64,000 bases of DNA, taken from the NCBI GenBank assembly GCA_009993005.1, contig JAACUH010000071.1, forward strand, positions 1 through 64,000. The letters run 5' to 3'. The notes under the pieces are model-generated. The model had not been told where the DNA came from. It saw only the letters and a program-made list of their open reading frames with translations, and ran no database searches. The first letter of the stretch is position 1. Each line of letters starts with the position of its first letter. The position numbers and the translations under genes are program-made. Below, in pieces: positions 1 to 64,000 of this stretch. This stretch comes from Rhodobacterales bacterium (GTDB taxonomy: Bacteria > Pseudomonadota > Alphaproteobacteria > Rhodobacterales > Rhodobacteraceae).

Positions 1-1372
1 CGTCATGGGTCGCGTCAGGGGCCGCCACGGGGGCCATGACGGGGGGCAGGACGGGGGCCACAACAGGGGTCGCGGTTTCGATCACAGCGGCCGGCGCGGC
101 GGCCTCGCGCGCGGGGCGGTGTGACCGGCTGCGGGGCGTGCGTGTCTCGGCGGCGCGGGTGGGGGCCTCGGCTGCCTCCTCCGTTGTGGCGGCCAGGTGG
201 CCCAGCGGGTTGGGCAGGCGCGGGATGGTATTCTGCACCAGCCGTTCGATCGCATCGAGGTTCTTCTCGTCGCGCGGGCTGCAGATCATCATCGTGGCGC
301 CCTTGCGCCCGGCGCGGCCGGTGCGGCCGATGCGGTGGACGTAATCCTCGGCATGGCTCGGCACGTCGAAGTTGAACACATGGCTCACCGCCGGAATGTC
401 GAGCCCGCGCGCGGCCACATCGGAGGCGATCAGGAATTGCACCGTGCCGGCGCGGAACCCGTCGAGCGTGCGCGTGCGTTGCGACTGGTCGAGGTCGCCA
501 TGGATCGGCTCGGCATTATAGCCGCTTTTCTTCAGGGACTTGGCGACCACATCCACATCGACCTTGCGGTTGCAAAAGACGATGGCATTGGTGCAGGCCG
601 CCCCTTCGCCGTCGATCAGCGCGCGCAGGATCGCGCGTTTCTCGGTGCCTTCGTTCTCGCGCTTGCTGGGGCGGAACATGACCACGCCCTGCGTGATGTT
701 GGCCCCGGTGGTCGCGGCGCGCGCGACCTCGATCCTGGCGGGGTTCGACAGAAAGGCATTGGTGATGCGCTCGATCTCGGGCGCCATCGTGGCGGAGAAA
801 AACAGCGTCTGCCGGGTGAAGGGCGTCAGGTTGAAGATGCGCTCGATATCGGGGATGAACCCCATGTCGAGCATCCGGTCGGCCTCGTCCACCACCATGA
901 TCTGCACGCCGGTGAGCAAGAGCTTGCCGCGTTCGAAATGGTCGAGCAGGCGGCCGGGCGTGGCGATCAGCACATCGACGCCGCGGTCGATCAGCAGGTC
1001 CTGCTCCTTGAAGCTCACACCGCCGATCAGCAGCGCCTTGGTCAGCTTGGTATGCTTGGCATAGGTGTCGAAGTTTTCGGCGACCTGTGCGGCCAGTTCC
1101 CGCGTCGGGCAGAGCACGAGGCTGCGCGGCATCCGCGCGCGGGCGCGGCCACGGCCGAGCAGGGTGATCATCGGCAGCACAAAGCTCGCCGTCTTGCCGG
1201 TGCCAGTCTGGGCGATACCCAGCACATCGCGGCCCAGCAGCGCGGGCGGGATGGCGCCGGCCTGGATCGGGGTCGGGGTCAGATAGCCGGTATCGACCAC
1301 CGCCTGCAGCACCTTGGGGTCAAGGTTGAGGTCGGTGAACTGGATCGGCTGGGTTTGGGTCGTGTCTGTCAA
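1..1372 (-). CDS. rhlE: DEAD-box ATP-dependent RNA helicase, RhlE-like (3' end beyond window)
   Basis: The reading frame is open on the minus strand to the window edge, giving 457 visible residues. Seen: Q-motif region near residues 12-37, Walker A AQTGTGKT at residues 54-61, the DEAD box (VVDEADRMLDMGF), SAT (FFSATMA) and motif VI HRIGRTGRAGRKG. Both RecA-like domains are therefore complete and only an Ala/Pro/Val-rich tail is cut off. The family unwinds short RNA duplexes in ribosome assembly or RNA turnover. The start chosen is TTG at 1372 because AAAGGG lies 6 nt upstream and no ATG fits; an in-frame TTG also exists at 1387. It is divergent from the BLUF gene. The RhlE name is by similarity of the N-terminal motif region only. 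Confidence 0.9.
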   Translation of the reverse strand, partial: MTDTTQTQPIQFTDLNLDPKVLQAVVDTGYLTPTPIQAGAIPPALLGRDVLGIAQTGTGKTASFVLPMITLLGRGRARARMPRSLVLCPTRELAAQVAENFDTYAKHTKLTKALLIGGVSFKEQDLLIDRGVDVLIATPGRLLDHFERGKLLLTGVQIMVVDEADRMLDMGFIPDIERIFNLTPFTRQTLFFSATMAPEIERITNAFLSNPARIEVARAATTGANITQGVVMFRPSKRENEGTEKRAILRALIDGEGAACTNAIVFCNRKVDVDVVAKSLKKSGYNAEPIHGDLDQSQRTRTLDGFRAGTVQFLIASDVAARGLDIPAVSHVFNFDVPSHAEDYVHRIGRTGRAGRKGATMMICSPRDEKNLDAIERLVQNTIPRLPNPLGHLAATTEEAAEAPTRAAETRTPRSRSHRPAREAAAPAAVIETATPVVAPVLPPVMAPVAAPDATHD

Positions 1373-1576
1373 TGTATGCCCTTTCAATCTGCGGCTGTTG
1401 TGGCCGCGTGATGAGAGCGGCCCGTCCGGCCGGATTGCCGGGACGATGACATGGCATTGCCATACGCCCGGACTGCTGCAAGGTCAAGCAGATGGCCATT
1501 TGCGGCAGCACGCCGATGAGCCATCGACTTGGGTCATGCCCGGGGCTAGGGTCGCGGAAGTTTCAGGAGGTGGCAA

Positions 1577-1965
1577 TTGGCTGATTTGGTTCAACTCGTC
1601 TATGCGTCGCGCCCGTTCGGCTTTGACAGCGCCATATTGTCGGGGATCCTGCTGACCGCGCGGGCCAACAATGCGCGCGACGACATCACGGGCTGTCTGA
1701 TCTGCCGGGGGGACCTTTATCTGCAATTGCTCGAAGGGCCGCCTGCCGCGATCGAGGCGCTCTATGGCCAGATCCGCCGCGATGATCGCCATCTTGAGGT
1801 GCGCGAATTGCTGCGCCGCACCGTGCAAGAGCGCATGTTTCCCGGTTGGGCGATGCGCGACGACCCGGTGCAAAGCTGGATGTGGACGCAGGACGAGGTG
1901 GACGCCGGCGCCGTTGACCGCGCGTCCGAAGGCGAGATCCTCGCGATTTTTGCGCGCGTGGGCGG

Positions 1966-1969
<4 letters not shown>
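1577..1969 (+). CDS. BLUF-domain blue-light sensor protein
   Basis: A 130-residue protein that is almost only a BLUF domain, which binds FAD and senses blue light. The diagnostic residues fall where they do in short PixD-type proteins: Tyr9, Asn32 (within NNARDDITG), Gln50 (YLQLLEG), Trp91 and Met93 (GWAM). No output domain is attached, so it probably acts through a partner protein. The start is TTG at 1577, preceded by a strong AGGAGG 6 nt upstream. It converges on prfC with a 4-bp overlap of the stop codons. The partner and the response controlled cannot be read from the neighbours. Confidence 0.92.
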
Positions 1970-3561
<1,592 letters not shown>

Positions 3562-3756
3562 GCAGGGCCGTTTATCGCATAGGCTCGCGGGCGGCAATCG
3601 CTGGCTGCCGGCCCGCGCGGCGCGCAACAGAGGCAGATCCAGACGTTGTTATCCCATATCACCGCCATGGCTGCTAGGGATTGGAGCGCTGAGGTCGACC
3701 ACGACCTGATGAGTCGGGCCTTCTTTGACAGCCCCCATCACAATTGGAGTGAAGTT

Positions 3757-4371
3757 ATGAAAAGTCTGCCACTGTCTACCGCCGGCGTTCTGGCGCTCGC
3801 CGTTCTTGTTGCCGGATGCGACGGCGGGGTTGGCCCCGGCCCGGTGCCGCCCACACCGGCCGAGAGCTATCAGGCGCTCGCCAACGAGAATGCCGCGCTG
3901 CGCGTCCGCGTGGACTCTGCCCCGGTCACGCCCTCGTTCGGTCTGCCGGTCAGCGGTGTGGCGTTGTATGACGGGACCACGCTCATCAATGTGGCGACGC
4001 CGACCACGAGCATCATTTACGGCGACAGCGTTGTTCGCGCCGATTTCGGCAACAGGACGGTGACCGGCTATGCCGAGAACTTTGTCGGCCGCATCAACGG
4101 CGCCCCGGCGCGCGAATTTGCGGGCCGGCTGAACATCACCGGCGGCACCATCGTGCCGGCGCGCGACCGTGACGTTCTCGCCAATATTTCGGGTTCGCTG
4201 GTGGGCGGGCCGGACCGGCTCAACGTTTCGGGTCAGCTCGGCGGCAATTTCTACGGCAGCAATGCGCAACTGTTCGAGGCGGATATAGCCAATTCGGCGA
4301 ATATCTCGCTGAATGGCTTGCCCTACGCGCCGGGCGGACGCACCGGCCTCACGGTGCGCGGCGAACGCTAG
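3757..4371 (+). CDS. lipoprotein with TbpB-like beta-barrel motif (paralogue 1)
   Basis: A 204-residue putative lipoprotein. The ATG at 3757 gives a signal peptide with lipobox LVAGC (Cys near residue 20) followed by a Gly/Pro linker. The rest is rich in beta strands and ends with a GGNFYGSNAQ segment, like the G-F-G-P-x-A motif at the end of small TbpB-type (transferrin-binding-protein-like) beta barrels. It aligns by eye along its whole length with the next gene (shared YQAL..E..AL, YDGT..IN.ATPT.S, NFVG, SLNG/TLNG), so the two are tandem duplicates. The role is unknown; a surface or periplasmic lipoprotein is inferred. An intrinsic terminator follows at 4422. Confidence 0.75.
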   Translation: MKSLPLSTAGVLALAVLVAGCDGGVGPGPVPPTPAESYQALANENAALRVRVDSAPVTPSFGLPVSGVALYDGTTLINVATPTTSIIYGDSVVRADFGNRTVTGYAENFVGRINGAPAREFAGRLNITGGTIVPARDRDVLANISGSLVGGPDRLNVSGQLGGNFYGSNAQLFEADIANSANISLNGLPYAPGGRTGLTVRGER

Positions 4372-4421
4372 GCCGACGCCGGACGCGCTGTGCCGATCGG
4401 GCCCTGATCTGGGCCTGATCG

Positions 4422-4451
4422 GGGCCGGGCGCGTGTCGCCCGGCCCTTTTT
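4422..4451 (+). terminator. Rho-independent terminator after lipoprotein 1
   Basis: A perfect 10-bp stem, GGGCCGGGCG (4422-4431) with CGCCCGGCCC (4437-4446), closes a 5-nt loop and is followed by TTTTT. It lies about 50 bp after the stop codon, so the two lipoprotein paralogues are probably separate transcripts. Confidence 0.88.
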
Positions 4452-4749
4452 CGGCATCGGCGGCGCGGCGCTTGATCGGCTTTCCGAAACGTGCGCCATG
4501 ATGCGCGTGTAAAAAGTGTCATGGAGTGTCAGATGGTTGTGCGGCGTTCAAGGACGCTTGGTGCCTGTCCGACACGCGGCGTTCTGGCGGCCAATGCCCT
4601 GCCCGTGGCCGCCACCATCGGCGCAACAACCCCGCGGGCGATGCAATCATCATCATGGAGCGGTAAAGCGGCCCTTGACCGCTGCAAGGGTGGTCGTGCA
4701 GGTCAACCCGGATGACCTGCATCTGCCGTGAGCGTTTGTTTGGGAGTTT
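4452..4749. other. intergenic stretch without a convincing gene
   Basis: About 300 bp between the terminator of lipoprotein 1 and the start of lipoprotein 2. Several short open frames exist, but none has a good ribosome site or a recognisable product. It presumably holds the promoter of the downstream lipoprotein. Confidence 0.5.
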
Positions 4750-4755
4750 ATGCAG

Positions 4756-5376
4756 ATGACGATTGCCAGATTTGCCGGCTTCGCGATGGCCGCTCTCGCC
4801 GGTTGTGGGCCCTCTGGCCCGCGGACGGACGAAGAACGGGCCTATCAGGCGCTTTTTGACGAAACCGTGGCCCTGCGCGGCCGCTATGCCGCGGCTGTGG
4901 AGACACCGCCGGGCGATCTGCCCTCGGGCGTGCAGGTCTATGACGGCACGGCGGTGATCAATCTGGCCACGCCGACCCGCAGCGTGCTGATCGGCGATGC
5001 GCAACTTGTTGCAGGTTTCGCGACCAATGTTGTCGCCGGCAGCGCCAGCAATTTTGTCGGCACCGTGGATGGCGGGAAGGTCGCATCCTATGCCGGGTCG
5101 CTCACCATCGACGCGGGGTCCATCAATACCTCGCGCGACTTCGTGGTGCAGGGGGATGTCGGCGGCGTGCTGACCGGCGGCGGCGGCGCTCTGCCCGATG
5201 TCGTGGAGATTGACGGGCGCATCCTGGGCAATTTCCTCGGCCCCAACGCCGAGGCGATCGAGGCACATGTGCAGGACTCGACCGTATTCACCCTCAATGG
5301 CACGGCGCTGCCGGGCGGCGCGCCGGGCCCGGGCAATGGCTCTGGTAACGGCCTGTCGATCCTGGTCGAACGCTAG
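4756..5376 (+). CDS. lipoprotein with TbpB-like beta-barrel motif (paralogue 2)
   Basis: About 206 residues, paralogous to the gene at 3757. The signal peptide is short with lipobox LAGC, followed by PSGPRTDEE. The body repeats the same blocks (VYDGTAVINLATPTRS, ASNFVG, GNFLGPNAEAIEA), the last resembling the G-F-G-P-x-A signature of TbpB-type beta barrels. Two ATGs compete: 4750 (GGGAG only 3 nt away) and 4756 (GGGAG 9 nt away); the second is preferred. A Gly/Asn/Pro-rich linker precedes the final strand LSILVER, where paralogue 1 has LTVRGER. Function unknown; exposure at the cell surface is inferred. Confidence 0.73.
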   Translation: MTIARFAGFAMAALAGCGPSGPRTDEERAYQALFDETVALRGRYAAAVETPPGDLPSGVQVYDGTAVINLATPTRSVLIGDAQLVAGFATNVVAGSASNFVGTVDGGKVASYAGSLTIDAGSINTSRDFVVQGDVGGVLTGGGGALPDVVEIDGRILGNFLGPNAEAIEAHVQDSTVFTLNGTALPGGAPGPGNGSGNGLSILVER

Positions 5377-5411
5377 CTGCCCCGAAAGGCTGCGCGCATC
5401 AGGTCGCGCGG

Positions 5412-6431
5412 TCAATCCGGGCTCGACGCCTTGCGCAGCAGGTCCACGGCATCGGGCGTGGACAGCAGGCTTTCGCCGACCTCGTAATCCAGATGTGGGC
5501 GATGGGCATGCGTGCGGCGCGTGCCCGAACTGCGCGGCGCGGCCTCTGCGGGCAGCGCCGCGCGGGTGCGCGGGTCGATCAGCAGGCTTTCTGCCGCAAT
5601 CCCCTCGGCATAGATGATCTGGTGGTCATCGAACAAAAGCTGGAAGTAATCCACAAAGCCGCCATCCTGCTGATAGACGGTCGTGCCGTTGATCAGATGG
5701 CGCACCTTGACCAGCACCTCATGCCGGCCCGCGCCCAGCCGGTCGGTCCGCTGCCAGACAAAGATGCGGTGGTCGGGGCTGACCACGAGGTCGTTTTCAT
5801 TGTGCAGCGCACCGCGCGTGATGACCACCGGGGCAAAGTCGCCCACCGCGCGCAGCGTCGTCTGCCCGATCCAGCGGATCGCCTGCGGCCCGTCGTCCCG
5901 CGTCAGCACCATGTCGCCCACGCGCAAATCCTCGATCGGCACCTGCCGGCCCGAGGCGGCGGTGATCAGCGTGCCACGGGTAAAGGACACGCAAGCGACC
6001 TCGGCCAGGCGCTGTGTCGCCGCATGCCGGTCGATCCCCACAAGGCGGTAGTCGGTCCGGGGGGCGAGCGGGGCAAGCGGCAGCAGAAAGAGGCCCGCGA
6101 CCGCGCCATCCTCGACCTCGACCAGCACCAGCGCCTCGAAGGTCACGCTGTCGGGGGCCATCAGCGTGATGCAGCAATCCAGAACCACGGCATTGCCCGG
6201 CGTGCCGCGCTCGCTGCCCTGCGCGACCGAAAACGGCACCGGCCCTTCGGTCACCCGCAGCCCCAGCCGCACCCGCCGCGCATCGGGGCGCAACTGATAG
6301 ACATCGTCGAGCACAAGCTCATCCGCGAAGGAAACGGGGTCCCCTTCGGCCACGCCATCGGTGACGCAAAAGGCACCTGCCTCGTAGATCGGCAGGGTCT
6401 GTTCTGTCGGGTGGTCGGTCTTGTCCTGCAT
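5412..6431 (-). CDS. Hint (Hedgehog/intein-type) domain protein
   Basis: A 339-residue protein with an N-terminal part of unknown role (about residues 1-145) and a Hint domain from about 147. The Hint start is recognised from CVSFTRGTLITAASGR, followed by VPIEDLRVGDMVLTRDDG and the later VSPDHRIFV block. Hint domains of this type occur widely in Rhodobacterales, often in secreted proteins. Self-cleavage is possible from the Cys but is not shown. No signal peptide is evident. It ends close to the convergent lipoprotein gene. Confidence 0.82.
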   Translation of the reverse strand: MQDKTDHPTEQTLPIYEAGAFCVTDGVAEGDPVSFADELVLDDVYQLRPDARRVRLGLRVTEGPVPFSVAQGSERGTPGNAVVLDCCITLMAPDSVTFEALVLVEVEDGAVAGLFLLPLAPLAPRTDYRLVGIDRHAATQRLAEVACVSFTRGTLITAASGRQVPIEDLRVGDMVLTRDDGPQAIRWIGQTTLRAVGDFAPVVITRGALHNENDLVVSPDHRIFVWQRTDRLGAGRHEVLVKVRHLINGTTVYQQDGGFVDYFQLLFDDHQIIYAEGIAAESLLIDPRTRAALPAEAAPRSSGTRRTHAHRPHLDYEVGESLLSTPDAVDLLRKASSPD

Positions 6432-6593
6432 CGGGCCGGTCCGGTGTCAATCGTTTCGGGGCACAGGCTATCTCTGCGCCATGAACAAGGCGTCAATGTG
6501 CCCCGGCCATGACGGTGATCCTGTCCCGCGTTGCCCAGATAGGTCATGACTGATAGCACCGCAATGTATTTGGGAACCGTCGGGAGAATGGTG

Positions 6594-7373
6594 ATGGATC
6601 TGGGGATCGCAGGCAAAAGAGCACTGGTTTGCGGGGCGTCAAAGGGGCTTGGTCAGGGCTGCGCGGCGGCGCTGGCGGCGGAGGGCGTCGCTCTGGTGAT
6701 CAACGCGCGCGGCGCCACGGCACTCGAGGCGACGGCGGCCACGTTGCGCGCCGCCCATGGTGTCGCGGTGACGACGGTTGCCGCCGATGTCACCACGGCC
6801 GAGGGGCGCGCGCAGGTGCTGGCGGCGGCAGGCGACATCGACATCCTGGTGACCAATGCGGGCGGCCCGCCGCCGGGCCTGTGGTCGGACTGGTCGCGCG
6901 AGGATTTCATCCGCGCGCTCGATGCCAACATGCTCACCCCGATCGCGCTGATGCAGGCGGCGCTGCCCGGCATGATCGCGCGGCGCTGGGGGCGGGTGGT
7001 CAACATCACCTCCAGTTCGGTCAAAGCGCCGATCGCGCAGCTTGGCCTGTCCAATGCCGCGCGCACCGGGCTCACCGGCTTTGTCGCGGGCACGGCGCGG
7101 CAGGTGGCCGGGGCAGGGGTCACGATCAACAACCTGCTGCCCGGCATCCATGCGACCGACCGGGCCGATGCGCTTGACGCCGGGGTTGTGGCGGCCGAGG
7201 GGCTGACGCTCGCACAGGCGCGCGCGCGCCGCGCCGCCGGCATCCCGGCCGGGCGCTACGGCACAGCGGCCGATTTCGGCGCGACCTGCGCCTTCCTGTG
7301 CTCGCAGCATGCAGGTTACATCGTCGGGCAGAACATCCTGGCCGACGGCGGTGCGATCAACGCCACGCTCTGA
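6594..7373 (+). CDS. SDR-family oxidoreductase with atypical active site
   Basis: A 259-residue short-chain dehydrogenase/reductase. Seen: NAD(P) motif CGASKGLGQG, the NAG motif (TNAGGPPPG), the catalytic-type serines in ITSSSVK and the C-terminal GQNILADGG. The usual YxxxK is missing: the aligned segment is LGLSNAARTG, so Tyr is replaced by Ser and Lys by Arg. Such SDRs exist but their reaction cannot be assigned here. The start is ATG 6594, with GGGAG 7 nt upstream; ATG 6588 is too close to that site. The next gene is about 80 bp downstream and not obviously coupled. Confidence 0.85.
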   Translation: MDLGIAGKRALVCGASKGLGQGCAAALAAEGVALVINARGATALEATAATLRAAHGVAVTTVAADVTTAEGRAQVLAAAGDIDILVTNAGGPPPGLWSDWSREDFIRALDANMLTPIALMQAALPGMIARRWGRVVNITSSSVKAPIAQLGLSNAARTGLTGFVAGTARQVAGAGVTINNLLPGIHATDRADALDAGVVAAEGLTLAQARARRAAGIPAGRYGTAADFGATCAFLCSQHAGYIVGQNILADGGAINATL

Positions 7374-7413
7374 GGCTTGTCGCGGCGGGGCAGAGTTGCT
7401 ACCTCTCCCGATA

Positions 7414-7432
7414 CCCGATGATTTTCATCGGG
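7414..7432. promoter_or_regulatory. inverted repeat upstream of ABC ATPase gene
   Basis: CCCGATGA-TTT-TCATCGGG: perfect 8-bp arms with a 3-nt loop, 20 bp before the ATG at 7452 and 40 bp after the SDR stop. It could be an operator or an RNA hairpin. It has no poly-T tail, and its TGA-N3-TCA spacing does not fit the iron-rhodo box, so no regulator is assigned. Confidence 0.5.
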
Positions 7433-7451
7433 AAACCGGCCCGCCGCCGCC

Positions 7452-8585
7452 ATGGACATCAGAGTGACGCTGACACCCCGCCTCGAGATTTCGCACATCA
7501 CCCGCGTCTTTGACGGGCGGCGGGTGGTCGATGATGTGTCGCTGCGGGTGATGCCGGGGCAGGTGACCTGCCTGCTGGGGCCCTCGGGCTGCGGCAAATC
7601 CACCACGCTGCGCATCATCGCGGGCGTGGACATGCAGGACAGCGGCACGATCCATGTCGATGGCCGGCTGATCTGCGACACCGTCACCCGGGTGCCGCCC
7701 GAAGGGCGCGGCATCGGGCTGATGTTTCAGGATTTCGCGCTTTTCCCGCATCTGAGCGTGGCGGGAAACGTCGCCTTTGGCCTGCGCGGGCGTGGAGCTG
7801 ACGCGCAGGGGCGGGTGCGTGACCTGCTCGATCGGGTGGGGATGCTGCGCCACATCGACGCCTATCCGCACCAATTGTCAGGCGGCGAGCAGCAGCGCGT
7901 CGCGCTGGCGCGCGCGCTGGCGCCCCGGCCGCGCATCCTGCTGATGGACGAGCCGTTCTCCGGCCTCGACGATCGCCTGCGCGACGACATCCGCGACGAG
8001 ACGCTGGCGCTGCTCAAGGCCGAGGGGACGGCGGTGCTGCTGGTCACGCATGAACCCGCCGAAGCGATGCGCATGGCCGACGAGATCGCGCTGATGCGCG
8101 ACGGGCGGATCGTGCAGCAGGGCGCGCCCTACAACATCTACAACACGCCGGTGGATCGGCAGGCGGCGGCGTTTTTCAGCGATATCAACGTGATCCATGG
8201 GCGTGTGCAGGGCGCGCTGACTGAAACCGCCTTTGGCCAGTTCCTCGCCCCCGGCGTGGCCGACGGGACCGAGGTCGATATCGTGATCCGCCCGCAACAT
8301 CTGCGCATCGACTTTGACCGCCATGGCCGCGGCCCCAACCCGACCCCGGCAGAAGGGATCCCCGCGCGCGGCGTGGTCGAGCGCGCGCGCTTCATGGGGT
8401 CGGAAAGCCTGGTCGAGTTCCGCATGGATTTCGACGGCTCGCGGCTGCGCGCGCTGGTGCCTTCGGTATTCCTGCCCAAACCGGGCACGCCGCTCTGGTT
8501 GATGATCCGCCGTGACCGCTGTTTCGTCTTTCCTCATCCCGCAGCGCCTGTGGGCCGCGATGGAGCCTCCGGCGGGAGTATTTAG
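7452..8585 (+). CDS. ABC transporter ATP-binding protein, FbpC/PotA-like (orphan)
   Basis: A 377-residue ATPase with Walker A GPSGCGKST, Q-loop FQDFALF, signature LSGGEQQR, Walker B ILLMDEPFSGLD and H-loop VTHEP, plus a C-terminal TOBE-like regulatory domain (from about residue 240). The layout is that of ferric-iron (FbpC) or related importers. No permease or binding protein gene lies beside it, so it must serve components encoded elsewhere. The last codons (ASGGSI-stop) are written by a copy of the dispersed GCCTCCGGCGGGAGTATTT repeat, so the native C-terminus may have been altered by repeat insertion. Confidence 0.85.
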   Translation: MDIRVTLTPRLEISHITRVFDGRRVVDDVSLRVMPGQVTCLLGPSGCGKSTTLRIIAGVDMQDSGTIHVDGRLICDTVTRVPPEGRGIGLMFQDFALFPHLSVAGNVAFGLRGRGADAQGRVRDLLDRVGMLRHIDAYPHQLSGGEQQRVALARALAPRPRILLMDEPFSGLDDRLRDDIRDETLALLKAEGTAVLLVTHEPAEAMRMADEIALMRDGRIVQQGAPYNIYNTPVDRQAAAFFSDINVIHGRVQGALTETAFGQFLAPGVADGTEVDIVIRPQHLRIDFDRHGRGPNPTPAEGIPARGVVERARFMGSESLVEFRMDFDGSRLRALVPSVFLPKPGTPLWLMIRRDRCFVFPHPAAPVGRDGASGGSI

Positions 8586-8639
8586 AGCACAAAGAAGTCG
8601 AAGGGGCTGCTCTTCGGCTTCTTTGCGCCCCAAATACTC
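8565..8639. repeat. dispersed intergenic repeat, two facing copies between convergent genes
   Basis: The forward copy, GCCTCCGGCGGGAGTATTT then AGAGCACAAAGAAG, covers 8565-8597. A partial reverse copy (GGCTTCTTTGCGCCCC then AAATACT) covers 8617-8639. Together they form a long imperfect hairpin between the ABC ATPase stop (8585) and the WYL regulator stop (8638). A two-way terminator is likely. Confidence 0.75.
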
Positions 8640-9336
8640 ATGTCTGACCGGTGCCACCGGGCTCGGCGCTTGTGGCGAGGTAGTCCGCCAATGTCTTGCC
8701 CGGTTCGTCGAGAAAGAGTTGTGGCAGGAGTTGCAGGGTTTCGATGTGGTCAACGCGCAGCAGGACAAAGCCGTCGCGCGTCTCGCACCAGGCGGCCAGG
8801 GTCCACAGCCGGCCCCAATACTCCAGTTGCAACGGCCGCACGACCCGCTCGGAGAGGGTGCCGGCGGGATCGCGACTGGCGATGCGCAGTTTCTGGCGCA
8901 CCTTCAGCGCCGCGCGCAGGGCCGGCATATGGGCAAAGCCGCGCGCCGCATCCGAGAGCGGATAGGGTATCGGGCCGGGCATCGCGGCCGTGTTGCCGCG
9001 GTCTGCGGGCAACCCCGCGTCGATATACGCCAGCACCGCGCGCGCGGCGCGCGCCAGCTCGGCATCCTGCCTTTCGCCGACGATGGCGAGGCCCAGTTGC
9101 AGCGCCTCGAGTTCGGCCAGGGACAGGTTGAGCACCGGAAGCGTCACCGCCGCCGTCGTCTTGTAGCCCAGTCCGCGGGTGCCTTCGACGGGCAGACCCG
9201 CCCCGATCAGCCGGTCCATGTCGCGGTAGATGGTGCGCAGCGAGACGCCGAGCCGGTCTGCGAGGTCCTGCGCCCGGTGGAGCCGCCCGTCCCGCAGGAC
9301 GGTGATCAGATTTGCCAGACGGTCAGAGCGGGGCAT
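8638..9336 (-). CDS. YafY-type HTH/WYL-domain transcriptional regulator
   Basis: About 232 residues. An N-terminal HTH_11 winged helix (SDRLANLITVLRDG, DLADRLGVSLRTIYRDMDRL) is followed by a ligand-sensing WYL-type region (VRPLQLEYWGRLWTLAAWCE, FVLLRVDHIETLQ). Such proteins are DNA-binding repressors or activators that sense small molecules or nucleic acid. The start MPRSDRL at ATG 9336 fits the family; ATG 9345 is possible and neither has a strong ribosome site. It is separated from tatA by about 220 bp and is divergent from it. Its target is unknown. Confidence 0.85.
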   Translation of the reverse strand: MPRSDRLANLITVLRDGRLHRAQDLADRLGVSLRTIYRDMDRLIGAGLPVEGTRGLGYKTTAAVTLPVLNLSLAELEALQLGLAIVGERQDAELARAARAVLAYIDAGLPADRGNTAAMPGPIPYPLSDAARGFAHMPALRAALKVRQKLRIASRDPAGTLSERVVRPLQLEYWGRLWTLAAWCETRDGFVLLRVDHIETLQLLPQLFLDEPGKTLADYLATSAEPGGTGQT

Positions 9337-9559
9337 GTCAACCATTCTCGATTCGTGGAGCGGGCAGGCGGGTTGCGGGGGCTTGCGCGGCAGTCTACAG
9401 GCAACTGACAGTTTCTTGACACTAAAAACGCGCCGGGCGCCGCTCTGCACCCGGTTCTGGCGGCCTTGGTGCTTTTCGTGGGGGCCTGTGGGCTCTATCT
9501 AGGACGCATGATGCAAACGCAGACCCCCGGGTCGGGGGCGCTCGCAGAGGAGAAAGAAC

Positions 9560-9778
9560 ATGGGTTTGGGACAAATCGGGCCGATGGGCCTGTTGCTGAT
9601 CGCGGTGGTGGTGCTGGTGCTGTTCGGCCGCGGCAAGGTGTCGTCGCTGATGGGCGAAGTCGGCAAGGGCATCACCGCCTTCAAGCGCGGCGTCGATGAC
9701 GGCAAGAAGGAAGTCACCGATGAGACCGCCACGGCCGCGCGGGATGTCACCCCGTCCGAGGACAAGGACCGGGTCTGA
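9560..9778 (+). CDS. tatA: Sec-independent translocase subunit TatA
   Basis: A 72-residue membrane protein: short N-terminus with GLGQIGPMG, a single transmembrane helix (LLLIAVVVLVLFG), the FGRGK hinge, an amphipathic helix and an acidic/charged tail. It forms the pore-like assembly of the twin-arginine translocase, which exports folded proteins. AGGAGA lies 9 nt before the ATG. First gene of tatA-tatB-tatC-DUF815; a client in this window is the DUF1800 protein at 58154. Confidence 0.95.
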   Translation: MGLGQIGPMGLLLIAVVVLVLFGRGKVSSLMGEVGKGITAFKRGVDDGKKEVTDETATAARDVTPSEDKDRV

Positions 9779-9813
9779 GACCCGCCCCGCACGAGTCGTA
9801 AAGGTGCAAGGAT

Positions 9814-10422
9814 ATGTTTGATCTGGGCGGCACAGAGCTGTTGCTGGTGGGGATCGTGGCCCTGATCGTGGTCGGGCCGAAAGATCTGCCCGGAATGTTC
9901 CGGGCGGTCGGGCGCTTTACCGGCAAGGCCCGCGGCATGGCGCGCGAGTTTTCGAGCGCGATGAACGCGGCCGCCGATGAGGCAGGTGTCAAGGACATTT
10001 CGAACACGATCAAGGCAGCGGCCAATCCCAAGGCCTTTGGCATGGACAAGCTGCGCGAGGCCTCGGGGCTGGGCAGCACTCTGGGCAGCACGCCGGTGCC
10101 GCCTGCGGGCACCCCGCTCGCCACCCGCCCGCCGATCAAGCCGGGCGGCGCGACCGAGGCGCTGGCGGCCGAACGGGCCGAAGCCAAGCGCAAGATCACC
10201 GAGGCCACCGCGCGCGCCGCCACCGAGCGCAAGGCGCGCGAGGCGGCCCTGGCGGCTGAACCTGTGGCGCCGGCCGCTCCGGCCAAGCCGAAAAAGACAC
10301 GCGCAAAGGCGGCGCCTGCCGCGACCACCGACGTGGCCCCCCCCCCGGCCAAGGCCGCCACGGCGAAACCCAAGACCTCGCGCAAGCGGGCCGATGCGGC
10401 CAAACCGGACACAGCCAAATGA
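9814..10422 (+). CDS. tatB: Sec-independent translocase subunit TatB
   Basis: 202 residues. The N-terminus [26 protein letters not shown] is the TatB helix with its conserved Glu and Pro, followed by an amphipathic helix and a long Ala/Lys/Pro-rich tail. TatB works with TatC to receive twin-arginine signal peptides. The tail contains a run of ten C residues (10337-10346), a possible slippage site; the frame is intact here. The stop overlaps the tatC start (ATGA). Confidence 0.94.
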
Positions 10423-11285
10423 CCAGTTCTGATGATATCGAAGACAGCTCTGCCCCGCTGATCGAGCATCTGGCCGAATTGCGCAGCCGCCTGATGAAGG
10501 CGGCCGGGGCCTTTGTCGTGGCGATGCTGATCTGTTTCACGGTCTGGAACCCGATCTTCAACTTTCTGACCCGGCCGCTGTGTTCGGCGCTTGCGCTGCG
10601 CGGGCAGGATGACTGCGGGCTGGTGCTGATCGCGCTGCAGGAGGGTTTTTTCGTCGCGGTTTCGATCTCGCTGCTGGGGGGGCTCGTGCTTGCCTTTCCG
10701 GTCATCAGCTTCCAGCTCTGGCGGTTCGTGGCGCCCGGCCTCTACAAATCGGAAAAGGGCGCCTTTCTCCCCTTCCTGATCGCCTCGCCGGTGATGTTCC
10801 TGATCGGGGCGACCTTCGCCTATTACGTGATCACGCCGATGGCCTTCGGCTTTTTCCTCGGCTTCCAGCAACCGGGCACGCTGCTGACCGGGACCGATGG
10901 CGATACGGCTGTCGCGGGGATCGCCTTTCAGGGATCCGCGCAGGCCTATCTGTCGCTGACGATCAAGTTCATCGTCGCGTTTGGCCTCTGCTTTCAGCTG
11001 CCCGTGCTGCTCACGCTGATGGGCAAGGCCGGGCTGGTCAGCGCGGCGGGACTTGCGCGGGTGCGCAAATATGCGGTGGTGGGCATTCTGGTGGTGTCCG
11101 CGCTCGCGACGCCGCCTGATGTGATCTCGCAGGTGATCCTGTTCTCGGTGGTCTATCCGCTCTATGAAGTGTCGATCATCCTCGTGCGGCGGGTGGAAAA
11201 GCAGCGCGAGGCACGGCTTCGGGCCGAAGGGCTCTGGGATGATGAGGCCGAGGCCGATCTCGCCGAAGGGGAGCCCAAGGCGTGA
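10419..11285 (+). CDS. tatC: Sec-independent translocase subunit TatC
   Basis: A 288-residue, six-helix membrane protein with the TatC N-terminal signature [13 protein letters not shown] and the block [21 protein letters not shown]. It is the receptor for twin-arginine signal peptides. The ATG overlaps the tatB stop by 4 bp, and the GTG of the next gene overlaps the tatC stop, so the set is translationally coupled. The C-terminal tail is long and acidic ([12 protein letters not shown]). Confidence 0.95.
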
Positions 11286-12118
11286 GCGACGACAGCCTGC
11301 GCCGGATCGCAGAGGCGCTGGAGCGGATGAGCCCGGCGCCGCGCCCGGCCCCTGATTTCGCGGCGGCGGCCTATGTCTGGCATACCGAGCCTGACCGGCT
11401 GGAACCCGTGGTGCGGATCAACCGTGTCGATGTGGGGCTGCTGGTGGGTGTGGACCGCGCGCGCGATACGCTGCGCGCCAATACCGCGCGGTTTGCGCAG
11501 GGTCTGCCGGCCAACAACGCCCTTCTCTGGGGCGCGCGCGGCATGGGTAAGTCGAGCCTTGTCAAGGCGTTGCATGGCGCTGTTCATGCTGATTTCCCGG
11601 CGCTCAAACTGGTCGAGGTTCAGCGCGAGGACCTGCCGTCGATCAACCGCTGCCTCAACCTTTTGCGCGATGCGCCGGGGCGGTTCATCCTGTTTTGCGA
11701 TGACCTGAGCTTTGGCCATGACGATGCGCATTACAAGTCGCTCAAGGCGGTTCTGGATGGCGGGATCGAGGGGCGGCCCGACAATGTGGTGCTTTATGCC
11801 ACGTCGAACCGGCGCCATCTGATGCCGCGCGACATGATCGAGAATGAACGGTCATCCGCGATCAGCCCCTCCGAGGCGGTCGAGGAAAAGGTGTCGCTGT
11901 CAGACCGGTTCGGGCTCTGGCTGGGCTTTCATCCCTGCGATCAGGACCAGTATCTGGCGATGATCCGGGGCTATTGCGATGCCTATGGGGTCGCCATCGA
12001 CGAGGCCCGACTGCGCGCCGAGGCGATCGAATGGCAGGCCACGCGCGGCAGCCGGTCAGGCCGCGTGGCCTGGCAGTTCTTTACCGATCTGGCGGGCCGC
12101 CACGGGGTCAGGATCTAG
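11282..12118 (+). CDS. DUF815-family AAA-type ATP-binding protein
   Basis: 278 residues, GTG start overlapping the tatC stop. Seen: Walker [10 protein letters not shown] and Walker [12 protein letters not shown]; the block [11 protein letters not shown] and the [12 protein letters not shown] region are typical of DUF815. The biochemical role of the family is not established. Coupling to tatABC suggests co-expression rather than a proven export role. The stop overlaps the convergent M23 peptidase gene by 4 bp. Confidence 0.9.
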
Positions 12119-13359
12119 GGCAGGAAGCCCGCCGGATCGGCGCTTTCCATGCCGCGCCGCACTTCGAAATGCAGGAAACTCGGGGCGCCCTCGCGCACCC
12201 GGCCGATCACCTGGCCTTGCCTAACGGTCTCATCCTTGGCCACGGTGAGGCGGTCGAGGTGGGTATAGACCGTCAGCAGGTTGTCGGCATGGCGGATCAC
12301 GACGATCTGGATGCCTTCGGTGTTGGTCGTCACGGCGGCGACGGTGCCGGCGGCAGCAGCCTTGACCTCGGTCCCGGCGGGGGCGCCGATGTCGATCCCG
12401 TCGTTGCGGCCGCGCGCATAGGCGCGGATGATGCTGCCCTGCACCGGATAGACCATCTGGCTTGCGCGCGCCGGCGCGGCGGGTTGCGCGCCGATGTCAG
12501 GCGCGGCCGGTGTGGGGGGCGTGGCCGCGACGGCTGAGGTGGGCGGTGTCGCGGGGGCCGTGGCCGGCGGCGGGCTTTCGGCAGGGAGCGGGGCCGCGGC
12601 ACTCGGCGGCACCGGGGCCACGCTGCCCGCGCCGGGCGGCGGCGTGACGGGTTCGGCGACGGGGGGCGTGGTCGCGCCAGAGGCCGGGATCAGCAGATAT
12701 TGCCCTTCGCGCACGGCCAGGTCGCTGCCAAGGCCGTTCCATTCGGCGATGCTGCGCACCGGCACGTTGTAAAGCCGCGCGATGGAATAGGGGGTTTCGC
12801 CGCGCGCGACCTGATGGCGGATCGGCTGGCCCGCCGCCACGGCAGGGGCGGCCGCCGCAGCGGGCGCGGGTGGCAGGGCGGTCGTCGTGGTGGGCCCGGC
12901 GCGGTCGATGGCGGCAGTGGCGATGGAGGACACGTCGATGGTGCCGGGCTGGATCGGGCTGGCCGCCGCGCCACCGCCGGTCGCGTCCGCAATACGGGCG
13001 GGCAGGGCGATGACCTCGTCCCGGCGCAGCGCGACATCGGGGGCGATCCCGTTGTAGCGCGCCAGCGTCTCGGCCTCGAGCCCCAGCCGCCCGGCGATGC
13101 TGCGCACGGTGTCGTCGCGCTGCGCGACCACGACCTGATAGTTGGGGTAGGAGATCACCCCCCGGTCATCCGGGCGCGGCCGGTTGGGCGGATTGAGGGC
13201 TGCCTCGGTGGTGTCGAGTGTGCTGCCGCCCATGTCACGAAAGTCGATGTCAAACGGCCCGCCGTTGCATCCGGCGAGAAGGGCCAGTGCCGTGCCCGCC
13301 AGCAACAGGCTGCGCAGGCGAAAAGCGGCGGGCTGGGTCACGGTATCGGGCGTCTGCAT
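12115..13359 (-). CDS. LysM/M23 (LytM) lipoprotein, NlpD-like, degenerate active site
   Basis: 414 residues. Signal peptide with lipobox LLAGC, two LysM peptidoglycan-binding motifs (around YQVVVAQRDDTVRSIAGRLG and HQVARGETPYSIARLYNV), a long Pro/Ala linker and a C-terminal LytM fold (MVYPVQGSIIRAY, SFLHFEVRRG). The metal ligands of active M23 enzymes are not kept: the HxxxD position reads NDGID and HLH reads FLH. It is therefore probably an NlpD/EnvC-like activator of a cell-wall amidase in septum splitting rather than an enzyme. It lies downstream of surE and pcm on the same strand. Confidence 0.88.
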   Translation of the reverse strand: MQTPDTVTQPAAFRLRSLLLAGTALALLAGCNGGPFDIDFRDMGGSTLDTTEAALNPPNRPRPDDRGVISYPNYQVVVAQRDDTVRSIAGRLGLEAETLARYNGIAPDVALRRDEVIALPARIADATGGGAAASPIQPGTIDVSSIATAAIDRAGPTTTTALPPAPAAAAAPAVAAGQPIRHQVARGETPYSIARLYNVPVRSIAEWNGLGSDLAVREGQYLLIPASGATTPPVAEPVTPPPGAGSVAPVPPSAAAPLPAESPPPATAPATPPTSAVAATPPTPAAPDIGAQPAAPARASQMVYPVQGSIIRAYARGRNDGIDIGAPAGTEVKAAAAGTVAAVTTNTEGIQIVVIRHADNLLTVYTHLDRLTVAKDETVRQGQVIGRVREGAPSFLHFEVRRGMESADPAGFLP

Positions 13360-13422
13360 CGCGCGGTCCTCGGTTCAATGGCGACCCCTTGTTGGCCGGG
13401 GTCTTGGTCTTTGTCGCCTCGG

Positions 13423-14064
13423 TCAGTCGGTGCCCAGACCTTCGGTCAGGGGCACGAAACGGACGGAGCGCAGTTCTTCGTAGTCAAAGCCTGTCTCGTG
13501 CCGGGTGACGCGGATCAGGCTTTGCACCGCATCCGACTGGCCCACCGGCAGCACCATGATACCGCCAATTCGCAACTGGGCCAAGAGGGGGCCGGGCGGG
13601 TCTTCGGCGGCCGCGGTCACGATGATGCGGTCAAAGGGGGCCTGTTCGGGCAGGCCATGGCTGCCATCGGCGGTAAAGGCGGTGATATTGGTGATTTTCA
13701 GCGCGTCGAACACCGCCCGCGCCTCTTTCACCAGCCGACGGTAGCGGTCCACGGTATAGACGCGGCGGGCAAGCAGGCTCAGGATCGCGGCCTGATAGCC
13801 CGAGCCGGTGCCGACCTCGAGCACCTTGTCGCGCGGGCTGACCTGCAGCGCCTGCGTCATCAGCCCGACGATCGAGGGCTGGCTGATGGTCTGGCCGCAG
13901 GCGATGGGCAGCGGCATGTCTTCATAGACACGCTCGGCAAAGAGCCCCCTGACAAAGAGCGCGCGGTCGATCCGCTCCATCGCGGTCAGCGTGCGCGTGT
14001 CGGTCACGCCCTTGGAGCGCAGGGCATAGAGGAATTGCATCTGCCCTTCGGCATCCATGCTCAC
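13423..14064 (-). CDS. pcm: protein-L-isoaspartate O-methyltransferase
   Basis: 213 residues. SAM-binding motif [11 protein letters not shown], the [10 protein letters not shown] substrate loop and post-motif region [15 protein letters not shown] identify Pcm, which methylates isoaspartyl residues to repair aged proteins. The GTG at 14064 overlaps the surE stop (GTGA); an ATG two codons later is also possible. The surE-pcm pairing is conserved in many proteobacteria and implies a joint stress/repair unit. Confidence 0.93.
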
Positions 14065-14858
14065 GCGGGCGCCTCCGCGAGCCGGTCGCGCAGCGCGTCG
14101 ATCGCGTCATGCGCGGTGAGATCGGCGCGCATCGGCGTCACCGAGATATAGCCGTCGAGGTTGGCGGCCGCGTCGCTGCCCGGCGCCGTGCGTTCATCCT
14201 GCGCCCCGCCGTGGACCCAGAGAAACCGCCGCCCGGCCGGCGAGATATGCGCCTTGGCGCCAAAGCGGGCATTGCGCCGGAAGCCCTGGGTGCAGACCCG
14301 TGTCCCCTTCACCTCGGCTGCGGGCAGGGGCGGGAAATTGACGTTGTAGAACAGCCGGTAATCCTGTGCATCCCAGATCGCGTGGTCGAGCAGGCGGCGG
14401 ATGACGGCCGCGCCGTGCTGCGCCGCGGCCTCGAACGGGTCGTCGAGGTCGGTATTGCCGGGGCCGAAGTATTGCGACAGGGCGATGGCGGGCAGGCCCT
14501 GAAGCGCCGCCTCCATCGCGCCGCCGATGGTGCCGGAATACATCACGTTCTCGGCCGCGTTGTTGCCCCGGTTCACACCCGAGAGCACAAGGTCGGGCGG
14601 GGCGTCGGCCATCACGTCATAGAGCCCGGCGAGCACGCAATCCGCCGGGCTGCCCTCGGCGGCATAGCGGCGTGGCGCAAGGCGGGCGATCATCGTGGGA
14701 TGGGTGTAGCTGATGCAATGGCCCACGCCCGACTGCTCGAATGCGGGGGCCACGGTCCAGACCTCGCCCTCCGGTCCCGCGATGGCGCTGGCGATTGCCT
14801 GCAGCGTGGCGAGGCCCGGTGCGTTGATGCCGTCGTCATTGGTGATCAGGATACGCAT
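14061..14858 (-). CDS. surE: 5'/3'-nucleotidase SurE
   Basis: 265 residues. [15 protein letters not shown] carries the metal-binding Asp pair, and SGVNRGNN plus [11 protein letters not shown] are further SurE blocks. It dephosphorylates nucleoside monophosphates. The frame runs upstream well beyond 14858, but the ATG there starts exactly at the family N-terminus. It is translationally coupled to pcm. Upstream lie two 24-bp palindromes and a dispersed repeat. Confidence 0.95.
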
Positions 14859-14926
14859 GGGGGCTCCGCTGATGGGTGATTTCTTCCTATGCGAGGGCGG
14901 GCAGCGCGGCAAGCGGCGGCGCGGGG

Positions 14927-14976
14927 AAGAATTTTCGTACGAAAATTCTTGCAAGAGTTTTCGTACGAAAACTCTT
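14927..14976. repeat. two perfect 24-bp palindromes around TTTTCGTACGAAAA
   Basis: Positions 14927-14950 and 14953-14976 are each a perfect 24-bp palindrome. They share the core TTTTCGTACGAAAA and differ only in the flanks (AAGAA...TTCTT and AAGAG...CTCTT). Two bases separate them, and the second runs directly into a dispersed repeat. They lie between surE and the SDR gene. Two stable hairpins or paired protein sites are possible. Confidence 0.9.
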
Positions 14977-15013
14977 GGCCTCCGGCGGGAGTATTTGGGG
15001 CGCAAAGAAGCCG
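14977..15013 (+). repeat. dispersed intergenic repeat
   Basis: GGCCTCCGGCGGGAGTATTT followed by GGGGCGCAAAGAAGCC. It abuts the palindrome pair and ends 21 bp from the stop codon of the minus-strand SDR gene. Confidence 0.85.
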
Positions 15014-15034
15014 GGACGCGGGTGGTTTGGGCGA

Positions 15035-15676
15035 TCAGTGCAGGATTTCGGGCAAGAGGCGGGCGGCTTCGGCGTGGATATCGGCCAATGTACTGCGGTC
15101 CTCGCCGGGGTGGAACCGCGCGCGGGTGGCCGTGGGCATGGGCCGGGGCGCGAGGATGCGCACCTGCGGACCGATGCGCCGGGTCTCTGCCGCCCAGGAC
15201 TGCGCGAGCGCGATCTGGCCGGCCTTGGTGCTGCCGTAATGGCCGAAATAGGGCGCGCCGCCTTGCGGGTCGTCGAAGAACACCGCGCGCCCTGTCGCGC
15301 CCAGCAATGGCGCGGCATAGGCGATCAGCCGCGCGGTGGCGCGCAGGTTGACCGCGATCGAGGTGTCGAGGTCCTTGTCCGCCAGATGCGGCGTCGGGGT
15401 CAGGGGGCCCGCGTGGATGGCCGTGTGCAGCCACAGGTCGAGCCCGCCCCAGCGGTCATGGATCGCGCGGCAGAGTTGCTGCATTGCCTCGGGCTTGGTG
15501 ATATCCATGGGCGCAAGTGTCGCGGCTCCTCCCTGCGCCTTGATCCTGTCGTCCAGCTCCTCGAGCGCGCCGATGGTGCGCCCTACCGCGATGATGTGAT
15601 GCGTGGGCGCGAGCGCGAGGGCGAGCGCGTGGCCCAGGCCGCGCGAGGCGCCGGTGATCAGGCAGGTCTTGTCCAT
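15035..15676 (-). CDS. SDR-family oxidoreductase
   Basis: 213 residues. [18 protein letters not shown] gives the TGxxxGxG cofactor motif, and HYGSTKAG carries the YxxxK catalytic pair. In place of the usual NAG motif it has LHTAIHAG. The ATG at 15676 matches the family; the frame extends 20 codons upstream but without SDR-like sequence. Substrate unknown. The upstream neighbour is the DUF1801 gene on the same strand, 56 bp away. Confidence 0.86.
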
Positions 15677-15732
15677 CGTGCGCACCCTTCTTGTTCGGAT
15701 CGACCGCGTCTTGTGGGCAAAGGCGGGCGGGG

Positions 15733-16098
15733 TCAAGGGTGGGCGTCGGCCTCGGCCAGCCGTGCGGCGATGAGGCGCGCGAGAAGGTCGTCCGGGATCG
15801 GGTGATCGGGCGTGAATTGCAGCGCGCCGGGGGTAAAGCGGAACCCCGCCGCGGTGAGTTCGGCCGCGAACTGCGGCAGGATCTTGCCGGAATGCGGGTA
15901 GTAGCCGCAGTTGCGCGCGAAACCCGCGTAGCCCGCGATCACCCGCCGCCCAAGGCGAAAGCCGGGCATGGCGTAAGAGATCACCTCTTCCGCCTGCGGG
16001 ATGATCCGCGCGATCCTTGTGCGCAGGTCAGACAGCGCCACCTGCTGGGCGGCGGGCCGCGTCGCGAGATAGGCGTCGTGACCTGCAAAGGCGATCAT
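15733..16098 (-). CDS. DUF1801-family protein
   Basis: 121 residues matching the small YdhG/DUF1801 fold: ISYAMPGFRLGRRVIAGYAGF, a Tyr/His-rich centre (NCGYYPHSGKIL) and a C-terminal helical segment. Some members have been called iron chaperones, but the role is not settled. Its ATG overlaps the purF stop (ATGA), so it is translated with purF. Confidence 0.82.
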   Translation of the reverse strand: MIAFAGHDAYLATRPAAQQVALSDLRTRIARIIPQAEEVISYAMPGFRLGRRVIAGYAGFARNCGYYPHSGKILPQFAAELTAAGFRFTPGALQFTPDHPIPDDLLARLIAARLAEADAHP

Positions 16099-17588
16099 TC
16101 GGCCGCGGTCTTCATCCGGAATCCCTGGTCGATCATGTCGGCCGGCACGACCGGATAGTCACCCGAAAAGCAGGCGTCGCAATATTGCGGCTGGCGTGTG
16201 TCGCGCCCGCCGGCCTCGCCCACCGCGCGGTAGAGGCCGTCGAGCGAGATGAAGCGCAGGCTGTCCACGCCGAGGTAGTCGCGCATCTCGTCCTCGGTCA
16301 TCGTCGCGGCGAGCAGCTTGTCCCGGTTGGGCGTGTCCACACCATAGAAACAGGGCCAGGCCGTGGGCGGCGAGGCGATGCGGAAATGCACCTCGGCGGC
16401 GCCCGCGTCGAGGATCATCTCCTTGATCTTGCGGCTCGTGGTGCCGCGCACCACCGAATCGTCCACCAGGATCACCCGTTTGCCCCGGATCAGCGCGCGG
16501 TTGACGTTGAGCTTCAGCCGCACGCCCATGTTGCGGATGCTCTCGGTCGGTTCGATGAAGGTGCGGCCCATATACTGGTTGCGGATGATCCCCATCGCAT
16601 AGGGAATGCCCGATTGCAGCGAATAGCCGATCGCCGCCGGCGTGCCGCTGTCGGGCACCGGGCAGACGAGGTCGGCCGCGACCGGCGCTTCCTTGGCCAG
16701 TTCGCGCCCGATCGCCTCGCGGGTTTCATAGACCGACCGGCCGCCGAGGATGCTGTCGGGCCGGCTGAAATAGACATGTTCGAAGATGCAGCCGCGCGAT
16801 TTCTGCCGGCGGAAAGGGAAATGCGATTCGACCCCGGCATCGGTGATCACGACCATCTCGCCCGGCTCGATCTCGCGCACGAAATCCGCGCCGATGATGT
16901 CGAGCGCGCAGGTCTCGGACGACAGCGCCCAGCCGTCGCCGACCCGGCCCAGCACCAGCGGGCGCACGCCCAGCGGGTCGCGGCAGCCGATCAGCTTGGA
17001 CCGGGTCATGGCGACGATGGAAAACGCGCCTTCGACCTTGCGCAGGGCTTCTTCGATCCGGTCGGTGATCTTGCGACCCATCGAGCGCGCCATCAGGTGA
17101 ATGATGCATTCGGTGTCGGACGAGGACTGGAAGATCGAGCCGCGCTCGATCAATTCGCGCCGCAGCGATACGGCATTGGTGATGTTGCCGTTATGCGCGA
17201 TGGCGGCCCCGCCCATGGCGAATTCGCCAAAGAAGGGCTGCACATCACGGATCGCGGTCTGTCCCTTGCCGCCGGCGGTGGAGTAGCGCACATGGCCGAT
17301 GCCCAGACTGCCGGGCAGCGTCGCCATCACGTCCTGCGAGGTGAAATTGTCGCGCACGAGGCCCATGCGGCGGGCCGAACTGAAGCCTGCCGTATCGTCA
17401 TAGGTGACGATGCCGCCCGCCTCTTGTCCGCGATGTTGCAGTGCATGCAGGCCGAGCGCCACGAAATTTGCGGCATCCGTGACGCCGATCACACCAAAGA
17501 CGCCGCATTCCTCGCGCAGTTTGTCATCGTCGAACGGGTGGGCGAGGGGCATCTCGCGCGGCATCTGACAGGGGTTCTGACGGGCCAA
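16095..17588 (-). CDS. purF: amidophosphoribosyltransferase
   Basis: About 497 residues. It catalyses the first step of purine synthesis (PRPP plus glutamine to phosphoribosylamine). Seen: N-terminal nucleophile Cys28 in REECGVFGV after a short propeptide, glutaminase residues in HALQHRGQEAGG, and the PRPP loop VILVDDSVVRGTTS. A TTG at 17588 is preceded by GGAG at 7 nt; ATGs at 17564 and 17552 are alternatives with weaker sites. It follows cvpA at 122 bp, the order seen in many bacteria, with an inverted repeat between them. Confidence 0.94.
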   Translation of the reverse strand: MARQNPCQMPREMPLAHPFDDDKLREECGVFGVIGVTDAANFVALGLHALQHRGQEAGGIVTYDDTAGFSSARRMGLVRDNFTSQDVMATLPGSLGIGHVRYSTAGGKGQTAIRDVQPFFGEFAMGGAAIAHNGNITNAVSLRRELIERGSIFQSSSDTECIIHLMARSMGRKITDRIEEALRKVEGAFSIVAMTRSKLIGCRDPLGVRPLVLGRVGDGWALSSETCALDIIGADFVREIEPGEMVVITDAGVESHFPFRRQKSRGCIFEHVYFSRPDSILGGRSVYETREAIGRELAKEAPVAADLVCPVPDSGTPAAIGYSLQSGIPYAMGIIRNQYMGRTFIEPTESIRNMGVRLKLNVNRALIRGKRVILVDDSVVRGTTSRKIKEMILDAGAAEVHFRIASPPTAWPCFYGVDTPNRDKLLAATMTEDEMRDYLGVDSLRFISLDGLYRAVGEAGGRDTRQPQYCDACFSGDYPVVPADMIDQGFRMKTAAE

Positions 17589-17620
17589 GGGAACGCTCCG
17601 AATCCGGGTAGTTTCCTCTG

Positions 17621-17662
17621 CGTGATAGTCCCTGACGCGGGCGGTGTCACGAAACTATCACG
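17621..17662. promoter_or_regulatory. spaced inverted repeat upstream of purF
   Basis: CGTGATAGT (17621-17629) and ACTATCACG (17654-17662) are perfect 9-bp arms 24 nt apart, 33 bp before the purF TTG. A second pair, TCCGGCGG and CCGCCGGA, follows at about 17663-17697. An operator or attenuator controlling purF is possible; no known motif is matched. Confidence 0.45.
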
Positions 17663-17710
17663 TCCGGCGGGCGGGAAAAGCGGCCGCTCCGCCGGACCTG
17701 TCCGAATGCC

Positions 17711-18268
17711 TCATGCCGCGCCGCAATTGCCCACGAGCTGTTCGTATTGCTGCTTGATCCAGCCCAGCGCCGCCTCGGGGTCGCGCTCTTCGATCTGGCC
17801 GGTGAGCTTGCCGAACACCGCCGCGGACCGGCTGTCCTCGATCATCGCGACGTTCTGCGAGCTCAGGACCGTGTCATAGACGAAAAAGGCGACCGCCACG
17901 AGCAGGACGCCGCGCGCCACGCCAAAGAGAAAGCCCAGCCCCTGATCGACACCGCCCAGGGCCGAGCGTTGCACCACGCCCGAGAACAGCGGGGTAAAGA
18001 TCGAGAAAATCACCAGCGCCACGGCAAAGACCGCCGCAAAGGCGAGGATGATCGACAATTCGCAACTGTCGCCGATGAAATCGCCCAGCATCGGGATCTG
18101 GCGGATCAGCGGCTGCACCTGATCGGCAAAGATGAAGGCGATGATCGTCGCCCCGATCCAGCCTGCGATCGCCATCGCCTCGCGCACGAGGCCGCGCGAA
18201 TAGGCCAGCAGGGCCGACAGCACGATGATGACAGCGACGACCCCGTCGATGATGGTAAAGCCTTCCAT
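17711..18268 (-). CDS. cvpA: CvpA-family membrane protein
   Basis: 185 residues with about four membrane helices (the first from VVAVIIVLSALLAYSRG, the conserved RGLVREA turn after it) and a hydrophilic C-terminal tail. CvpA is linked to envelope integrity and, in E. coli, colicin V production. It sits between radA (10 bp upstream) and purF, and probably shares the radA transcript. Confidence 0.88.
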   Translation of the reverse strand: MEGFTIIDGVVAVIIVLSALLAYSRGLVREAMAIAGWIGATIIAFIFADQVQPLIRQIPMLGDFIGDSCELSIILAFAAVFAVALVIFSIFTPLFSGVVQRSALGGVDQGLGFLFGVARGVLLVAVAFFVYDTVLSSQNVAMIEDSRSAAVFGKLTGQIEERDPEAALGWIKQQYEQLVGNCGAA

Positions 18269-18277
18269 GTCCTGCCC

Positions 18278-19672
18278 TCAGTCCTTTTGTGCGGGCCCCG
18301 CCCCAGCGGGGTCGGTGCCGAAAATCTCTGTCACGAATCCTGCGAGCGTCTGCATCTCGCGCAAGCGCAGCCCGTGATCCGCGCCGCGTTTTGCCATTTG
18401 CGGCAGGATGGCCGTGGTGAAACCAAGTTTTTGCGCTTCTTTCAACCGGTTTTCCGTCTGTGACACCGGCCGCAGCGCACCAGAGAGGCTGATCTCGCCG
18501 AATATGACGCTTTCGGGCGACAATGCGATGTCCTCGCGTGCGGAAACCAGGGCCGCGGCGACGGCGAGGTCGGCGGCAGGCTCGCTGATGCGCAACCCGC
18601 CCGCGACGTTGAGATAGACGTCGAGCCCGGCAAAGGGGATGCCGCAGCGCGCCTCGAGCACCGCCATGATCATCGCGAGCCGCCCGCCGTCCCAGCCCAC
18701 GACCGACCGGCGTGCCTGACCTGACGGCGCGGGCGAGACCAGCGCCTGGATCTCGCACAGCAGCGGCCGCGTGCCCTCGATCCCGGCGAATACCACCGAT
18801 CCGGGGGCGGGCTGGCCGCGTTCGGACAGGAACAGGGCCGAGGGGTTGCGCACCTCGGCCAGTCCCTTGCCGGTCATCTCGAACACGCCGATTTCGTCTG
18901 CGGGGCCAAAGCGGTTCTTGACCGCGCGCAGGATGCGGAACTGGTGGCCGCGCTCGCCTTCGAAATAGAGGACCGTATCGACCATGTGCTCGACCACGCG
19001 GGGGCCGGCAAGCGTGCCCTCTTTGGTGACATGGCCGACGAGAATGACCGCGACGCCGCGCGATTTGGCAAAGACGGTCAGCTCATGCGCCGCCGCGCGC
19101 ACCTGGGAGACCGAGCCGGGCGCGGCCTCGACATGGTCGGCCCACATCGTCTGGATCGAATCGATGATGACGAGGTCGGGCTTTTCGGCATCCAGCGTCG
19201 TCAGGATGTTGCGCAGGTTGGTCTCTGACGCGAGCCGCACCGGGCTTTGCGTCAGGCCGAGGCGCTGCGCGCGCATCTGCACCTGCGCGGTGGATTCCTC
19301 GCCCGTGACATAGACCACCCTGAGCCCGCCACGCGCAAAGCGCGCCGCCGCCTGCAACAAGAGCGTGGATTTGCCGATGCCGGGGTCGCCGCCCACCAGC
19401 AGCGCCGAGGCCGCGACCAGCCCGCCGCCCAGCACGCGGTCAAGCTCCTCTACCCCCGAGACGGTGCGCGCGGGGGCGTCCTGCTGCGTGGCGAGGTCGG
19501 TCAGCGCCAGCGCCGTGCCGCGCCGGCCGCCCAGCGTGCGCGCGGAAGGGCCGGCGGTGAGCGGCGCTTCTTCCACGATGGCATTCCACGCGCCGCAGGC
19601 GTCGCAGCGCCCTGACCATTTGGAATGGGCGGCGCCGCAGGCGGTGCAGGTGAATGACGGGTCCTTGGCCAT
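18278..19672 (-). CDS. radA: DNA repair protein RadA (Sms)
   Basis: 464 residues. N-terminal zinc finger CTACGAAHSKWSGRCDACGAW, RecA-like core with Walker A GGDPGIGKST and the RadA-specific KNRFG motif, and a C-terminal Lon-like domain. It drives branch migration in recombination. The ATG at 19672 gives MAKDPSFTCTACG, the usual N-terminus; the frame continues upstream only by chance. A dispersed repeat lies 47 bp upstream. Confidence 0.95.
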   Translation of the reverse strand: MAKDPSFTCTACGAAHSKWSGRCDACGAWNAIVEEAPLTAGPSARTLGGRRGTALALTDLATQQDAPARTVSGVEELDRVLGGGLVAASALLVGGDPGIGKSTLLLQAAARFARGGLRVVYVTGEESTAQVQMRAQRLGLTQSPVRLASETNLRNILTTLDAEKPDLVIIDSIQTMWADHVEAAPGSVSQVRAAAHELTVFAKSRGVAVILVGHVTKEGTLAGPRVVEHMVDTVLYFEGERGHQFRILRAVKNRFGPADEIGVFEMTGKGLAEVRNPSALFLSERGQPAPGSVVFAGIEGTRPLLCEIQALVSPAPSGQARRSVVGWDGGRLAMIMAVLEARCGIPFAGLDVYLNVAGGLRISEPAADLAVAAALVSAREDIALSPESVIFGEISLSGALRPVSQTENRLKEAQKLGFTTAILPQMAKRGADHGLRLREMQTLAGFVTEIFGTDPAGAGPAQKD

Positions 19673-19718
19673 GCCGTTGCATCGCCGATCCGGGCTCTCG
19701 GGGCAAGTGGCGCGTGCG

Positions 19719-19755
19719 GAGCCTCCGGCGGGAGTATTTTGGGCACAGAGAAGCC
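19719..19755 (+). repeat. dispersed intergenic repeat
   Basis: GAGCCTCCGGCGGGAGTATTT then TGGGCACAGAGAAGCC, between radA and the PqiA-like gene. It ends 6 bp from the latter's stop codon. Confidence 0.88.
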
Positions 19756-19761
19756 GGGGCG

Positions 19762-20262
19762 TCAGTGCGGGCGTGCGGGGCGGGTGGCCCTGGCGGTGAG
19801 GGTCGAGATCACGATCGAGGCGAGGATGCAGGCGGAAAAGAGGTAAAGACCCCAGCGCGTTTCGACGGCCCCCACGCCCACGCCCTTGGCCAGCACGACA
19901 TAGAGCGCCACGAGGAACACATCCGCCATGGCGAGTTTGCCCATCCAGGCCAGCACCGGCAGCACCCGGCGGCGCATCAGCCCGAAATGGATGAGCGCGA
20001 GGCCCAGCGTCTTGAGCGTCGGCGCGAAAAGGGCAAAGGCGGTGACCAGCAGCGCCAGCGCCACATCGCTTTGCCACAGCGCCTGCAGGCCGGTGATGAT
20101 CGAGATGTCGTCGAGGCCGACGAAGGGCATCCAGGTGCCGACGAGACTGTCCTCGGGGATGCCGAAGGGCGGGCGCAGGCCGGCGCGCATCAGGGGGGCG
20201 AACCAGGAGACCGGGAACAGGATCAGCAGGGCGAGGTTGGCCCATTTGAGCGTTGAATACAT
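19762..20262 (-). CDS. PqiA-like (paraquat-inducible protein A family) membrane protein
   Basis: 166 residues with about four membrane helices. The segment KLAMADVFLVALYVVLAKGVGVG and the following GLYLFSACILASIV resemble the PqiA/YebS repeat unit, here present once. PqiA proteins work with MCE proteins in lipid traffic across the envelope. The ATG at 20262 gives MYSTLKWANLALL; three 16-bp tandem repeats lie immediately upstream where a ribosome site would be. Confidence 0.7.
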   Translation of the reverse strand: MYSTLKWANLALLILFPVSWFAPLMRAGLRPPFGIPEDSLVGTWMPFVGLDDISIITGLQALWQSDVALALLVTAFALFAPTLKTLGLALIHFGLMRRRVLPVLAWMGKLAMADVFLVALYVVLAKGVGVGAVETRWGLYLFSACILASIVISTLTARATRPARPH

Positions 20263-20264
20263 TT

Positions 20265-20312
20265 TCGAAACCCTGCCGTGTCGAAACCCTGCCGTGTCGA
20301 AACCTTGCCGTT
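20265..20312. repeat. 16-bp tandem repeat, three copies, next to a start codon
   Basis: TCGAAACCCTGCCGTG at 20265-20280 and 20281-20296, and TCGAAACCTTGCCGTT at 20297-20312. It begins 2 bp before the ATG of the PqiA-like gene and so forms its whole leader. Confidence 0.9.
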
Positions 20313-20360
20313 GCGCCTGAGCATGTGGCGGGGCCGGGGCGGGGGCGCAAGGGGCGGGCG

Positions 20361-21140
20361 CTATTCGGCGGCGGGTTTCTGTTGCAGGGCCACGACATTG
20401 TCGGCCTTCTGCGGCTGCGGCGTGTCGAAGCCTTCGAGCGCATAGCCCAGCGCGGGCAGGGCGGCCTGCAACTGTTCGTCGAGCTGCGCAAGCTGGCTCG
20501 CCACCACGCTTTCCTCGAGCTCGATCTGTTGCACCCATTTGCGGATGTCGCGGCAGGCGTGTAGCGCCTCGACGATGCGGGCCTGCTGCGCCTCGGCCTC
20601 GGCCTGCCGCTCGGTCAGGAAGGCGCGGGCACGCGCGACCTTTTCGTCGGAATAGACATCGGCCAGATGGCGGGCCTGCTGGCTCATCTGGGCGGCGAGC
20701 GTGAGCACGTCGGTCTCAAGATGCCCGAGGTCGGGGTGGTCGCGCAGATAGGCGAGCCGTTCGCGCACGGAGTCGAACTCGGACGACAGGGTGAACACCC
20801 CAGCCCGGTCGGCGGTGTGGCACAGGTGATAGGCGCGGGCCACATCCTCCATCGAGATGCGAAAATCGCGGTGGCTGCGTTCGAGCGCGAGGATGCGGCC
20901 ATTCATCGGCATGAAGAAGAAGAGCGCGCCCAGTAGCAGCGCCAGCGCGGTCTGCACCACCGGGCCGGCTTGCGGCAGGCTCTGGTCGCCGAATTGCAGG
21001 GTGAGCGCGAGCCAGGGCGCCTGGCCGGCCGCGCAGAGCAGCGTATAGGCGAGCACGGTCGCGCCGGCAAAGGCAAGGATGAACAGAGACAGCACCTGAA
21101 AGCCCTGCGACAGGCGCAGCGCTATGCGCGACAAAGGCAA
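20361..21140 (-). CDS. membrane-anchored coiled-coil protein, unknown function
   Basis: 259 residues. Two membrane helices near the N-terminus (about 14-36 and 60-77) are followed by a long charged helical region (about residues 85-235, rich in Glu/Gln/Ala/Arg, with VARARAFLTERQAEAEAQQARIVEAL in its centre) that looks like coiled coil. No enzymatic motif is seen. It lies about 100 bp upstream of the PqiA-like gene on the same strand and may be co-transcribed. A scaffold or sensor role would be guesswork. Confidence 0.7.
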   Translation of the reverse strand: MPLSRIALRLSQGFQVLSLFILAFAGATVLAYTLLCAAGQAPWLALTLQFGDQSLPQAGPVVQTALALLLGALFFFMPMNGRILALERSHRDFRISMEDVARAYHLCHTADRAGVFTLSSEFDSVRERLAYLRDHPDLGHLETDVLTLAAQMSQQARHLADVYSDEKVARARAFLTERQAEAEAQQARIVEALHACRDIRKWVQQIELEESVVASQLAQLDEQLQAALPALGYALEGFDTPQPQKADNVVALQQKPAAE

Positions 21141-21262
21141 GACGTGTTCCCCCCAGAACCCGCAATCGTTAACGACTTTACGTTAGGCGAACAAGGCGCT
21201 GGGGGGAAAGGATAAAATGAGGCAGAGTTTCCCCTGGCCGCGGCATTGTTTCCAGACCGACA

Positions 21263-21289
21263 ACAGTCGCCCGAAGACCGGGCGATTGT
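21263..21289. terminator. hairpin after mlaF
   Basis: ACAGTCGCCCG (21263-21273) pairs with CGGGCGATTGT (21279-21289) with one mismatch and a 5-nt loop, 9 bp past the mlaF stop. The trailing T content is poor, so termination of the alr-mlaE-mlaF operon is likely but not certain. Confidence 0.55.
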
Positions 21290-21297
21290 TTCCGCCC

Positions 21298-22044
21298 CTA
21301 GCGCAGCGTCTCGATCGGGCCATCGGCGCGGCCATGGATGAACTGGTCGAGATAGGGGTCGGTTGCGGCGTCGATGTCACCCACCGGGCCGCACCAGCGC
21401 ACCTTGCCCCGGTGCAGCATCGCCACCCGGTCGGCAATGGCGCGCACCGAGGTCATGTCATGGGTGATGGTGATCGCGGTCGCGCCCATCTCGGTCACGA
21501 TCTCGCGGATCAGCGCATTGATGACGCCGGCCATGATCGGGTCGAGCCCGGTGGTCGGTTCGTCGAAAAAGATCACCTCGGGGTCGGCGGCGATGGCGCG
21601 GGCGAGGCCCACGCGCTTTTGCATGCCGCCCGAAAGCTCGGCCGGCAGCCGGTCGGCCACATCGGCGTCGAGGCCCACGCGGCGCAGCTTGGCGATGGCG
21701 ATGGCGCGCGCCTCGGTGCGGGGGCGCTTGAGCCTGCCGCGCAGCAGGCGGAAGGCGACGTTCTGCCAGACCGGCAGGCTGTCGAACAGCGCCGCCCCCT
21801 GAAACAGCATGCCAAAGCGCGCGAGGAACGCGTCGCGCGGCACCCGGGTCACATCCTGCCCGTCCACGGTGATGGTGCCGCTGTCGGGCGCCACCAGCCC
21901 GAGGATACATTTGATCAGCACCGATTTGCCGGTGCCCGACCCGCCGATCACCACCATGCTTTCGCCGCGCGCGACATCGAGATCGACACCGCGCAGCACG
22001 TCATTGGTGCCAAAGGATTTATGGACCTGCGCGAGCCGGATCAT
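21298..22044 (-). CDS. mlaF: MlaF-like ABC ATPase (phospholipid transport)
   Basis: 248 residues. Walker A GGSGTGKSV, Q-loop LFQGAALFDSL, signature LSGGMQKRVGLARA, Walker B VIFFDEPTTGLDP and H-loop ITHDM. The GAALFDS and GGMQKR forms are characteristic of MlaF/Mkl ATPases, which power phospholipid movement between the membranes. The start overlaps the mlaE stop. No mlaD gene is beside it. Confidence 0.92.
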   Translation of the reverse strand: MIRLAQVHKSFGTNDVLRGVDLDVARGESMVVIGGSGTGKSVLIKCILGLVAPDSGTITVDGQDVTRVPRDAFLARFGMLFQGAALFDSLPVWQNVAFRLLRGRLKRPRTEARAIAIAKLRRVGLDADVADRLPAELSGGMQKRVGLARAIAADPEVIFFDEPTTGLDPIMAGVINALIREIVTEMGATAITITHDMTSVRAIADRVAMLHRGKVRWCGPVGDIDAATDPYLDQFIHGRADGPIETLR

Positions 22045-22817
22045 AATGCAAAGAACGCCTCTGTCAGGATCAGGTTCGCCGCCAGGATCAGCACCGCCGC
22101 CGCCACCACCGCGCCCTTGGTCGCGCGGCCCACACCCATGGCGCCGCGCGCCGAGGTCATGCCGAAATAGCAGCCCATCAGCGCCGCGATGAAACCAAAG
22201 GCCGCGCCCTTGACCAGCGAGGAGGCGACATCGCGGGCTTCGAGAAAATCGACGGTGTTCTTGAGGTAGGTCGTGGCGTTGAAGCCCAGACGCTCGGTCC
22301 CCACGATGAAGCCGCCGAAAATGCCGATGGTATCGCCCACCGCGACCAGCACCGGCATCACCAGCGTCGCGGCCAGCACGCGCGGCAGGGTGAGGTATTT
22401 CATCGGATGGGTGGAGAGCGTCACCAGCGCGTCGATCTGCTCTGTCACCTTCATCGTGGCAATCTCGGCCGCGATGGACGAGGTCACGCGCGCTGCGATC
22501 ATCAGGCCGACGAGCACCGGGCCAAGCTCGCGCACCATGCCGATGGCGACGATCTGCGGCACCACCGCCTCGGCCGAAAAGCGTGCGCCGCCGGCGTAGA
22601 TCTGCAAGGCCAGCGCGCCGCCGGTAAACAGCGCGGTGAGGCCGACGACGGGCAGCGAGTTATAGCCGATCTGCACCAGCGCATGGCCGAATTCGCGCGG
22701 GTAGAAGGGTGGGCGGGCGAGGTGGCTCAGCGTTTGCGCGGTAAAGAGGGCGAGCCGCCCCAGCCCCGCCAGCCCGGCCAGCACCGCCGCACCCAAAGCC
22801 GCGACCAGGCGGATCAT
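22041..22817 (-). CDS. mlaE: MlaE-like ABC permease (phospholipid transport)
   Basis: 258 residues, about five membrane helices. The family block [27 protein letters not shown] and [18 protein letters not shown] identifies MlaE/YrbE. It pairs with the MlaF ATPase directly downstream (ATGA overlap) and is itself coupled to alr upstream. The substrate is inferred to be phospholipid from the family. Confidence 0.92.
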
Positions 22818-23851
22818 CTGCTGTGGTAATGGCGGGCGTAGCGGGCGCCCAGAGAGGTCAGGACCTCGTAGCCGATGGTCCCCGCGACTTCGGCCAGCGC
22901 GTCCACGCCCTGATGCGGGCCGATCAGCGTCAGCGCTTCGGGCACCTCGGTCAGGTCGGTGACATCGACCGTCATCAGGTCCATCGACACGCGGCCGACC
23001 AGCGGGCAGGGGGTGTCGCCATGCCAGAGCGTGGCCTTGCCCGAGAGCGACCGCAAGAGCCCGTCGGCATAGCCCGCCGCCACCGTCGCGATGCGCGAGG
23101 GGCGCGCGGCCTGCCAGGCATTGCCGTAGCCCACGACCTCGCCCTCCTGAAGCGCGCGGATCTGCACCACCGGCAGGTCGAGCTGCACCACGGGGCGCGC
23201 GCTGGCAAAGGGCGCCGCGCCATAAAGGCCGATACCGGGGCGCGTCACGTCGAAATGATACTGCGGCCCCAGCAGGATCCCCCCCGTCGCCGCCAGCGAG
23301 CGCGGCGCGGCGATACCGTCGGTCATCTGCTGGAAAACGTCGAGCTGATAGGCGTTCATCGGATGGTCGGGTTCATCCGCGCAGGCCAGATGGCTCATCA
23401 CCAGCACGGGGCGTTCGGCCAGCGCCACGGCGGCGACGGCCGCCCATTCGTCCCATTCCATCCCCAGCCGGTTCATGCCGGTGTCGAGCTGGATGCCGAA
23501 AGGCCGGCCCGGCAGCGCCTCGAAATGGCGGGTGAGCTGGTCGAGCGAATTGACCATCGGCGTGAGCGCGAGGTCGGATATCATGTCGGTGTCGCCGCGC
23601 ATATGGCCGGAAAAGACGCAGATCTCGGGCCCCGGGCCCAGTGCCTCGCGCACCGCCGCACCTTCTTCGGCCATGGCGACAAAGAACCGCCGCGCCCCTG
23701 CGCGCGCCAGCGCCCGCGCCACGCGCGCCGCGTCGAGCCCATAGCCATCGGCCTTGACCACCGCCGCCGTCTCGCAGCCCGTCAGCGCATCGAGGGCGCG
23801 CCAGTTGGCGGCGATGGCGTCGAGGTCAATATGTAGCGCACCGGAACTCAT
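22814..23851 (-). CDS. alr: alanine racemase
   Basis: 345 residues. PLP lysine in AVVKADGYG (Lys33), catalytic Tyr in VAAGYADG and the RPGIGLYGA block. It supplies D-alanine for peptidoglycan. Its stop overlaps the mlaE start, linking wall precursor supply with envelope lipid transport, an order I recognise as common in Rhodobacterales. Confidence 0.95.
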
Positions 23852-23905
23852 GCCCGCCTTTTGACAGGCGGGACGGGGGCGTCAAGGGGAGAAGGCGCCG
23901 CAGTG

Positions 23906-24721
23906 TCAGCCTTCTTGGGCCGGAGGGGTGACAAGGCGAAAGCCTGCCAGCTCTTCGGGCAAGAGCAGGTAGATCTCGTCCGGCGGCGTGAGCAGTGCGG
24001 GCTGCATCAGGCCGGGGTCGATGCCCATCTCGATCAGATAGCCCATCACCTCGCCTTGTCCGCGCTGGATGTCGGCCACGGCGAGAAAGGCCGGCAGCGC
24101 CGTGTTCTCGCCGAAATAATGCTGGTGCACGCCGACCCAGGCGTCGGTGTCAACCGTGCGGGTCGTGCCGGCGGCGAGGATATAGGGGCAGGCCGAGAGG
24201 CAGACATCGGCGGCGCTGATCCGCGTGGCGACACCCAGCGCGCGCAGACTGCGGCCGATGGCCAGCGCATCGGCGACAGACCCGCCGGGGCTGTCGAGGA
24301 ACACCGTCGCAGGCACCGTGCCGCGCGCGAGGTGATCGGCCAGGCGCGCGGCATCGCCCGGCGCGATCTCGCCTGTCAGCATCAGCGCGGGCGCGCCCTG
24401 CCACGCCACGTCTTCAAACAGCAGGCGCGTGGGCATGTCGCCGCTGGCAGGCAGCGGGCGGCTGCCCGGCGGCGCGCTGCGCGCGGGCAGGTCGCGCGGG
24501 GCAAAGCGGCGGGTCTGGTCGCCGGGCGCCACGGGTTTGGTCAGCGCCGGCGCGGTGGACGGGGCCAGCAGACGCGGCAGCGCGCGGCCGATGTCACCGC
24601 TGAACAGAAACAGCGCAAAGCCGATCTGCAAGGCCACGATCCACAGCATCGCGCGGCGTTCGGGGGTGCGGGCGGCCTGCGTGCGCAGGGCGTGCCCGGT
24701 GGGGGCGGGGGCTTTGGTCAT
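23906..24721 (-). CDS. membrane-anchored ClpP/crotonase-fold protease-like protein
   Basis: 271 residues. One N-terminal membrane helix (MLWIVALQIGFALFLFSG), a Pro/Ala linker, then a ClpP-like domain: TVFLDSPGGSVADALAIG, SACPYILAAGTTRTV with the probable catalytic Ser, and VGVHQHYFG with a His. This resembles envelope ClpP-like proteases; the substrate is unknown. Its start overlaps the stop of the gene upstream (24718), so the two are made together and probably cooperate. Confidence 0.75.
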   Translation of the reverse strand: MTKAPAPTGHALRTQAARTPERRAMLWIVALQIGFALFLFSGDIGRALPRLLAPSTAPALTKPVAPGDQTRRFAPRDLPARSAPPGSRPLPASGDMPTRLLFEDVAWQGAPALMLTGEIAPGDAARLADHLARGTVPATVFLDSPGGSVADALAIGRSLRALGVATRISAADVCLSACPYILAAGTTRTVDTDAWVGVHQHYFGENTALPAFLAVADIQRGQGEVMGYLIEMGIDPGLMQPALLTPPDEIYLLLPEELAGFRLVTPPAQEG

Positions 24722-26124
24722 TCGGCGGGGCGGGTCGGCGTGGCCTCGACCGCGCTCAGCGGCGGACGGCGGATGGGCCCGGGCACGGGTTCGGGCACGG
24801 GTTCGGGCACGGGTTCGGGCGCGGTTTCGGGCGCGGTTTCGGGCGATGGTTCGGGCGCCGGCCCGAGCACCGGTTTGTGTGCCATGTCGGCGCCGCCATC
24901 CATCCCCCGGTCGATCTCGCGCAGCGCCTGCATCGCGGCGCGCAATTCGGCCAGCGTCATCTGGTCCTCGCCCCCCAGCCTTTCGCGCCCGGACCGGATC
25001 GCGGCATGAGCCACGGCGAGGATGAACACCAGAACGGCGGGCAAGAGGTCGATGGCGATCGCCCCGGCCCAGGACGGCCCGAAATTGGCCGCATAGCGGA
25101 TCACCGCATCGGCGGTCGATATGGGCGTATAGACCGTCTCGGGCGCGGGCGGCATGGCGAGCACGCTCTCGGCGGCCAGCCGCAGCGTGTCGGCCCGCTG
25201 CGCCAGCACCAGCATCACCGAATCGATGGTCGCCTGCTGGCCCACGCGGGTATCCGCACTCGCCCCGTCAAGCTGCGGCAGCACGACCGAGGCCGACAGG
25301 TCCTGCGCCGAGCGCACCACCAGCGGCGCGACCGAAAGCTGCCGCAGCCGGGTGATGACATTGGCGAGCCGCACGGCCTCTTCGGCGAACTGCACCGACC
25401 GGCCTTCGACCGCGCCTGGCTCGACTGTCAGGCTGCGCATCCGGCTCAGGATCGCGTTGCCCTCGGCAAAACCCGCATCGACCAGCGCATCCTGGCTCGC
25501 GATCTGCGCCTCGAGTGCCGCCAGCTCATCGGATTTCTGCCGCAAGAGGCGGAATACCGCGCCTTGCCCGGCAAAGCCCGACAGCCCGCCCGACGCCTCC
25601 TGCTCGCTCAGGTCCGAAAAGCTCTGCCGCACGCGGGCCACGTCAAGCTCGAGGCTCTGCGCCGCCACCGCGATGGTATTGGCCCGCTCGAGCGCACCCT
25701 GGTAGTCCTGCACGGTCGTGGCCAGATGCTGCTCGACCGCGGCCGCGCCCGCCAGCGCCGCGGCATTGAGCCAGGACGACATCGCGATGATCGCGGCCGA
25801 GCCCAGCACCATCGAGGCCATCAGCCCCAGCCGCGCGCCCATCGTGCGCACGGCAGGCAAGAGCCGCATCATGTAGGACCAGAACACGAAGATGCCGACC
25901 GACACCGCCACCGAATAGGACATCGCCGCAAAGACCGACAGCGCGCCATTGTCGTCGAGCAGCGAGGACACGCCGAGGTAGGTGTAGATGCCCGAGGCGA
26001 TGGCCAGGATCGCCAGCGCCGCCCCGGTGAAACTGTCGAGCCAGCGCAGATGCGCCTCGATCTCGCGCGCATAGCGGATGCCGCTCGCCTCGCTGCGGCT
26101 CAACCGGCTGGTGTCGTCCATCAT
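24718..26124 (-). CDS. four-helix membrane protein with coiled coil and PEPV repeat tail
   Basis: 468 residues. Three membrane helices lie in the first 135 residues, then a large soluble helical region (about 140-340), a fourth helix near 355-375, and a cytoplasmic-type tail ending in Pro-Glu repeats (PEPVPEPVPEPV) coded by 12-bp tandem units at 24781-24864. No known domain is recognised. It is coupled to the ClpP-like gene by a 4-bp overlap, which suggests a membrane complex or a protease-substrate pair. Confidence 0.7.
   Translation of the reverse strand: MMDDTSRLSRSEASGIRYAREIEAHLRWLDSFTGAALAILAIASGIYTYLGVSSLLDDNGALSVFAAMSYSVAVSVGIFVFWSYMMRLLPAVRTMGARLGLMASMVLGSAAIIAMSSWLNAAALAGAAAVEQHLATTVQDYQGALERANTIAVAAQSLELDVARVRQSFSDLSEQEASGGLSGFAGQGAVFRLLRQKSDELAALEAQIASQDALVDAGFAEGNAILSRMRSLTVEPGAVEGRSVQFAEEAVRLANVITRLRQLSVAPLVVRSAQDLSASVVLPQLDGASADTRVGQQATIDSVMLVLAQRADTLRLAAESVLAMPPAPETVYTPISTADAVIRYAANFGPSWAGAIAIDLLPAVLVFILAVAHAAIRSGRERLGGEDQMTLAELRAAMQALREIDRGMDGGADMAHKPVLGPAPEPSPETAPETAPEPVPEPVPEPVPGPIRRPPLSAVEATPTRPAE
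24781..24864. repeat. 12-bp tandem repeat inside coding sequence
   Basis: Seven units of 12 bp: GGGCACGGGTTC three times, GGGCGCGGTTTC twice, then two diverged copies. On the minus strand they encode the Pro-Glu repeat tail of the membrane protein at 24718, so copy-number change would keep the frame. Confidence 0.88.
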
Positions 26125-26192
26125 CTGCGCTCCCTGTCAGCTCGGCGCAGGATAGGGGAATGCGGACAGAATGCGAGTCACGACGCCGCGCG

Positions 26193-27686
26193 TCAGTAGG
26201 CGCGGTCACCGTCCTGCTGCCAGGGCTGCGCGAGGTTGCCGAACCGGGTGAACCGCCCTTCAAAGCTCAGATCGACCGTGCCGATCGGGCCGTGCCGCTG
26301 CTTGCCGATCACCACTTCGGCGCGGCCATGCAGGCGCTCCATCTCGGCCTGCCAGGTCGCCATCTTTTCCAGCTCGTGATCGCCCGGCTTCTCGCGCTCC
26401 TTGTAGTATTCCTCGCGGAACACGAACATCACCACGTCCGCATCCTGCTCGATCGAGCCCGATTCGCGCAGGTCCGACAGTTGCGGCCGCTTGTCCTCGC
26501 GGTTCTCCACCTGACGCGACAGCTGCGACAGCGCGATCACCGGAATGTCGAGCTCCTTGGCGATGGCCTTGAGCCCCTGCGTGATCTCGCTGATCTCGTT
26601 CACGCGGTTCTCGGACCGCCCTGCGCCGCGCAGCAGTTGCAGGTAGTCCACGAACAGCACATCGAGCCCATGCGTCCGCTTGAGCCGGCGCGCCCGCGCC
26701 GCCACCTGGCTGATCGGCAGCGCCGGCGTGTCGTCGATAAAGAGCGGGCAGGCCTCGAGCTGCTTGGCCGCCTCGACGAACTTGCGAAACTCGCCCTCGG
26801 TCATGTCGCCGCGCCGGATCTGGTCCGACGGGATCTCGGACGCCTCCGACAGGATCCGCGCGGCGAGCTGTTCCGCGCTCATCTCGAGCGAGAAAAAGCC
26901 CACCACCCCGCCATTCACCGCACCCTCGCTGCCATCGGGCAGGCGGCCCTTGCGATAGGCCTTGGCAATGTTGAAGGCGATGTTGGTCGCCAGCGACGTC
27001 TTGCCCATCGACGGGCGCCCCGCGAGGATCAGCAGGTCGGACTTGTGCAGCCCGCCCAGCTTCTTGTCCATGTCGGTGAGCCCGGTCGAGATGCCGGCAA
27101 GCCCGCCGTCGCGCTGATAGGCGGCATTGGCGACCTTGATCGCATCCGTGACCGCGCGCAGGAAACTCTGGAACCCGCTCTCCGACGTGCCCTGCTCGGC
27201 CAGCCGGTAAAGCTCCTGCTCGGCCTCCACGATCTGTTCGCGCGGCTCGCTCGTCACCTCGACGCGCGCGGCCTTGGCGGCGATGTCGCGGCCCAGATGG
27301 ATCAGCTCGCGCCGCACCGCGAGGTCATAGATCATCTGCGCATAATCGCGCGCCGCAAAGGCCGAGATCGCCGCACCCGCCAGCCGTGCCAGATAGGCCG
27401 GCCCGCCCAGATCGCGCAGCCCCTCGTCATCCTCGAGGAAGGTCTTGAGCGTCACCGGCGAGGCCAGCGCATTCTTGGCGATCCGCGCCGCGGCAACCTC
27501 GAAGATGCGCGCATGCACCGGCTCATAGAAATGCCGCCCCTGCACGAGGCTCGAGATCCGGTCATAGATGTCGTTGTTGGTCAGGATCGCGCCCAGAAGC
27601 TGCTGCTCGGCCTCGATCGAATGCGGCATCAGGTCGGCGCTGACCTCTTCGACGCCACGCGCCCGGAATGTGGTGATCTCGCTCAT
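26193..27686 (-). CDS. dnaB: replicative DNA helicase DnaB
   Basis: 497 residues. N-terminal domain from about residue 20 (MPHSIEAEQQLLGAIL), linker, then the RecA-type domain with Walker A GRPSMGKTSL, Walker B LDVLFVDYLQLL and the DLRESGSIEQDADVVMF block. It unwinds DNA at the fork. The ATG at 27686 gives MSEITTFRARG; the frame is open further upstream by chance. No intein is present. Two DnaA-box-like 9-mers lie about 100 bp upstream. Confidence 0.96.
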   Translation of the reverse strand: MSEITTFRARGVEEVSADLMPHSIEAEQQLLGAILTNNDIYDRISSLVQGRHFYEPVHARIFEVAAARIAKNALASPVTLKTFLEDDEGLRDLGGPAYLARLAGAAISAFAARDYAQMIYDLAVRRELIHLGRDIAAKAARVEVTSEPREQIVEAEQELYRLAEQGTSESGFQSFLRAVTDAIKVANAAYQRDGGLAGISTGLTDMDKKLGGLHKSDLLILAGRPSMGKTSLATNIAFNIAKAYRKGRLPDGSEGAVNGGVVGFFSLEMSAEQLAARILSEASEIPSDQIRRGDMTEGEFRKFVEAAKQLEACPLFIDDTPALPISQVAARARRLKRTHGLDVLFVDYLQLLRGAGRSENRVNEISEITQGLKAIAKELDIPVIALSQLSRQVENREDKRPQLSDLRESGSIEQDADVVMFVFREEYYKEREKPGDHELEKMATWQAEMERLHGRAEVVIGKQRHGPIGTVDLSFEGRFTRFGNLAQPWQQDGDRAY

Positions 27687-27783
27687 GTCCGCCCCTCGGT
27701 CGTGCCCCGGTCCCGGCACCTTCGCCCCGTTCCCCGCCGGTCTGATAGACCCCTCCGCGCGCGATCCGCAAATTGTATGTTTC

Positions 27784-27803
27784 TGTGGATCACCTGTGGA
27801 CAA
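27784..27803. promoter_or_regulatory. two DnaA-box-like 9-mers upstream of dnaB
   Basis: TGTGGATCA at 27784-27792 and TGTGGACAA at 27795-27803, each one mismatch from TGTGGATAA, in the same orientation and 11 bp apart (about one helical turn). They lie 98-117 bp before the dnaB ATG. Regulation of dnaB by DnaA is possible. Confidence 0.45.
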
Positions 27804-27849
27804 CCGGCCGGTCCCCACATCTTGGGGCCTGAAGGCATGTCCGGTCAAC

Positions 27850-27889
27850 ATCTACCGCAGGTGGCCCGAATCTACCGCAGGAGGCCCGG
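27850..27889. repeat. 20-bp direct duplication between pyrE and dnaB
   Basis: ATCTACCGCAGGTGGCCCGA (27850-27869) is followed directly by a copy with two changes (27870-27889). It lies just after the pyrE stop codon. Confidence 0.85.
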
Positions 27890-27902
27890 CGGGCGGCAGA
27901 AA

Positions 27903-28574
27903 TCAGCCCGCCGGCTGCCAGCCGGCCGGGTCGCGCAGATAGGCCTCGACCGCATCCAGCGTCGCCACATCAAAGGTTCCGCCGTCCCGCGCCGCAGACA
28001 CCACATCCCACCAGGTGCACAGATGGATCAGCGTCACGCCCTCTGCCGCCAGCGCCTCAGTCACGCCCTCGAAGATGCCGTAATAAAAGATCACCGAAGT
28101 ATAGGCGCAGGTGGCACCCGTCTCGCGGATCGCATTGACAAAGCTCACCTTCGATCCGCCATCCGTCGCCAGATCCTCGACCAGCAGCACCCGCTGCCCC
28201 TCGGTCATCACCCCTTCGATGCGCGCATTGCGCCCATATCCCTTGGGCTTCTTGCGCACATAGGTCATCGGCAGCGCGAGCCGCTCTGCCACCATCGCGG
28301 CAAAGGGGATGCCCGCCGTCTCGCCGCCCGCGATATTGTCAAAGGCCTCGACCCCCGCCACCCGCATCACCCGCAGCGCCATGAAATCCATCAGGATCGA
28401 CCGGATCCGCGGGTAGGAGATCAGCTTGCGGCAGTCGATATAGGTCGGCGCCTGCTTGCCGCTCGCATGGGTAAAGGGCGTGCGCGCGTTGAAATGCACC
28501 GCGCCCACCTCGAGCAGCATCCGCGCGCTCAGCCGCGCAATCTCGTCATCCGTTGGAAACCCCGATGGGATCAT
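27903..28574 (-). CDS. pyrE: orotate phosphoribosyltransferase
   Basis: 223 residues. PRPP-binding loop [14 protein letters not shown] and the [12 protein letters not shown] block mark PyrE, which converts orotate and PRPP to OMP in pyrimidine synthesis. It follows pyrC on the same strand with 57 bp between them, filled by a dispersed repeat, so co-transcription may be modulated there. Confidence 0.94.
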
Positions 28575-28586
28575 GGCGCGCCCCCT

Positions 28587-28625
28587 GACTTCTCTGTGCC
28601 CAAAAATACTCCCGCCGGAGGCTCC
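28587..28625 (-). repeat. dispersed intergenic repeat
   Basis: On the minus strand: GGAGCCTCCGGCGGGAGTAT then TTTTGGGCACAGAGAAGTC, fully between pyrC and pyrE. In this orientation the CTCC-GGAG mini-stem is followed by TATTTTT, so it could act as a weak terminator after pyrC. Confidence 0.88.
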
Positions 28626-28631
28626 GACGGC

Positions 28632-29684
28632 TCAGCCCTCGACCCGCCAGTGCAGCGGAAACCCGGGGTCGAACACCGTCACCGGCCCCTCTGCGGTGGT
28701 GATCTGCGCGGGATAGTCCACCGGCGTGCCCTTGACCAGCGTCACCGTGGCCGCGTTCGGCGTCAGCCCGTAGAACTGCGCGCCGTTGAGCGCCACAAAG
28801 GCCTCGAGCTTGCGCAACCGCCCCGCCACGTCGAACACCTCGGCAAGGCAGGACAGTGTGTTGGGCGCCGAAAACACCCCCGCGCAGCCACAGGGCTGCA
28901 GCTTGGCCGCGTCCACATGCGGCGCCGAATCGGTGCCGAGGAAAAACCGCGGATCACCCGACACCGCCGCCTGCACCAGCGCGATGCGGTGGCTTTCGCG
29001 TTTGGCCACCGGCAGGCAATAGTAATGCGGCCGGATCCCGCCCGCGAGGATATGGTTGCGGTTGATGATCAGGTGATGCGTGGTGATGGTGGCTGCGAGG
29101 TTGCGATGCGTGTCGCGCACGTAATCGACCGCATCCGCCGTCGTCACATGCTCCATCACGATGCGCAGGTCCGGCACCCAGCGGCGGATCGGCCTGAGCA
29201 CCCGGTCGATGAACACCGCCTCGCGGTCAAAGATGTCGATGTCGGGGTCCGTCACCTCGCCATGCACGCAAAGGATCATCCCGATCTCGGCCATCTTTTC
29301 GAGCACCGGGCGGATGCGCTCGAAATCGCGCACGCCCGAGGCCGAATTGGTGGTGGCCCCCGCCGGGTAGAGCTTGGCCGCCACCGCGATGCCTGCCGCA
29401 TGGGCCTGGGCGAGGTCGGCGGGGTCGGTGTCCTCGGTGAGGTAGAGCGTCATCAGCGGGGTGAAATCCGCACCCGCAGGCAGCACCGCACGGATCCGGT
29501 CGCGGTAGGCCGCGGCCTGCGCGCCGGTCACCACGGGTGGCACCAGATTGGGCATCACGATGGCGCGGGCAAAATGCGCCGCGCTCTGCGGGGCGACGGC
29601 CGCCAGCATCGCGTCATCGCGCAGATGCAGGTGCCAGTCGTCGGGGCGGCGGATCGTCAGGCGGGTGAGATTGGCGTCCTTCAT
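28632..29684 (-). CDS. pyrC: dihydroorotase (class II)
   Basis: 350 residues. Zinc ligands in DDWHLHLRD, the carbamylated-Lys region [29 protein letters not shown] and the catalytic Asp in [10 protein letters not shown]. It closes carbamoyl-aspartate to dihydroorotate. The ATG at 29684 gives [18 protein letters not shown], matching the family length. Placed upstream of pyrE as a pyrimidine unit. Confidence 0.95.
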
Positions 29685-29789
29685 GCGCACCCGATTACAC
29701 CGCCCCGCCGCCAAGGGCCAGAACCACTTGCAGCCGGGGCGCGGCGCGGCGATAGTCTGCGCGTCACGCCGCCCCCGCAGGAGAGCACC

Positions 29790-30071
29790 ATGTTCGGCTT
29801 CATCGCAGCCTTTGTCGCGGGCTTTCTCGCCCCACATGCCGAGGGCCCGCTGGCCCGGCCGCTGGCGTCCGCGATGGGCGACAAGGTGCCGCTCGCGCCC
29901 GGCGAATTGCGGCTCCTGAGCTTCATCCTCGTCATGCTGATCGCGGGGATCGTGGCGGAACTGCTCGACAGCGGGTCTGCCTTCTGGATCATTCTGGGCG
30001 GAGCGCTGGGCTATTTCGCCCTGCGGCTGGTCGCGGCGGCGCAGGCGTTTCTCGAACAGCGCCGCAAATAA
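29790..30071 (+). CDS. small two-helix membrane protein
   Basis: 93 residues: one short hydrophobic segment at the N-terminus ([14 protein letters not shown]) and two more in the second half ([37 protein letters not shown]), ending QRRK. CAGGAG lies 6 nt before the ATG. Unknown function. It is divergent from pyrC. Its final codons form the first unit of a 12-bp tandem array. Confidence 0.72.
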
Positions 30072-30120
30072 CGCCGCAAACAGCGCCGCAAACAGGGCCG
30101 CAAACAGGGCCGCAAACAAG
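30061..30120. repeat. 12-bp tandem array grown from a gene 3' end
   Basis: Five units of the form GCCGCAAACAGG (30061-30072, 30073-30084, 30085-30096, 30097-30108, 30109-30120). The first unit contains the last codons and TAA of the gene at 29790, and the last ends 9 bp before the next ATG. Confidence 0.9.
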
Positions 30121-30129
30121 GAAGCGACC

Positions 30130-30744
30130 ATGCAGATTTCCCGGGTTTTCATCCTGGCCTGTGCGCTGACGGCCGCATCGCAGGCGGTCTGGGCCGATTG
30201 CCGGACGGCGGCCGATCTGGGGCGCGGCGTGGTCGTGGGCTATGGCAATGGCGATGTGAACATCCTGCAACGGCGCTCCGACGGCTATATCATGGTCGAT
30301 GAACAGCCCGCCTCCGGCGTCGCGTTGCGCCTGCGCGCGCATCGCGGGCTCTATTTCGTCGAGGAATACGAGCCGGGCCCCGACGGCGCGCCGCTGGCCG
30401 GCACCTATACACGGATCGACTTTGACGAAGACCCCGCAACGCTGCCCACACCGGTGCCGGGCGCCAGTTGGGACGGGCGCACGCGGATCGTGTCCGCCGA
30501 CGGATCCGGGCGCGACGAAAGGGCGAGCTACCGCTTTGCCGCGGCTGACCCGATCGTGCTGTCCGGATGCAGCTATGACGTCGTGCGGGTGGATGTGCGC
30601 TATGACTGGGGCGATCAGGGCGGCATGTCGCTGATCTATGCCTATCTGCCCGCGCTGGGCAGTGCGGTGCTGATCTCGAGCCAGGTTGACGGCAGCGCCT
30701 TGCGCGTGGCGCAGCCGGTCACGCTCGCGCTCGTCAGCAAATAG
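30130..30744 (+). CDS. exported protein of unknown function
   Basis: 204 residues with a clear Sec signal peptide ([22 protein letters not shown], cleavage after VWA). The mature part has two Cys residues (DCRTA and SGCSYD), possibly a disulfide, and a mixed beta-rich sequence. No family is recognised. It lies 58 bp after the small membrane protein gene, separated from it by a 12-bp array, and meets the convergent gene at 30748. Confidence 0.72.
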
Positions 30745-30747
30745 CGC

Positions 30748-31728
30748 CTATTCGGCGGCGGCGTGGGGCCGGGGCTGGGACTGAGGCTGGGGCAGAGGCT
30801 GGCCGAGGTCGGACAGTTTCGCCGCGAAATAGGCCTGGTCGCGGGTGGTGACGCCATGCCGGCACACCCGCGCGGCAAGGCCGGGGCGGCCCGCTGTCTC
30901 GGCCTTTTTCAGCAACATCCGCAGATAGGGAACCGAGGCGCGCCGCGCGCGCCACAGGCGGGCGAATGCCAGCCGCGACAGGCTGCCGTCCATCAGTGCC
31001 GCGATCATCGCGGCGCTGACCTGCATCGCATCCAGCATCTGGTCGGTGCGGGCCCCGCTGAGCGGGCAGGGCAGCGCGGTGACATTGGACCGGCGGAACA
31101 GCGCGGCATGCATCGCGTCGAGCGCATGCGCCGGGTCATAGGCGACAAAACCGGCCTGCGCCGCCTCGATCATGTCGGGGGCAAAGCCATAGCGCGTGGT
31201 GAAATCGCGCCTGCGGTCGGCGATGAAACGCCGGTCCCAGCCCGCAACCGCCGGGTCGAGCGTCGCCTGCGGGCGCAGGGCGAGCACCTGCGCGCCCGGC
31301 GCCGCCACGCAAAAGGCCGCCGCCGCATAGCCGGCAGATCCCGCGCCAAAGAACCCGACGCGGTCGAAATCCTCGAAAAACCCGTCGTCGATCAGCCTGT
31401 CGAAATAGCCATAGACCGCCGGTTCGCGAAACCAGGTGTCGCCGTCGCTCACCAGCGCCAGCAGCGACCAGCCGTGCTGCGCCACGAGGTCGAGCCCGCG
31501 CGGCTGGTTCTGCGGGTGGCGCGCGATGCTCTCGCGCGTCTCGAACGTGACCAGAAGGCGCGGCCCGGCGTCGATGAACAGCACCGAATGGCTGCCCCCC
31601 AGCTTTTCGAAATAGCCGTGGCGATCACCCATCGCGTCGAGCCGCTGGCACCAGTCCTGCTTGGACAACCCGCTCAGGTCGCAGGAAAGGTCGTCCTTCA
31701 GGTCTGCCGGAACTTGGGTCATCGTCAC
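30748..31728 (-). CDS. conserved Rhodobacterales protein, alpha/beta-hydrolase-like
   Basis: 326 residues. The central GFFGAGSAGYAAAAFCVAAPGA looks like a nucleophile-elbow or glycine-rich turn, with FIDAGPRLLVTFET before and ATLDPAVAGWDRRF after. I recognise the sequence type from many Rhodobacterales genomes, where it is sometimes labelled phosphoadenosine phosphosulfate reductase; nothing here supports that label (no Cys pair, no PAPS motif). Pro/Gln-rich tail. Function unknown. Confidence 0.7.
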   Translation of the reverse strand: MTMTQVPADLKDDLSCDLSGLSKQDWCQRLDAMGDRHGYFEKLGGSHSVLFIDAGPRLLVTFETRESIARHPQNQPRGLDLVAQHGWSLLALVSDGDTWFREPAVYGYFDRLIDDGFFEDFDRVGFFGAGSAGYAAAAFCVAAPGAQVLALRPQATLDPAVAGWDRRFIADRRRDFTTRYGFAPDMIEAAQAGFVAYDPAHALDAMHAALFRRSNVTALPCPLSGARTDQMLDAMQVSAAMIAALMDGSLSRLAFARLWRARRASVPYLRMLLKKAETAGRPGLAARVCRHGVTTRDQAYFAAKLSDLGQPLPQPQSQPRPHAAAE

Positions 31729-31840
31729 TCGTCTCGCTCTTGTGGTAATGACACCTTGCCGCTGTATTTGGGCGAAATTGGGCTTTTGCCGCGCCCCTTT
31801 TAAGCCTTCTGCAGATCGCCCCCCGCGACCGGTCCGCGTG

Positions 31841-33064
31841 TCAGAAAAACGCCTGCAAGCCCGTCTGCGCGCGGCCGAGGATCAGCGCATGCACGTCATG
31901 CGTGCCCTCGTAGGTGTTGACGGTCTCGAGGTTGATCATGTGGCGCATCACCGGGAATGCGTCCGAAATGCCGTTTCCGCCATGCATGTCACGCGCGGCG
32001 CGGGCGGCGTCCAGCGCCTTGCCGCAATTGTTGCGCTTGATCAGGCTGATCATCTCGGGCGCTGCCCGCCCCGCCTCCATCAGCCGGCCCACCTGCAACG
32101 CGCCCATCAGGCCCAGGCTGATGTCGGTCTGCATGTCGGCCAGTTTCTTCTGGAATAGCTGCGTCTGCGCCAGCGGCCGGCCGAACTGCCTGCGGTCGAG
32201 CCCGTATTGGCGCGCGGCGTGCCAGCAGGCCTCGGCCGCGCCCATCACGCCCCAGGCGATGCCATAGCGCGCCCGGTTGAGGCAGCCGAACGGGCCCTTG
32301 AGCCCCTCGACACCGGGCAAGAGCGCCTCTTCGCCCACCGCCACATCGCGCAGCACGATCTCGCCCGTGACCGAGGCGCGCAGCGACAGCTTGCCACCGA
32401 TCCTCGGCGCGCTCAGCCCCGGCATGCCCTTGTCGAGCACAAAGCCGCGGATCCTGCCACCATGCGCCTCTGATTTCGCCCAGACCACGAAGACATCGGC
32501 GATGGGCGCGTTCGAGATCCACATCTTGGCGCCGTTCAGGACATAGCCATCAGCGGTCTTGCGCGCGACGGTCTTCATCCCGCCGGGGTCAGAGCCGGCA
32601 TCGGGCTCGGTCAGGCCGAAACAGCCGATAAGCCGGCCGGCGGCGAGACCGGGGAGGTATTTGCGCCGCTGCGCGTCCGACCCGTAGGCGTGGATCGGAT
32701 ACATCACCAGGCTCGACTGCACCGACATCATCGACCGATAGCCCGAATCGACCCGCTCGACCTCGCGCGCGATCAGGCCATAGGTGACATAGCCCGCGCC
32801 CAGCCCGCCGAATTCTTCGGGGATCGTCGTGCCCAGGAGCCCGGCCGCGCCCATCTCGGCAAAGATGGCGGGGTCGGTCGCCTCGTCGCGATAGGCCTGC
32901 GTCACGCGGGGCGCGAGGCGGTCCTGCGCAAAGACGCGCGCGGCGTCGCGCAACATCCGCTCATCCTCGGACAACAGGTCCTCGAGGCGCAGCGCATCGG
33001 CCCAGTCGAAGGGGCCGAGGTCGGGGCCAAAGCCCGCGCTGGCAATCGGGGTGGTCGCGTTCAT
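31841..33064 (-). CDS. gcdH: glutaryl-CoA dehydrogenase-like acyl-CoA dehydrogenase
   Basis: 407 residues from the ATG at 33064 (GGGAG 8 nt upstream). Seen: [17 protein letters not shown] and [20 protein letters not shown]-contact blocks, [19 protein letters not shown], and the catalytic Glu in [17 protein letters not shown]. The spacing and [12 protein letters not shown] match glutaryl-CoA dehydrogenases, which act in lysine/tryptophan breakdown. It is divergent from the moxR gene across a 15-bp tandem array. Confidence 0.9.
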
Positions 33065-33139
33065 CGGATCGTCTCCCGCCATGGTCCGCATCAGAGGTAA
33101 CGCCAAAGCCCGCCGGCATCAATGCCGCCCCGGCCATGG

Positions 33140-33244
33140 GCCGCGCCGCTTGACGCCGCGCCGCTTGACGCCGCGCCGCTTGACGCCGCGCCGCTTGACG
33201 CCGCGCCGCTTGACGCCGCGCCGCTTGACGCCGCGCCGCTTGAC
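33140..33244. repeat. 15-bp tandem array in divergent promoter region
   Basis: Seven perfect copies of GCCGCGCCGCTTGAC (33140-33244), directly adjoining, no spacers. It lies between gcdH (minus) and moxR (plus), 56 bp before the moxR ATG. Each unit carries TTGAC, close to a -35 element. Confidence 0.95.
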
Positions 33245-33300
33245 CTTGACGGCGCGCGGCGCACATGCAGCTTTGGGGCGGCAGAGGGGGAGCGCAGCGC

Positions 33301-34203
33301 ATGCAGTTCGACAGCATCGAGGCCGTGCAAGGGGCATTGGGAGCGCAGGGCTATGTCTGCGACCGGGCGCTGGCGACGGTGGTCTTTCTCGCGCTGCGGC
33401 TGGGCCGCCCTCTGTTTCTCGAGGGTGAGGCCGGCACCGGCAAGACCGAGATCGCCAAGGCCATCGGCGCGGCCCTGGGCCGCCGCCTGATCCGGTTGCA
33501 ATGCTATGAGGGGCTCGACGCCGCCAGCGCCGTCTATGAATGGAACTTTGCCGCCCAGATGATCGCGATCCGCGCCGCCGAAGCGGGCGGCGGGGCCGAC
33601 CGCGAGGCGCTCACGACCGAGATGTTCACCGAACGCTTTCTGGTCGAACGCCCGCTCTTGCAGGCGATGCGCCCTCAGCCCGGCGGTGCGCCGGTGCTGC
33701 TGATCGACGAGATCGACCGCACCGACGAACCCTTCGAGGCCTTTTTGCTCGAGGCGCTGAGCGATTTCCAGGTGACGATCCCCGAGCTTGGCACGATCCG
33801 CGCCGCGCAGGTGCCGATCGTCGTGCTGACCTCCAACCGCACCCGCGAGGTGCATGACGCGATCAAGCGGCGCTGCCTCTACCATTGGGTCGATTACCCC
33901 GATTTCGACCGCGAGATGGCGGTGTTGCAGGCCCGCGTGCCCGAAGCGTCTGAGGCGCTGTCGCGCGAGGTGGTGGCCTTTGTGCAGCGCCTGCGCCGCG
34001 AGGACCTGTTCAAGCGTCCGGGCATCGCCGAGACCATCGACTGGGCGAAATGCCTGCTCGCGCTCGATGTCGTGGCCCTGTCGCCCGGGGTGATCGCCGA
34101 CACGCTGGGCGCCATCCTGAAATATCAGGACGATATCCAGAAACTCCAGCAGTCCGAGGCGAAACGCCTGCTCGATGCCGCGCGGGCCGATCTGGCGGAT
34201 TAG
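33301..34203 (+). CDS. coxD: MoxR-family AAA ATPase, CoxD-like
   Basis: 300 residues. Walker A GEAGTGKT at residues 42-49, Walker B VLLIDEIDR, and sensor-1 VLTSNRTREVHDA. MoxR ATPases act with a VWA-domain partner to mature metalloenzymes; in CO dehydrogenase clusters CoxD/CoxE assemble the Mo active site. Its partner coxE lies 645 bp downstream, separated by one inserted secreted-protein gene. The ATG at 33301 is chosen over an upstream one at 33265 because the earlier codons are not family-like. Confidence 0.85.
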   Translation: MQFDSIEAVQGALGAQGYVCDRALATVVFLALRLGRPLFLEGEAGTGKTEIAKAIGAALGRRLIRLQCYEGLDAASAVYEWNFAAQMIAIRAAEAGGGADREALTTEMFTERFLVERPLLQAMRPQPGGAPVLLIDEIDRTDEPFEAFLLEALSDFQVTIPELGTIRAAQVPIVVLTSNRTREVHDAIKRRCLYHWVDYPDFDREMAVLQARVPEASEALSREVVAFVQRLRREDLFKRPGIAETIDWAKCLLALDVVALSPGVIADTLGAILKYQDDIQKLQQSEAKRLLDAARADLAD

Positions 34204-34356
34204 GCGCCCGCGGTCTTCTTCTGTGGCATTCCGGTATGGCAAACCCGACTTGATATCCGATAGCATTCAAATTTTCTTGACAGAAGCAGGTCGGCGGAAT
34301 GACGCTGTTATCGTCAAAACGGCCGGGAAGGGTCGTCATTTCAAGGAGACACATTG

Positions 34357-34824
34357 ATGATCAAGAAAACGCTTGCCGCTCTCGTGGCAATCGCTGCGCT
34401 TGCCGCGGCACCCGCGGTGGCCTGCCCCGACTGGCAGGGCGCCCCTCATTTCGGCCAGATCAACCTCAACGCAGGTTTCACCCCCGACCCCTATGTGCGC
34501 AACGTCACGGCGGGCGGGACCATCAACATGCAGCGATGCTTCAACGGGGGCTATTCGGGCTTCGTGACAACGCGGCCGGACTTTGACCTCTACTGGAACG
34601 GCTCGTCGAACCAGATCACCATCGCAGTGGAATCCAATGCCGATGCGATCCTGCTGGTCAATGCCCCCGATGGGTCCTGGCATTACAGCGACGACTATCG
34701 CGGCACCAATCCGGCGATCACATTCTTCAATCCGCAGCAGGGTCTTTATGACATCTGGATCGGGTCCTACGACGGGTCGCGCCGCAACCCCGCGCGGCTG
34801 ATCTTTACCGAGTTCAACTACTGA
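34357..34824 (+). CDS. secreted protein of unknown function inside the cox cluster
   Basis: 155 residues: signal peptide ending AAPAVA, then a mature domain starting CPDW with LVNAPDGSWHYSDDY and a C-terminal GLYDIWIGSYDG block. I recognise this as a small beta-rich domain found singly or fused in alphaproteobacterial exported proteins; role unknown. AAGGAG lies 8 nt before the ATG at 34357. The upstream region (34204-34356) is AT-richer than the surroundings and has TTGACA at 34277, so it may have its own promoter. It splits the usual moxR-coxE pair. Confidence 0.78.
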   Translation: MIKKTLAALVAIAALAAAPAVACPDWQGAPHFGQINLNAGFTPDPYVRNVTAGGTINMQRCFNGGYSGFVTTRPDFDLYWNGSSNQITIAVESNADAILLVNAPDGSWHYSDDYRGTNPAITFFNPQQGLYDIWIGSYDGSRRNPARLIFTEFNY

Positions 34825-34847
34825 GCCATCGCAGGGGGCGCGTCGGA

Positions 34848-36131
34848 TTGGCCCAATACGCGCCCCTTGTCCTGCCCGATGACGGCAAACTCGCCGACAA
34901 TATCACCCATTTCGCCCGCGCGCTGCGCCGCGCCGGGCTGCCGCTGGGAACCGGGCGGATCATGGATGCCCTGCGCGCGGTCGAGGTGGCGGGCTTTACC
35001 AGCCGCACCGATTTCTACTGGACGCTCCACGCCTGTTTCGTGACCCGCCCCGAACACCGCGCCACCTTTGCGCAGGTCTTTCGCCTGTTCTGGCGCGATC
35101 CGGCCTTTCTCGAACACATGATGTCGCTCTTGCTGCCGACCCTGCGCGGCACCCAGGACGAGACCCCAGCGCAGCCCGCCGAAAAGCGCGCGGCGCAGGC
35201 GCTGCTCGACGGGGCGGCGCCCGATCTGCCGCCACCCGCCGACAACGGCCTGTCCGAGATCGAGATCGACGCCCGCCAGACCGCCTCGGACGAGGAACGC
35301 CTGCGCCAGCTCGACTTTGAACAGATGAGCGCCGACGAGATGGCGCAGGCCCGTCGCATCCTCGCCCGGATGACGCTGCCGGTGCCGCCGCTCGCCAGCC
35401 GCCGGACCGAGGCGTGCGCCGGCCCGTTGCCGGACTGGCGCCGCACGCTGCGCCAGGCCTTGCGGCAGGGCGGCGAGATTCGCAGCTTTGCCACGCGCCG
35501 CCGCCGCACCCGCCGGCCCAACCTTGTCGTGCTGTGTGACATCTCCGGCTCGATGAGCCAGTATTCCCGTGCCGTGCTGCATTTCGTGCATGCGCTCAGC
35601 CAGTCGCGCGGCCAGGGTCGGGGCCAGGGTCGGGGTCAGGGCTGGGGGCAGGTCCATGCCTTTACCTTCGGCACGCGGCTCACCAATATCACCCGCCATC
35701 TGGCGACCCGCGACGTGGACGCGGCCCTGGCCGCCGCGGGGGCCGAGGCGCAGGACTGGTCCGGTGGCACCCGGATCGGCGCCTGCCTCGCGACCTTCAA
35801 CCGCGACTGGTCGCGCCGGGTGCTGGGGCAGGGCGCGGTGGTGCTGCTCATCACCGACGGGCTTGAGCGCGACAGCGACGGCGCGCTGGGCGCGGCGATG
35901 CAGCGGCTGCGGCTGTCGGCCCGGCAGGTGATCTGGCTGAACCCGCTGTTGCGCTGGGACGGTTTCGCACCGCGCGCGCGCGGGATCGCGCAGATGCTGC
36001 CGCATGTCACCAGCTTTCGTGCCGGGCACAACATCGCCTCGCTTGCCGGTCTGGCCGGGGCGCTGTCGGGCGCGGATAGGGGTGACCAAAAGGCCCGGCT
36101 GATGGCGCGTCTCGCCGGAGACCGAGCCTGA
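34848..36131 (+). CDS. coxE: VWA-domain protein, CoxE-like
   Basis: 427 residues, TTG start. The N-terminal helical region (FARALRRAGLPLGTGR) and a C-terminal von Willebrand A domain with MIDAS motif DISGSMS (Asp231), later SGGTRIG and ITDGLE. With CoxD it is thought to load or activate the Mo-Cu/Mo hydroxylase. An in-frame 12-bp repeat at 35610-35645 inserts GQGRGQGRGQGWGQ within the VWA domain, just after its first helix, probably a surface loop. Confidence 0.86.
   Translation: MAQYAPLVLPDDGKLADNITHFARALRRAGLPLGTGRIMDALRAVEVAGFTSRTDFYWTLHACFVTRPEHRATFAQVFRLFWRDPAFLEHMMSLLLPTLRGTQDETPAQPAEKRAAQALLDGAAPDLPPPADNGLSEIEIDARQTASDEERLRQLDFEQMSADEMAQARRILARMTLPVPPLASRRTEACAGPLPDWRRTLRQALRQGGEIRSFATRRRRTRRPNLVVLCDISGSMSQYSRAVLHFVHALSQSRGQGRGQGRGQGWGQVHAFTFGTRLTNITRHLATRDVDAALAAAGAEAQDWSGGTRIGACLATFNRDWSRRVLGQGAVVLLITDGLERDSDGALGAAMQRLRLSARQVIWLNPLLRWDGFAPRARGIAQMLPHVTSFRAGHNIASLAGLAGALSGADRGDQKARLMARLAGDRA
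35610..35645. repeat. 12-bp tandem repeat inside coxE
   Basis: Two exact copies of GGCCAGGGTCGG and a third diverged copy, encoding Gly-Gln-Gly-Arg repeats. Units of 12 bp keep the reading frame. Confidence 0.85.
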
Positions 36132-36254
36132 TCTGAGCGTTGTTTTGCCTGGCAGCCTGCGCGCCCTCACCTGTCGCACAAGACCAATGTCGCGCTGCCG
36201 TCCGACCACCCCGGTCGGGCGCCGTTTGGCTGCGCACAGACAAAAGGTCGTCCG

Positions 36255-36564
36255 ATGCCCCGTATTCCCTGTCGCACCTCGACCGCTCCCTTCGCCACGG
36301 TCTCGCTCCTGTTGCCGCATGTGACCCTGGTGAGCAAGGCGCGCGCAGGAGGTCGTGGCGCTCTGCCTCGCCCTGTCCGACCGGCGCGCGGAATCGGTGG
36401 CGCTGGCGCTGACCGTGACCTTTGGCATCCGGCCCGGGAACCTTGTGGTGCAAGGCCATGGCGCGGCGTTCCTCAAGATCGAGACGCAGGCGGCCGAGGA
36501 CCGCAACCGCCGCGCCCGGGTGCGCCGCACCACCCCGCTGCTGCGCCAGATCGCGGCGAACTGA
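36255..36564 (+). pseudogene. possible small frameshifted gene between coxE and the IS element
   Basis: Two adjacent frames with high third-position GC meet near 36340. The first runs from ATG 36255 (MPRIPCRTSTAPFATVSLLL...), the second continues as AQEVVALCLALSDRRAESVALAL... to a TGA at 36564. Read together they give about 103 residues. Neither half is recognised. It could be a decayed gene disrupted by one indel, or chance open frame in GC-rich DNA. Confidence 0.3.
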
Positions 36565-36610
36565 CCTGCACGGCGGGCAGCGCGCCTTCGGGTCCGCAGC
36601 CCGTCGCCGG

Positions 36611-36630
36611 CATCTTTTGGCCAAAAATAT
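36611..36630 (-). repeat. left half of a dispersed repeat copy split by the IS element
   Basis: CATCTTTTGGCC then AAAAATAT (36623-36630, the left target duplicate). Joined across the element to 38716 onward (AAAAATAT then CCTCGCCGAAGG) it rebuilds one reverse-oriented copy of the dispersed repeat (variant ending TTGGCCAAAAGATG). Confidence 0.85.
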
Positions 36631-36716
36631 GGGAATTATATACTTAACTAGCCAAAAATAGCTTGATGGCGCTGCACATAATGGCTAGTTTAATCCCAAA
36701 AGCAGGGATTTAGTCT

Positions 36717-37640
36717 ATGTCCGATACACTTAGCACATTCGAGTTCTTCCAGAAGTTTCCAAACGAGAAAGCAGCGCGGACGTTCTTTGAAACTCGCCGT
36801 TGGGGCGACACACCTGTTTGCGGTCATTGCGGTTCTATCTATGTGTCGGAATGCAAAGATCACAAGCCAATGGCTTATCGTTGCAAGTCCTGCCGTAAGC
36901 ATTTCAGCGTCCGCACAGGCACGGTCCTGTCTGAAAGCCGCTTGCCCCTGCAAAAGTGGCTGCTGGCGATCTACATGCTCACCAGCGCACGTAAGGGCAT
37001 CCCTAGCATACAGATGGCCCGCGAATTGGGCGTTACTCAAAAGACCGCTTGGTTCCTTGCACAGCGCATCCGTGAGACGTGGCTGAACGATCAGGGCAAC
37101 AATGACATGGGCGATCATACGCAAGTTGATGAAACCTACATTGGCGGCAAAGAGGCCAACAAGCATGCCAGCAAGAAGCTGCATGCGGGTCGCGGCACAG
37201 TTGGCAAGACTGCTGTTGTTGGCATTCGCGACCAGCACAACCAAGTGCGGGCCATGCCAGCAAAAAACACCGGAGGCGCACTCCTGCGCTCTTTCGTGGC
37301 TAAGAACGCGCCAGAAGGCGCAACGGTTGTGACCGACATGCACAAGGGCTAAGACCTGCTGTCTACCCTTGGCTTCACACACAAGCGCGTGAACCACACG
37401 GTTGGCGAATATGTCCGCGACATGGCTCACACCAATGGCATTGTAAGCTTCTGGGCGCTTTTAAAGCGTGGCCACTACGGCGTCTATCACTACATGAGCG
37501 TCAAGCACCTGCATCGCTATGTGAACGAATTTTCGTTCCGCCATAACACAGCACGTGTTGGCACACTGAATTTTATCGGCATGACGATTGATCGGATGAC
37601 CGACAAGCGGCTGACTTACAAAGGGCTGATCAATGGCTGA
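36717..37640 (+). pseudogene. IS1595-family transposase with in-frame stop
   Basis: Zinc-ribbon N-terminus (CGHCGS at about residue 33, CKSCRKHFS at about 59), then the ISXO2-type DDE domain: VDETYIGGKE, VVTDMHKG. A TAA at 37350-37352 follows HKG where the family usually has Tyr; the same frame then continues to 37640. The third acidic position, normally Glu in NGIESFW, reads NGIVSFW (GTA). One nonsense and one probable catalytic change make it inactive unless read through. It overlaps the passenger start by 8 bp. Confidence 0.88.
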
Positions 37641-38658
37641 CGACAAAAAAGGCCTGATTGAATCTATCGACGCATCGTTCGACGACGTAGTTTGGGCCAT
37701 CGCACCAAAAAACAACCGACGCAGGAAATCCGAAGATTTCATACCAGAATCAGTGGGCCCCGAGAATGAGGCCACACATCGCGGGACACTGCGTATCGGC
37801 TCTGTCCAAATACCCTGCGCGGTACTGCGCGATGGTACGAGACTCTTGTCAGAGAATGGCATCGCAAATGCGCTTGGAGGAAGGAGCGGCGCGGCGAAAC
37901 GCCTGAAAACTGCCGCTGCAGAGGGTGGGGCCCATATCCCCGTTTTTCTGGCGGCAAAGAGTCTTTCTCCCTATGTTACCAAAGAGTTAGCCGATGGGCC
38001 CCTAAAGCCGGTTTCCTACATTTCCGGAGGGTCTGAGGTTGTCGGGTATCAAGCAGAAGCACTGCCGGAAATCTGCAACATCTGGCTTCAAGCAAGGCAG
38101 GATGGAGTGCTCAGCGAACAGCAGAATGATCGAGCGCAAGCCGCTGAAATCGTCATGCGAGGTCTCGCAAATCTTGGTGTCATTGCACTGATTGACGAGG
38201 CTACCGGCTATCAAGACACGCGTGACAGAGACGCCCTTCAAGCAATACTGGACAAGTACCTGCAGAAAGAATTCGCAGCATGGGCGAAGCGCTTCCCTGA
38301 CGCGTTTTATCGTGAGATATTCCGGCTTCGTGGCTGGAGTTGGAATGCAATGTCAGTTGCTCGACCCGGCGTCGTCGGGCGATACACCAACGACATCGTT
38401 TACGAACGACTTGCACCAGGGATTCTTGATGAATTGCAACGATTGAACCCGAATCAAGATGAAAGAGGGCGCGCACGGAAGCACCAACAATTTCTGACTG
38501 ATGATATTGGGCACCCGGCGCTCGCACAGCATCTTCATGCTGTCATAGGCTTGATGCGCGCATCGGCAACCTGGGAACAGTTCAAGTCCCTACTGGACAG
38601 AGCCTTCCCCAAAAAGGGTACGCAACTGGAACTGCTGCTTCCTGAAGACTACCAGTGA
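37633..38658 (+). CDS. P63C-domain protein, IS passenger gene
   Basis: 341 residues, intact. The P63C signature is seen in IPCAVLRDGTRLLSENGI and ALIDEATGYQDTRDRDALQAI, with FAAWAKRFPDAFYREIFRLRGW following. P63C domains occur in phage and mobile-element proteins, some thought to bind DNA or act in exclusion; no enzyme activity is established. The ATG lies inside the last codons of the transposase (ATGGCTGA overlap), so its translation was coupled to the transposase. It is carried between the IS ends and so is mobile cargo. Confidence 0.87.
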   Translation: MADDKKGLIESIDASFDDVVWAIAPKNNRRRKSEDFIPESVGPENEATHRGTLRIGSVQIPCAVLRDGTRLLSENGIANALGGRSGAAKRLKTAAAEGGAHIPVFLAAKSLSPYVTKELADGPLKPVSYISGGSEVVGYQAEALPEICNIWLQARQDGVLSEQQNDRAQAAEIVMRGLANLGVIALIDEATGYQDTRDRDALQAILDKYLQKEFAAWAKRFPDAFYREIFRLRGWSWNAMSVARPGVVGRYTNDIVYERLAPGILDELQRLNPNQDERGRARKHQQFLTDDIGHPALAQHLHAVIGLMRASATWEQFKSLLDRAFPKKGTQLELLLPEDYQ

Positions 38659-38662
38659 AGGT

Positions 38663-38683
38663 GGGCCCCACGGGCCCGCTTTC
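38663..38683 (+). terminator. possible terminator after the passenger gene
   Basis: GGGCCC-CAC-GGGCCC followed by GCTTTCC, 5 bp past the passenger stop and just inside the right IS end. The T run is short. Confidence 0.5.
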
Positions 38684-38767
38684 CTGTCCTCTGGCTAGTT
38701 AGGTATATAGGCCCCAAAAATATCCTCGCCGAAGGCAAGACTGGCCAGCGTTGCCCCAAAGGGTTCC

Positions 38768-38800
38768 GCCTCCGGCGGGGATATTTGGGGCCAAAAGATG
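38768..38800 (+). repeat. dispersed intergenic repeat
   Basis: GCCTCCGGCGGGGATATTT then GGGGCCAAAAGATG. It faces away from the IS-split copy 40 bp to its left, so the two form a divergent pair upstream of xdhC. Confidence 0.85.
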
Positions 38801-38807
38801 CGACAGG

Positions 38808-38911
38808 GGCCGGGCCCCGCGGCCGGGCCCCGCGGCCGGGCCCAGCGGCCGGGCCCCGCGGCCGGGCCCCGCGGCCGGGCCCCGCGGCCGGGCCCAGCGG
38901 CCGGGCCGGCC
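38808..38911. repeat. 13-bp GC-rich tandem array upstream of xdhC
   Basis: Seven units of GGCCGGGCCCCGC (two with one A) plus a diverged eighth. Each unit is nearly self-complementary, so the array could fold into strong hairpins. It lies 63 bp before the xdhC start. Confidence 0.93.
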
Positions 38912-38974
38912 GATTTCGTGATTGCGCCGCCGGTTGCGGGTTCTAGACTGACGGTGATCCGGAGGAGAGGCGAG

Positions 38975-40033
38975 ATGGCAAGCGGCGGGCCGGCACTGGC
39001 TGGCGAGGATATTCCCGCACTGGCGCTGGCCTGGCATGCGGCGGGGCGGGGCGCGGTGCTGGCCACCGTGATCGAGACCTGGGGGTCGGCGCCGCGCCCG
39101 GTGGGCAGTCAGCTTGTCATCGACCGGGACGGCGCGATGGAGGGGTCGGTCTCGGGTGGGTGCGTCGAGGGCGCGGTTGTCACCGAGGCCATCGAGGCCC
39201 TGGCAGATGGCGCCGCGCGGCTGCTTGAGTTCGGTGTGAGCGATGATGATGCCTTTGCGGTGGGTCTGGCCTGCGGCGGGCGGATTCGGGTGCTGGTCGA
39301 GCCGGTGGGCGGGGCGCTGCCGGTGGCGCTGCTGGGCGAACTCGTTGCGGCCCGCGCGGCGCGCAGGCCGGTGGCGCTGGTCGCTGAACTGGCCGGGCCC
39401 GGCCGGCGGCTCGAGGCGCGCGCGGCCTTTGCGGAGCGTTTTCGCCTGGACCGGTCCGGCATCACCGAGGATGGGCAGAGCTTTGTCGCGGTCCACAATC
39501 CGCCCCTGCGGATGGTCATCGTGGGCGCGGTGCATATCGCGCAGCCGCTGGTCGGCATGGCGCGCGCCTGTGGCTATGACCCGGTGATCGTCGATCCACG
39601 CCCCGCCTTTGGCGCGCAGGCGCGTTTTCCCGGTGAGGTGATCCTTGACGACTGGCCCGATGCGGCGCTGGCCGCGCAGGGGCTCGACGCGCGCACCGCG
39701 GTGGTCACGCTCACCCATGACCCCAAGCTCGACGACCCGGCGATACTTTGCGCGTTGGCGTCCGATGTGTTCTACCTCGGCTGTCTGGGCTCGACCCGGA
39801 CCCATGCCAAACGGCTGGACCGTCTGCGCGCCGCCGGTGTGAGTGCGGCGCAGATCGCGCGGATCCATGCGCCTGTGGGGCTCGACATCGGCGCGCGCAG
39901 CCCGGCCGAGATTGCGGTGAGCATCATGGCGCAGGTCACCGCCTGCCTGCGGCAGGGCATGGTGCCGGACATGCGGCAGGACATGCGGCCGGACATGCGG
40001 CAGGACATGCGGCGGGACATGCGGCGGGCATGA
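38975..40033 (+). CDS. xdhC: XdhC/CoxF-family molybdenum hydroxylase maturation protein
   Basis: 352 residues from ATG 38975 (GGAGGAGAGG just upstream). XdhC N-domain: VIETWGSAPRPVGSQL, SVSGGCVEGAV with the conserved Cys; Rossmann C-domain: LRMVIVGAVHIAQPL and VFYLGCLGSTRTHAKR. These proteins bind molybdopterin and insert or sulfurate the Mo cofactor of hydroxylases, fitting the coxSLM genes downstream. The C-terminus is replaced or extended by 12-bp repeats giving MRQD/MRPD/MRRD units, and its stop overlaps the next ATG (ATGA). Confidence 0.88.
   Translation: MASGGPALAGEDIPALALAWHAAGRGAVLATVIETWGSAPRPVGSQLVIDRDGAMEGSVSGGCVEGAVVTEAIEALADGAARLLEFGVSDDDAFAVGLACGGRIRVLVEPVGGALPVALLGELVAARAARRPVALVAELAGPGRRLEARAAFAERFRLDRSGITEDGQSFVAVHNPPLRMVIVGAVHIAQPLVGMARACGYDPVIVDPRPAFGAQARFPGEVILDDWPDAALAAQGLDARTAVVTLTHDPKLDDPAILCALASDVFYLGCLGSTRTHAKRLDRLRAAGVSAAQIARIHAPVGLDIGARSPAEIAVSIMAQVTACLRQGMVPDMRQDMRPDMRQDMRRDMRRA
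39959..40029. repeat. 12-bp tandem repeat at the 3' end of xdhC
   Basis: Six units of the type ATGCGGCAGGAC (39959-40029), encoding four-residue repeats and each carrying an in-frame ATG. The next gene starts with ATGAGG right after the last unit, so the array occupies the ribosome-binding region of the downstream gene. Confidence 0.88.
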
Positions 40034-41019
40034 GGTTCGGCCCGGTTCCCCTGGGCGAGGCCGAGGGCGCGATCCTCGCCCATTCGCTGCGGCTGGGCGG
40101 GCAGGTGCTGCGCAAGGGGGCCATGATCGGCCCCGCACAGGTGGCCGGTCTGCAGGCGGCGGGGCTGACCGAGGTGGTGGTGGCGCGGCTCGATCCCGGC
40201 GATCTGCACGAGGATGCGGCCGCGGCGGCCGTGGCGGCCGTGCTGTTGCCCGATCCGGCGGGGCAGGGGCTGCGGGTGACGCCGGCCAGCACCGGGCGGG
40301 TCAACCTGCATGCCACCGGCCCCGGCGTGCTGCGGGTGGACGCGCCCGCGATCCGGGCCTTCAACGGGGTCAACCCGATGATCACGCTGGCCTGCCTGCC
40401 CCCTTATGCGCGGCTGGCGGCGGGCGACATGGTCGCGACGGTCAAGATCATCGCCTATGGCGTGCCGGGGGCGGATCTGGCGCGGGCCTGCGCCCTGCTC
40501 GGGCCGGCGCTGGCGCGGGCGGCGCCTGTGCATGCAACGGCAACCCTGATCGAGACCCGGCTCGGGGCCACGCCCCCGCCCAAGGGGCGCACGGCGCTGG
40601 CCGGACGCCTCGCGCGGCTCGGCCTGACGCTGGGCCCCCGGGTCGTGGTCGCGCATGAGCGGCAGGCGCTGGCGCAGGCGCTGCGCGATGCGACCGGCGA
40701 CATCGTTCTGGTCCTGACGGCCTCGGCCACATCTGACCCCGAGGACGTCGGCCCTGCCGCCCTGCGCGCGGCGGGGGGGGAGGTGGTGCAGTTCGGCATT
40801 CCGGTCGATCCGGGAAACCTGCTCTTTCTTGGCCGGCTCGGACAAAAGCCCGTGATCGGCCTGCCGGGGTGCGCCCGCTCGCCCGCGCTCAACGGGGCGG
40901 ACTTCGTGCTCGAGCGTGTGGCCTGCGGGGTCAGCGTCACGCCGGGCGACCTTGCCGCTCTGGGGGTCGGGGGCCTGCTCAAGGAGATTGCGAGCCGCCC
41001 ACGTCCGCGCACGCTCTGA
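40030..41019 (+). CDS. molybdopterin-binding (MoaB/Mog-like) domain protein
   Basis: 329 residues. [15 protein letters not shown] is typical of the molybdopterin-binding proteins of this group, and the [13 protein letters not shown] and [14 protein letters not shown] segments fit a MoaB/Mog-type fold. In related genomes I recall this domain fused to a MobA-like nucleotidyltransferase; here the protein ends after the MoaB/Mog part. It likely supplies or modifies Mo cofactor for CoxL. The start overlaps the xdhC stop. A run of eight G occurs at 40773-40780. Confidence 0.8.
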
Positions 41020-41133
41020 CCTGGTCGCCCTGCGCGGGATCGTCGCGGGTTCGCCGGGAGGGCGAAAAAGGTGTTCTCAGCTTCGCAGACCCGTGGTTTA
41101 GTCGCGGTGAGGAAGAGATCAAGGGAGGATCCA

Positions 41134-41619
41134 ATGACACAGGTCTCGATGACCGTGAACGGAAAGGCTGTGAGCGGCGTGGTCGAGGGCCGCACGCTTC
41201 TGGTCGATTTCCTGCGCGGCAACCTGCGGTTGACCGGCACCCATGTGGGATGCGACACCAGCCAATGCGGCGCCTGCGTGGTGCATGTGGACGGCCGCGC
41301 GGTCAAGGCCTGCACGATGTTCGCGCTCGAGGCCGAGGGCGCGCAGGTGCGCACGATCGAGGGGATGGCCAATGCCGATGGGTCGCTCGGCGTGATCCAG
41401 CAGGCGTTTCAGGACCATCACGGGCTGCAATGCGGCTTCTGCACACCGGGCATGGTGATGTCGGCGGCGGCCCTGCTCAAGGACAACCCCAGGCCGACCG
41501 AGGCCGAGGTGCGCGCCCATCTCGAGGGCAATATCTGCCGCTGCACCGGCTACCACAACATCGTGAAGGCGATCATGGCCGCCAGCGGTCAGGATGTTGC
41601 CGCCATCGCCGCCGAATGA
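41134..41619 (+). CDS. coxS: CO dehydrogenase-type small subunit (2Fe-2S)
   Basis: 161 residues from ATG 41134 (AAGGGAGG 8 nt before). Plant-type 2Fe-2S cluster [18 protein letters not shown] with the fourth Cys in VKAC, and the second cluster CGFCTPGM...GNICRCTGY. It passes electrons from the Mo site to FAD in CoxM. First of coxS-coxL-coxM. Confidence 0.93.
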
Positions 41620-41624
41620 CCGCA

Positions 41625-41646
41625 GGCGCGCCGGGGAGGGCGCGCC
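41625..41646. other. inverted repeat between coxS and coxL
   Basis: GGCGCGCC (41625-41632), 6 nt, then GGCGCGCC (41639-41646), which can pair as an 8-bp hairpin. It may set the coxS/coxL ratio through mRNA processing or attenuation. Confidence 0.5.
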
Positions 41647-41718
41647 GCGACCCCAGGACCAGATCAGGAGGGTGAGGGCCGCTATCCCGCGCGCCCCCCT
41701 TTGCAGGAGGAGCACAAG

Positions 41719-44085
41719 ATGCCGAAGGACAGCAATGTGGGCGCGAGCCCGAAGCGGCGCGAGGATATCCGGTTTCTGACCGGGCGCGGCAAATACACGG
41801 ACGATATCCAGATCGCGGGGCAGGCCCATGCGGTCTTTGTGCGCAGCCAGGTCGCCCATGGTGCGATCCGGTCGATCGACACCAGCGCCGCCAAAGACAT
41901 GCCCGGCGTGCTCGCCATCTTTACCGGCGCGGATTTCGCCGATGTCGGCGGCAACCCGGCCGGCTGGCTGATCAACAGCCGTGACGGCACCCCGATGAAA
42001 GAGCCCAAGCGCCCGGTGCTCGCCCATGGCAAGGTGCGCCATGTGGGCGACGCCTATGCCGCCGTGATTGCCGAGACCGCCGATCAGGCGCGCGACGCGG
42101 CAGAGGCGATCGTGGCAGACATCGAGGAACTGCCTGCGGTGGTCAACATGGCGCAGGCGCTGTCGGGCAGCACCTATGTGCATGACGAAATCGGCACCAA
42201 CCAGTGTTTCGACTGGGGCTGGATCGAGGACAACCGCGCCGCCACCGATGCCGCGATCAAGGGGGCGGCGCATGTCACCACGCTTGACCTTGTCAACAAC
42301 CGCCTGGTGCCCAACGCGATGGAGCCGCGCGCCTCGACCGGCGATTATGACCCCGGCACCGGCGAATACACGCTCCATACCACCAGCCAGAACCCGCATC
42401 TGACCCGGCTTCTGATCGCGGCCTTCGTGCTGGGCATCCCCGAGAACAAGCTGCGCGTGATCGCCCCTGATGTCGGTGGCGGCTTCGGCTCAAAGATCTA
42501 CCACTACGGCGAAGAGGCTCTGGTGCTGGCCGCGGCGCGGCGACTGGGCCGCCCGGTGCGCTGGACGGCCTCGCGCAGCGAGAGCTTTCTCACCGATGCG
42601 CATGGCCGCGACCATGTCACGCGCATCGAGCTTGCCACCGACAAGGACGGCCATTTCCTCGCCTTCCGCACGGAAACCATGGCCAATGTCGGCGCCTATC
42701 TGTCGAACTTTGCCACCGTCACGCCGACCTTTCTGCATGGCACCCTGATGGCGGGCAACTATACCGTGCCGCATGTCTATGTGAACGTGAAGGCGGTGTT
42801 CACCAATACCGCGCCGGTCGATGCCTACCGCGGCGCGGGCCGGCCCGAGGCGACCTTCAGCCTCGAGCGGGTGATCGACAAATGCGCGCGCGAACTGGGG
42901 ATCGACCCGATCGAACTGCGCCGGCGCAATTTCGTGAAGCCGGACCAGTACCCGTTCACTTCGGCCGCCGGGCTGCAATACGATTCGGGCAATTACGACG
43001 CGCTGATGGACAAGCTCGAAGAACTGGCCGACCGCAACGGCTTTGCCGCGCGGCGCAGCGCGTCCGAGGCAAAGGGTCTGCTGCGCGGCTTTGGCGTGAA
43101 CAGCTATATCGAGGCCTGCGGCATCGCGCCGTCGAACCTTGTGGGCATTCTGGGCGCGCGCGTGGGGCTTTACGATGCGGCGACGGTGCGGGTGAACGCG
43201 ACCGGGTCGCTTGCCGTGATGGTGGGCGCGCATAGCCACGGGCAGGGGCACGAGACGGTGTTCCCGCAGATCGTGGCCGACATGCTGGGGATCGACCCCG
43301 CCAGCATCGAGATCGTGCATGGCGACACGGCCAGGATCCCCTTCGGGATGGGCACCTATGGGTCGCGCAGTCTGGCTGTCTGCGGCTCTGCCGTGGTGCG
43401 CGCGACCGAAAAGATCATCGCCAAGGGCAAGAAGATCGCCGCCCATATGCTCGAGGCCGCCGAGGGCGATATCGAGTTTGCCGAGGGCCGCTTTGGCGTG
43501 GCGGGCACCGACAAGGGCGTGAGCTTTGGCGAGGTCGCCTTCAAGGCCTATGTGCCGCACAACTTTCCGCACGAGGCGCTCGAGCCGGGGCTGGAAGAGA
43601 CGGCCTTTTACGATCCCGCCAACTTTACCTATCCGTCAGGCGCCTATGCCTGCGAGGTCGAGGTGGACCCCGAGACCGGCAAGGTCACGATCGACCGCTT
43701 TGTCGCGGTGGATGATTTCGGCAATGTCATGAACCCGATGGTCGTCACCGGGCAGGTGCATGGCGGGCTGGGGCAGGGGATCGGGCAGGCGCTGCTCGAG
43801 AATACCACCTATGACGCCAACGGCCAGCTCATCACGGCGAGCTACATGGACTATGCGATGCCGCGCGCCGATGACCTGCCGTTCTACACGGTGGACCATA
43901 GCTGCGTGACGCCCTGCACCCACAATCCGCTGGGGGTCAAGGGCTGCGGCGAGGCGGGCGCCATCGGGTCGCCACCGACCATCGTCAATGCGGTGATCGA
44001 CGCGCTGCAATCGGGTGGCAAGCCCGTCACCCATATCGACATGCCGCTCAGCCCCGCACGGGTCTGGGCCGCGATGAACGCCTGA
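41719..44085 (+). CDS. coxL: form II CO dehydrogenase-like large subunit (Mo hydroxylase)
   Basis: 788 residues from ATG 41719 (AGGAGG upstream). Xanthine-oxidase-family Mo subunit: QNPHLTR, GGGFGSKIYHYGEE, and the active-site loop AYRGAGR at residues 369-375, which marks form II; true CO dehydrogenases (form I) have AYRCSFR. The catalytic-type Glu lies in GVKGCGEAGAIG (about residue 745). Form II enzymes may act on substrates other than CO. The complex is CoxSLM in the cytoplasm or at the inner membrane face. Confidence 0.94.
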   Translation: MPKDSNVGASPKRREDIRFLTGRGKYTDDIQIAGQAHAVFVRSQVAHGAIRSIDTSAAKDMPGVLAIFTGADFADVGGNPAGWLINSRDGTPMKEPKRPVLAHGKVRHVGDAYAAVIAETADQARDAAEAIVADIEELPAVVNMAQALSGSTYVHDEIGTNQCFDWGWIEDNRAATDAAIKGAAHVTTLDLVNNRLVPNAMEPRASTGDYDPGTGEYTLHTTSQNPHLTRLLIAAFVLGIPENKLRVIAPDVGGGFGSKIYHYGEEALVLAAARRLGRPVRWTASRSESFLTDAHGRDHVTRIELATDKDGHFLAFRTETMANVGAYLSNFATVTPTFLHGTLMAGNYTVPHVYVNVKAVFTNTAPVDAYRGAGRPEATFSLERVIDKCARELGIDPIELRRRNFVKPDQYPFTSAAGLQYDSGNYDALMDKLEELADRNGFAARRSASEAKGLLRGFGVNSYIEACGIAPSNLVGILGARVGLYDAATVRVNATGSLAVMVGAHSHGQGHETVFPQIVADMLGIDPASIEIVHGDTARIPFGMGTYGSRSLAVCGSAVVRATEKIIAKGKKIAAHMLEAAEGDIEFAEGRFGVAGTDKGVSFGEVAFKAYVPHNFPHEALEPGLEETAFYDPANFTYPSGAYACEVEVDPETGKVTIDRFVAVDDFGNVMNPMVVTGQVHGGLGQGIGQALLENTTYDANGQLITASYMDYAMPRADDLPFYTVDHSCVTPCTHNPLGVKGCGEAGAIGSPPTIVNAVIDALQSGGKPVTHIDMPLSPARVWAAMNA

Positions 44086-44099
44086 GGGAGGGACCGGGA

Positions 44100-44888
44100 A
44101 TGTATGCTTTCGAAATCGAACGGCCCACGACCATCGCCGCCGCCGCGGCGGCACTCGCCCATGACGGCGCGCAGGCGCTGGGCGGGGGGCAGACGCTCAT
44201 CCCCTCGCTCAAGCAGCGGCTGGCCTCGCCGGAAAAGCTGGTGAGCCTCACCGCCATCCCCGAGATGCGGGGCGTCTGCCTGTCGGATGCGGGCGAGGTC
44301 TGCATCGGCGGGGCCACCGCCCATGCGACCGTGGCCGCAGAGGCTGCGGCGCATTTCCCCGCGCTGGCCGCGCTGGCCAGCCATATCGGCGACCCGGCCG
44401 TGCGCAACCGGGGCACCATCGGCGGGTCGCTGGCGAACAACGACCCCTCGGCCTGCTATCCGGCGGCGGTGCTGGGCACCGGGGCCACCATCATCACCAA
44501 CAGCCGGTCCATCGCGGCGGATGACTATTTCGACGGGATGTTCTCGACCGCGCTGACCGAGGGCGAGATCATCACCGAGGTCCGCTTTCCGGTGCCGCAG
44601 CGCGCGAATTACCAGAAATTCGTGCAACCCGCCTCGCGCTTTGCCCTCGTGGGGGTGTTCGTGGCGCAATATGCGGGCGGCGTCCGGGTCGCGGTGACCG
44701 GCGCGTCAGAGGGCGGCGTGTTTCGCTGGGCCGAGGCGGAAGCGGCGCTTTCGGCCTCCTTCAGCGCCGCGGCGCTCGAGGGGCTGAGCGTGCCGGCCGA
44801 GGGGATGATCGGCGACCTGCACGGCACGCCCGAGTATCGCGCGCATCTGGTCAAGGTGATGACGAAACGCGCGGTCGCGGCCGCCTGA
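44100..44888 (+). CDS. coxM: CO dehydrogenase-type medium subunit (FAD)
   Basis: 262 residues. FAD-binding blocks GGGQTLIPSLKQRL (near residue 28) and RGTIGGSLANNDPS (near 105), and the C-terminal CO_deh_flav_C region. It hands electrons to the acceptor. It starts 14 bp after coxL and completes the three-subunit enzyme. The next gene, a histidine kinase, converges on it. Confidence 0.93.
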   Translation: MYAFEIERPTTIAAAAAALAHDGAQALGGGQTLIPSLKQRLASPEKLVSLTAIPEMRGVCLSDAGEVCIGGATAHATVAAEAAAHFPALAALASHIGDPAVRNRGTIGGSLANNDPSACYPAAVLGTGATIITNSRSIAADDYFDGMFSTALTEGEIITEVRFPVPQRANYQKFVQPASRFALVGVFVAQYAGGVRVAVTGASEGGVFRWAEAEAALSASFSAAALEGLSVPAEGMIGDLHGTPEYRAHLVKVMTKRAVAAA

Positions 44889-44927
44889 GCGCTGCCCCTG
44901 CGTCAAGACCCGGCAGGGCCTCCTCCG

Positions 44928-46289
44928 TCAGTCGAGAGGCCCAGCCGGCCCCATGGCGGGCAGGTAGAAGCTGACGACCGTGCCTTCGCCGGGGCGGCTG
45001 ACAAGGCCGATGGCGCCACCCGACTGCGCCGCGAACCCCGCGGCCATCGACAGGCCAAGGCCCGATGCCTGCCCCTTTTTCTTGGTCGAGAAGAACGGCT
45101 CATAGACTTGCTCGACGTCCTGCGGCATGATGCCCCGTCCTTCGTCTGCGATGGTAATCACGCAATAGTCGCCCTTTGCCAGCCGGGTCTTGCCATGCAG
45201 CTTGCGCGGCGCCGCGACCTGGATTTGCCCGAGGGACAGCGTGACCGTCCCACCCGTCGGCATGCTGTCGCTGGCATTGTGCAAGAGCTGCTCCAACGTG
45301 TGGTCGAGGTGGTCCCTGTCCACCATCACGGGCGCAAGGCCGTCCGGCAGATTGGTGTGCAGGGCTATGTTCTGCGGCAGCAGGCGGCGGTTGCGCTCGG
45401 CAAAGTTGCGCAGCAGCACCGCGAGATCGGTTCTCGTGTTCTCAAGCCGGGCCTTGCCGGCAAAGACCATCAACTGCCCCGTCAGCCGCGCCGCGCGGGT
45501 CGCCGCCGTATGGGCCGCGCGCAGGCTTTCCGTTTTTTCACGCGGGTCGCTCAGGGCGTCGTGCAGGTCGATATGGCCCAGAACTGCCGTCAGGATATTG
45601 TTGAAGTCATGCGCCACACCAGCGGTGAGCCGGGCCACGACCTGATGGCGCGCCGCCTCGACCGCAGCCTCCTCGGCCGCCTTGAGGCGCTGCCGCGTCA
45701 CGAAATTCTCGCGCATGTTCAACAGATAATAGGCCAGCACGATTCCCAGCATGGACAGCGGCACGGCAAAATGGACTTCCTCCAGGTGCTTTGCCGCATA
45801 GTTGGTCACGATAAAGCCCGCACCGACAACCACCGGCAGCGCGTCGATCACCGCCAGTTCCGGCATCGTGCCATTGCGCGTGATCGCATAGATGCCGAAA
45901 CCCACCAGAAAGAAGGCCGCGCTGAACCGCGCCACGTCGGTCTCCAACAGCCAGAGCCCGACCGGCAAGGCCAGGAAGATCACCGAATTGAGCGCGCAAG
46001 CCAGCAGCGCGACCACATAATCCCACTTCGAGGCATCGGCCCTACGGGTCAGGATCCAGCCGAACATCGCCACCTGCCCGATCACAAAGAGGCCCAACCA
46101 GCCAAGCAGCCGCGGCTCTTTCAAGAGCCAGGTCACGATCGCAATCCCCGTGGCGACAGCCACATTGCGGCCCACCAGATCCACCCGCGACCCGATCAGA
46201 TTGCCGGCCAGCTCCTCGATGCGGCAGGCCCAGCCGCTCTTTCCGGACGGCGCCGATGTCACAAAAGCCATATCTGAAATTTGAGCCAT
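44928..46289 (-). CDS. membrane sensor histidine kinase (orphan)
   Basis: 453 residues from ATG 46289 (GGAGGGGGG 4 nt upstream). About six membrane helices in the first 175 residues, then H-box AGVAHDFNNILTAVLGHID (His227), N-box-like TLEQLLHNASDSMP, G1 IADEGRGIM, F-box YEPFFSTK and G2 GLGLSMAAG. It is a complete kinase of the HDFNN class, without a receiver domain or a regulator gene beside it. It converges on coxM with only 39 bp between stops; a regulatory link to the cox genes is not shown. The membrane part resembles a MASE-like sensor. Confidence 0.87.
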   Translation of the reverse strand: MAQISDMAFVTSAPSGKSGWACRIEELAGNLIGSRVDLVGRNVAVATGIAIVTWLLKEPRLLGWLGLFVIGQVAMFGWILTRRADASKWDYVVALLACALNSVIFLALPVGLWLLETDVARFSAAFFLVGFGIYAITRNGTMPELAVIDALPVVVGAGFIVTNYAAKHLEEVHFAVPLSMLGIVLAYYLLNMRENFVTRQRLKAAEEAAVEAARHQVVARLTAGVAHDFNNILTAVLGHIDLHDALSDPREKTESLRAAHTAATRAARLTGQLMVFAGKARLENTRTDLAVLLRNFAERNRRLLPQNIALHTNLPDGLAPVMVDRDHLDHTLEQLLHNASDSMPTGGTVTLSLGQIQVAAPRKLHGKTRLAKGDYCVITIADEGRGIMPQDVEQVYEPFFSTKKKGQASGLGLSMAAGFAAQSGGAIGLVSRPGEGTVVSFYLPAMGPAGPLD

Positions 46290-46504
46290 ACCGCCCCCCT
46301 CCGACCCCTGACTATACCCTGATCGCCGGTCTGCTTCCCTGCGACAGACTAGCGAAACTGCCGCTTTTCCGACATTCAAATTGCGTCACGCAGGACCATT
46401 GCCCGACCTGCGCGCCCGATAACGGCGACACAGAACGAACAAGGGCCGTGACACGCGTCACGACCCCCGAACCCTGAACCCTGAACATCTGCCGATCGGA
46501 CAGA

Positions 46505-47047
46505 TTATTTCGACGGCCCGATCATCATGACCATCTGACGCCCTTCGAGGCGCGGCATGCTCTCGACCTTGCCGACCTCTTTCACGTCCTCGGCGACCCG
46601 CTCGAGCAGCAGCCGCCCGAGGTCCTGGTGCGCCATCTCGCGCCCGCGAAAGCGTAGCGTGATCTTGCACTTGTCGCCATTCTCGAGAAACTTGAACACC
46701 GAACGCATCTTGACTTCGTAATCATGGGTGTCGGTGTTCGGGCGGAACTTGACCTCCTTGATCTCGATGACCTTCTGGTTCTTGCGGGCCTCGGCCTCTT
46801 TCTTCTGGCTCTCGTACTTGAATTTGCCGAAGTCCATGATCTTGCAGACCGGCGGAACCGCGTTGGGAGAAATCTCGACCAGGTCCAGTCCGGCCTCTTC
46901 GGCCATCACGAGCGCGCGTTCCGCCGAAACGACGCCGACGTTTTCGCCGTCCACGCCGATCAGTCGAATGTCAGAGCCCCGGATGCGTTCGTTGATCCTG
47001 GGGCCGGTCTCACGCACCGGGGGTGCGTTGTGGGGTCTGCGGGCTAT
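46505..47047 (-). CDS. infC: translation initiation factor IF-3 with apparent AUA start
   Basis: 180 residues. IF3 N-domain [20 protein letters not shown], linker with [19 protein letters not shown]-domain [16 protein letters not shown] and [21 protein letters not shown]. The family N-terminus ([15 protein letters not shown]) is coded from an ATA at 47047 with AGAGGA 8 nt upstream. The nearest conventional start, GTG 47017, would remove ten conserved residues. Rare start codons in infC are a known autoregulatory device because IF-3 rejects them. No rpmI/rplT follows. Confidence 0.92.
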
Positions 47048-47264
47048 GGCCTGTGTCCTCTCGGTTGTTGAACTGTCGCGGGCGCAGGGTAATCTTGCAG
47101 CGGGCCCGGTTCAAGGCGCAAAAACAGGGCAAATCCGGTTTGGCCGCTTCCGACGCGGGCCTGCCACATGTTTCAATGGTCCTTTTCAACGTGCAGTCGT
47201 TCTGACATATGACGGGCGAGGGCCCGCCTGGGGGTCTGCCAAATGTATTTGGAAGGACAGGAAG

Positions 47265-48167
47265 ATGAGAGCGCTAATCATTGTCGTGCTGGTCGCGGTT
47301 CTGGGTTTTTTCGGTTATCAGTATGCGTCCAACGGCCGTACGCCAGCGGATGTCTTCAGCGGCCGTGATCCCGTAGCCGAAGCCGCCGCCGCCGCCGCCG
47401 CCGAAGCCGCTGCGGCCGCCGAAGCCGCCGCCGCCGCAACGGCCGCCGCTGCCGAAGCTGCCGCCGCCGAAGCTGCCGCCGCAACCGAAGCTGCCGCCGC
47501 CGAAGCCGCTGCCGCAACCGAAGCCGCCGCCGCCGAAGCCGCTGCCGCTGTCGAAGGCGCCGTCGAAGGCGCCGTCGAAGGCGCTGTCGAAGGCGCCGTC
47601 GAGGATGCCGCCGCCGCCGTCGAAGGCGTCGTCGATGACGCTGCCGCCGCCGAAGCCGCCGCTGCCGAGGCCGCCGCTGCCGCCGAAGCCGCCGCCGCCG
47701 AGGCCGCCGCTGCCGCCGAAGCTGCCACCGCCGCGGCCGAAGCCGCTGCCGAAGCCGAAGCCGCTGCCGCCGCCGAAGCCGCCGCCGCTGCCGAAGCTGC
47801 CGCCGGCGAAGCCGCCGCCGCTGCCGAAGCCGAAGCGGCTGCTGCCGCCGAAGCCGCTGCCGCCGCAGCCGCTGCTGCCGAAGCCGAAGCCGCTGCTGCC
47901 GAAGCCGAAGCCGCTGCTGCCGCCGAAGCCGCTGCCGCCGAAGCTGCTGCCGCCGCCACCGACGCCGTCGAAGCGGCCGCCGTGCCGCTCGACCAGCTGC
48001 TCGACCCGGCCAACCTCAACGTCGATGCGATCGGCGCCGCCATCGACGCCTCGGCGCTTGACGATGCGGTCAAGACCCAGCTCAAGAACGCGCTGAACCT
48101 CGCCAAGGACCGCCCGACGCTGCTGCCCGATGTGCTGACCCGCATCCGCACGCTGCTCGAAGGCTGA
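47265..48167 (+). CDS. membrane-anchored Ala/Glu-repeat protein
   Basis: 300 residues. One N-terminal membrane helix (IIVVLVAVLGFFGYQ), then about 200 residues of nearly pure Ala/Glu (AAAAEAAAAEAAA) with a VEGAVEGAVEGA patch, then a 60-residue C-terminal helical domain (VPLDQLLDPANLNVDAIGAAI...). The repeat should be a long rigid alpha helix extending into the periplasm. The unit pattern is based on GCCGCCGAA codons. GGAAGGACAGGAAG precedes the ATG at 47265. The C-terminal domain recurs in my memory of Rhodobacterales proteins but has no assigned role. Confidence 0.82.
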   Translation: MRALIIVVLVAVLGFFGYQYASNGRTPADVFSGRDPVAEAAAAAAAEAAAAAEAAAAATAAAAEAAAAEAAAATEAAAAEAAAATEAAAAEAAAAVEGAVEGAVEGAVEGAVEDAAAAVEGVVDDAAAAEAAAAEAAAAAEAAAAEAAAAAEAATAAAEAAAEAEAAAAAEAAAAAEAAAGEAAAAAEAEAAAAAEAAAAAAAAAEAEAAAAEAEAAAAAEAAAAEAAAAATDAVEAAAVPLDQLLDPANLNVDAIGAAIDASALDDAVKTQLKNALNLAKDRPTLLPDVLTRIRTLLEG

Positions 48168-48190
48168 TCCAGCCAGCCGCAGTTACGGAA

Positions 48191-48223
48191 AACGCCGCGC
48201 GGAGCGATCCGCGCGGCGTTTTT
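48191..48223. terminator. bidirectional intrinsic terminator
   Basis: AACGCCGCGCGGA (48191-48203) pairs perfectly with TCCGCGCGGCGTT (48208-48220) with a GCGA tetraloop. It is flanked by A's on the left and T's on the right, between the Ala/Glu-repeat gene and the convergent fpr gene. Confidence 0.9.
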
Positions 48224-48259
48224 CTTTGGGCCGTCGAGACACCAGTCAGCCGACGAATG

Positions 48260-49078
48260 TCAGCCGACAAAGGCCTTTTCGATCACGAATTCGCCCGGCT
48301 CCGAATTCGCCCCCTCGCGCAGCCCCGCCGCTTCGAGCAACAGCTTGATGTCGCGGTTGAAGCCGAGCGAGCCGCAGACCATCGCCCGGTCCGTCGCCGG
48401 GTCGAGCGGTGGCACGCCCAGATCGGCAAAGAGCGTCGCGTTCTCGATCAGCGTGGTGATCCGCCCCATCCGCGGCGAGGTCTCGCGCGTGGTGGTCGGG
48501 TAATAGCGCAGCTTGCCCGCCACCATCTCGCCGATCAGCGGATCCTCGGCCAGCCCCGCGACCAGCTCACGCCCATAGGTCAGCTCTGCCACCTCGCGGC
48601 AGGTATGGGTGACGATCACCTCCTCGAACCGCTCATAGGTGTCGGGGTCGCGCAAGAGGCTCGCAAAAGGCGCAAAGCCGGTGCCGGTGGCAAAGAAATA
48701 AACCCGTTTTCCCGGCAAAAGCGCGTCATGCACCAGCGTGCCCACCGGCTTGGGCCGCAGGATGATGGCGTCACCCGGCTGGATGTGCTGCAACCGCGAG
48801 GTCAGCGGCCCGTCGGGCACCTTGATCGAATAGAACTCGAGTTCCTCATCCCAGGACGGCGAGGCGATCGAATAGGCCCGCAACAGCGGCTTGCCGTTGT
48901 CGCCCATCAGCCCGATCATGACGAACTCGCCCGACCGGAACCGCAGGCTGCGCGGCCGCGTCACGCGAAAGGAAAACAGCCGGTCGGTATAATGGCGGAC
49001 GGCGGTGACGACCTGCGCATCGGGCAGGGCGGCAATCTTGGTGGCGGTGGCTTGGGTCACTGTGCTCTGCTCGGTCAT
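48260..49078 (-). CDS. fpr: ferredoxin--NADP+ reductase
   Basis: 272 residues from ATG 49078. FAD motif LRAYSIASP, NADP motif FATGTGFAPFASLL and a C-terminal FVIEKAFVG of the bacterial Fpr type. It moves electrons between NADPH and ferredoxin. As last gene of the cysG-cysI-cysH-DUF934 series it likely reduces the ferredoxin used by sulfite reductase. A 12-codon longer start (49114) is possible. Confidence 0.92.
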   Translation of the reverse strand: MTEQSTVTQATATKIAALPDAQVVTAVRHYTDRLFSFRVTRPRSLRFRSGEFVMIGLMGDNGKPLLRAYSIASPSWDEELEFYSIKVPDGPLTSRLQHIQPGDAIILRPKPVGTLVHDALLPGKRVYFFATGTGFAPFASLLRDPDTYERFEEVIVTHTCREVAELTYGRELVAGLAEDPLIGEMVAGKLRYYPTTTRETSPRMGRITTLIENATLFADLGVPPLDPATDRAMVCGSLGFNRDIKLLLEAAGLREGANSEPGEFVIEKAFVG

Positions 49079-49145
49079 GGCTGTTGCGGCGTCAATGACA
49101 CCGCCCTCTGTCATAGGCGTTGATCTGGATCAGGGAAAGCGAAAC

Positions 49146-49526
49146 TCAGGTGCGCAGCCGCGACTGATAGTCATGCGCGCGCCAATCGGCCCGCGCGCGC
49201 CATTGCGCCTCGGGCTGGCGGGCGGCGAGGTCATCAGCGATCTCGACCTCGTCGAACCCCGCCCGCCGCGCCATCGCATATTGGTCGGCCAGCACATGCC
49301 CCACAGCGCGCAGCCGCCCGGCATAGCCCATCGCCCGCAAATTGCGCGCGATGGTAAAGCCGCGTCCGTCGCTGAAGGTCGCAAAGGCCACACGGATCAT
49401 CTCCACCCCGTCGAACCGCCGCGCCCCCGGAACATCCGCCGGCTCATCCGCCGGCCCGATATCCACCACCACGCCGCCGGCCCAGTCGTCCGGGCCAAAC
49501 CCGCTATCCGTCACGATCACGCTCAT
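49146..49526 (-). CDS. DUF934-family protein (sulfate assimilation operon)
   Basis: 126 residues. RIAFATFSDGRGF-type centre (here VAFATFSDGRGFTIARNLRAMGYAGRLRAVG) and VLADQYAMARRAGFDEVEI are the DUF934 hallmarks. The family travels with cysH and cysI; its precise role in sulfite or APS reduction is not defined. It lies between cysH and fpr on the same strand, with a short copy of the dispersed repeat upstream. Confidence 0.9.
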   Translation of the reverse strand: MSVIVTDSGFGPDDWAGGVVVDIGPADEPADVPGARRFDGVEMIRVAFATFSDGRGFTIARNLRAMGYAGRLRAVGHVLADQYAMARRAGFDEVEIADDLAARQPEAQWRARADWRAHDYQSRLRT

Positions 49527-49546
49527 CCACTGCTCCCGCGCTGCAC

Positions 49547-49571
49547 CTTCTCTGTGCCAAAAATACTCACC
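49547..49571 (-). repeat. dispersed intergenic repeat, truncated
   Basis: On the minus strand GTGAGTATTTTTGGCACAGA then GAAG; the CCTCCGGCGG part is missing. It lies between cysH and the DUF934 gene, inside an operon. Confidence 0.75.
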
Positions 49572-49585
49572 TTGCGACGCCCGCC

Positions 49586-50323
49586 TCAGGCCGCCACGCC
49601 GGGGTTGCGCACCAGCTTGCCATCGACAAAATGGATGCCGCATTCCTCCTTGGGCAGGTCGCGCCAGCGGCCCGCGCGCGGGTCTTCGCCGTCGTTGACC
49701 CGTGTCGTGCAGGGCGCGCAGCCGATCGAGGGATAGCCCTTGGCCACCAGCGGATGCCGCGGCAGGCGGTTCTCGATCATGTAGTCCTGCAGGTCCGCCG
49801 TCGTCCAATGGGTGAGCGGATTGACCTTGATGCGCAGATCGGCCTCGTTCTCGAAAAACTCGATCCCCTCGCGGCGGCGCCCCTGATAGCGCTTGCGCCC
49901 GGTGATCCAGGCGTCATAGCCCGCCAGCGCCGCCTGCAGCGGCTCGGTCTTGCGCAGCGCGCAGCAGGCGTCGGGGTCGTGCAGGTGCAAGAGCCCCTCG
50001 TTGTCCCGCTCGAAAACCGCGGCGCGGCCCGCGCGCACCACCTGCACATGGCCCAGCCTCAGCCTCTCGGTCAGCTCGAGCTGATAGGCCAGCGTCTCGG
50101 CAAAGAGCATCTCGGTGTCGATGAACAGCACCGGCGTGTCGCGCGCCATGACCGAGATGAGGTGCAGCAGCACCACCGATTCCGCCCCAAAGGAGCTGAC
50201 CAGCGCGATGCGTCCCAGATCGGCGTCGCCCAGTGCCCGCTCAAGTACGGCAGTCGCGCCATGGTGGCGGTAGCGGGCATTGAGCGCCGCCACGCGGGCG
50301 GCGACGGGGGTATCAAGCGGCAT
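49586..50323 (-). CDS. cysH: adenylylsulfate (APS/PAPS) reductase
   Basis: 245 residues. LVSSFGAESVVLLHL nucleotide loop, Cys pair in DACCALRK and CAPCTTR (4Fe-4S type, so APS is the likely substrate), RWRDLPKEECGIH with the catalytic Cys. It reduces activated sulfate to sulfite. The start overlaps the cysI stop by 11 bp. Part of sulfur assimilation with cysI downstream in the pathway. Confidence 0.93.
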   Translation of the reverse strand: MPLDTPVAARVAALNARYRHHGATAVLERALGDADLGRIALVSSFGAESVVLLHLISVMARDTPVLFIDTEMLFAETLAYQLELTERLRLGHVQVVRAGRAAVFERDNEGLLHLHDPDACCALRKTEPLQAALAGYDAWITGRKRYQGRRREGIEFFENEADLRIKVNPLTHWTTADLQDYMIENRLPRHPLVAKGYPSIGCAPCTTRVNDGEDPRAGRWRDLPKEECGIHFVDGKLVRNPGVAA

Positions 50324-51983
50324 CTGCGGCCTCCTGCGGCGGGTAGAGCACCGCCTTGAACGGCTCCGCTCCCAGGCGGCGGAAGGTCTCGATAAAGGTC
50401 TCGTCGCGCGTCGCGCGCAGGGCAAGATAGCCCCGCACCAGCCGCTCGATGGCGGGCACGATCTCGTCCGCCGAAAAGCCCGGACCGGCACGTTCGCCGA
50501 TCACCGCGGTTTCGGTATGGTCGCCGCCGAGCGTGATCTGATAGTTTTCGACCCCCGCCCGGTCGAGCCCGAGAATGCCGATATGGCCGACATGGTGATG
50601 CCCGCAGGCGTTGATGCAGCCCGAGATCTTGATCTTGAGCGGGCCGACCTCATGCTCGAGCTTGAGCGCGTCAAAGCGCAGCGCGATCTCCTGCGCGATG
50701 GGGATCGACCGCGCGGTGGCGAGCGCGCAATAATCCATGCCGGGGCAGGCGATGATGTCGGAAATCAGGCCGATATTGGCTGTGGCAAGCGCGGCCGCGC
50801 GCAGCGCCTGATAAACGGCCGGCAGGTCGGATTTGTGAACATGCGGCAGGATCACGTTCTGCTCGTGACTGATGCGCAGCTCGCCATGGCCATACCGTTC
50901 GGCCAGATCGGCCAGCACCCGCATCTGGTCCGAGGTCGCATCGCCCGGGGTCGCCCCGTGCTTCTTGATCGAGACCTGAACGATCGCATAGCCCGGCGCC
51001 TTGTGCGCGACGAGGTTGGTGTCGGTCCAGGACCGGAAGGCAGGGTTGGCCAGAAGCGCGGCCTCATAGCCGTCCGTCGGGGCGGTCTTGAAAGCGGGTG
51101 ACGCAAAGTGATGTTCGATTTGTGCAAGAATCTCCTGATCCACACCGCTGAACTGCGCGCGCGTTGTTGAAAATTGCTCGTCCACCAGATCACGGAAGGT
51201 TTCGAGCCCGTTCTCGAACACGGTGATCTTGATCCGCGCCTTGTATTTGTTGTCGCGCCGGCCAAGGATGTTGTAGACCCGCACGATCGCCTCGCAATAG
51301 GGCAGCAGGTCGGCCTTGGGCAGGAAATCGCGGATCACGCGCCCCACCATCGGCGTGCGGCCAAGGCCACCGCCCACGATCACCTCGAACCCCGGCGCGC
51401 CTGCGGCATCGCGCACCATGCGCAGCCCGATGTCATGCGCGCGGGTCACGGCGCGGTCATTGGGGCTGCCGGTGATGGCGATCTTGAACTTGCGCGGCAG
51501 GAACTGGAACTCGGGATGGTCGGTGGACCATTGCCGCAGCAATTCGGCGACCGGGCGCGGGTCCTCGATCTCGTCCGCGGCGGCCCCCGCGAAATGGTCG
51601 GCGGTCACGTTGCGGATGGTGTTGCCGCTGGTCTGGATCGCATGCATGCCCACATCGGCGAGCGCGTCGAGCATGTCGGGCACATCGGCGAGGCGCGGCC
51701 AGTTGAACTGGATGTTCTGCCGCGTGGTCCAATGGCCATAGCCCTTGTCCCAACGGTCGGCGATCATCGCAAGCTGCCGCATCTGCGCGACGTTCAGCGT
51801 GCCATAGGGGATCGCCACCCGCAGCATATAGGCGTGCAGTTGCAGGTAGAGCCCGTTCATCAGCCGCAGCGGCCGGAACTCGTCCTCGGTCAGGCTGCCG
51901 TCGATACGCCGTTCGACCTGCCCGCGGAACTGGGCCACGCGGGCGCGCACAAAGGCCTCGTCGAAGTCATTGTAAACATACAT
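50313..51983 (-). CDS. cysI: ferredoxin-type nitrite/sulfite reductase
   Basis: 556 residues. Siroheme-4Fe4S ligands CPGMDYC and SGCINACGHHHVG, duplicated ferredoxin-like and siroheme domains (HWTTRQNIQFNW near residue 90). It reduces sulfite to sulfide, six electrons, probably from ferredoxin since no flavoprotein subunit is present and fpr is encoded in the same operon. A nitrite substrate cannot be excluded by sequence, but the cys neighbours argue for sulfite. Confidence 0.93.
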   Translation of the reverse strand: MYVYNDFDEAFVRARVAQFRGQVERRIDGSLTEDEFRPLRLMNGLYLQLHAYMLRVAIPYGTLNVAQMRQLAMIADRWDKGYGHWTTRQNIQFNWPRLADVPDMLDALADVGMHAIQTSGNTIRNVTADHFAGAAADEIEDPRPVAELLRQWSTDHPEFQFLPRKFKIAITGSPNDRAVTRAHDIGLRMVRDAAGAPGFEVIVGGGLGRTPMVGRVIRDFLPKADLLPYCEAIVRVYNILGRRDNKYKARIKITVFENGLETFRDLVDEQFSTTRAQFSGVDQEILAQIEHHFASPAFKTAPTDGYEAALLANPAFRSWTDTNLVAHKAPGYAIVQVSIKKHGATPGDATSDQMRVLADLAERYGHGELRISHEQNVILPHVHKSDLPAVYQALRAAALATANIGLISDIIACPGMDYCALATARSIPIAQEIALRFDALKLEHEVGPLKIKISGCINACGHHHVGHIGILGLDRAGVENYQITLGGDHTETAVIGERAGPGFSADEIVPAIERLVRGYLALRATRDETFIETFRRLGAEPFKAVLYPPQEAADAA

Positions 51984-51986
51984 CTG

Positions 51987-52283
51987 TCACACCTCGACTT
52001 GCTTGCCATGGGCATAGTTGGACGGACCGCGCATGCGGAACGCCTCGCGAAAATGGGTGGGTTCCGGCCCGTCGCGCCCGGCCTTCGCGTCGGCCAGATA
52101 GGCGCCGACGACGACGTTGCGCTGCGCCTGCGCGTGCAGCAGGCGGATGGCGGCATCGGCCTCGTCCTCGAGCAGCTCGGCCTCGCGCATGTCGCGCGTC
52201 CAGCGGTCATCGGCGGTAAGCCAGACCGCATCGCCTTCGATCAGGGCGTTGGCGGTGACGACCTTGGGGGTAAAGCGGGTCAT
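51987..52283 (-). CDS. DUF2849-family protein
   Basis: 98 residues. KVVTANALIEGDAVWLTADDRWT and AYLADAKAGRDGPEPTHFREAFR are typical of this small family, which occurs between cysG and cysI in alphaproteobacteria. Role unknown, inferred to support sulfite reduction. Its start overlaps the cysG stop (ATGA), and it ends 3 bp before cysI. Confidence 0.9.
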   Translation of the reverse strand: MTRFTPKVVTANALIEGDAVWLTADDRWTRDMREAELLEDEADAAIRLLHAQAQRNVVVGAYLADAKAGRDGPEPTHFREAFRMRGPSNYAHGKQVEV

Positions 52284-53695
52284 GACAGGGCCTCGTTGAG
52301 GGGGGTGAGCGCCGGGTCGGCAGGCAGGCTGAGCGCGAGCGCCTCGCGCGGGGCGAGACCGTAGAAGATGATCGCCGGACCGGTGAGCGCCGCGTCGGTC
52401 AATGCGGGTTCGAGCCGGTCAAGTGTCACGGACAGCACGCGCTGGTCGGGCCGCGAGGCGTTTTCGACCACCGTGACAGGCGTCGCGGGATCGGCACCAT
52501 GCATGAGCAGGCGGCCCTGCAGGAAACGCGCCGTCTTCTTGCCCATGTAGATCGCGGCGACCTCGCCGGGCCGCGCCAGCGCGCGCCAGTCATGTTCGGC
52601 AAAGCCGCGCGTGTCGTGCCCGGTGAGCGTGCGCAGCGAAGAATTGCGGCCACGGCTGGTCAGGCTCTGGCCGATTGCCGCAACAGCCGCCGAAGCGGCG
52701 GTGATACCCGGCACGATCCGCCACGACAGGCCGGCGGCCTCGCAGGCGGCGATTTCCTCGTCTAGGCGGCCAAAGACGGTGGGGTCACCTGCCTTGAGCC
52801 GCACCACATGCGCCCCGGCGCGGCCGTGCCGCACGATCAGCGCGTTGATGTCCGCCTGCGCCATCGCCGCGCCAAAGCCTTCCTTGCCGGCGTCGATCAG
52901 GATCGCCTCGCGCCGCGCCAGTTCGAGGATCTGCGGCGTCACCAACCGGTCGTGGATCACCACATCTGCGGTGTCGAGCGCCTTGCGCGCCTTGAGCGTC
53001 AGCAGGTCCGGGTCGCCGGGGCCCGCGCCGACAAGATCGACATGACCGACCCGGTCGCCGGCCGCGAGATGGTGTCCAAGCAGCAGGTCAAGCGCGACGT
53101 TGGCTCCCATTTCACCATGTTTGTCAATCGCCTGCGGGCCGGAGTTGAAGTAATAATCCGCCCAGAAGTCGCGCCGCCGGCGGCCCATCGGCAAGGCTTC
53201 GGCCGCATGGCGGAACGCCTTGCCCAGCCGGGCGAGCAGGCCCAGCGTGGGGGGGAGGCGCGTCTCGAGGTCGGCCTTGATCGCGCGGGCGAGGACCGGG
53301 GCGGCGCCTTCGGTCCCGATCGCCACCACGACCGGGTCGCGGTCCACGATGGCGGGCGTGATGAAGGCGCTGTCGGCGAGATTGTCCACGATATTGACCA
53401 GCGCGCCGTCGGCCCGGGCCAGTGCCGCGACGCGCGCATCCTCTGCCGCATCGTCATGGGCGGCATAGGCCAGCACCGCGCAGAGCGCATCACCGGGGCC
53501 GAAGGCACGGCGGACAAGGCGGATATGGCCCTCGGCCGCCAGTGCCTCGACCCCGGCATCGGGGGTGGCGGCAAAGACCGTGAGATGCGCCTCGGTCTTG
53601 CGCAGGAGCCGCAGCTTTGCCAGCGCGGTCTCTCCCCCGCCCGCGACAACGATGCGGCGGCCGGCGACGGCGAGGAAGATCGGGAAATGCTGCAT
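52280..53695 (-). CDS. cysG: siroheme synthase (bifunctional CysG)
   Basis: 471 residues from ATG 53695. N-terminal precorrin-2 dehydrogenase/ferrochelatase part (RRIVVAGGGETALAKLRLL, LVNIVDNLADSAFITPAIV) and C-terminal uroporphyrinogen-III methyltransferase (HVDLVGAGPGDPDLLTLKA, VVRLKAGDPTVFGR, VPGITAASA). It makes the siroheme needed by CysI. First gene of the operon; the regulator gene at 53844 is divergent from it. Confidence 0.94.
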   Translation of the reverse strand: MQHFPIFLAVAGRRIVVAGGGETALAKLRLLRKTEAHLTVFAATPDAGVEALAAEGHIRLVRRAFGPGDALCAVLAYAAHDDAAEDARVAALARADGALVNIVDNLADSAFITPAIVDRDPVVVAIGTEGAAPVLARAIKADLETRLPPTLGLLARLGKAFRHAAEALPMGRRRRDFWADYYFNSGPQAIDKHGEMGANVALDLLLGHHLAAGDRVGHVDLVGAGPGDPDLLTLKARKALDTADVVIHDRLVTPQILELARREAILIDAGKEGFGAAMAQADINALIVRHGRAGAHVVRLKAGDPTVFGRLDEEIAACEAAGLSWRIVPGITAASAAVAAIGQSLTSRGRNSSLRTLTGHDTRGFAEHDWRALARPGEVAAIYMGKKTARFLQGRLLMHGADPATPVTVVENASRPDQRVLSVTLDRLEPALTDAALTGPAIIFYGLAPREALALSLPADPALTPLNEALS

Positions 53696-53843
53696 CGGCG
53701 GCGGCTCACTGTCTGGCGGGTTCTGATGCCTGCAATATAGGATATTGTTCCTGTATTTGACCATTGCATCGCAGAGATAAGAACGTATGTTCGAAAATGC
53801 CGCCTGAGGCTGCTGAATGTTCGCAATCGGGGAGAAGTCTGGA

Positions 53844-54305
53844 ATGGTGTTTCGACTGGATGAGGCTGACCGGAAAATCCTTGTGGAGTTGCAGCAAGAT
53901 GCCAGCCGCTCGCTTGACGAGATCGCGCGCGCGGTGGGGTCGTCCAAGACGCCGGTCTGGAACCGGATCCGCAAGATGCGCGATGCAGGGATCATCCGGC
54001 AGCAGACGGTGATGCTCGATGCCGAGGCGCTGGGGTTCGAGGCGACATTCTTTGTGCTGATCCGCACCTCGGAGCATGAGGTGGACTGGCAACGCCGGTT
54101 TCTCGAGGCGCTGCGCGCCCGGCCCGAGGTGCAGGAGGCGCACCGGCTTGCGGGCGACATCGACTATATCCTCAAGGTGCGGGTGCGCAATGCGCGGGCC
54201 TATGACGCCTTTTACCAGGCGCTGATCGCGGAGGTGCGGGTGCATAATGTCACCGCTCTTCTGTCGATGGAGGAGATCAAATCGACGGTGGCCCTGCCTT
54301 TGTGA
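53844..54305 (+). CDS. Lrp/AsnC-family transcriptional regulator
   Basis: 153 residues from ATG 53844 (GGGGAG 9 nt before; an ATG at 53817 is less likely). HTH DEADRKILVELQQDASRSLDEIARAVGSSKTPVWNRIRKM and a C-terminal RAM domain (FVLIRTSEHE, HRLAGDIDYILKVRV). Divergent from the cysG operon with 148 bp between starts, so it probably regulates sulfate assimilation, perhaps sensing an amino acid such as cysteine (inference). Hairpins and a dispersed repeat follow its stop. Confidence 0.9.
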   Translation: MVFRLDEADRKILVELQQDASRSLDEIARAVGSSKTPVWNRIRKMRDAGIIRQQTVMLDAEALGFEATFFVLIRTSEHEVDWQRRFLEALRARPEVQEAHRLAGDIDYILKVRVRNARAYDAFYQALIAEVRVHNVTALLSMEEIKSTVALPL

Positions 54306-54312
54306 GGGCGGA

Positions 54313-54342
54313 GGGGGGCTCTGCCCCCCGGCCCTGCGGGCC
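54313..54342 (+). terminator. hairpin pair after the Lrp-type regulator
   Basis: GGGGGGC-TCT-GCCCCCC (54313-54329) followed by GGCCC-TGC-GGGCC (54330-54342), then the dispersed repeat with a TATTT stretch. A composite terminator between convergent genes is likely. Confidence 0.65.
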
Positions 54343-54372
54343 TCCCCCCGGGATATTTCTGGCCAAAAGATG
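54341..54372 (+). repeat. dispersed intergenic repeat, variant
   Basis: CCTCCCCCCGGGATATTTCT then GGCCAAAAGATG; it abuts the stop codon of the P450 gene at 54373. Confidence 0.8.
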
Positions 54373-55581
54373 TCAGCAGGTGACGTGCAGGGCGTCGAGG
54401 CCGTGGAAGTGATAGACGTCGGCATAGGCGGGCGGGGTTGCGAGCGAGAGCCCGGGGCAGCGGGCGCGCAGGGTGGCCAGTGCTGCGCGCAGTTCGAGCC
54501 GGGCCAGGGGCGCGCCGACGCAGAAGTGGATGCCGGCGCCGAAGCTGGTGTTCTGCGGGCCGCGGCGGGTGGGGTCGAACCGGGTGGGGTCGAACCGGGC
54601 GGGGTCGAACCGGGCGGGGTCGAACCGGGCGGGGTCGGGCCAGGCGGCGGGGTCGCGGTTGGCGGCGGCGAGCAGGCAGGCGATCCGGTCGCCCCGGTGG
54701 AAGGGGTGGCCGAAGAGCGTGACATCCTCATAGACCCAGCGGGTGAACATGTGCAGCGGTGGATCGAAGCGGATGATTTCCTCGACGCAGAGGTCGGTGA
54801 TGGGCGGGTTGCCATGCGCGAGCAGCGTTTTCACCCCATTGCCCAGCGTATGGACTGTCGCCTCGTGGCCGGCGTTCAGAAGCAGGATACAGGTGGTGAC
54901 GAGTTCCTCGGGCGAGAGCCTTTCGCCGGCCTCTTCTGCCGCGATCAGCCGGGTGATCAGGTCATCGGCGGGGCGGCGGCGTTTTTCGGCGACATACTCG
55001 GTGATGAAGGCGGTAAAGGCGCGGGTGGCGGCGATGGCCGCGTCTTCGTCAGCGCGGGTGCGGCGGGCCTGATACATCGTCACCATGGCGTTGGACCAGG
55101 CGAGCAGGTCATCCGCGCGCTCTTCGGGCACGCCGAGGAGCCGGCAGATGATGATGACGGGGACCGGGCGCGCATAGGCGTCGAGCAGGTCGAACGGGCC
55201 TTGGGGGAAGCGGTCGATCAGGCGGTGGCAGAGATGTTCGATCTCGGGCTCGAGGTCCGCGATGCGGCGCGAGGTGAAGGCGCGCAGCACAAGGCTGCGC
55301 AGGCGGGTGTGGCGGGGCGGTTCGAGTTCGAGCATGGAATGCGCCTCGACCGCGTAGAACGGGGCGAGATGCGGCGCTATGGCGGGGGCGTGATCGGCCG
55401 GGGCCTCGCGCCCCAGGCGGCGGTCCTTGAGCAGGGCGGTGACGGCGCGGTGCGTCGTGGCGCAGGGCAGCGCATAGTCGTCCCAGAAAAACAGGTCGCC
55501 CGCGGCGCGGGCGCGGTCGTAGAACGGATAGGGGTTCTGCACGAACTCCGGGTCGGTGGGGGACTGCGCGAGGCGTTGCAT
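54373..55581 (-). CDS. cytochrome P450 with expanded FDPAR repeat
   Basis: 402 residues. I-helix LLNAGHEATVHTLGNG, K-helix ExxR in VEEIIRFDPP, and heme loop FGAGIHFCVGAPLAR with the Cys ligand. Just before the heme loop, where P450s have one ARFDPxR, there are five FDPAR/FDPTR units coded by a 15-bp tandem array. It is a soluble bacterial monooxygenase; substrate and redox partner unknown. Its ATG overlaps the tpiA stop (TGATG), an unusual coupling with a glycolytic gene. Confidence 0.92.
   Translation of the reverse strand: MQRLAQSPTDPEFVQNPYPFYDRARAAGDLFFWDDYALPCATTHRAVTALLKDRRLGREAPADHAPAIAPHLAPFYAVEAHSMLELEPPRHTRLRSLVLRAFTSRRIADLEPEIEHLCHRLIDRFPQGPFDLLDAYARPVPVIIICRLLGVPEERADDLLAWSNAMVTMYQARRTRADEDAAIAATRAFTAFITEYVAEKRRRPADDLITRLIAAEEAGERLSPEELVTTCILLLNAGHEATVHTLGNGVKTLLAHGNPPITDLCVEEIIRFDPPLHMFTRWVYEDVTLFGHPFHRGDRIACLLAAANRDPAAWPDPARFDPARFDPARFDPTRFDPTRRGPQNTSFGAGIHFCVGAPLARLELRAALATLRARCPGLSLATPPAYADVYHFHGLDALHVTC
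54571..54645. repeat. 15-bp tandem array inside the P450 gene
   Basis: Four nearly exact copies of GGGGTCGAACCGGGC (54571-54630) and one diverged copy to 54645. On the minus strand each unit codes for five residues (FDPAR/FDPTR), so expansion keeps the frame. Confidence 0.92.
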
Positions 55582-56327
55582 CAGGCGGCTGAGAGGGCCG
55601 CGATGATGGGCGAGAAATCGGCGGCCTTGAGGCTGGCACCACCGACGAGCGCACCATCGACATCCGGCACGCCAAAGATCCCGGCCGCGTTGGCGGGTTT
55701 GACCGAGCCGCCGTAGAGGATGCGGAAACCGGTGCCCTCGGCGCCGAAGCGGGTGGTGAGGCCGGCGCGGATGAAGGCGTGGACTTCGGCGATCTGCTCG
55801 AGCGTGGGGACAAGGCCGGTGCCGATGGCCCAGACGGGTTCATAGGCGATGACGGTATTGGCGGCGGTGGCGGCGTCGGGCAGCGAACCGGCAAGCTGGC
55901 GGCCCACGATGGCAAGCGTCTCGCCCGCCTCGCGCTGCGCCAGTGTTTCGCCCAGGCAGACCACGGCGATCAGGCCCGCCGCATGGGTGGCGCTGGTCTT
56001 GGCCAGCACCTGCGCGTCGGTCTCGGCGTGGTCGGTGCGTCGTTCGGAATGGCCCAGGATCACATGGGTTGCGCCTGCGTCGGCAAGCATGGCGGCGGAA
56101 ATGTCGCCGGTATGCGCGCCTTTGGCGTTGGCGTGGCAATCCTGCCCGCCCAGTGCCAGCGGATGGGCGCCACGTGTGGCGGCCATGCGGGCCAGCAGCG
56201 TGGCGGGCGGGCAGATCAGCAGGTCGATCGTGGGGGCAGGGTGCGCCGCCGTGAGCGCCGCGATCTCGGCCAGATCGGCGGCGGTGCCGTTCATCTTCCA
56301 GTTTCCGGCGGCGAGTTTGCGGCGCAT
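55581..56327 (-). CDS. tpiA: triosephosphate isomerase
   Basis: 248 residues from ATG 56327. GNWKMNG with catalytic Lys, VILGHSERR with catalytic His, [12 protein letters not shown] with catalytic Glu and YGGSVKP phosphate loop. It interconverts the triose phosphates in glycolysis. Its stop overlaps the P450 start; upstream lies the 14-bp tandem array. Confidence 0.96.
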
Positions 56328-56397
56328 GGTCGGTCTCCCTTTGCTGTGGCGCAGGGATAGCAAGGCGGCAGGCCGGGGGGAAGGGGGCAGACCCGCT

Positions 56398-56551
56398 CCG
56401 TTAGACTCGCCCCGTCAGACTTGAGCCGTCAGACTTGAGCCGTCAGACTTGAGCCGTCAGACCTGAGGCGTCAGACCTGAGGCGGTAGCCCTGAGGCGGT
56501 AGCCCTGAGGCGGCAGCCCTGAGCCATCACTCCTGAGCCGTCAGCTTTTCA
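56398..56551. repeat. 14-bp tandem array grown from an IscA-type gene 3' end
   Basis: Eleven units of 14 bp (CCGTCAGACTTGAG type) from 56398 to 56551, becoming GCGGTAGCCCTGAG in the middle. The rightmost two units are the last codons and stop of the IscA-type gene (stop at 56527-56529), so the array spreads from that 3' end toward tpiA. Confidence 0.9.
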
Positions 56552-56892
56552 TCGAACTTGATCGATTCGCCGCAGCCGCAGGCATCGACCACATTGGGGT
56601 TGCGGAACTTGAAGGCCGATTCGAGCAGCGTCGTCTCGTAGTCTATCTCGGTGCCGAAGAGGAACATCTGCGCCATCGGCGCGATCATGACGCGCGCGCC
56701 GTCCGCCTCGACGATCTCGTCGAGCGGGTTGACCTCTGTCACATAGTCCATGGTGTATTCCATGCCGGCGCAGCCGCCCTTCTTGACGCCGATGCGCAGG
56801 CCCTGGTGGTTGTCGCGCGCCATCAGCCGCGCGATCTGGGCGGCGGCGCGGGGGGTGATGCTGACGGCCTGTTTGCCGGGAATGCCGAACAT
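56527..56892 (-). CDS. A-type iron-sulfur carrier (IscA/SufA/ErpA-like)
   Basis: 121 residues from ATG 56892 (AAAGGAG 9 nt before). VSITPRAAAQIARLM, GVKKGGCAGMEYTMDYV with the first Cys and DACGCGESIKF with the C-terminal CGCG pair: all three metal ligands kept. It carries Fe-S clusters to target enzymes. It stands away from a suf operon, but sufT lies 3 kb upstream on the same strand. The final LTAQE is coded by the tandem array. Confidence 0.92.
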   Translation of the reverse strand: MFGIPGKQAVSITPRAAAQIARLMARDNHQGLRIGVKKGGCAGMEYTMDYVTEVNPLDEIVEADGARVMIAPMAQMFLFGTEIDYETTLLESAFKFRNPNVVDACGCGESIKFDEKLTAQE

Positions 56893-56957
56893 GGATGGGT
56901 CTCCTTTGCCGAAGAAGATAGGCGCTGGAGCCCGGCGGCTCAAGGGCCGGGGCGTCG

Positions 56958-56995
56958 GCGCCTCCGGCGGGAGTATTTGGGGCACAGAGAAGCCG
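56958..56995 (+). repeat. dispersed intergenic repeat
   Basis: GCGCCTCCGGCGGGAGTATT then TGGGGCACAGAGAAGCCG, between the IscA-type gene and the DUF1501 gene, ending 7 bp from the latter's stop codon. Confidence 0.9.
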
Positions 56996-57002
56996 CGGGT
57001 GT

Positions 57003-58139
57003 TCAACCGAAGAGGCCAGGCGGCTGTGGCCGCAGTCCGGGGAACACGGCCTCGGTGTCGGTCAGGCCCATGTGGCCGGTGAGCACCTCGGCCAGCACGT
57101 CGCGGTAGTCGGTCGTGACCGCGAGGTCGGCGCCTTCCTCGAGCGCCGCGTTGTGCAGGCCGGGCCAGCGGCCCAAGAGCCGGCCGCCGCGCGCCTGCGG
57201 GCCCAGCACCATCATCGCGCCGGCGCGGCCATGGTCGGTGCCGCCGCTGTCATTGGCACGCAGGCGGCGGCCGAATTCGCTCTGCACCACCACGCTCACA
57301 TCCTGTTGCAGCGGGCCCAGGTCGCGCCAGAAGGCCATCAGCGCGCGTGACAGGCCCGAGAGGCGGGCGGCGAAGTCGCCCTCCTGATGCGCATGGGTGT
57401 CCCAGCCGCCGTAGTCCACCGTGGCGATCCGCAGGCCAAGCCCGGATTTGAGCGCTTGCGCGACGGTCAGCAGCGGCGACGACAGGTCGCTGTCCTCGGG
57501 GTAGGGGGTGGACGGCGCATAGCTGCGCATCGCGCCCGTATCGGCCTGCCAGAACCGATCCTGAAAGAGGCTCGACACCGACAGCAGTTCCTGGATCGTC
57601 GGCCCCAGCGTCGGGTGCACGCCAAAGCCCGCGGCAAGACGTGCGCGCAGCGCGGGGGCGAGCCAGTTGCCCGGCGCGAGCATCAGTTCCGACAGGTCGG
57701 GGGCCACGGCGGCGCGGCTGCCGCGCAGGCTGTCGGGCAGGGAGGTGCCGACAGCCAGCGCGGGCAGCGGGCCGCCGGGCCGGACATGGGCGAGCCAGCG
57801 GCCAAGCCAGCCACCGGCGGCGGCGCCTTCCGCCGCGCGTTCGATCCGCGCCTCGGCGTCGAAGTGGCTGCGCGTCGCCTCGCGCAGGCCGGTTGCGTGC
57901 AGCAGGCTCAGGTCGCCCGCGTGAAACAGCGTGCCCAGGTCCACCGCCAGGGGGTGCAGGCGGAAATCGACATCGGCGAGCCCGTCGCCCAGCGCGACCC
58001 CTGCGCCATCGCCCTTGCGCAGGACGCGCAGCGCTTCGGGGCGGGCGGCGATATAGTCGGGGTCGGCGGTGGGGCTTACGAGGTTGAGCGCATCGGCGCC
58101 GCCCCGCAGGAAGATCACCACAAGGACTGGTTCGGCCAT
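57003..58139 (-). CDS. DUF1501-family protein without its own export signal
   Basis: 378 residues. LVVIFLRGGADALNLVSP, VDYGGWDTHAHQEGDF, VVQSEFGRRLRANDSGGTDHG are the family blocks, related to sulfatase/alkaline-phosphatase folds. DUF1501 proteins often start with a Tat signal; this one starts directly at the domain (MAEPVLVVIFLRG). Its partner DUF1800, 14 bp upstream, has one, so joint export is possible. Function unknown. Confidence 0.87.
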   Translation of the reverse strand: MAEPVLVVIFLRGGADALNLVSPTADPDYIAARPEALRVLRKGDGAGVALGDGLADVDFRLHPLAVDLGTLFHAGDLSLLHATGLREATRSHFDAEARIERAAEGAAAGGWLGRWLAHVRPGGPLPALAVGTSLPDSLRGSRAAVAPDLSELMLAPGNWLAPALRARLAAGFGVHPTLGPTIQELLSVSSLFQDRFWQADTGAMRSYAPSTPYPEDSDLSSPLLTVAQALKSGLGLRIATVDYGGWDTHAHQEGDFAARLSGLSRALMAFWRDLGPLQQDVSVVVQSEFGRRLRANDSGGTDHGRAGAMMVLGPQARGGRLLGRWPGLHNAALEEGADLAVTTDYRDVLAEVLTGHMGLTDTEAVFPGLRPQPPGLFG

Positions 58140-58153
58140 CTCGGGCGCCCCTC

Positions 58154-59812
58154 TCAGCGGAACAGGAATTGGGGCGAGAGTGCCGCCATGGCGATCGCCA
58201 CCGTGGAATAGTCGTGCCGGCCCTGGGCATCGGTCGGCAGCGGCTGGTCGGCGGGGATGTCGAGCGTCGCGAACATCTCCTGCAGGCGGTCGCCGGGCGC
58301 GCCTTGCAGCCGCGTGGCCCAGAAGCCGGCGAGGTCGCCCAGCCTGCGCACCTCGGCCGGCACCGCGCTGCCGATGGGGACCGCAGTGGCGCCGAACCAG
58401 TCGTCATGGGCACTCAGCGCCAGGTCCACCAGCCGCAGGATCACGGTCGAGGTCTGCCAGTCCTCGCTGCGGTCGGCGTGGCCGGTGGGCGGCGGGAAAG
58501 TGTGCTGCATCCAGCCGGCGCGCGACAACTGCCAGTGATAGCTGTTCTCGGGCGACACCACCTTGGCACCGCTTGCGCGGTAGAGCGCGGCGAGGTATTC
58601 GAAGGGGCGGCGCAGCTTGCCCGGTGGTGCGGCAAAGGCGGGGTCGGCCACCAAAGCGCGGATCACCTGTGCGATCTGGTCGGGCGCCGTGGCCTGCGCG
58701 ACAAAGACCTCTGCCAGCCGGTCCACAAGCGCGGGGTCGGGGTCGTCGGCGAGCAGGCGGCGCGCGATCTTGGTGCAGATGAACCGCGCCGTGCCGGGAT
58801 GTGTGGCGAGCAGGTCGAGCACCTCTTCCCCATCGGCCAGCGGCGCGCGGTTGGGGCTGAATTCGCGGCCCAGCACACGCTTTTGATAGGGGTCGTGCCA
58901 GCCATCGACATAGTGAAAGCGCAGGGTGCGCGGCGCCTCGGACCCTTCCGCGAGCCAGCGGCCATCGCCCACCGACCAGCCGGTAAAGGCGCGGGCGACC
59001 TCATACACATCCTCGTCGATATAGCCCTCGGCCAGCCCCGCGGCCGCGCCGGGCACATCGGACCAGCGGTTGTAGCGGTCGTTGAGGTAGTGGCCCGCGC
59101 CCAGCGTATGCAGTTCCAGCAGTTCGCGGGCAAAGTTCTCGTTGGCGGGCGAGGCGCGGCTCTCGTCGTTGTTGAGGTAGTAAAGCATCGCCGGCGCGCG
59201 CGCGACCTCGCCCAGCATGGCGCGGAAATTGCCCAGCGCATGGTCACGCAGCATCGCGTCATAGGCGGGAAAGCTGATCGCGACATATTCGTTCTTATGC
59301 GCGTGGACGTTGAAATGGTCGTGCCAGAACTGCGTCATCACCTCGCGCAGTTGCGCGGGCGCATGGACGGCGCGCACCAGGGCGGCGGCGATCACCTCAT
59401 CGGCGGGGCGCGCGCGCTCTGCGTAATGCATCGGCCGTTCCCAGTCGATCAGCGGCAGCAGCGTCGCGGGGTCGGCGGTGAGCGCGGCAAGCGGGCGCAT
59501 CTCGTCCATCGCGCTCCAGCGGTAGTCCTCGCCCTGGTCCCCCGCCTCGTAGCTGATGCGCAGGCGCAGGTCTGCCAGGCGGGCGTCGAGGTCTGCGTCC
59601 TGCGCGGGCCGGGCAAGCTGGTCATCGAGCCAGGCCGCGCGCCCCAGCGCGGCGAGGGCGGCACGGCTGTCAGGTGTCGCGCCAAAGGTCAGGCGGTTGA
59701 GCATGACCTCGGCGGGATCGGCCGCCATGGCCTCGGCGGCAGAGGGGCGCAGCGCCCAAGTGGCAAGTGACGCAGCGAGGGCAGAGCGCAGGAACTGGCG
59801 GCGGTTGAACAT
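58154..59812 (-). CDS. DUF1800-family protein with Tat signal
   Basis: 552 residues. N-terminal twin-arginine signal NRRQFLRSALAASLATWAL, then DUF1800: MLNRLTFGATPDSRAALA, REVMTQFWHDHFNVHAHKN, NENFARELLELHTLG, AFTGWSV. The family pairs with DUF1501 proteins; a role in envelope or polysaccharide processing has been supposed but not shown. It is a likely client of the tatABC genes at 9560. Confidence 0.9.
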   Translation of the reverse strand: MFNRRQFLRSALAASLATWALRPSAAEAMAADPAEVMLNRLTFGATPDSRAALAALGRAAWLDDQLARPAQDADLDARLADLRLRISYEAGDQGEDYRWSAMDEMRPLAALTADPATLLPLIDWERPMHYAERARPADEVIAAALVRAVHAPAQLREVMTQFWHDHFNVHAHKNEYVAISFPAYDAMLRDHALGNFRAMLGEVARAPAMLYYLNNDESRASPANENFARELLELHTLGAGHYLNDRYNRWSDVPGAAAGLAEGYIDEDVYEVARAFTGWSVGDGRWLAEGSEAPRTLRFHYVDGWHDPYQKRVLGREFSPNRAPLADGEEVLDLLATHPGTARFICTKIARRLLADDPDPALVDRLAEVFVAQATAPDQIAQVIRALVADPAFAAPPGKLRRPFEYLAALYRASGAKVVSPENSYHWQLSRAGWMQHTFPPPTGHADRSEDWQTSTVILRLVDLALSAHDDWFGATAVPIGSAVPAEVRRLGDLAGFWATRLQGAPGDRLQEMFATLDIPADQPLPTDAQGRHDYSTVAIAMAALSPQFLFR

Positions 59813-59942
59813 CGGGCACCCGGGCTATGACGGGCCACAACCACCCGACGCCCTGCAACTGAGCCTCAGCACCGGCCGTCAGAAAAGGGGAATTTGGCGC
59901 ACCCGGCGCGGATCCGGCCATTCCTTGCCGATGCGCGGCCTT

Positions 59943-60305
59943 CTACATGAAGCCCAGTTCGAGTTTGGCCTCGTCCGACATCATGTCCATGCCCCATTGC
60001 GGCTCCCAGGTCAGGTTGACCTCGACCTGCTTGACGCCGGCGACCGGCTCGATCGCCGAGGCGACCCAGCCGGGCATCTCGCCTGCCACGGGGCAGCCGG
60101 GGGCGGTCAGTGACATGGTGATGGCGACCGCGTTCTCGGCGTTGATGTCGATCGTGTAGACCAGCCCCAGGTCGTAGATATTCACCGGGATCTCAGGGTC
60201 ATAGACCGTGCGGCAGGCCTCGACCACGGCGTCATAGAGCGGGTGATCCGTGCTCGACGGGGCGATCAGCGGTGTGCCTTCGATCTGGGGGGTGGTGTTG
60301 TTCAT
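59943..60305 (-). CDS. sufT: SufT-type (DUF59/MIP18) iron-sulfur assembly protein
   Basis: 120 residues. Core VYDPEIPVNIYDLGLVYTI, MSLTAPGCPVAGEMP with the conserved Cys, and VNLTWEPQWGMDMMSDEAKLELG, the usual SufT end. It helps deliver Fe-S clusters. Divergent from tgt and upstream of the DUF1800 gene. Confidence 0.9.
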   Translation of the reverse strand: MNNTTPQIEGTPLIAPSSTDHPLYDAVVEACRTVYDPEIPVNIYDLGLVYTIDINAENAVAITMSLTAPGCPVAGEMPGWVASAIEPVAGVKQVEVNLTWEPQWGMDMMSDEAKLELGFM

Positions 60306-60459
60306 CGGGGCCTCGACTGCGCATCGGACAAGCCGTATGCAAATCCTGACCGATTATATAGGGAAGCGCGCTGCGAGGTAAAGAGCGGGTATCACCGCGG
60401 CGGCGGGCGCTTTGCCGCGCCGCTTGCCCGCAGGGGCCGAAGCGGTTAGAGGCTGCGCG

Positions 60460-61587
60460 ATGAGCCGCTTTTCATTCGCCCTTCACGCCACCGACGGCGC
60501 CGCGCGCAGTGGGGTCATCAGCACGCCGCGCGGCGCGATCCGCACGCCCGCCTTCATGCCCGTGGGCACCGCCGCCACGGTCAAGGCGATGCTGCCCGAA
60601 AGCGTGGCCGCGACCGGCGCCGATATCCTGCTGGGCAACACCTACCACCTGATGCTGCGCCCCACGGCCGAGCGGATCGCACGGCTCGGTGGCCTGCACC
60701 GCTTCATGAACTGGGACCGGCCGATCCTGACCGACAGCGGCGGTTTTCAGGTGATGAGCCTCGCGGGGCTGCGCAAGCTGACGGAAGAGGGCGTGCGCTT
60801 TGCCAGCCATATCGACGGGTCAAAGCACATGCTCACGCCCGAGCGCAGCATGGAGATCCAGCGCCTGCTGGGGTCCGACATCGTGATGTGTTTCGATGAA
60901 TGCCCCGCGCTGCCCGCGCCCCTCGAGGAGGTCGCGCGCGCCACCCATCTGTCGATGCGTTGGGCGCAGCGGTCGCGTGACGCCTTTGGCGACCGGCCGG
61001 GGCATGCGCTCTTCGGCATCCAGCAGGGTGGTGTGACACCTGAACTTCGGGCTGAAAGTGCCGAGAAACTTAGGGAAATCGGCTTTGACGGTTATGCCGT
61101 CGGCGGCCTTGCCGTGGGCGAGGGGCAACAGGCGATGCTGGGCGTGCTCGACTATGCGCCCGCGATGCTGCCGGTGGACAAGCCGCGCTATCTGATGGGC
61201 GTGGGCAAGCCCGACGACATCGTCGAGGCCGTGGCGCGCGGCATCGACATGATGGACTGCGTGCTGCCGTCACGATCGGGCCGCACCGGACAGGCCTGGA
61301 CGCGGCGCGGTCAGGTCAACATCAAGAACGCCCGCCATCAGGACGACCCCCGCCCGCTGGACGAGACCTGCACCTGCCCGGCCTGCCGGGGCTATAGCCG
61401 TGCCTATCTGCACCATGTGTTCCGCGCCGGCGAGATGATCGCGGGCATGCTGCTCACCTGGCACAACCTGCATTATTATCAAGAGCTTATGGCGGGCATG
61501 CGCGCGGCGATCGCAAATGGATCCTTTGCCGCCTTTCGCGCCGATTTCCACAGCCTGCGCGCGCAGGGCGACATCGAACAGCTTTAG
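60460..61587 (+). CDS. tgt: tRNA-guanine transglycosylase (queuine)
   Basis: 375 residues from ATG 60460. [10 protein letters not shown], the catalytic Asp in [16 protein letters not shown] and the zinc site [16 protein letters not shown]...WHN. It exchanges guanine-34 for preQ1 in Asn/Asp/His/Tyr tRNAs. It ends 2 bp before the stop codon of the convergent transglycosylase gene. Confidence 0.95.
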
Positions 61588-61588
61588 C

Positions 61589-62077
61589 CTAGCAGCGCAA
61601 TTCGCGGTCGCGCAGGCCGGTTTCGACCAGCAGGCAGCGGTTGCGCGCCTCATAATAATAGCCGCTCGCATACCAGCGCACGGCTTCGGCCTCGTCGCCA
61701 TTGGCCACGATCCAGGCGCCGCGCAGATAGCGGCCGGCGAACATCAGATTGGTTTCCGCATCCAGCAACTCGGGCGCCGGGCCGCGATGGCCCATCTGGC
61801 GCGCGGTCTCGGGCAGGATCTGCATCAGCCCGTAATAGGGCCCGTTGCGCGCGGCGGGGTTATAATCGCTCTCGCGCTGGATCACACGGTGCAGGAGCGA
61901 TTCGGGGATGCCGTGGACCTCGGCATATTTGCGCACAAGGCGGCGCATTTCGGGCGTCTCGCCGGGGTAGAGGTTGCCGGGCACGGCTGTCGCGGTGTCG
62001 GGGCCAGGCCGGGCACAGGCGGCAAGCGCGCCCAGCATCAGGACAAGCGCCGCGCGGCGGGTGGGGAATGGTGTCAT
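61589..62077 (-). CDS. lytic transglycosylase-like lipoprotein (SLT domain)
   Basis: 162 residues. Signal peptide with lipobox LAACARPG, then an SLT domain: VIQRESDYNPAARN with the catalytic Glu, GLMQILPETARQMG, and YASGYYYEARNR. It cleaves the glycan strands of peptidoglycan from the periplasm. The tfoX-type gene lies 11 bp upstream on the same strand. Confidence 0.9.
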   Translation of the reverse strand: MTPFPTRRAALVLMLGALAACARPGPDTATAVPGNLYPGETPEMRRLVRKYAEVHGIPESLLHRVIQRESDYNPAARNGPYYGLMQILPETARQMGHRGPAPELLDAETNLMFAGRYLRGAWIVANGDEAEAVRWYASGYYYEARNRCLLVETGLRDRELRC

Positions 62078-62087
62078 CGGTTGCTCG

Positions 62088-62420
62088 TCAGTCGGATGGT
62101 CCCCGGATCAGGCCGATCCGGTCCATGAAGCTTTCCAGTTCCGCGCGCCCCTTGTCAAACCCGCCCGCCTTGAGCGCGTCGAAACCGGCGCGAAGCCGCG
62201 CCTTTTCCGGCCCCTTGCAATCGTTCCAGGGCCGCCCTTGCAACGCCATGTGCAGCACATAATAGCCGATGAAATGCGGCCTCTCGCCGTTTTCAAGCAG
62301 CCTTGCATAGGCGGCGTCCGCGCCAAGCGCGCGCAGGTCTTCGGCCGTGGTGATCCCGGCCCTGATGAATGCGGCCTCGGTCGCGGGGCCCAGATTGGGG
62401 ATCGAAGAGATGGCGGACAT
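62088..62420 (-). CDS. TfoX C-terminal-domain protein
   Basis: 110 residues. SSIPNLGPATEAAFIRAGITTAEDLRALGADAAYARL is the TfoX C-terminal domain, a helix-hairpin-helix type fold; the N-terminal TfoX half is absent, as in many alphaproteobacteria. A competence role cannot be assumed. It probably shares a transcript with the lytic transglycosylase gene downstream. Confidence 0.85.
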   Translation of the reverse strand: MSAISSIPNLGPATEAAFIRAGITTAEDLRALGADAAYARLLENGERPHFIGYYVLHMALQGRPWNDCKGPEKARLRAGFDALKAGGFDKGRAELESFMDRIGLIRGPSD

Positions 62421-62969
62421 GCCGCGAGCCTAGTCGCAGGGCAAAAAAAGGGCCAGAGGGGAGCGGCGCAAGGGAGGAGGAGGCGCCGCGTCACCCGTCT
62501 GGCCATTTTCCCGCGTGACGCCCAGGGAGGAGGGCGACCTGCGGGTCGTTGTGTTGCGGGACGGGGCTAGATGCTCGCCAGATCCCGGAATACGACCGGC
62601 CCCGGCGGCGGGGCAACCGGCGCCTGCGCGGCAGGCACGGGTGGGCGGGGTTGCGAAACGCCGCCAATGTCCTCGCGGACGGGGGATGCGGTTGCCATAT
62701 GCTCTGTCCTCGTTCGTGTCGGTTGTTCTTGGGCCGGGTCGGTTGCCCCCGGCCGATTTGGCTGGCCGTTTCGGTCATCCTGCCACGGAAATCAAGCGCT
62801 GTGGTGGCGCAAATGCGGCAGGAATGTGGCGCCCGGCGGGATGCGATTTGCGCCTGTTCCTGACTTATGTCGTTCCCATACCCCGCTGTCCGCATTAGTA
62901 TGAGGCTGCAATGCATTGATCCGACATGCCATTCGACAGGCAGAGATTGACCGGAAGGACCACAGCACC
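62421..62969. other. 550-bp spacer with one possible small gene
   Basis: Between the TfoX-type gene and the UDP-glucose dehydrogenase gene. Apart from the possible 43-residue gene at 62567-62698 nothing is recognised. The right part (about 62870-62969) is AT-richer and holds the ribosome site AAGGA before ugd. Confidence 0.5.
62567..62698 (-). CDS. possible small Pro/Ala-rich protein (43 residues)
   Basis: ATG 62698 to TAG 62567, starting MATASPVREDIGGVSQ and ending VVFRDLASI. GAGGA lies 9 nt upstream, and third positions are GC-rich as in real genes. The middle is Pro/Ala-rich. No family is known to me, so it may be a true small gene or chance. Confidence 0.38.
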   Translation of the reverse strand: MATASPVREDIGGVSQPRPPVPAAQAPVAPPPGPVVFRDLASI

Positions 62970-64000
62970 ATGAAGATCGCAGTCATCGGCACCGGCTATG
63001 TCGGGCTTGTCTCTGGCGTTTGTTTTTCCGATTTCGGGCATGAGGTGACCTGTGTCGATCTCGACGCGGCCAAGGTCGCGCGGCTCGATCGCGGCGAGGT
63101 GCCGATCTACGAGCCCGGCCTCGACACGGTCATGGCGCGCAATGTGGCGGCGGGGCGGCTGCGCTTTACCACTGACCTGCGCGCAGCGGTGGCGGGGGTC
63201 GATGCGGTCTTTGTCGCGGTCGGCACGCCCACGCGGCGCGGCGATGGCCACGCCGACCTCACCTATGTGATGGCCGCTGCCCAAGAGGTCGCCCATGCGC
63301 TCACCGGCTATGCCGTTGTCGTGACCAAATCGACCGTGCCCGTCGGCACCAACCGCAAGATGGCCGAGGTGATCCGCGCCGCCCGGCCCGATGCCGATTT
63401 CGACGTCGCGTCGAACCCGGAATTCCTGCGCGAAGGGGCGGCGGTCGATGACTTCATGCGCCCCGACCGGGTCGTGGTGGGGGTCGAGAGCGACCGCGCG
63501 CGGCAGGTCATGGGCGACATCTACCGCCCGCTGTTCCTGCGCGATTTTCCCATTGTCTATACCGATCTGGAAAGCGCGGAGATGATCAAATACGCCGCCA
63601 ATGCCTTTCTGGCGACCAAGATCAGCTTTATCAACGAGATCGCGGCGCTGTGCGAACGGGTCGGCGCGGATGTGAAGGCGGTGTCGCGCGGCATGGGCCT
63701 CGACGGGCGGATCGGCAACAAGTTTCTTCATGCCGGGCCGGGCTACGGCGGGTCATGCTTTCCCAAGGATACCCGCGCGCTGGCGCGCACCGGGCAGGAA
63801 CATGGCGTGCCCTTGCAGATCACCGAAACCGTGATCCGGGTGAATGACGACATCAAACACCGGATGGTGGACAAGATCACCGACCTGTGCGGCGGCGCGG
63901 TGAATGGCAAGGTCATCGCGGTGCTGGGCGTGACCTTCAAGCCCAACACCGACGACATGCGCGAGGCGCCGAGCCTGACCATCGTGCCGGCGCTGGTGGG
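62970..64000 (+). CDS. ugd: UDP-glucose 6-dehydrogenase (3' end beyond window)
   Basis: 343 residues visible. NAD motif AVIGTGYVGLVSG, SNPEFLREGAAVDDF, EMIKYAANAFLATKISF, and catalytic Cys263 in GYGGSCFPKDT, followed by the C-terminal domain start VLGVTFKPNTDDMREAPS. It oxidises UDP-glucose to UDP-glucuronate for exopolysaccharide or LPS. AAGGA lies 10 nt before the ATG. The window ends inside the UDP-binding domain. Confidence 0.95.
   Translation, partial: MKIAVIGTGYVGLVSGVCFSDFGHEVTCVDLDAAKVARLDRGEVPIYEPGLDTVMARNVAAGRLRFTTDLRAAVAGVDAVFVAVGTPTRRGDGHADLTYVMAAAQEVAHALTGYAVVVTKSTVPVGTNRKMAEVIRAARPDADFDVASNPEFLREGAAVDDFMRPDRVVVGVESDRARQVMGDIYRPLFLRDFPIVYTDLESAEMIKYAANAFLATKISFINEIAALCERVGADVKAVSRGMGLDGRIGNKFLHAGPGYGGSCFPKDTRALARTGQEHGVPLQITETVIRVNDDIKHRMVDKITDLCGGAVNGKVIAVLGVTFKPNTDDMREAPSLTIVPALV

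Follow-up and report, generated by a model that had tools for sequence, protein, structure and literature searches.

Within the window, by which we mean the whole stretch of 64 kb that has been analysed, a complete element of the IS1595 family (2,085 bp, 36631-38715) has been found, which is bounded by 23-bp inverted repeats and carries a transposase gene and a second gene encoding a protein with a P63C domain. Passenger genes occur in the IS1595 family. An exact 8-bp duplication lies outside both ends, and the features are arranged along the sequence as follows.

36623-36630, no strand: left target-site duplication AAAAATAT, 8 bp, identical to 38716-38723.
36631-36653, forward strand: left terminal inverted repeat, 3 mismatches against the consensus set from relatives.
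36646-36691, forward strand: proposed transposase promoter, read by eye.
36646-36654 and 36682-36690: end core and its inverted copy (AACTAGCCA against TGGCTAGTT), which lies operator-like over the -10, read by eye.
36663-36668: -35-like TTGATG of the proposed promoter, read by eye.
36717-37640, forward strand: IS1595-family transposase gene, broken by a stop replacing Y212 (TAA, 37350-37352) and carrying E243V (37443-37445).
37620-37625, forward strand: Shine-Dalgarno-like AAAGGG for the cargo gene, inside the 3' end of the transposase gene, read by eye.
37633-38658, forward strand: cargo gene for a tagged P63C protein of 341 amino acids, from the open reading frame and Pfam.
37633-37713, forward strand: element-specific N-terminal tag, residues 1-27, found with an HMM built without the window (E 3.2e-8).
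37765-38655, forward strand: exchangeable body, residues 45-341, matching phrog_2384 over residues 45-338 (E 6e-104).
38245-38523, forward strand: P63C domain, residues 205-297 (Pfam PF10546).
38693-38715, reverse strand: right terminal inverted repeat, 1 mismatch against the consensus set from relatives.
38716-38723, no strand: right target-site duplication AAAAATAT, 8 bp, same as the left copy.

The two genes overlap by 8 bases (37633-37640), so that the start codon of the cargo gene lies 5 bases before the stop codon of the transposase gene, and a purine-rich run has been seen at about the same position of the transposase 3' end in most of the elements compared. The proposed promoter (36646-36691) is absent from a consensus promoter scan, which gave two other sites, about the number expected by chance; the motif GGCTA lies within the left ends of 20 of 21 elements. 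On its left the element is flanked by a CoxE-like gene (34848-36131), on its right by an XdhC/CoxI-like gene (about 38975-40033), with genes for molybdenum-hydroxylase subunits nearby, and among these named neighbours no gene split by the insertion has been seen. An Rfam scan of the window gave no match.

The cargo gene had been predicted to be open over 341 codons, and this has been borne out by the reading frame together with a match to PF10546 over the entire profile (positions 1-93 of 93, E 7.2e-32, scoring 110.3 bits where the cutoff is 26.1). Further matches of the protein to named families are partial only, to phrog_2899 (anti-repressor Ant, E 8.8e-11, residues 218-299) and to phrog_518 (Rha, E 3.9e-4, residues 265-335); it matches no PADLOC model and, at E 0.01, not the BstA family phrog_6287. 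PADLOC likewise gave no match for any of the 8 P63C cargos run, that of the window included, and we know of no defence assay of P63C. The structure model that the original prediction had proposed has been built, but it is mediocre (pLDDT 65.7, pTM 0.45) and no fold in the PDB could be recognised from it (none at E 0.001, best 0.61); a sequence search of solved structures reached E 0.77 at best. Among viral proteins the fold search gave three matches at E ≤ 0.001, the one named being p63 of phage Mx8 (E 7e-8), with named proteins of antirepressor, repressor-domain or Bro-N type appearing only at E 0.033 and worse. In the same model the tag is predicted to be disordered, with one short helix at residues 16-23 of low confidence. 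Homology of the P63C body to BstA has been considered but is not claimed, as a first profile match of 97% had the shared tag on both sides, and hhalign without the tags gave 6% (E 0.006); a model of a BstA-type protein was unusable (pLDDT 37). The view that P63C proteins have no settled function agrees with the open-licence literature searched, in which no function is given, the available part of PMC6536676 included. The same literature yielded no paper naming BstA together with P63C, and none joining antirepressor, p63 and Mx8.

The transposase is broken as predicted, by a single internal stop in its frame and the change E243V, which turns the motif TNGIESFW of the relatives into TNGIVSFW and affects what we take to be the catalytic glutamate. 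Its affiliation is seen in Pfam matches to the IS1595 zinc ribbon (PF12760, E 5.3e-9) and to the IS1595 DDE domain (PF12762), split by the stop into two matches (E 1.1e-10 and 3.3e-18); the transposase of the related locus L009 matches NF033547 (E 6.4e-61). Judged by its sequence, the element is a member of the family by descent that lacks an intact catalytic transposase and is presumably dead as a mover. In an alignment of 19 transposases (L067, L070 and L074 left out), the window copy differs at 2 of the 115 sites invariant in the other 18, namely the Y212 stop and E243V only, and when the same comparison is made for each of the other elements, it gives 0-7 differing sites. Hence, save for the kind of its two changes, the window transposase is not unusually decayed.

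This bears directly on the original prediction, which had read an intact cargo behind a decaying mover as a sign of selection for the cargo. A random substitution hits an invariant transposase site with a chance of about 0.295 and creates a stop in the cargo with a chance of about 0.038; had the transposase taken 2-7 neutral substitutions, a cargo without new stops would be expected with a probability of 0.92-0.74. For 10-20 neutral substitutions this probability is still 0.65-0.42, but that of at most two hits at constrained sites is only 0.40-0.04. With so few changes in the transposase and such high odds of a stop-free cargo, the intactness of the cargo says nothing on selection after the break. 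At the constrained sites only the two transposase changes have been found, a case in which the original prediction had itself let the argument fall, as far as this can be judged with no near-identical active copy in the host's own genome, its genus (one genome) or the family sample (295 genomes). Decay of the cargo, which had been proposed as a further check, has been found in other copies: in L010 tag and body lie in different frames, L011 is truncated at its 5' end, and L008 is a fragment. The argument from intactness for selection on the cargo of the window copy is thus rejected, given the 2 of 115 changes, the stop odds and the damaged cargos elsewhere. What has stood is long-term constraint on P63C bodies as such (pN 0.07-0.14 against pS 0.77-0.90 across four elements), which characterises the family and not this copy in particular. 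In the host genome (3.4 Mb in 196 contigs) the cargo occurs once, together with one further transposase relative that is weak and broken. The window is not alone in having an intact cargo next to a broken transposase: L074 has one too, its transposase being reduced to residues 243-304. Loci L071/L073, on one contig, combine a broken transposase with no cargo in the ~690 bases before the contig end, and the plasmid remnant L113 has a broken transposase with no cargo annotated.

Relatives of the element have been collected by cargo, transposase and end sequence. The cargo search gave 5 loci in genome contigs and 2 in viral contigs, and the cargo was matched in 8 of the 295 genomes of the family sample, its own included, two of them through the first 83 or 34 residues only. 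Matches to the transposase were obtained in 14 of 295 genomes of the family, 6 of 244 of the order, 12 of 385 of the class and 5 of 398 of the phylum, counts in which the own genome is included, the samples overlap and the E-value was set per search. Viral contigs contributed 11 loci by transposase and 6 by end sequence (L075, L076 and L078 have the end sequence without a transposase match), and plasmid searches with element, cargo and transposase contributed the one remnant L113, as well as 17 records whose P63C-like genes stay below 60% identity. After removal of repeats (L009/L016 of L003; L017, L020, L018 and L019 of L012, L013, L014 and L015; L001/L021 of the window; L069, with the same cargo as L068; L084, L086, L090, L092 and L097 of L066, L063, L062, L064 and L074) and of truncated or damaged copies (L010, L011, L008, L022, L025, L071/L073, L077, L113), 22 elements including that of the window remain, a count of those found in a search that was not exhaustive. 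Both ends are present in 15 of them, and in 10 of these 15 the predicted ends are bordered by an exact 8-bp duplication; in L064 the duplication becomes exact once one end is shifted by one base, and two of the ten consist of runs of T, or of A with T, and are weak evidence alone.

The bodies carried by the 22 elements fall into P63C proteins (13, all above the Pfam gathering score), BstA proteins (4), KilA-N proteins with a BstA-like C-terminus (3) and restriction-modification proteins (2). The BstA bodies of L014, L015, L061 and L074 match the PADLOC model of BstA with E 3.1e-109 to 2.2e-119, and the first three also match phrog_6287 (E 9.7e-86 to 9.2e-108); a viral-contig search for relatives of the L074 body returned only L074 itself. 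The KilA-N bodies of L064, L065 and L072 are BstA-like in the C-terminal half only (PADLOC E 1.8e-12, 3.1e-9 and 6.9e-18), with phrog_6287 matching L064 and L072 as well. In L070 a tagged D12 adenine methylase (PF02086, E 5.8e-29) is followed by a HaeIII-type restriction enzyme (PF09556, E 4.1e-76), and in L067 a type I specificity-like protein by an N6 methylase with an HsdR-like N-terminus; the transposases of these two diverge most, with 44-64% identity to those of the other elements. All nine bodies other than P63C match anti-phage families, three of them in part only, and PemK-type toxins are encoded as further genes in L062 and L063.

The element-specific tag comprises ~26 residues (K-K-x-x-I-E-P-I-[DN]-A-x-F-[DE]-[DE]-V-V-x-A) at the start of the gene behind the transposase, whose start codon has an offset of -5 to the transposase stop in 19 of 22 elements, of -11 in L065 and L070, and lies near the stop in L067. 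In L067 the resemblance to the tag can be made out only by eye (HMM E 8), which makes it one doubtful member among the 22, and the statistics given here cover the other 21. When each element was left out in turn and an HMM was built from the 20 others, in all 21 cases the left-out cargo was the best six-frame match of its own locus (E 1.2e-13 to 0.038, the weakest being L070 with 0.038 and L072 with 0.0013), and when the 64 kb were translated in six frames, the tag of the window was the sole match listed. Twenty control loci with untagged P63C or BstA genes gave no tag match better than E 6.5. The residues I-E-P-I are each conserved in 18-20 of 21 elements and the first V in 19 of 21; with the first codons excluded, a pN of 0.39 and a pS of 0.80 yield a pN/pS of 0.49 (bootstrap 0.36-0.60), a rough value as synonymous sites are near saturation. 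By its sequence conservation, the tag appears to be selected as a protein. A strict DNA pattern of the tag found nothing in viral contigs, though it missed the known tagged elements there too, and a relaxed pattern found 14 loci, of which 4 have a transposase directly upstream, all already known, and 10 are unrelated by eye; L078 gave a weak tag-like match (E 0.0005). Across 35 more distant IS1595-type loci (L023-L059 without L025 and L040) no significant tag match has been obtained (best E 5.8); their transposases are 39-51% identical by tblastn, and L070, at 48%, does have the tag. A DNA methylase directly follows the transposase in at least 6 of these 35 loci (L035, L041, L047, L048, L049, L057; Pfam was applied to 10 of 23 open reading frames of ≥100 amino acids), so that such cargo extends more widely than the tagged clade.

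Identities of transposase and tag are correlated among the 13 P63C elements (Mantel r 0.35, p 0.009) and likewise among the 20 tagged elements whose transposase is complete (r 0.44, p 0.002), whereas those of transposase and P63C body are not (13 elements, r -0.12, p 0.77), and tag against body gives r 0.16 (p 0.11). The transposases of L003 and L012 are 90% identical and their bodies 36%, those of L062 and L080 87% and 39%, and for the window and L002 the order is reversed, with 66% between transposases and 83% between bodies; L012 (P63C) and L014 (BstA) share transposases of 92% identity. From these correlations and examples it follows that the tag stays with the mover and the body gets replaced. 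In the viral contig of L007, an untagged P63C protein with 81% identity to the window body begins at the tag-body junction, and no transposase of the window type is found in the 10.9-kb stretch around it. Other open reading frames of that contig have been read by eye as Bro-N/ORF6N and Arc types. We state with high confidence that an element clade with a tagged, exchangeable cargo exists. No description of the tag or the cargo slot has been found in the open-licence literature on IS1595 and BstA, as far as the available parts of PMC8101967, PMC6211672 and PMC7371123 go.

P63C is found in phages as well, in 46 records by tblastn, from which 13 distinct loci have been hand-picked and examined. 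In four of these (ST104, SI8, Kuwabara, Midgardsormr38) the gene lies directly downstream of the repressor on the same strand, the upstream gene of Midgardsormr38 being annotated only as a transcriptional regulator, divergent from a Cro-like gene. In the P22-like phages ST104 and SI8, P63C stands between the repressor and an antitermination gene, which is the place of bstA in BTP1. Six further loci (SEN34, DC1, Petra, Barco, Lodos, Javan441) have P63C on the strand of repressor or integrase, or alone against its neighbours. The setting in the remaining three does not favour a lysogeny gene: in the Stx phage ST2-8624 it lies on the lytic strand, one gene from an anti-repressor; in Pkon1 on the strand of its lytic or structural neighbours, next to Arc and KilA-N genes; and p63 of Mx8 is annotated as anti-repressor Ant, "potential antirepressor". 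The tag is absent from the 13 phage loci and from 3 other loci, and 9 of 12 aligned proteins show another N-terminal stretch (K-G-G-x-A-R-A ... R-W) or its relic. BstA relatives in D14H and PseuP_222 lie behind the CI gene with one gene between, and in RCIP0114 behind an unnamed gene. According to the available sections of PMC8585504, phage DNA replication is inhibited by BstA, whose N-terminal half is KilA-N-like and whose gene often lies downstream of the prophage repressor; the cI-n interval, which holds rexAB in lambda, is described there as a hotspot of mosaic diversity.

Set against known systems, the window element resembles the IS1595 family in its zinc ribbon and IS1595 DDE domains, its 8-bp duplication and its inverted ends starting with GGG, and the family is described with 8-bp duplications, a zinc ribbon and a single transposase gene per member (PMC8101967, available part); the window clade differs in having a second, tagged and exchangeable gene that overlaps the transposase gene. 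The abortive-infection protein BstA of BTP1 (PMC8585504, available part) recurs as the body of four sister elements, and P63C can fill its slot in phages, but the window protein itself is not a BstA by sequence models. In the IS-borne BstA proteins the element tag stands where BstA of BTP1 has its own short start, which overlaps the self-immunity site aba (PMC8585504, same sections). Phage P63C proteins (phrog_2384; ST104 ORF23, SEN34) are homologous to the body over nearly its full length, differing by the absence of the tag and, in 9 of the 12 aligned, by the other N-terminal stretch. Tn7-like transposons share the carriage of defence genes as cargo (PMC8649781, as far as available); the window clade differs from them by its size of ~2-3 kb, by having a single transposase and often just one cargo protein, and by a tag that unrelated cargos share. 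A likeness in gene position exists to RexAB, the exclusion genes that phage lambda carries in its cI-n interval (PMC8585504, available part).

From this company we infer, by analogy, that P63C is probably a phage-exclusion protein, carried as the exchangeable, tagged cargo of a very small transposon. Exclusion of other elements had been among the guesses of the original prediction, and it gains support from the BstA, KilA-N/BstA and restriction-modification cargos of sister elements and from phage P63C in the bstA slot. A phage-type antirepressor or other transcription regulator, acting on the element promoter or a prophage switch and sharing with BstA a phage ancestry instead of a function, is the alternative to be taken most seriously, although we regard it as unlikely. 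It would account for the annotation of Mx8 p63, the partial matches to Ant and Rha, the distant Bro-N and antirepressor folds and the neighbouring anti-repressor in the Stx phage. A same-strand gene behind the repressor, as in 4 of 13 phages, would however be expected to be on in lysogens, where an antirepressor would destroy lysogeny; P63C made together with the repressor is therefore unlikely to be one and fits exclusion. Moreover, the bodies swapped with it, among them BstA and a methylase with its restriction enzyme, are not antirepressors.

Regulation of transposition by the cargo, as an inhibitor or target selector whose tag docks to the transposase and whose bodies bind DNA, would fit the co-inheritance of tag and transposase, the overlap of their genes, and the operator-like inverted end core over the proposed promoter with GGCTA in nearly all left ends. 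It is a rather improbable account, given that the restriction-modification bodies, the HaeIII-type endonuclease and the PemK toxin have no evident part in transposition, and that the more distant IS1595-type transposases of 35 loci manage without the tag. Neutral baggage would leave the tag as a remnant of the first cargo gene, kept only for a working translation start, and the ribosome-site-like purine runs in most transposase 3' ends and the death of the window copy could be read in this way; the conservation of the tag protein well past its start codon (pN/pS 0.49) and the strong constraint on four P63C bodies make this explanation very improbable.

For the preferred reading of P63C as a phage-exclusion protein, we propose a two-step mechanism and a role for the tag. 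The clade would be a minimal carrier of phage-exclusion genes, in which a common tag precedes a swappable body, and P63C would act like BstA or RexAB, being made constitutively. The N-terminal, DNA-binding-like half of the body might recognise replicating phage DNA, a Bro-N-like recognition suggested by the weak structural resemblance (E 0.033 and worse), and the P63C half would be the effector that aborts infection. The tag may tie the cargo to the element, either by docking to the transposase or to a promoter complex, or by securing translation from within the transposase gene. Expression could proceed from the proposed element promoter, whose -10 is overlain by the inverted end core, and translation of the cargo may escape the effect of the stop through the Shine-Dalgarno-like run in the transposase 3' end.

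A bolder version, which we consider possible but unlikely, would see in these 2-3-kb transposons a single docking peptide that plugs unrelated anti-phage proteins into the circuit of the element, in which P63C would form a new abortive-infection family and the tag a self-immunity adaptor. If so, the tag would restrain or trigger the cargo, standing where aba stands in bstA of BTP1, and the clade would represent a polymorphic defence cassette of the size of an insertion sequence. The cargo slot of the elements and the repressor slot of some phages both put P63C where BstA, whose abortive-infection activity has been demonstrated, can stand, and these two shared contexts make its function directly testable. 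A peptide conserved across unrelated cargos calls for a mechanism and offers a search handle for undescribed defence genes downstream, and the clade shows how anti-phage genes can spread on carriers of insertion-sequence size.

Behind the cargo gene, further DNA or a further gene has been found in some of the sister elements. Two of them, L003 and L012, have ∼415 bp in common 3′ of the cargo at 85% DNA identity, while the P63C bodies (the exchangeable part following the N-terminal tag) that precede this stretch are only 36% identical. No ORF longer than 59 aa has been found in the ∼415 bp, and the sequence is perhaps non-coding DNA belonging to the element. In L062 and L063, on both of which Pfam was run, the gene after the cargo encodes a PemK/MazF-type toxin, and in L080 such a gene has been assigned by resemblance. 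The elements L013 and L060 share a second gene after the cargo (80% DNA identity, start LAKKYLFADEAGCFTF), the L060 copy of which is cut at the locus end and shows no Pfam match at E 0.01.

At the left end of the window element (36631-36691), the inverted-end core AACTAGCCA recurs further inside as a second, inverted copy located over the proposed -10, an operator-like arrangement, and GGCTA is present inside the left end in 20 of 21 elements. The host genome contains a further IS1595-type transposase fragment (G000:C178:8-355), which is weak and broken, with 31% identity and one TGA.

Repeats have been located in the window as follows:
33140-33244, 15-bp perfect repeat GCCGCGCCGCTTGAC, 7 copies
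38808-38907, 13-bp GC-rich tandem repeat
47371-47988, GCC/GAA-rich tandem repeats, ∼600 bp

The 15-bp repeats lie between an AAA ATPase gene and a gene read by eye as acyl-CoA dehydrogenase-like. A tRNA-Pro called by ARAGORN at 38807-38904 (minus strand) is probably false, the stretch being the 13-bp repeat. The GCC/GAA-rich repeats lie within the run of a 479-aa ORF (46728-48167) and would encode Ala and Glu if its frame applies.

Among untagged P63C proteins, from phages and other contigs, a different common N-terminal stretch has been observed in 9 of 12 aligned (loci L005, L006, L095, L098, L099, L100, L101, L108 and L109), with the consensus K-G-G-x-A-R-A-x-x-L-T-x-E-E-R-x-E-I-A-x-x-A-A-x-R-W. 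This K-G-G-x-A-R-A stretch has the appearance of another exchangeable tag at the N-terminus.
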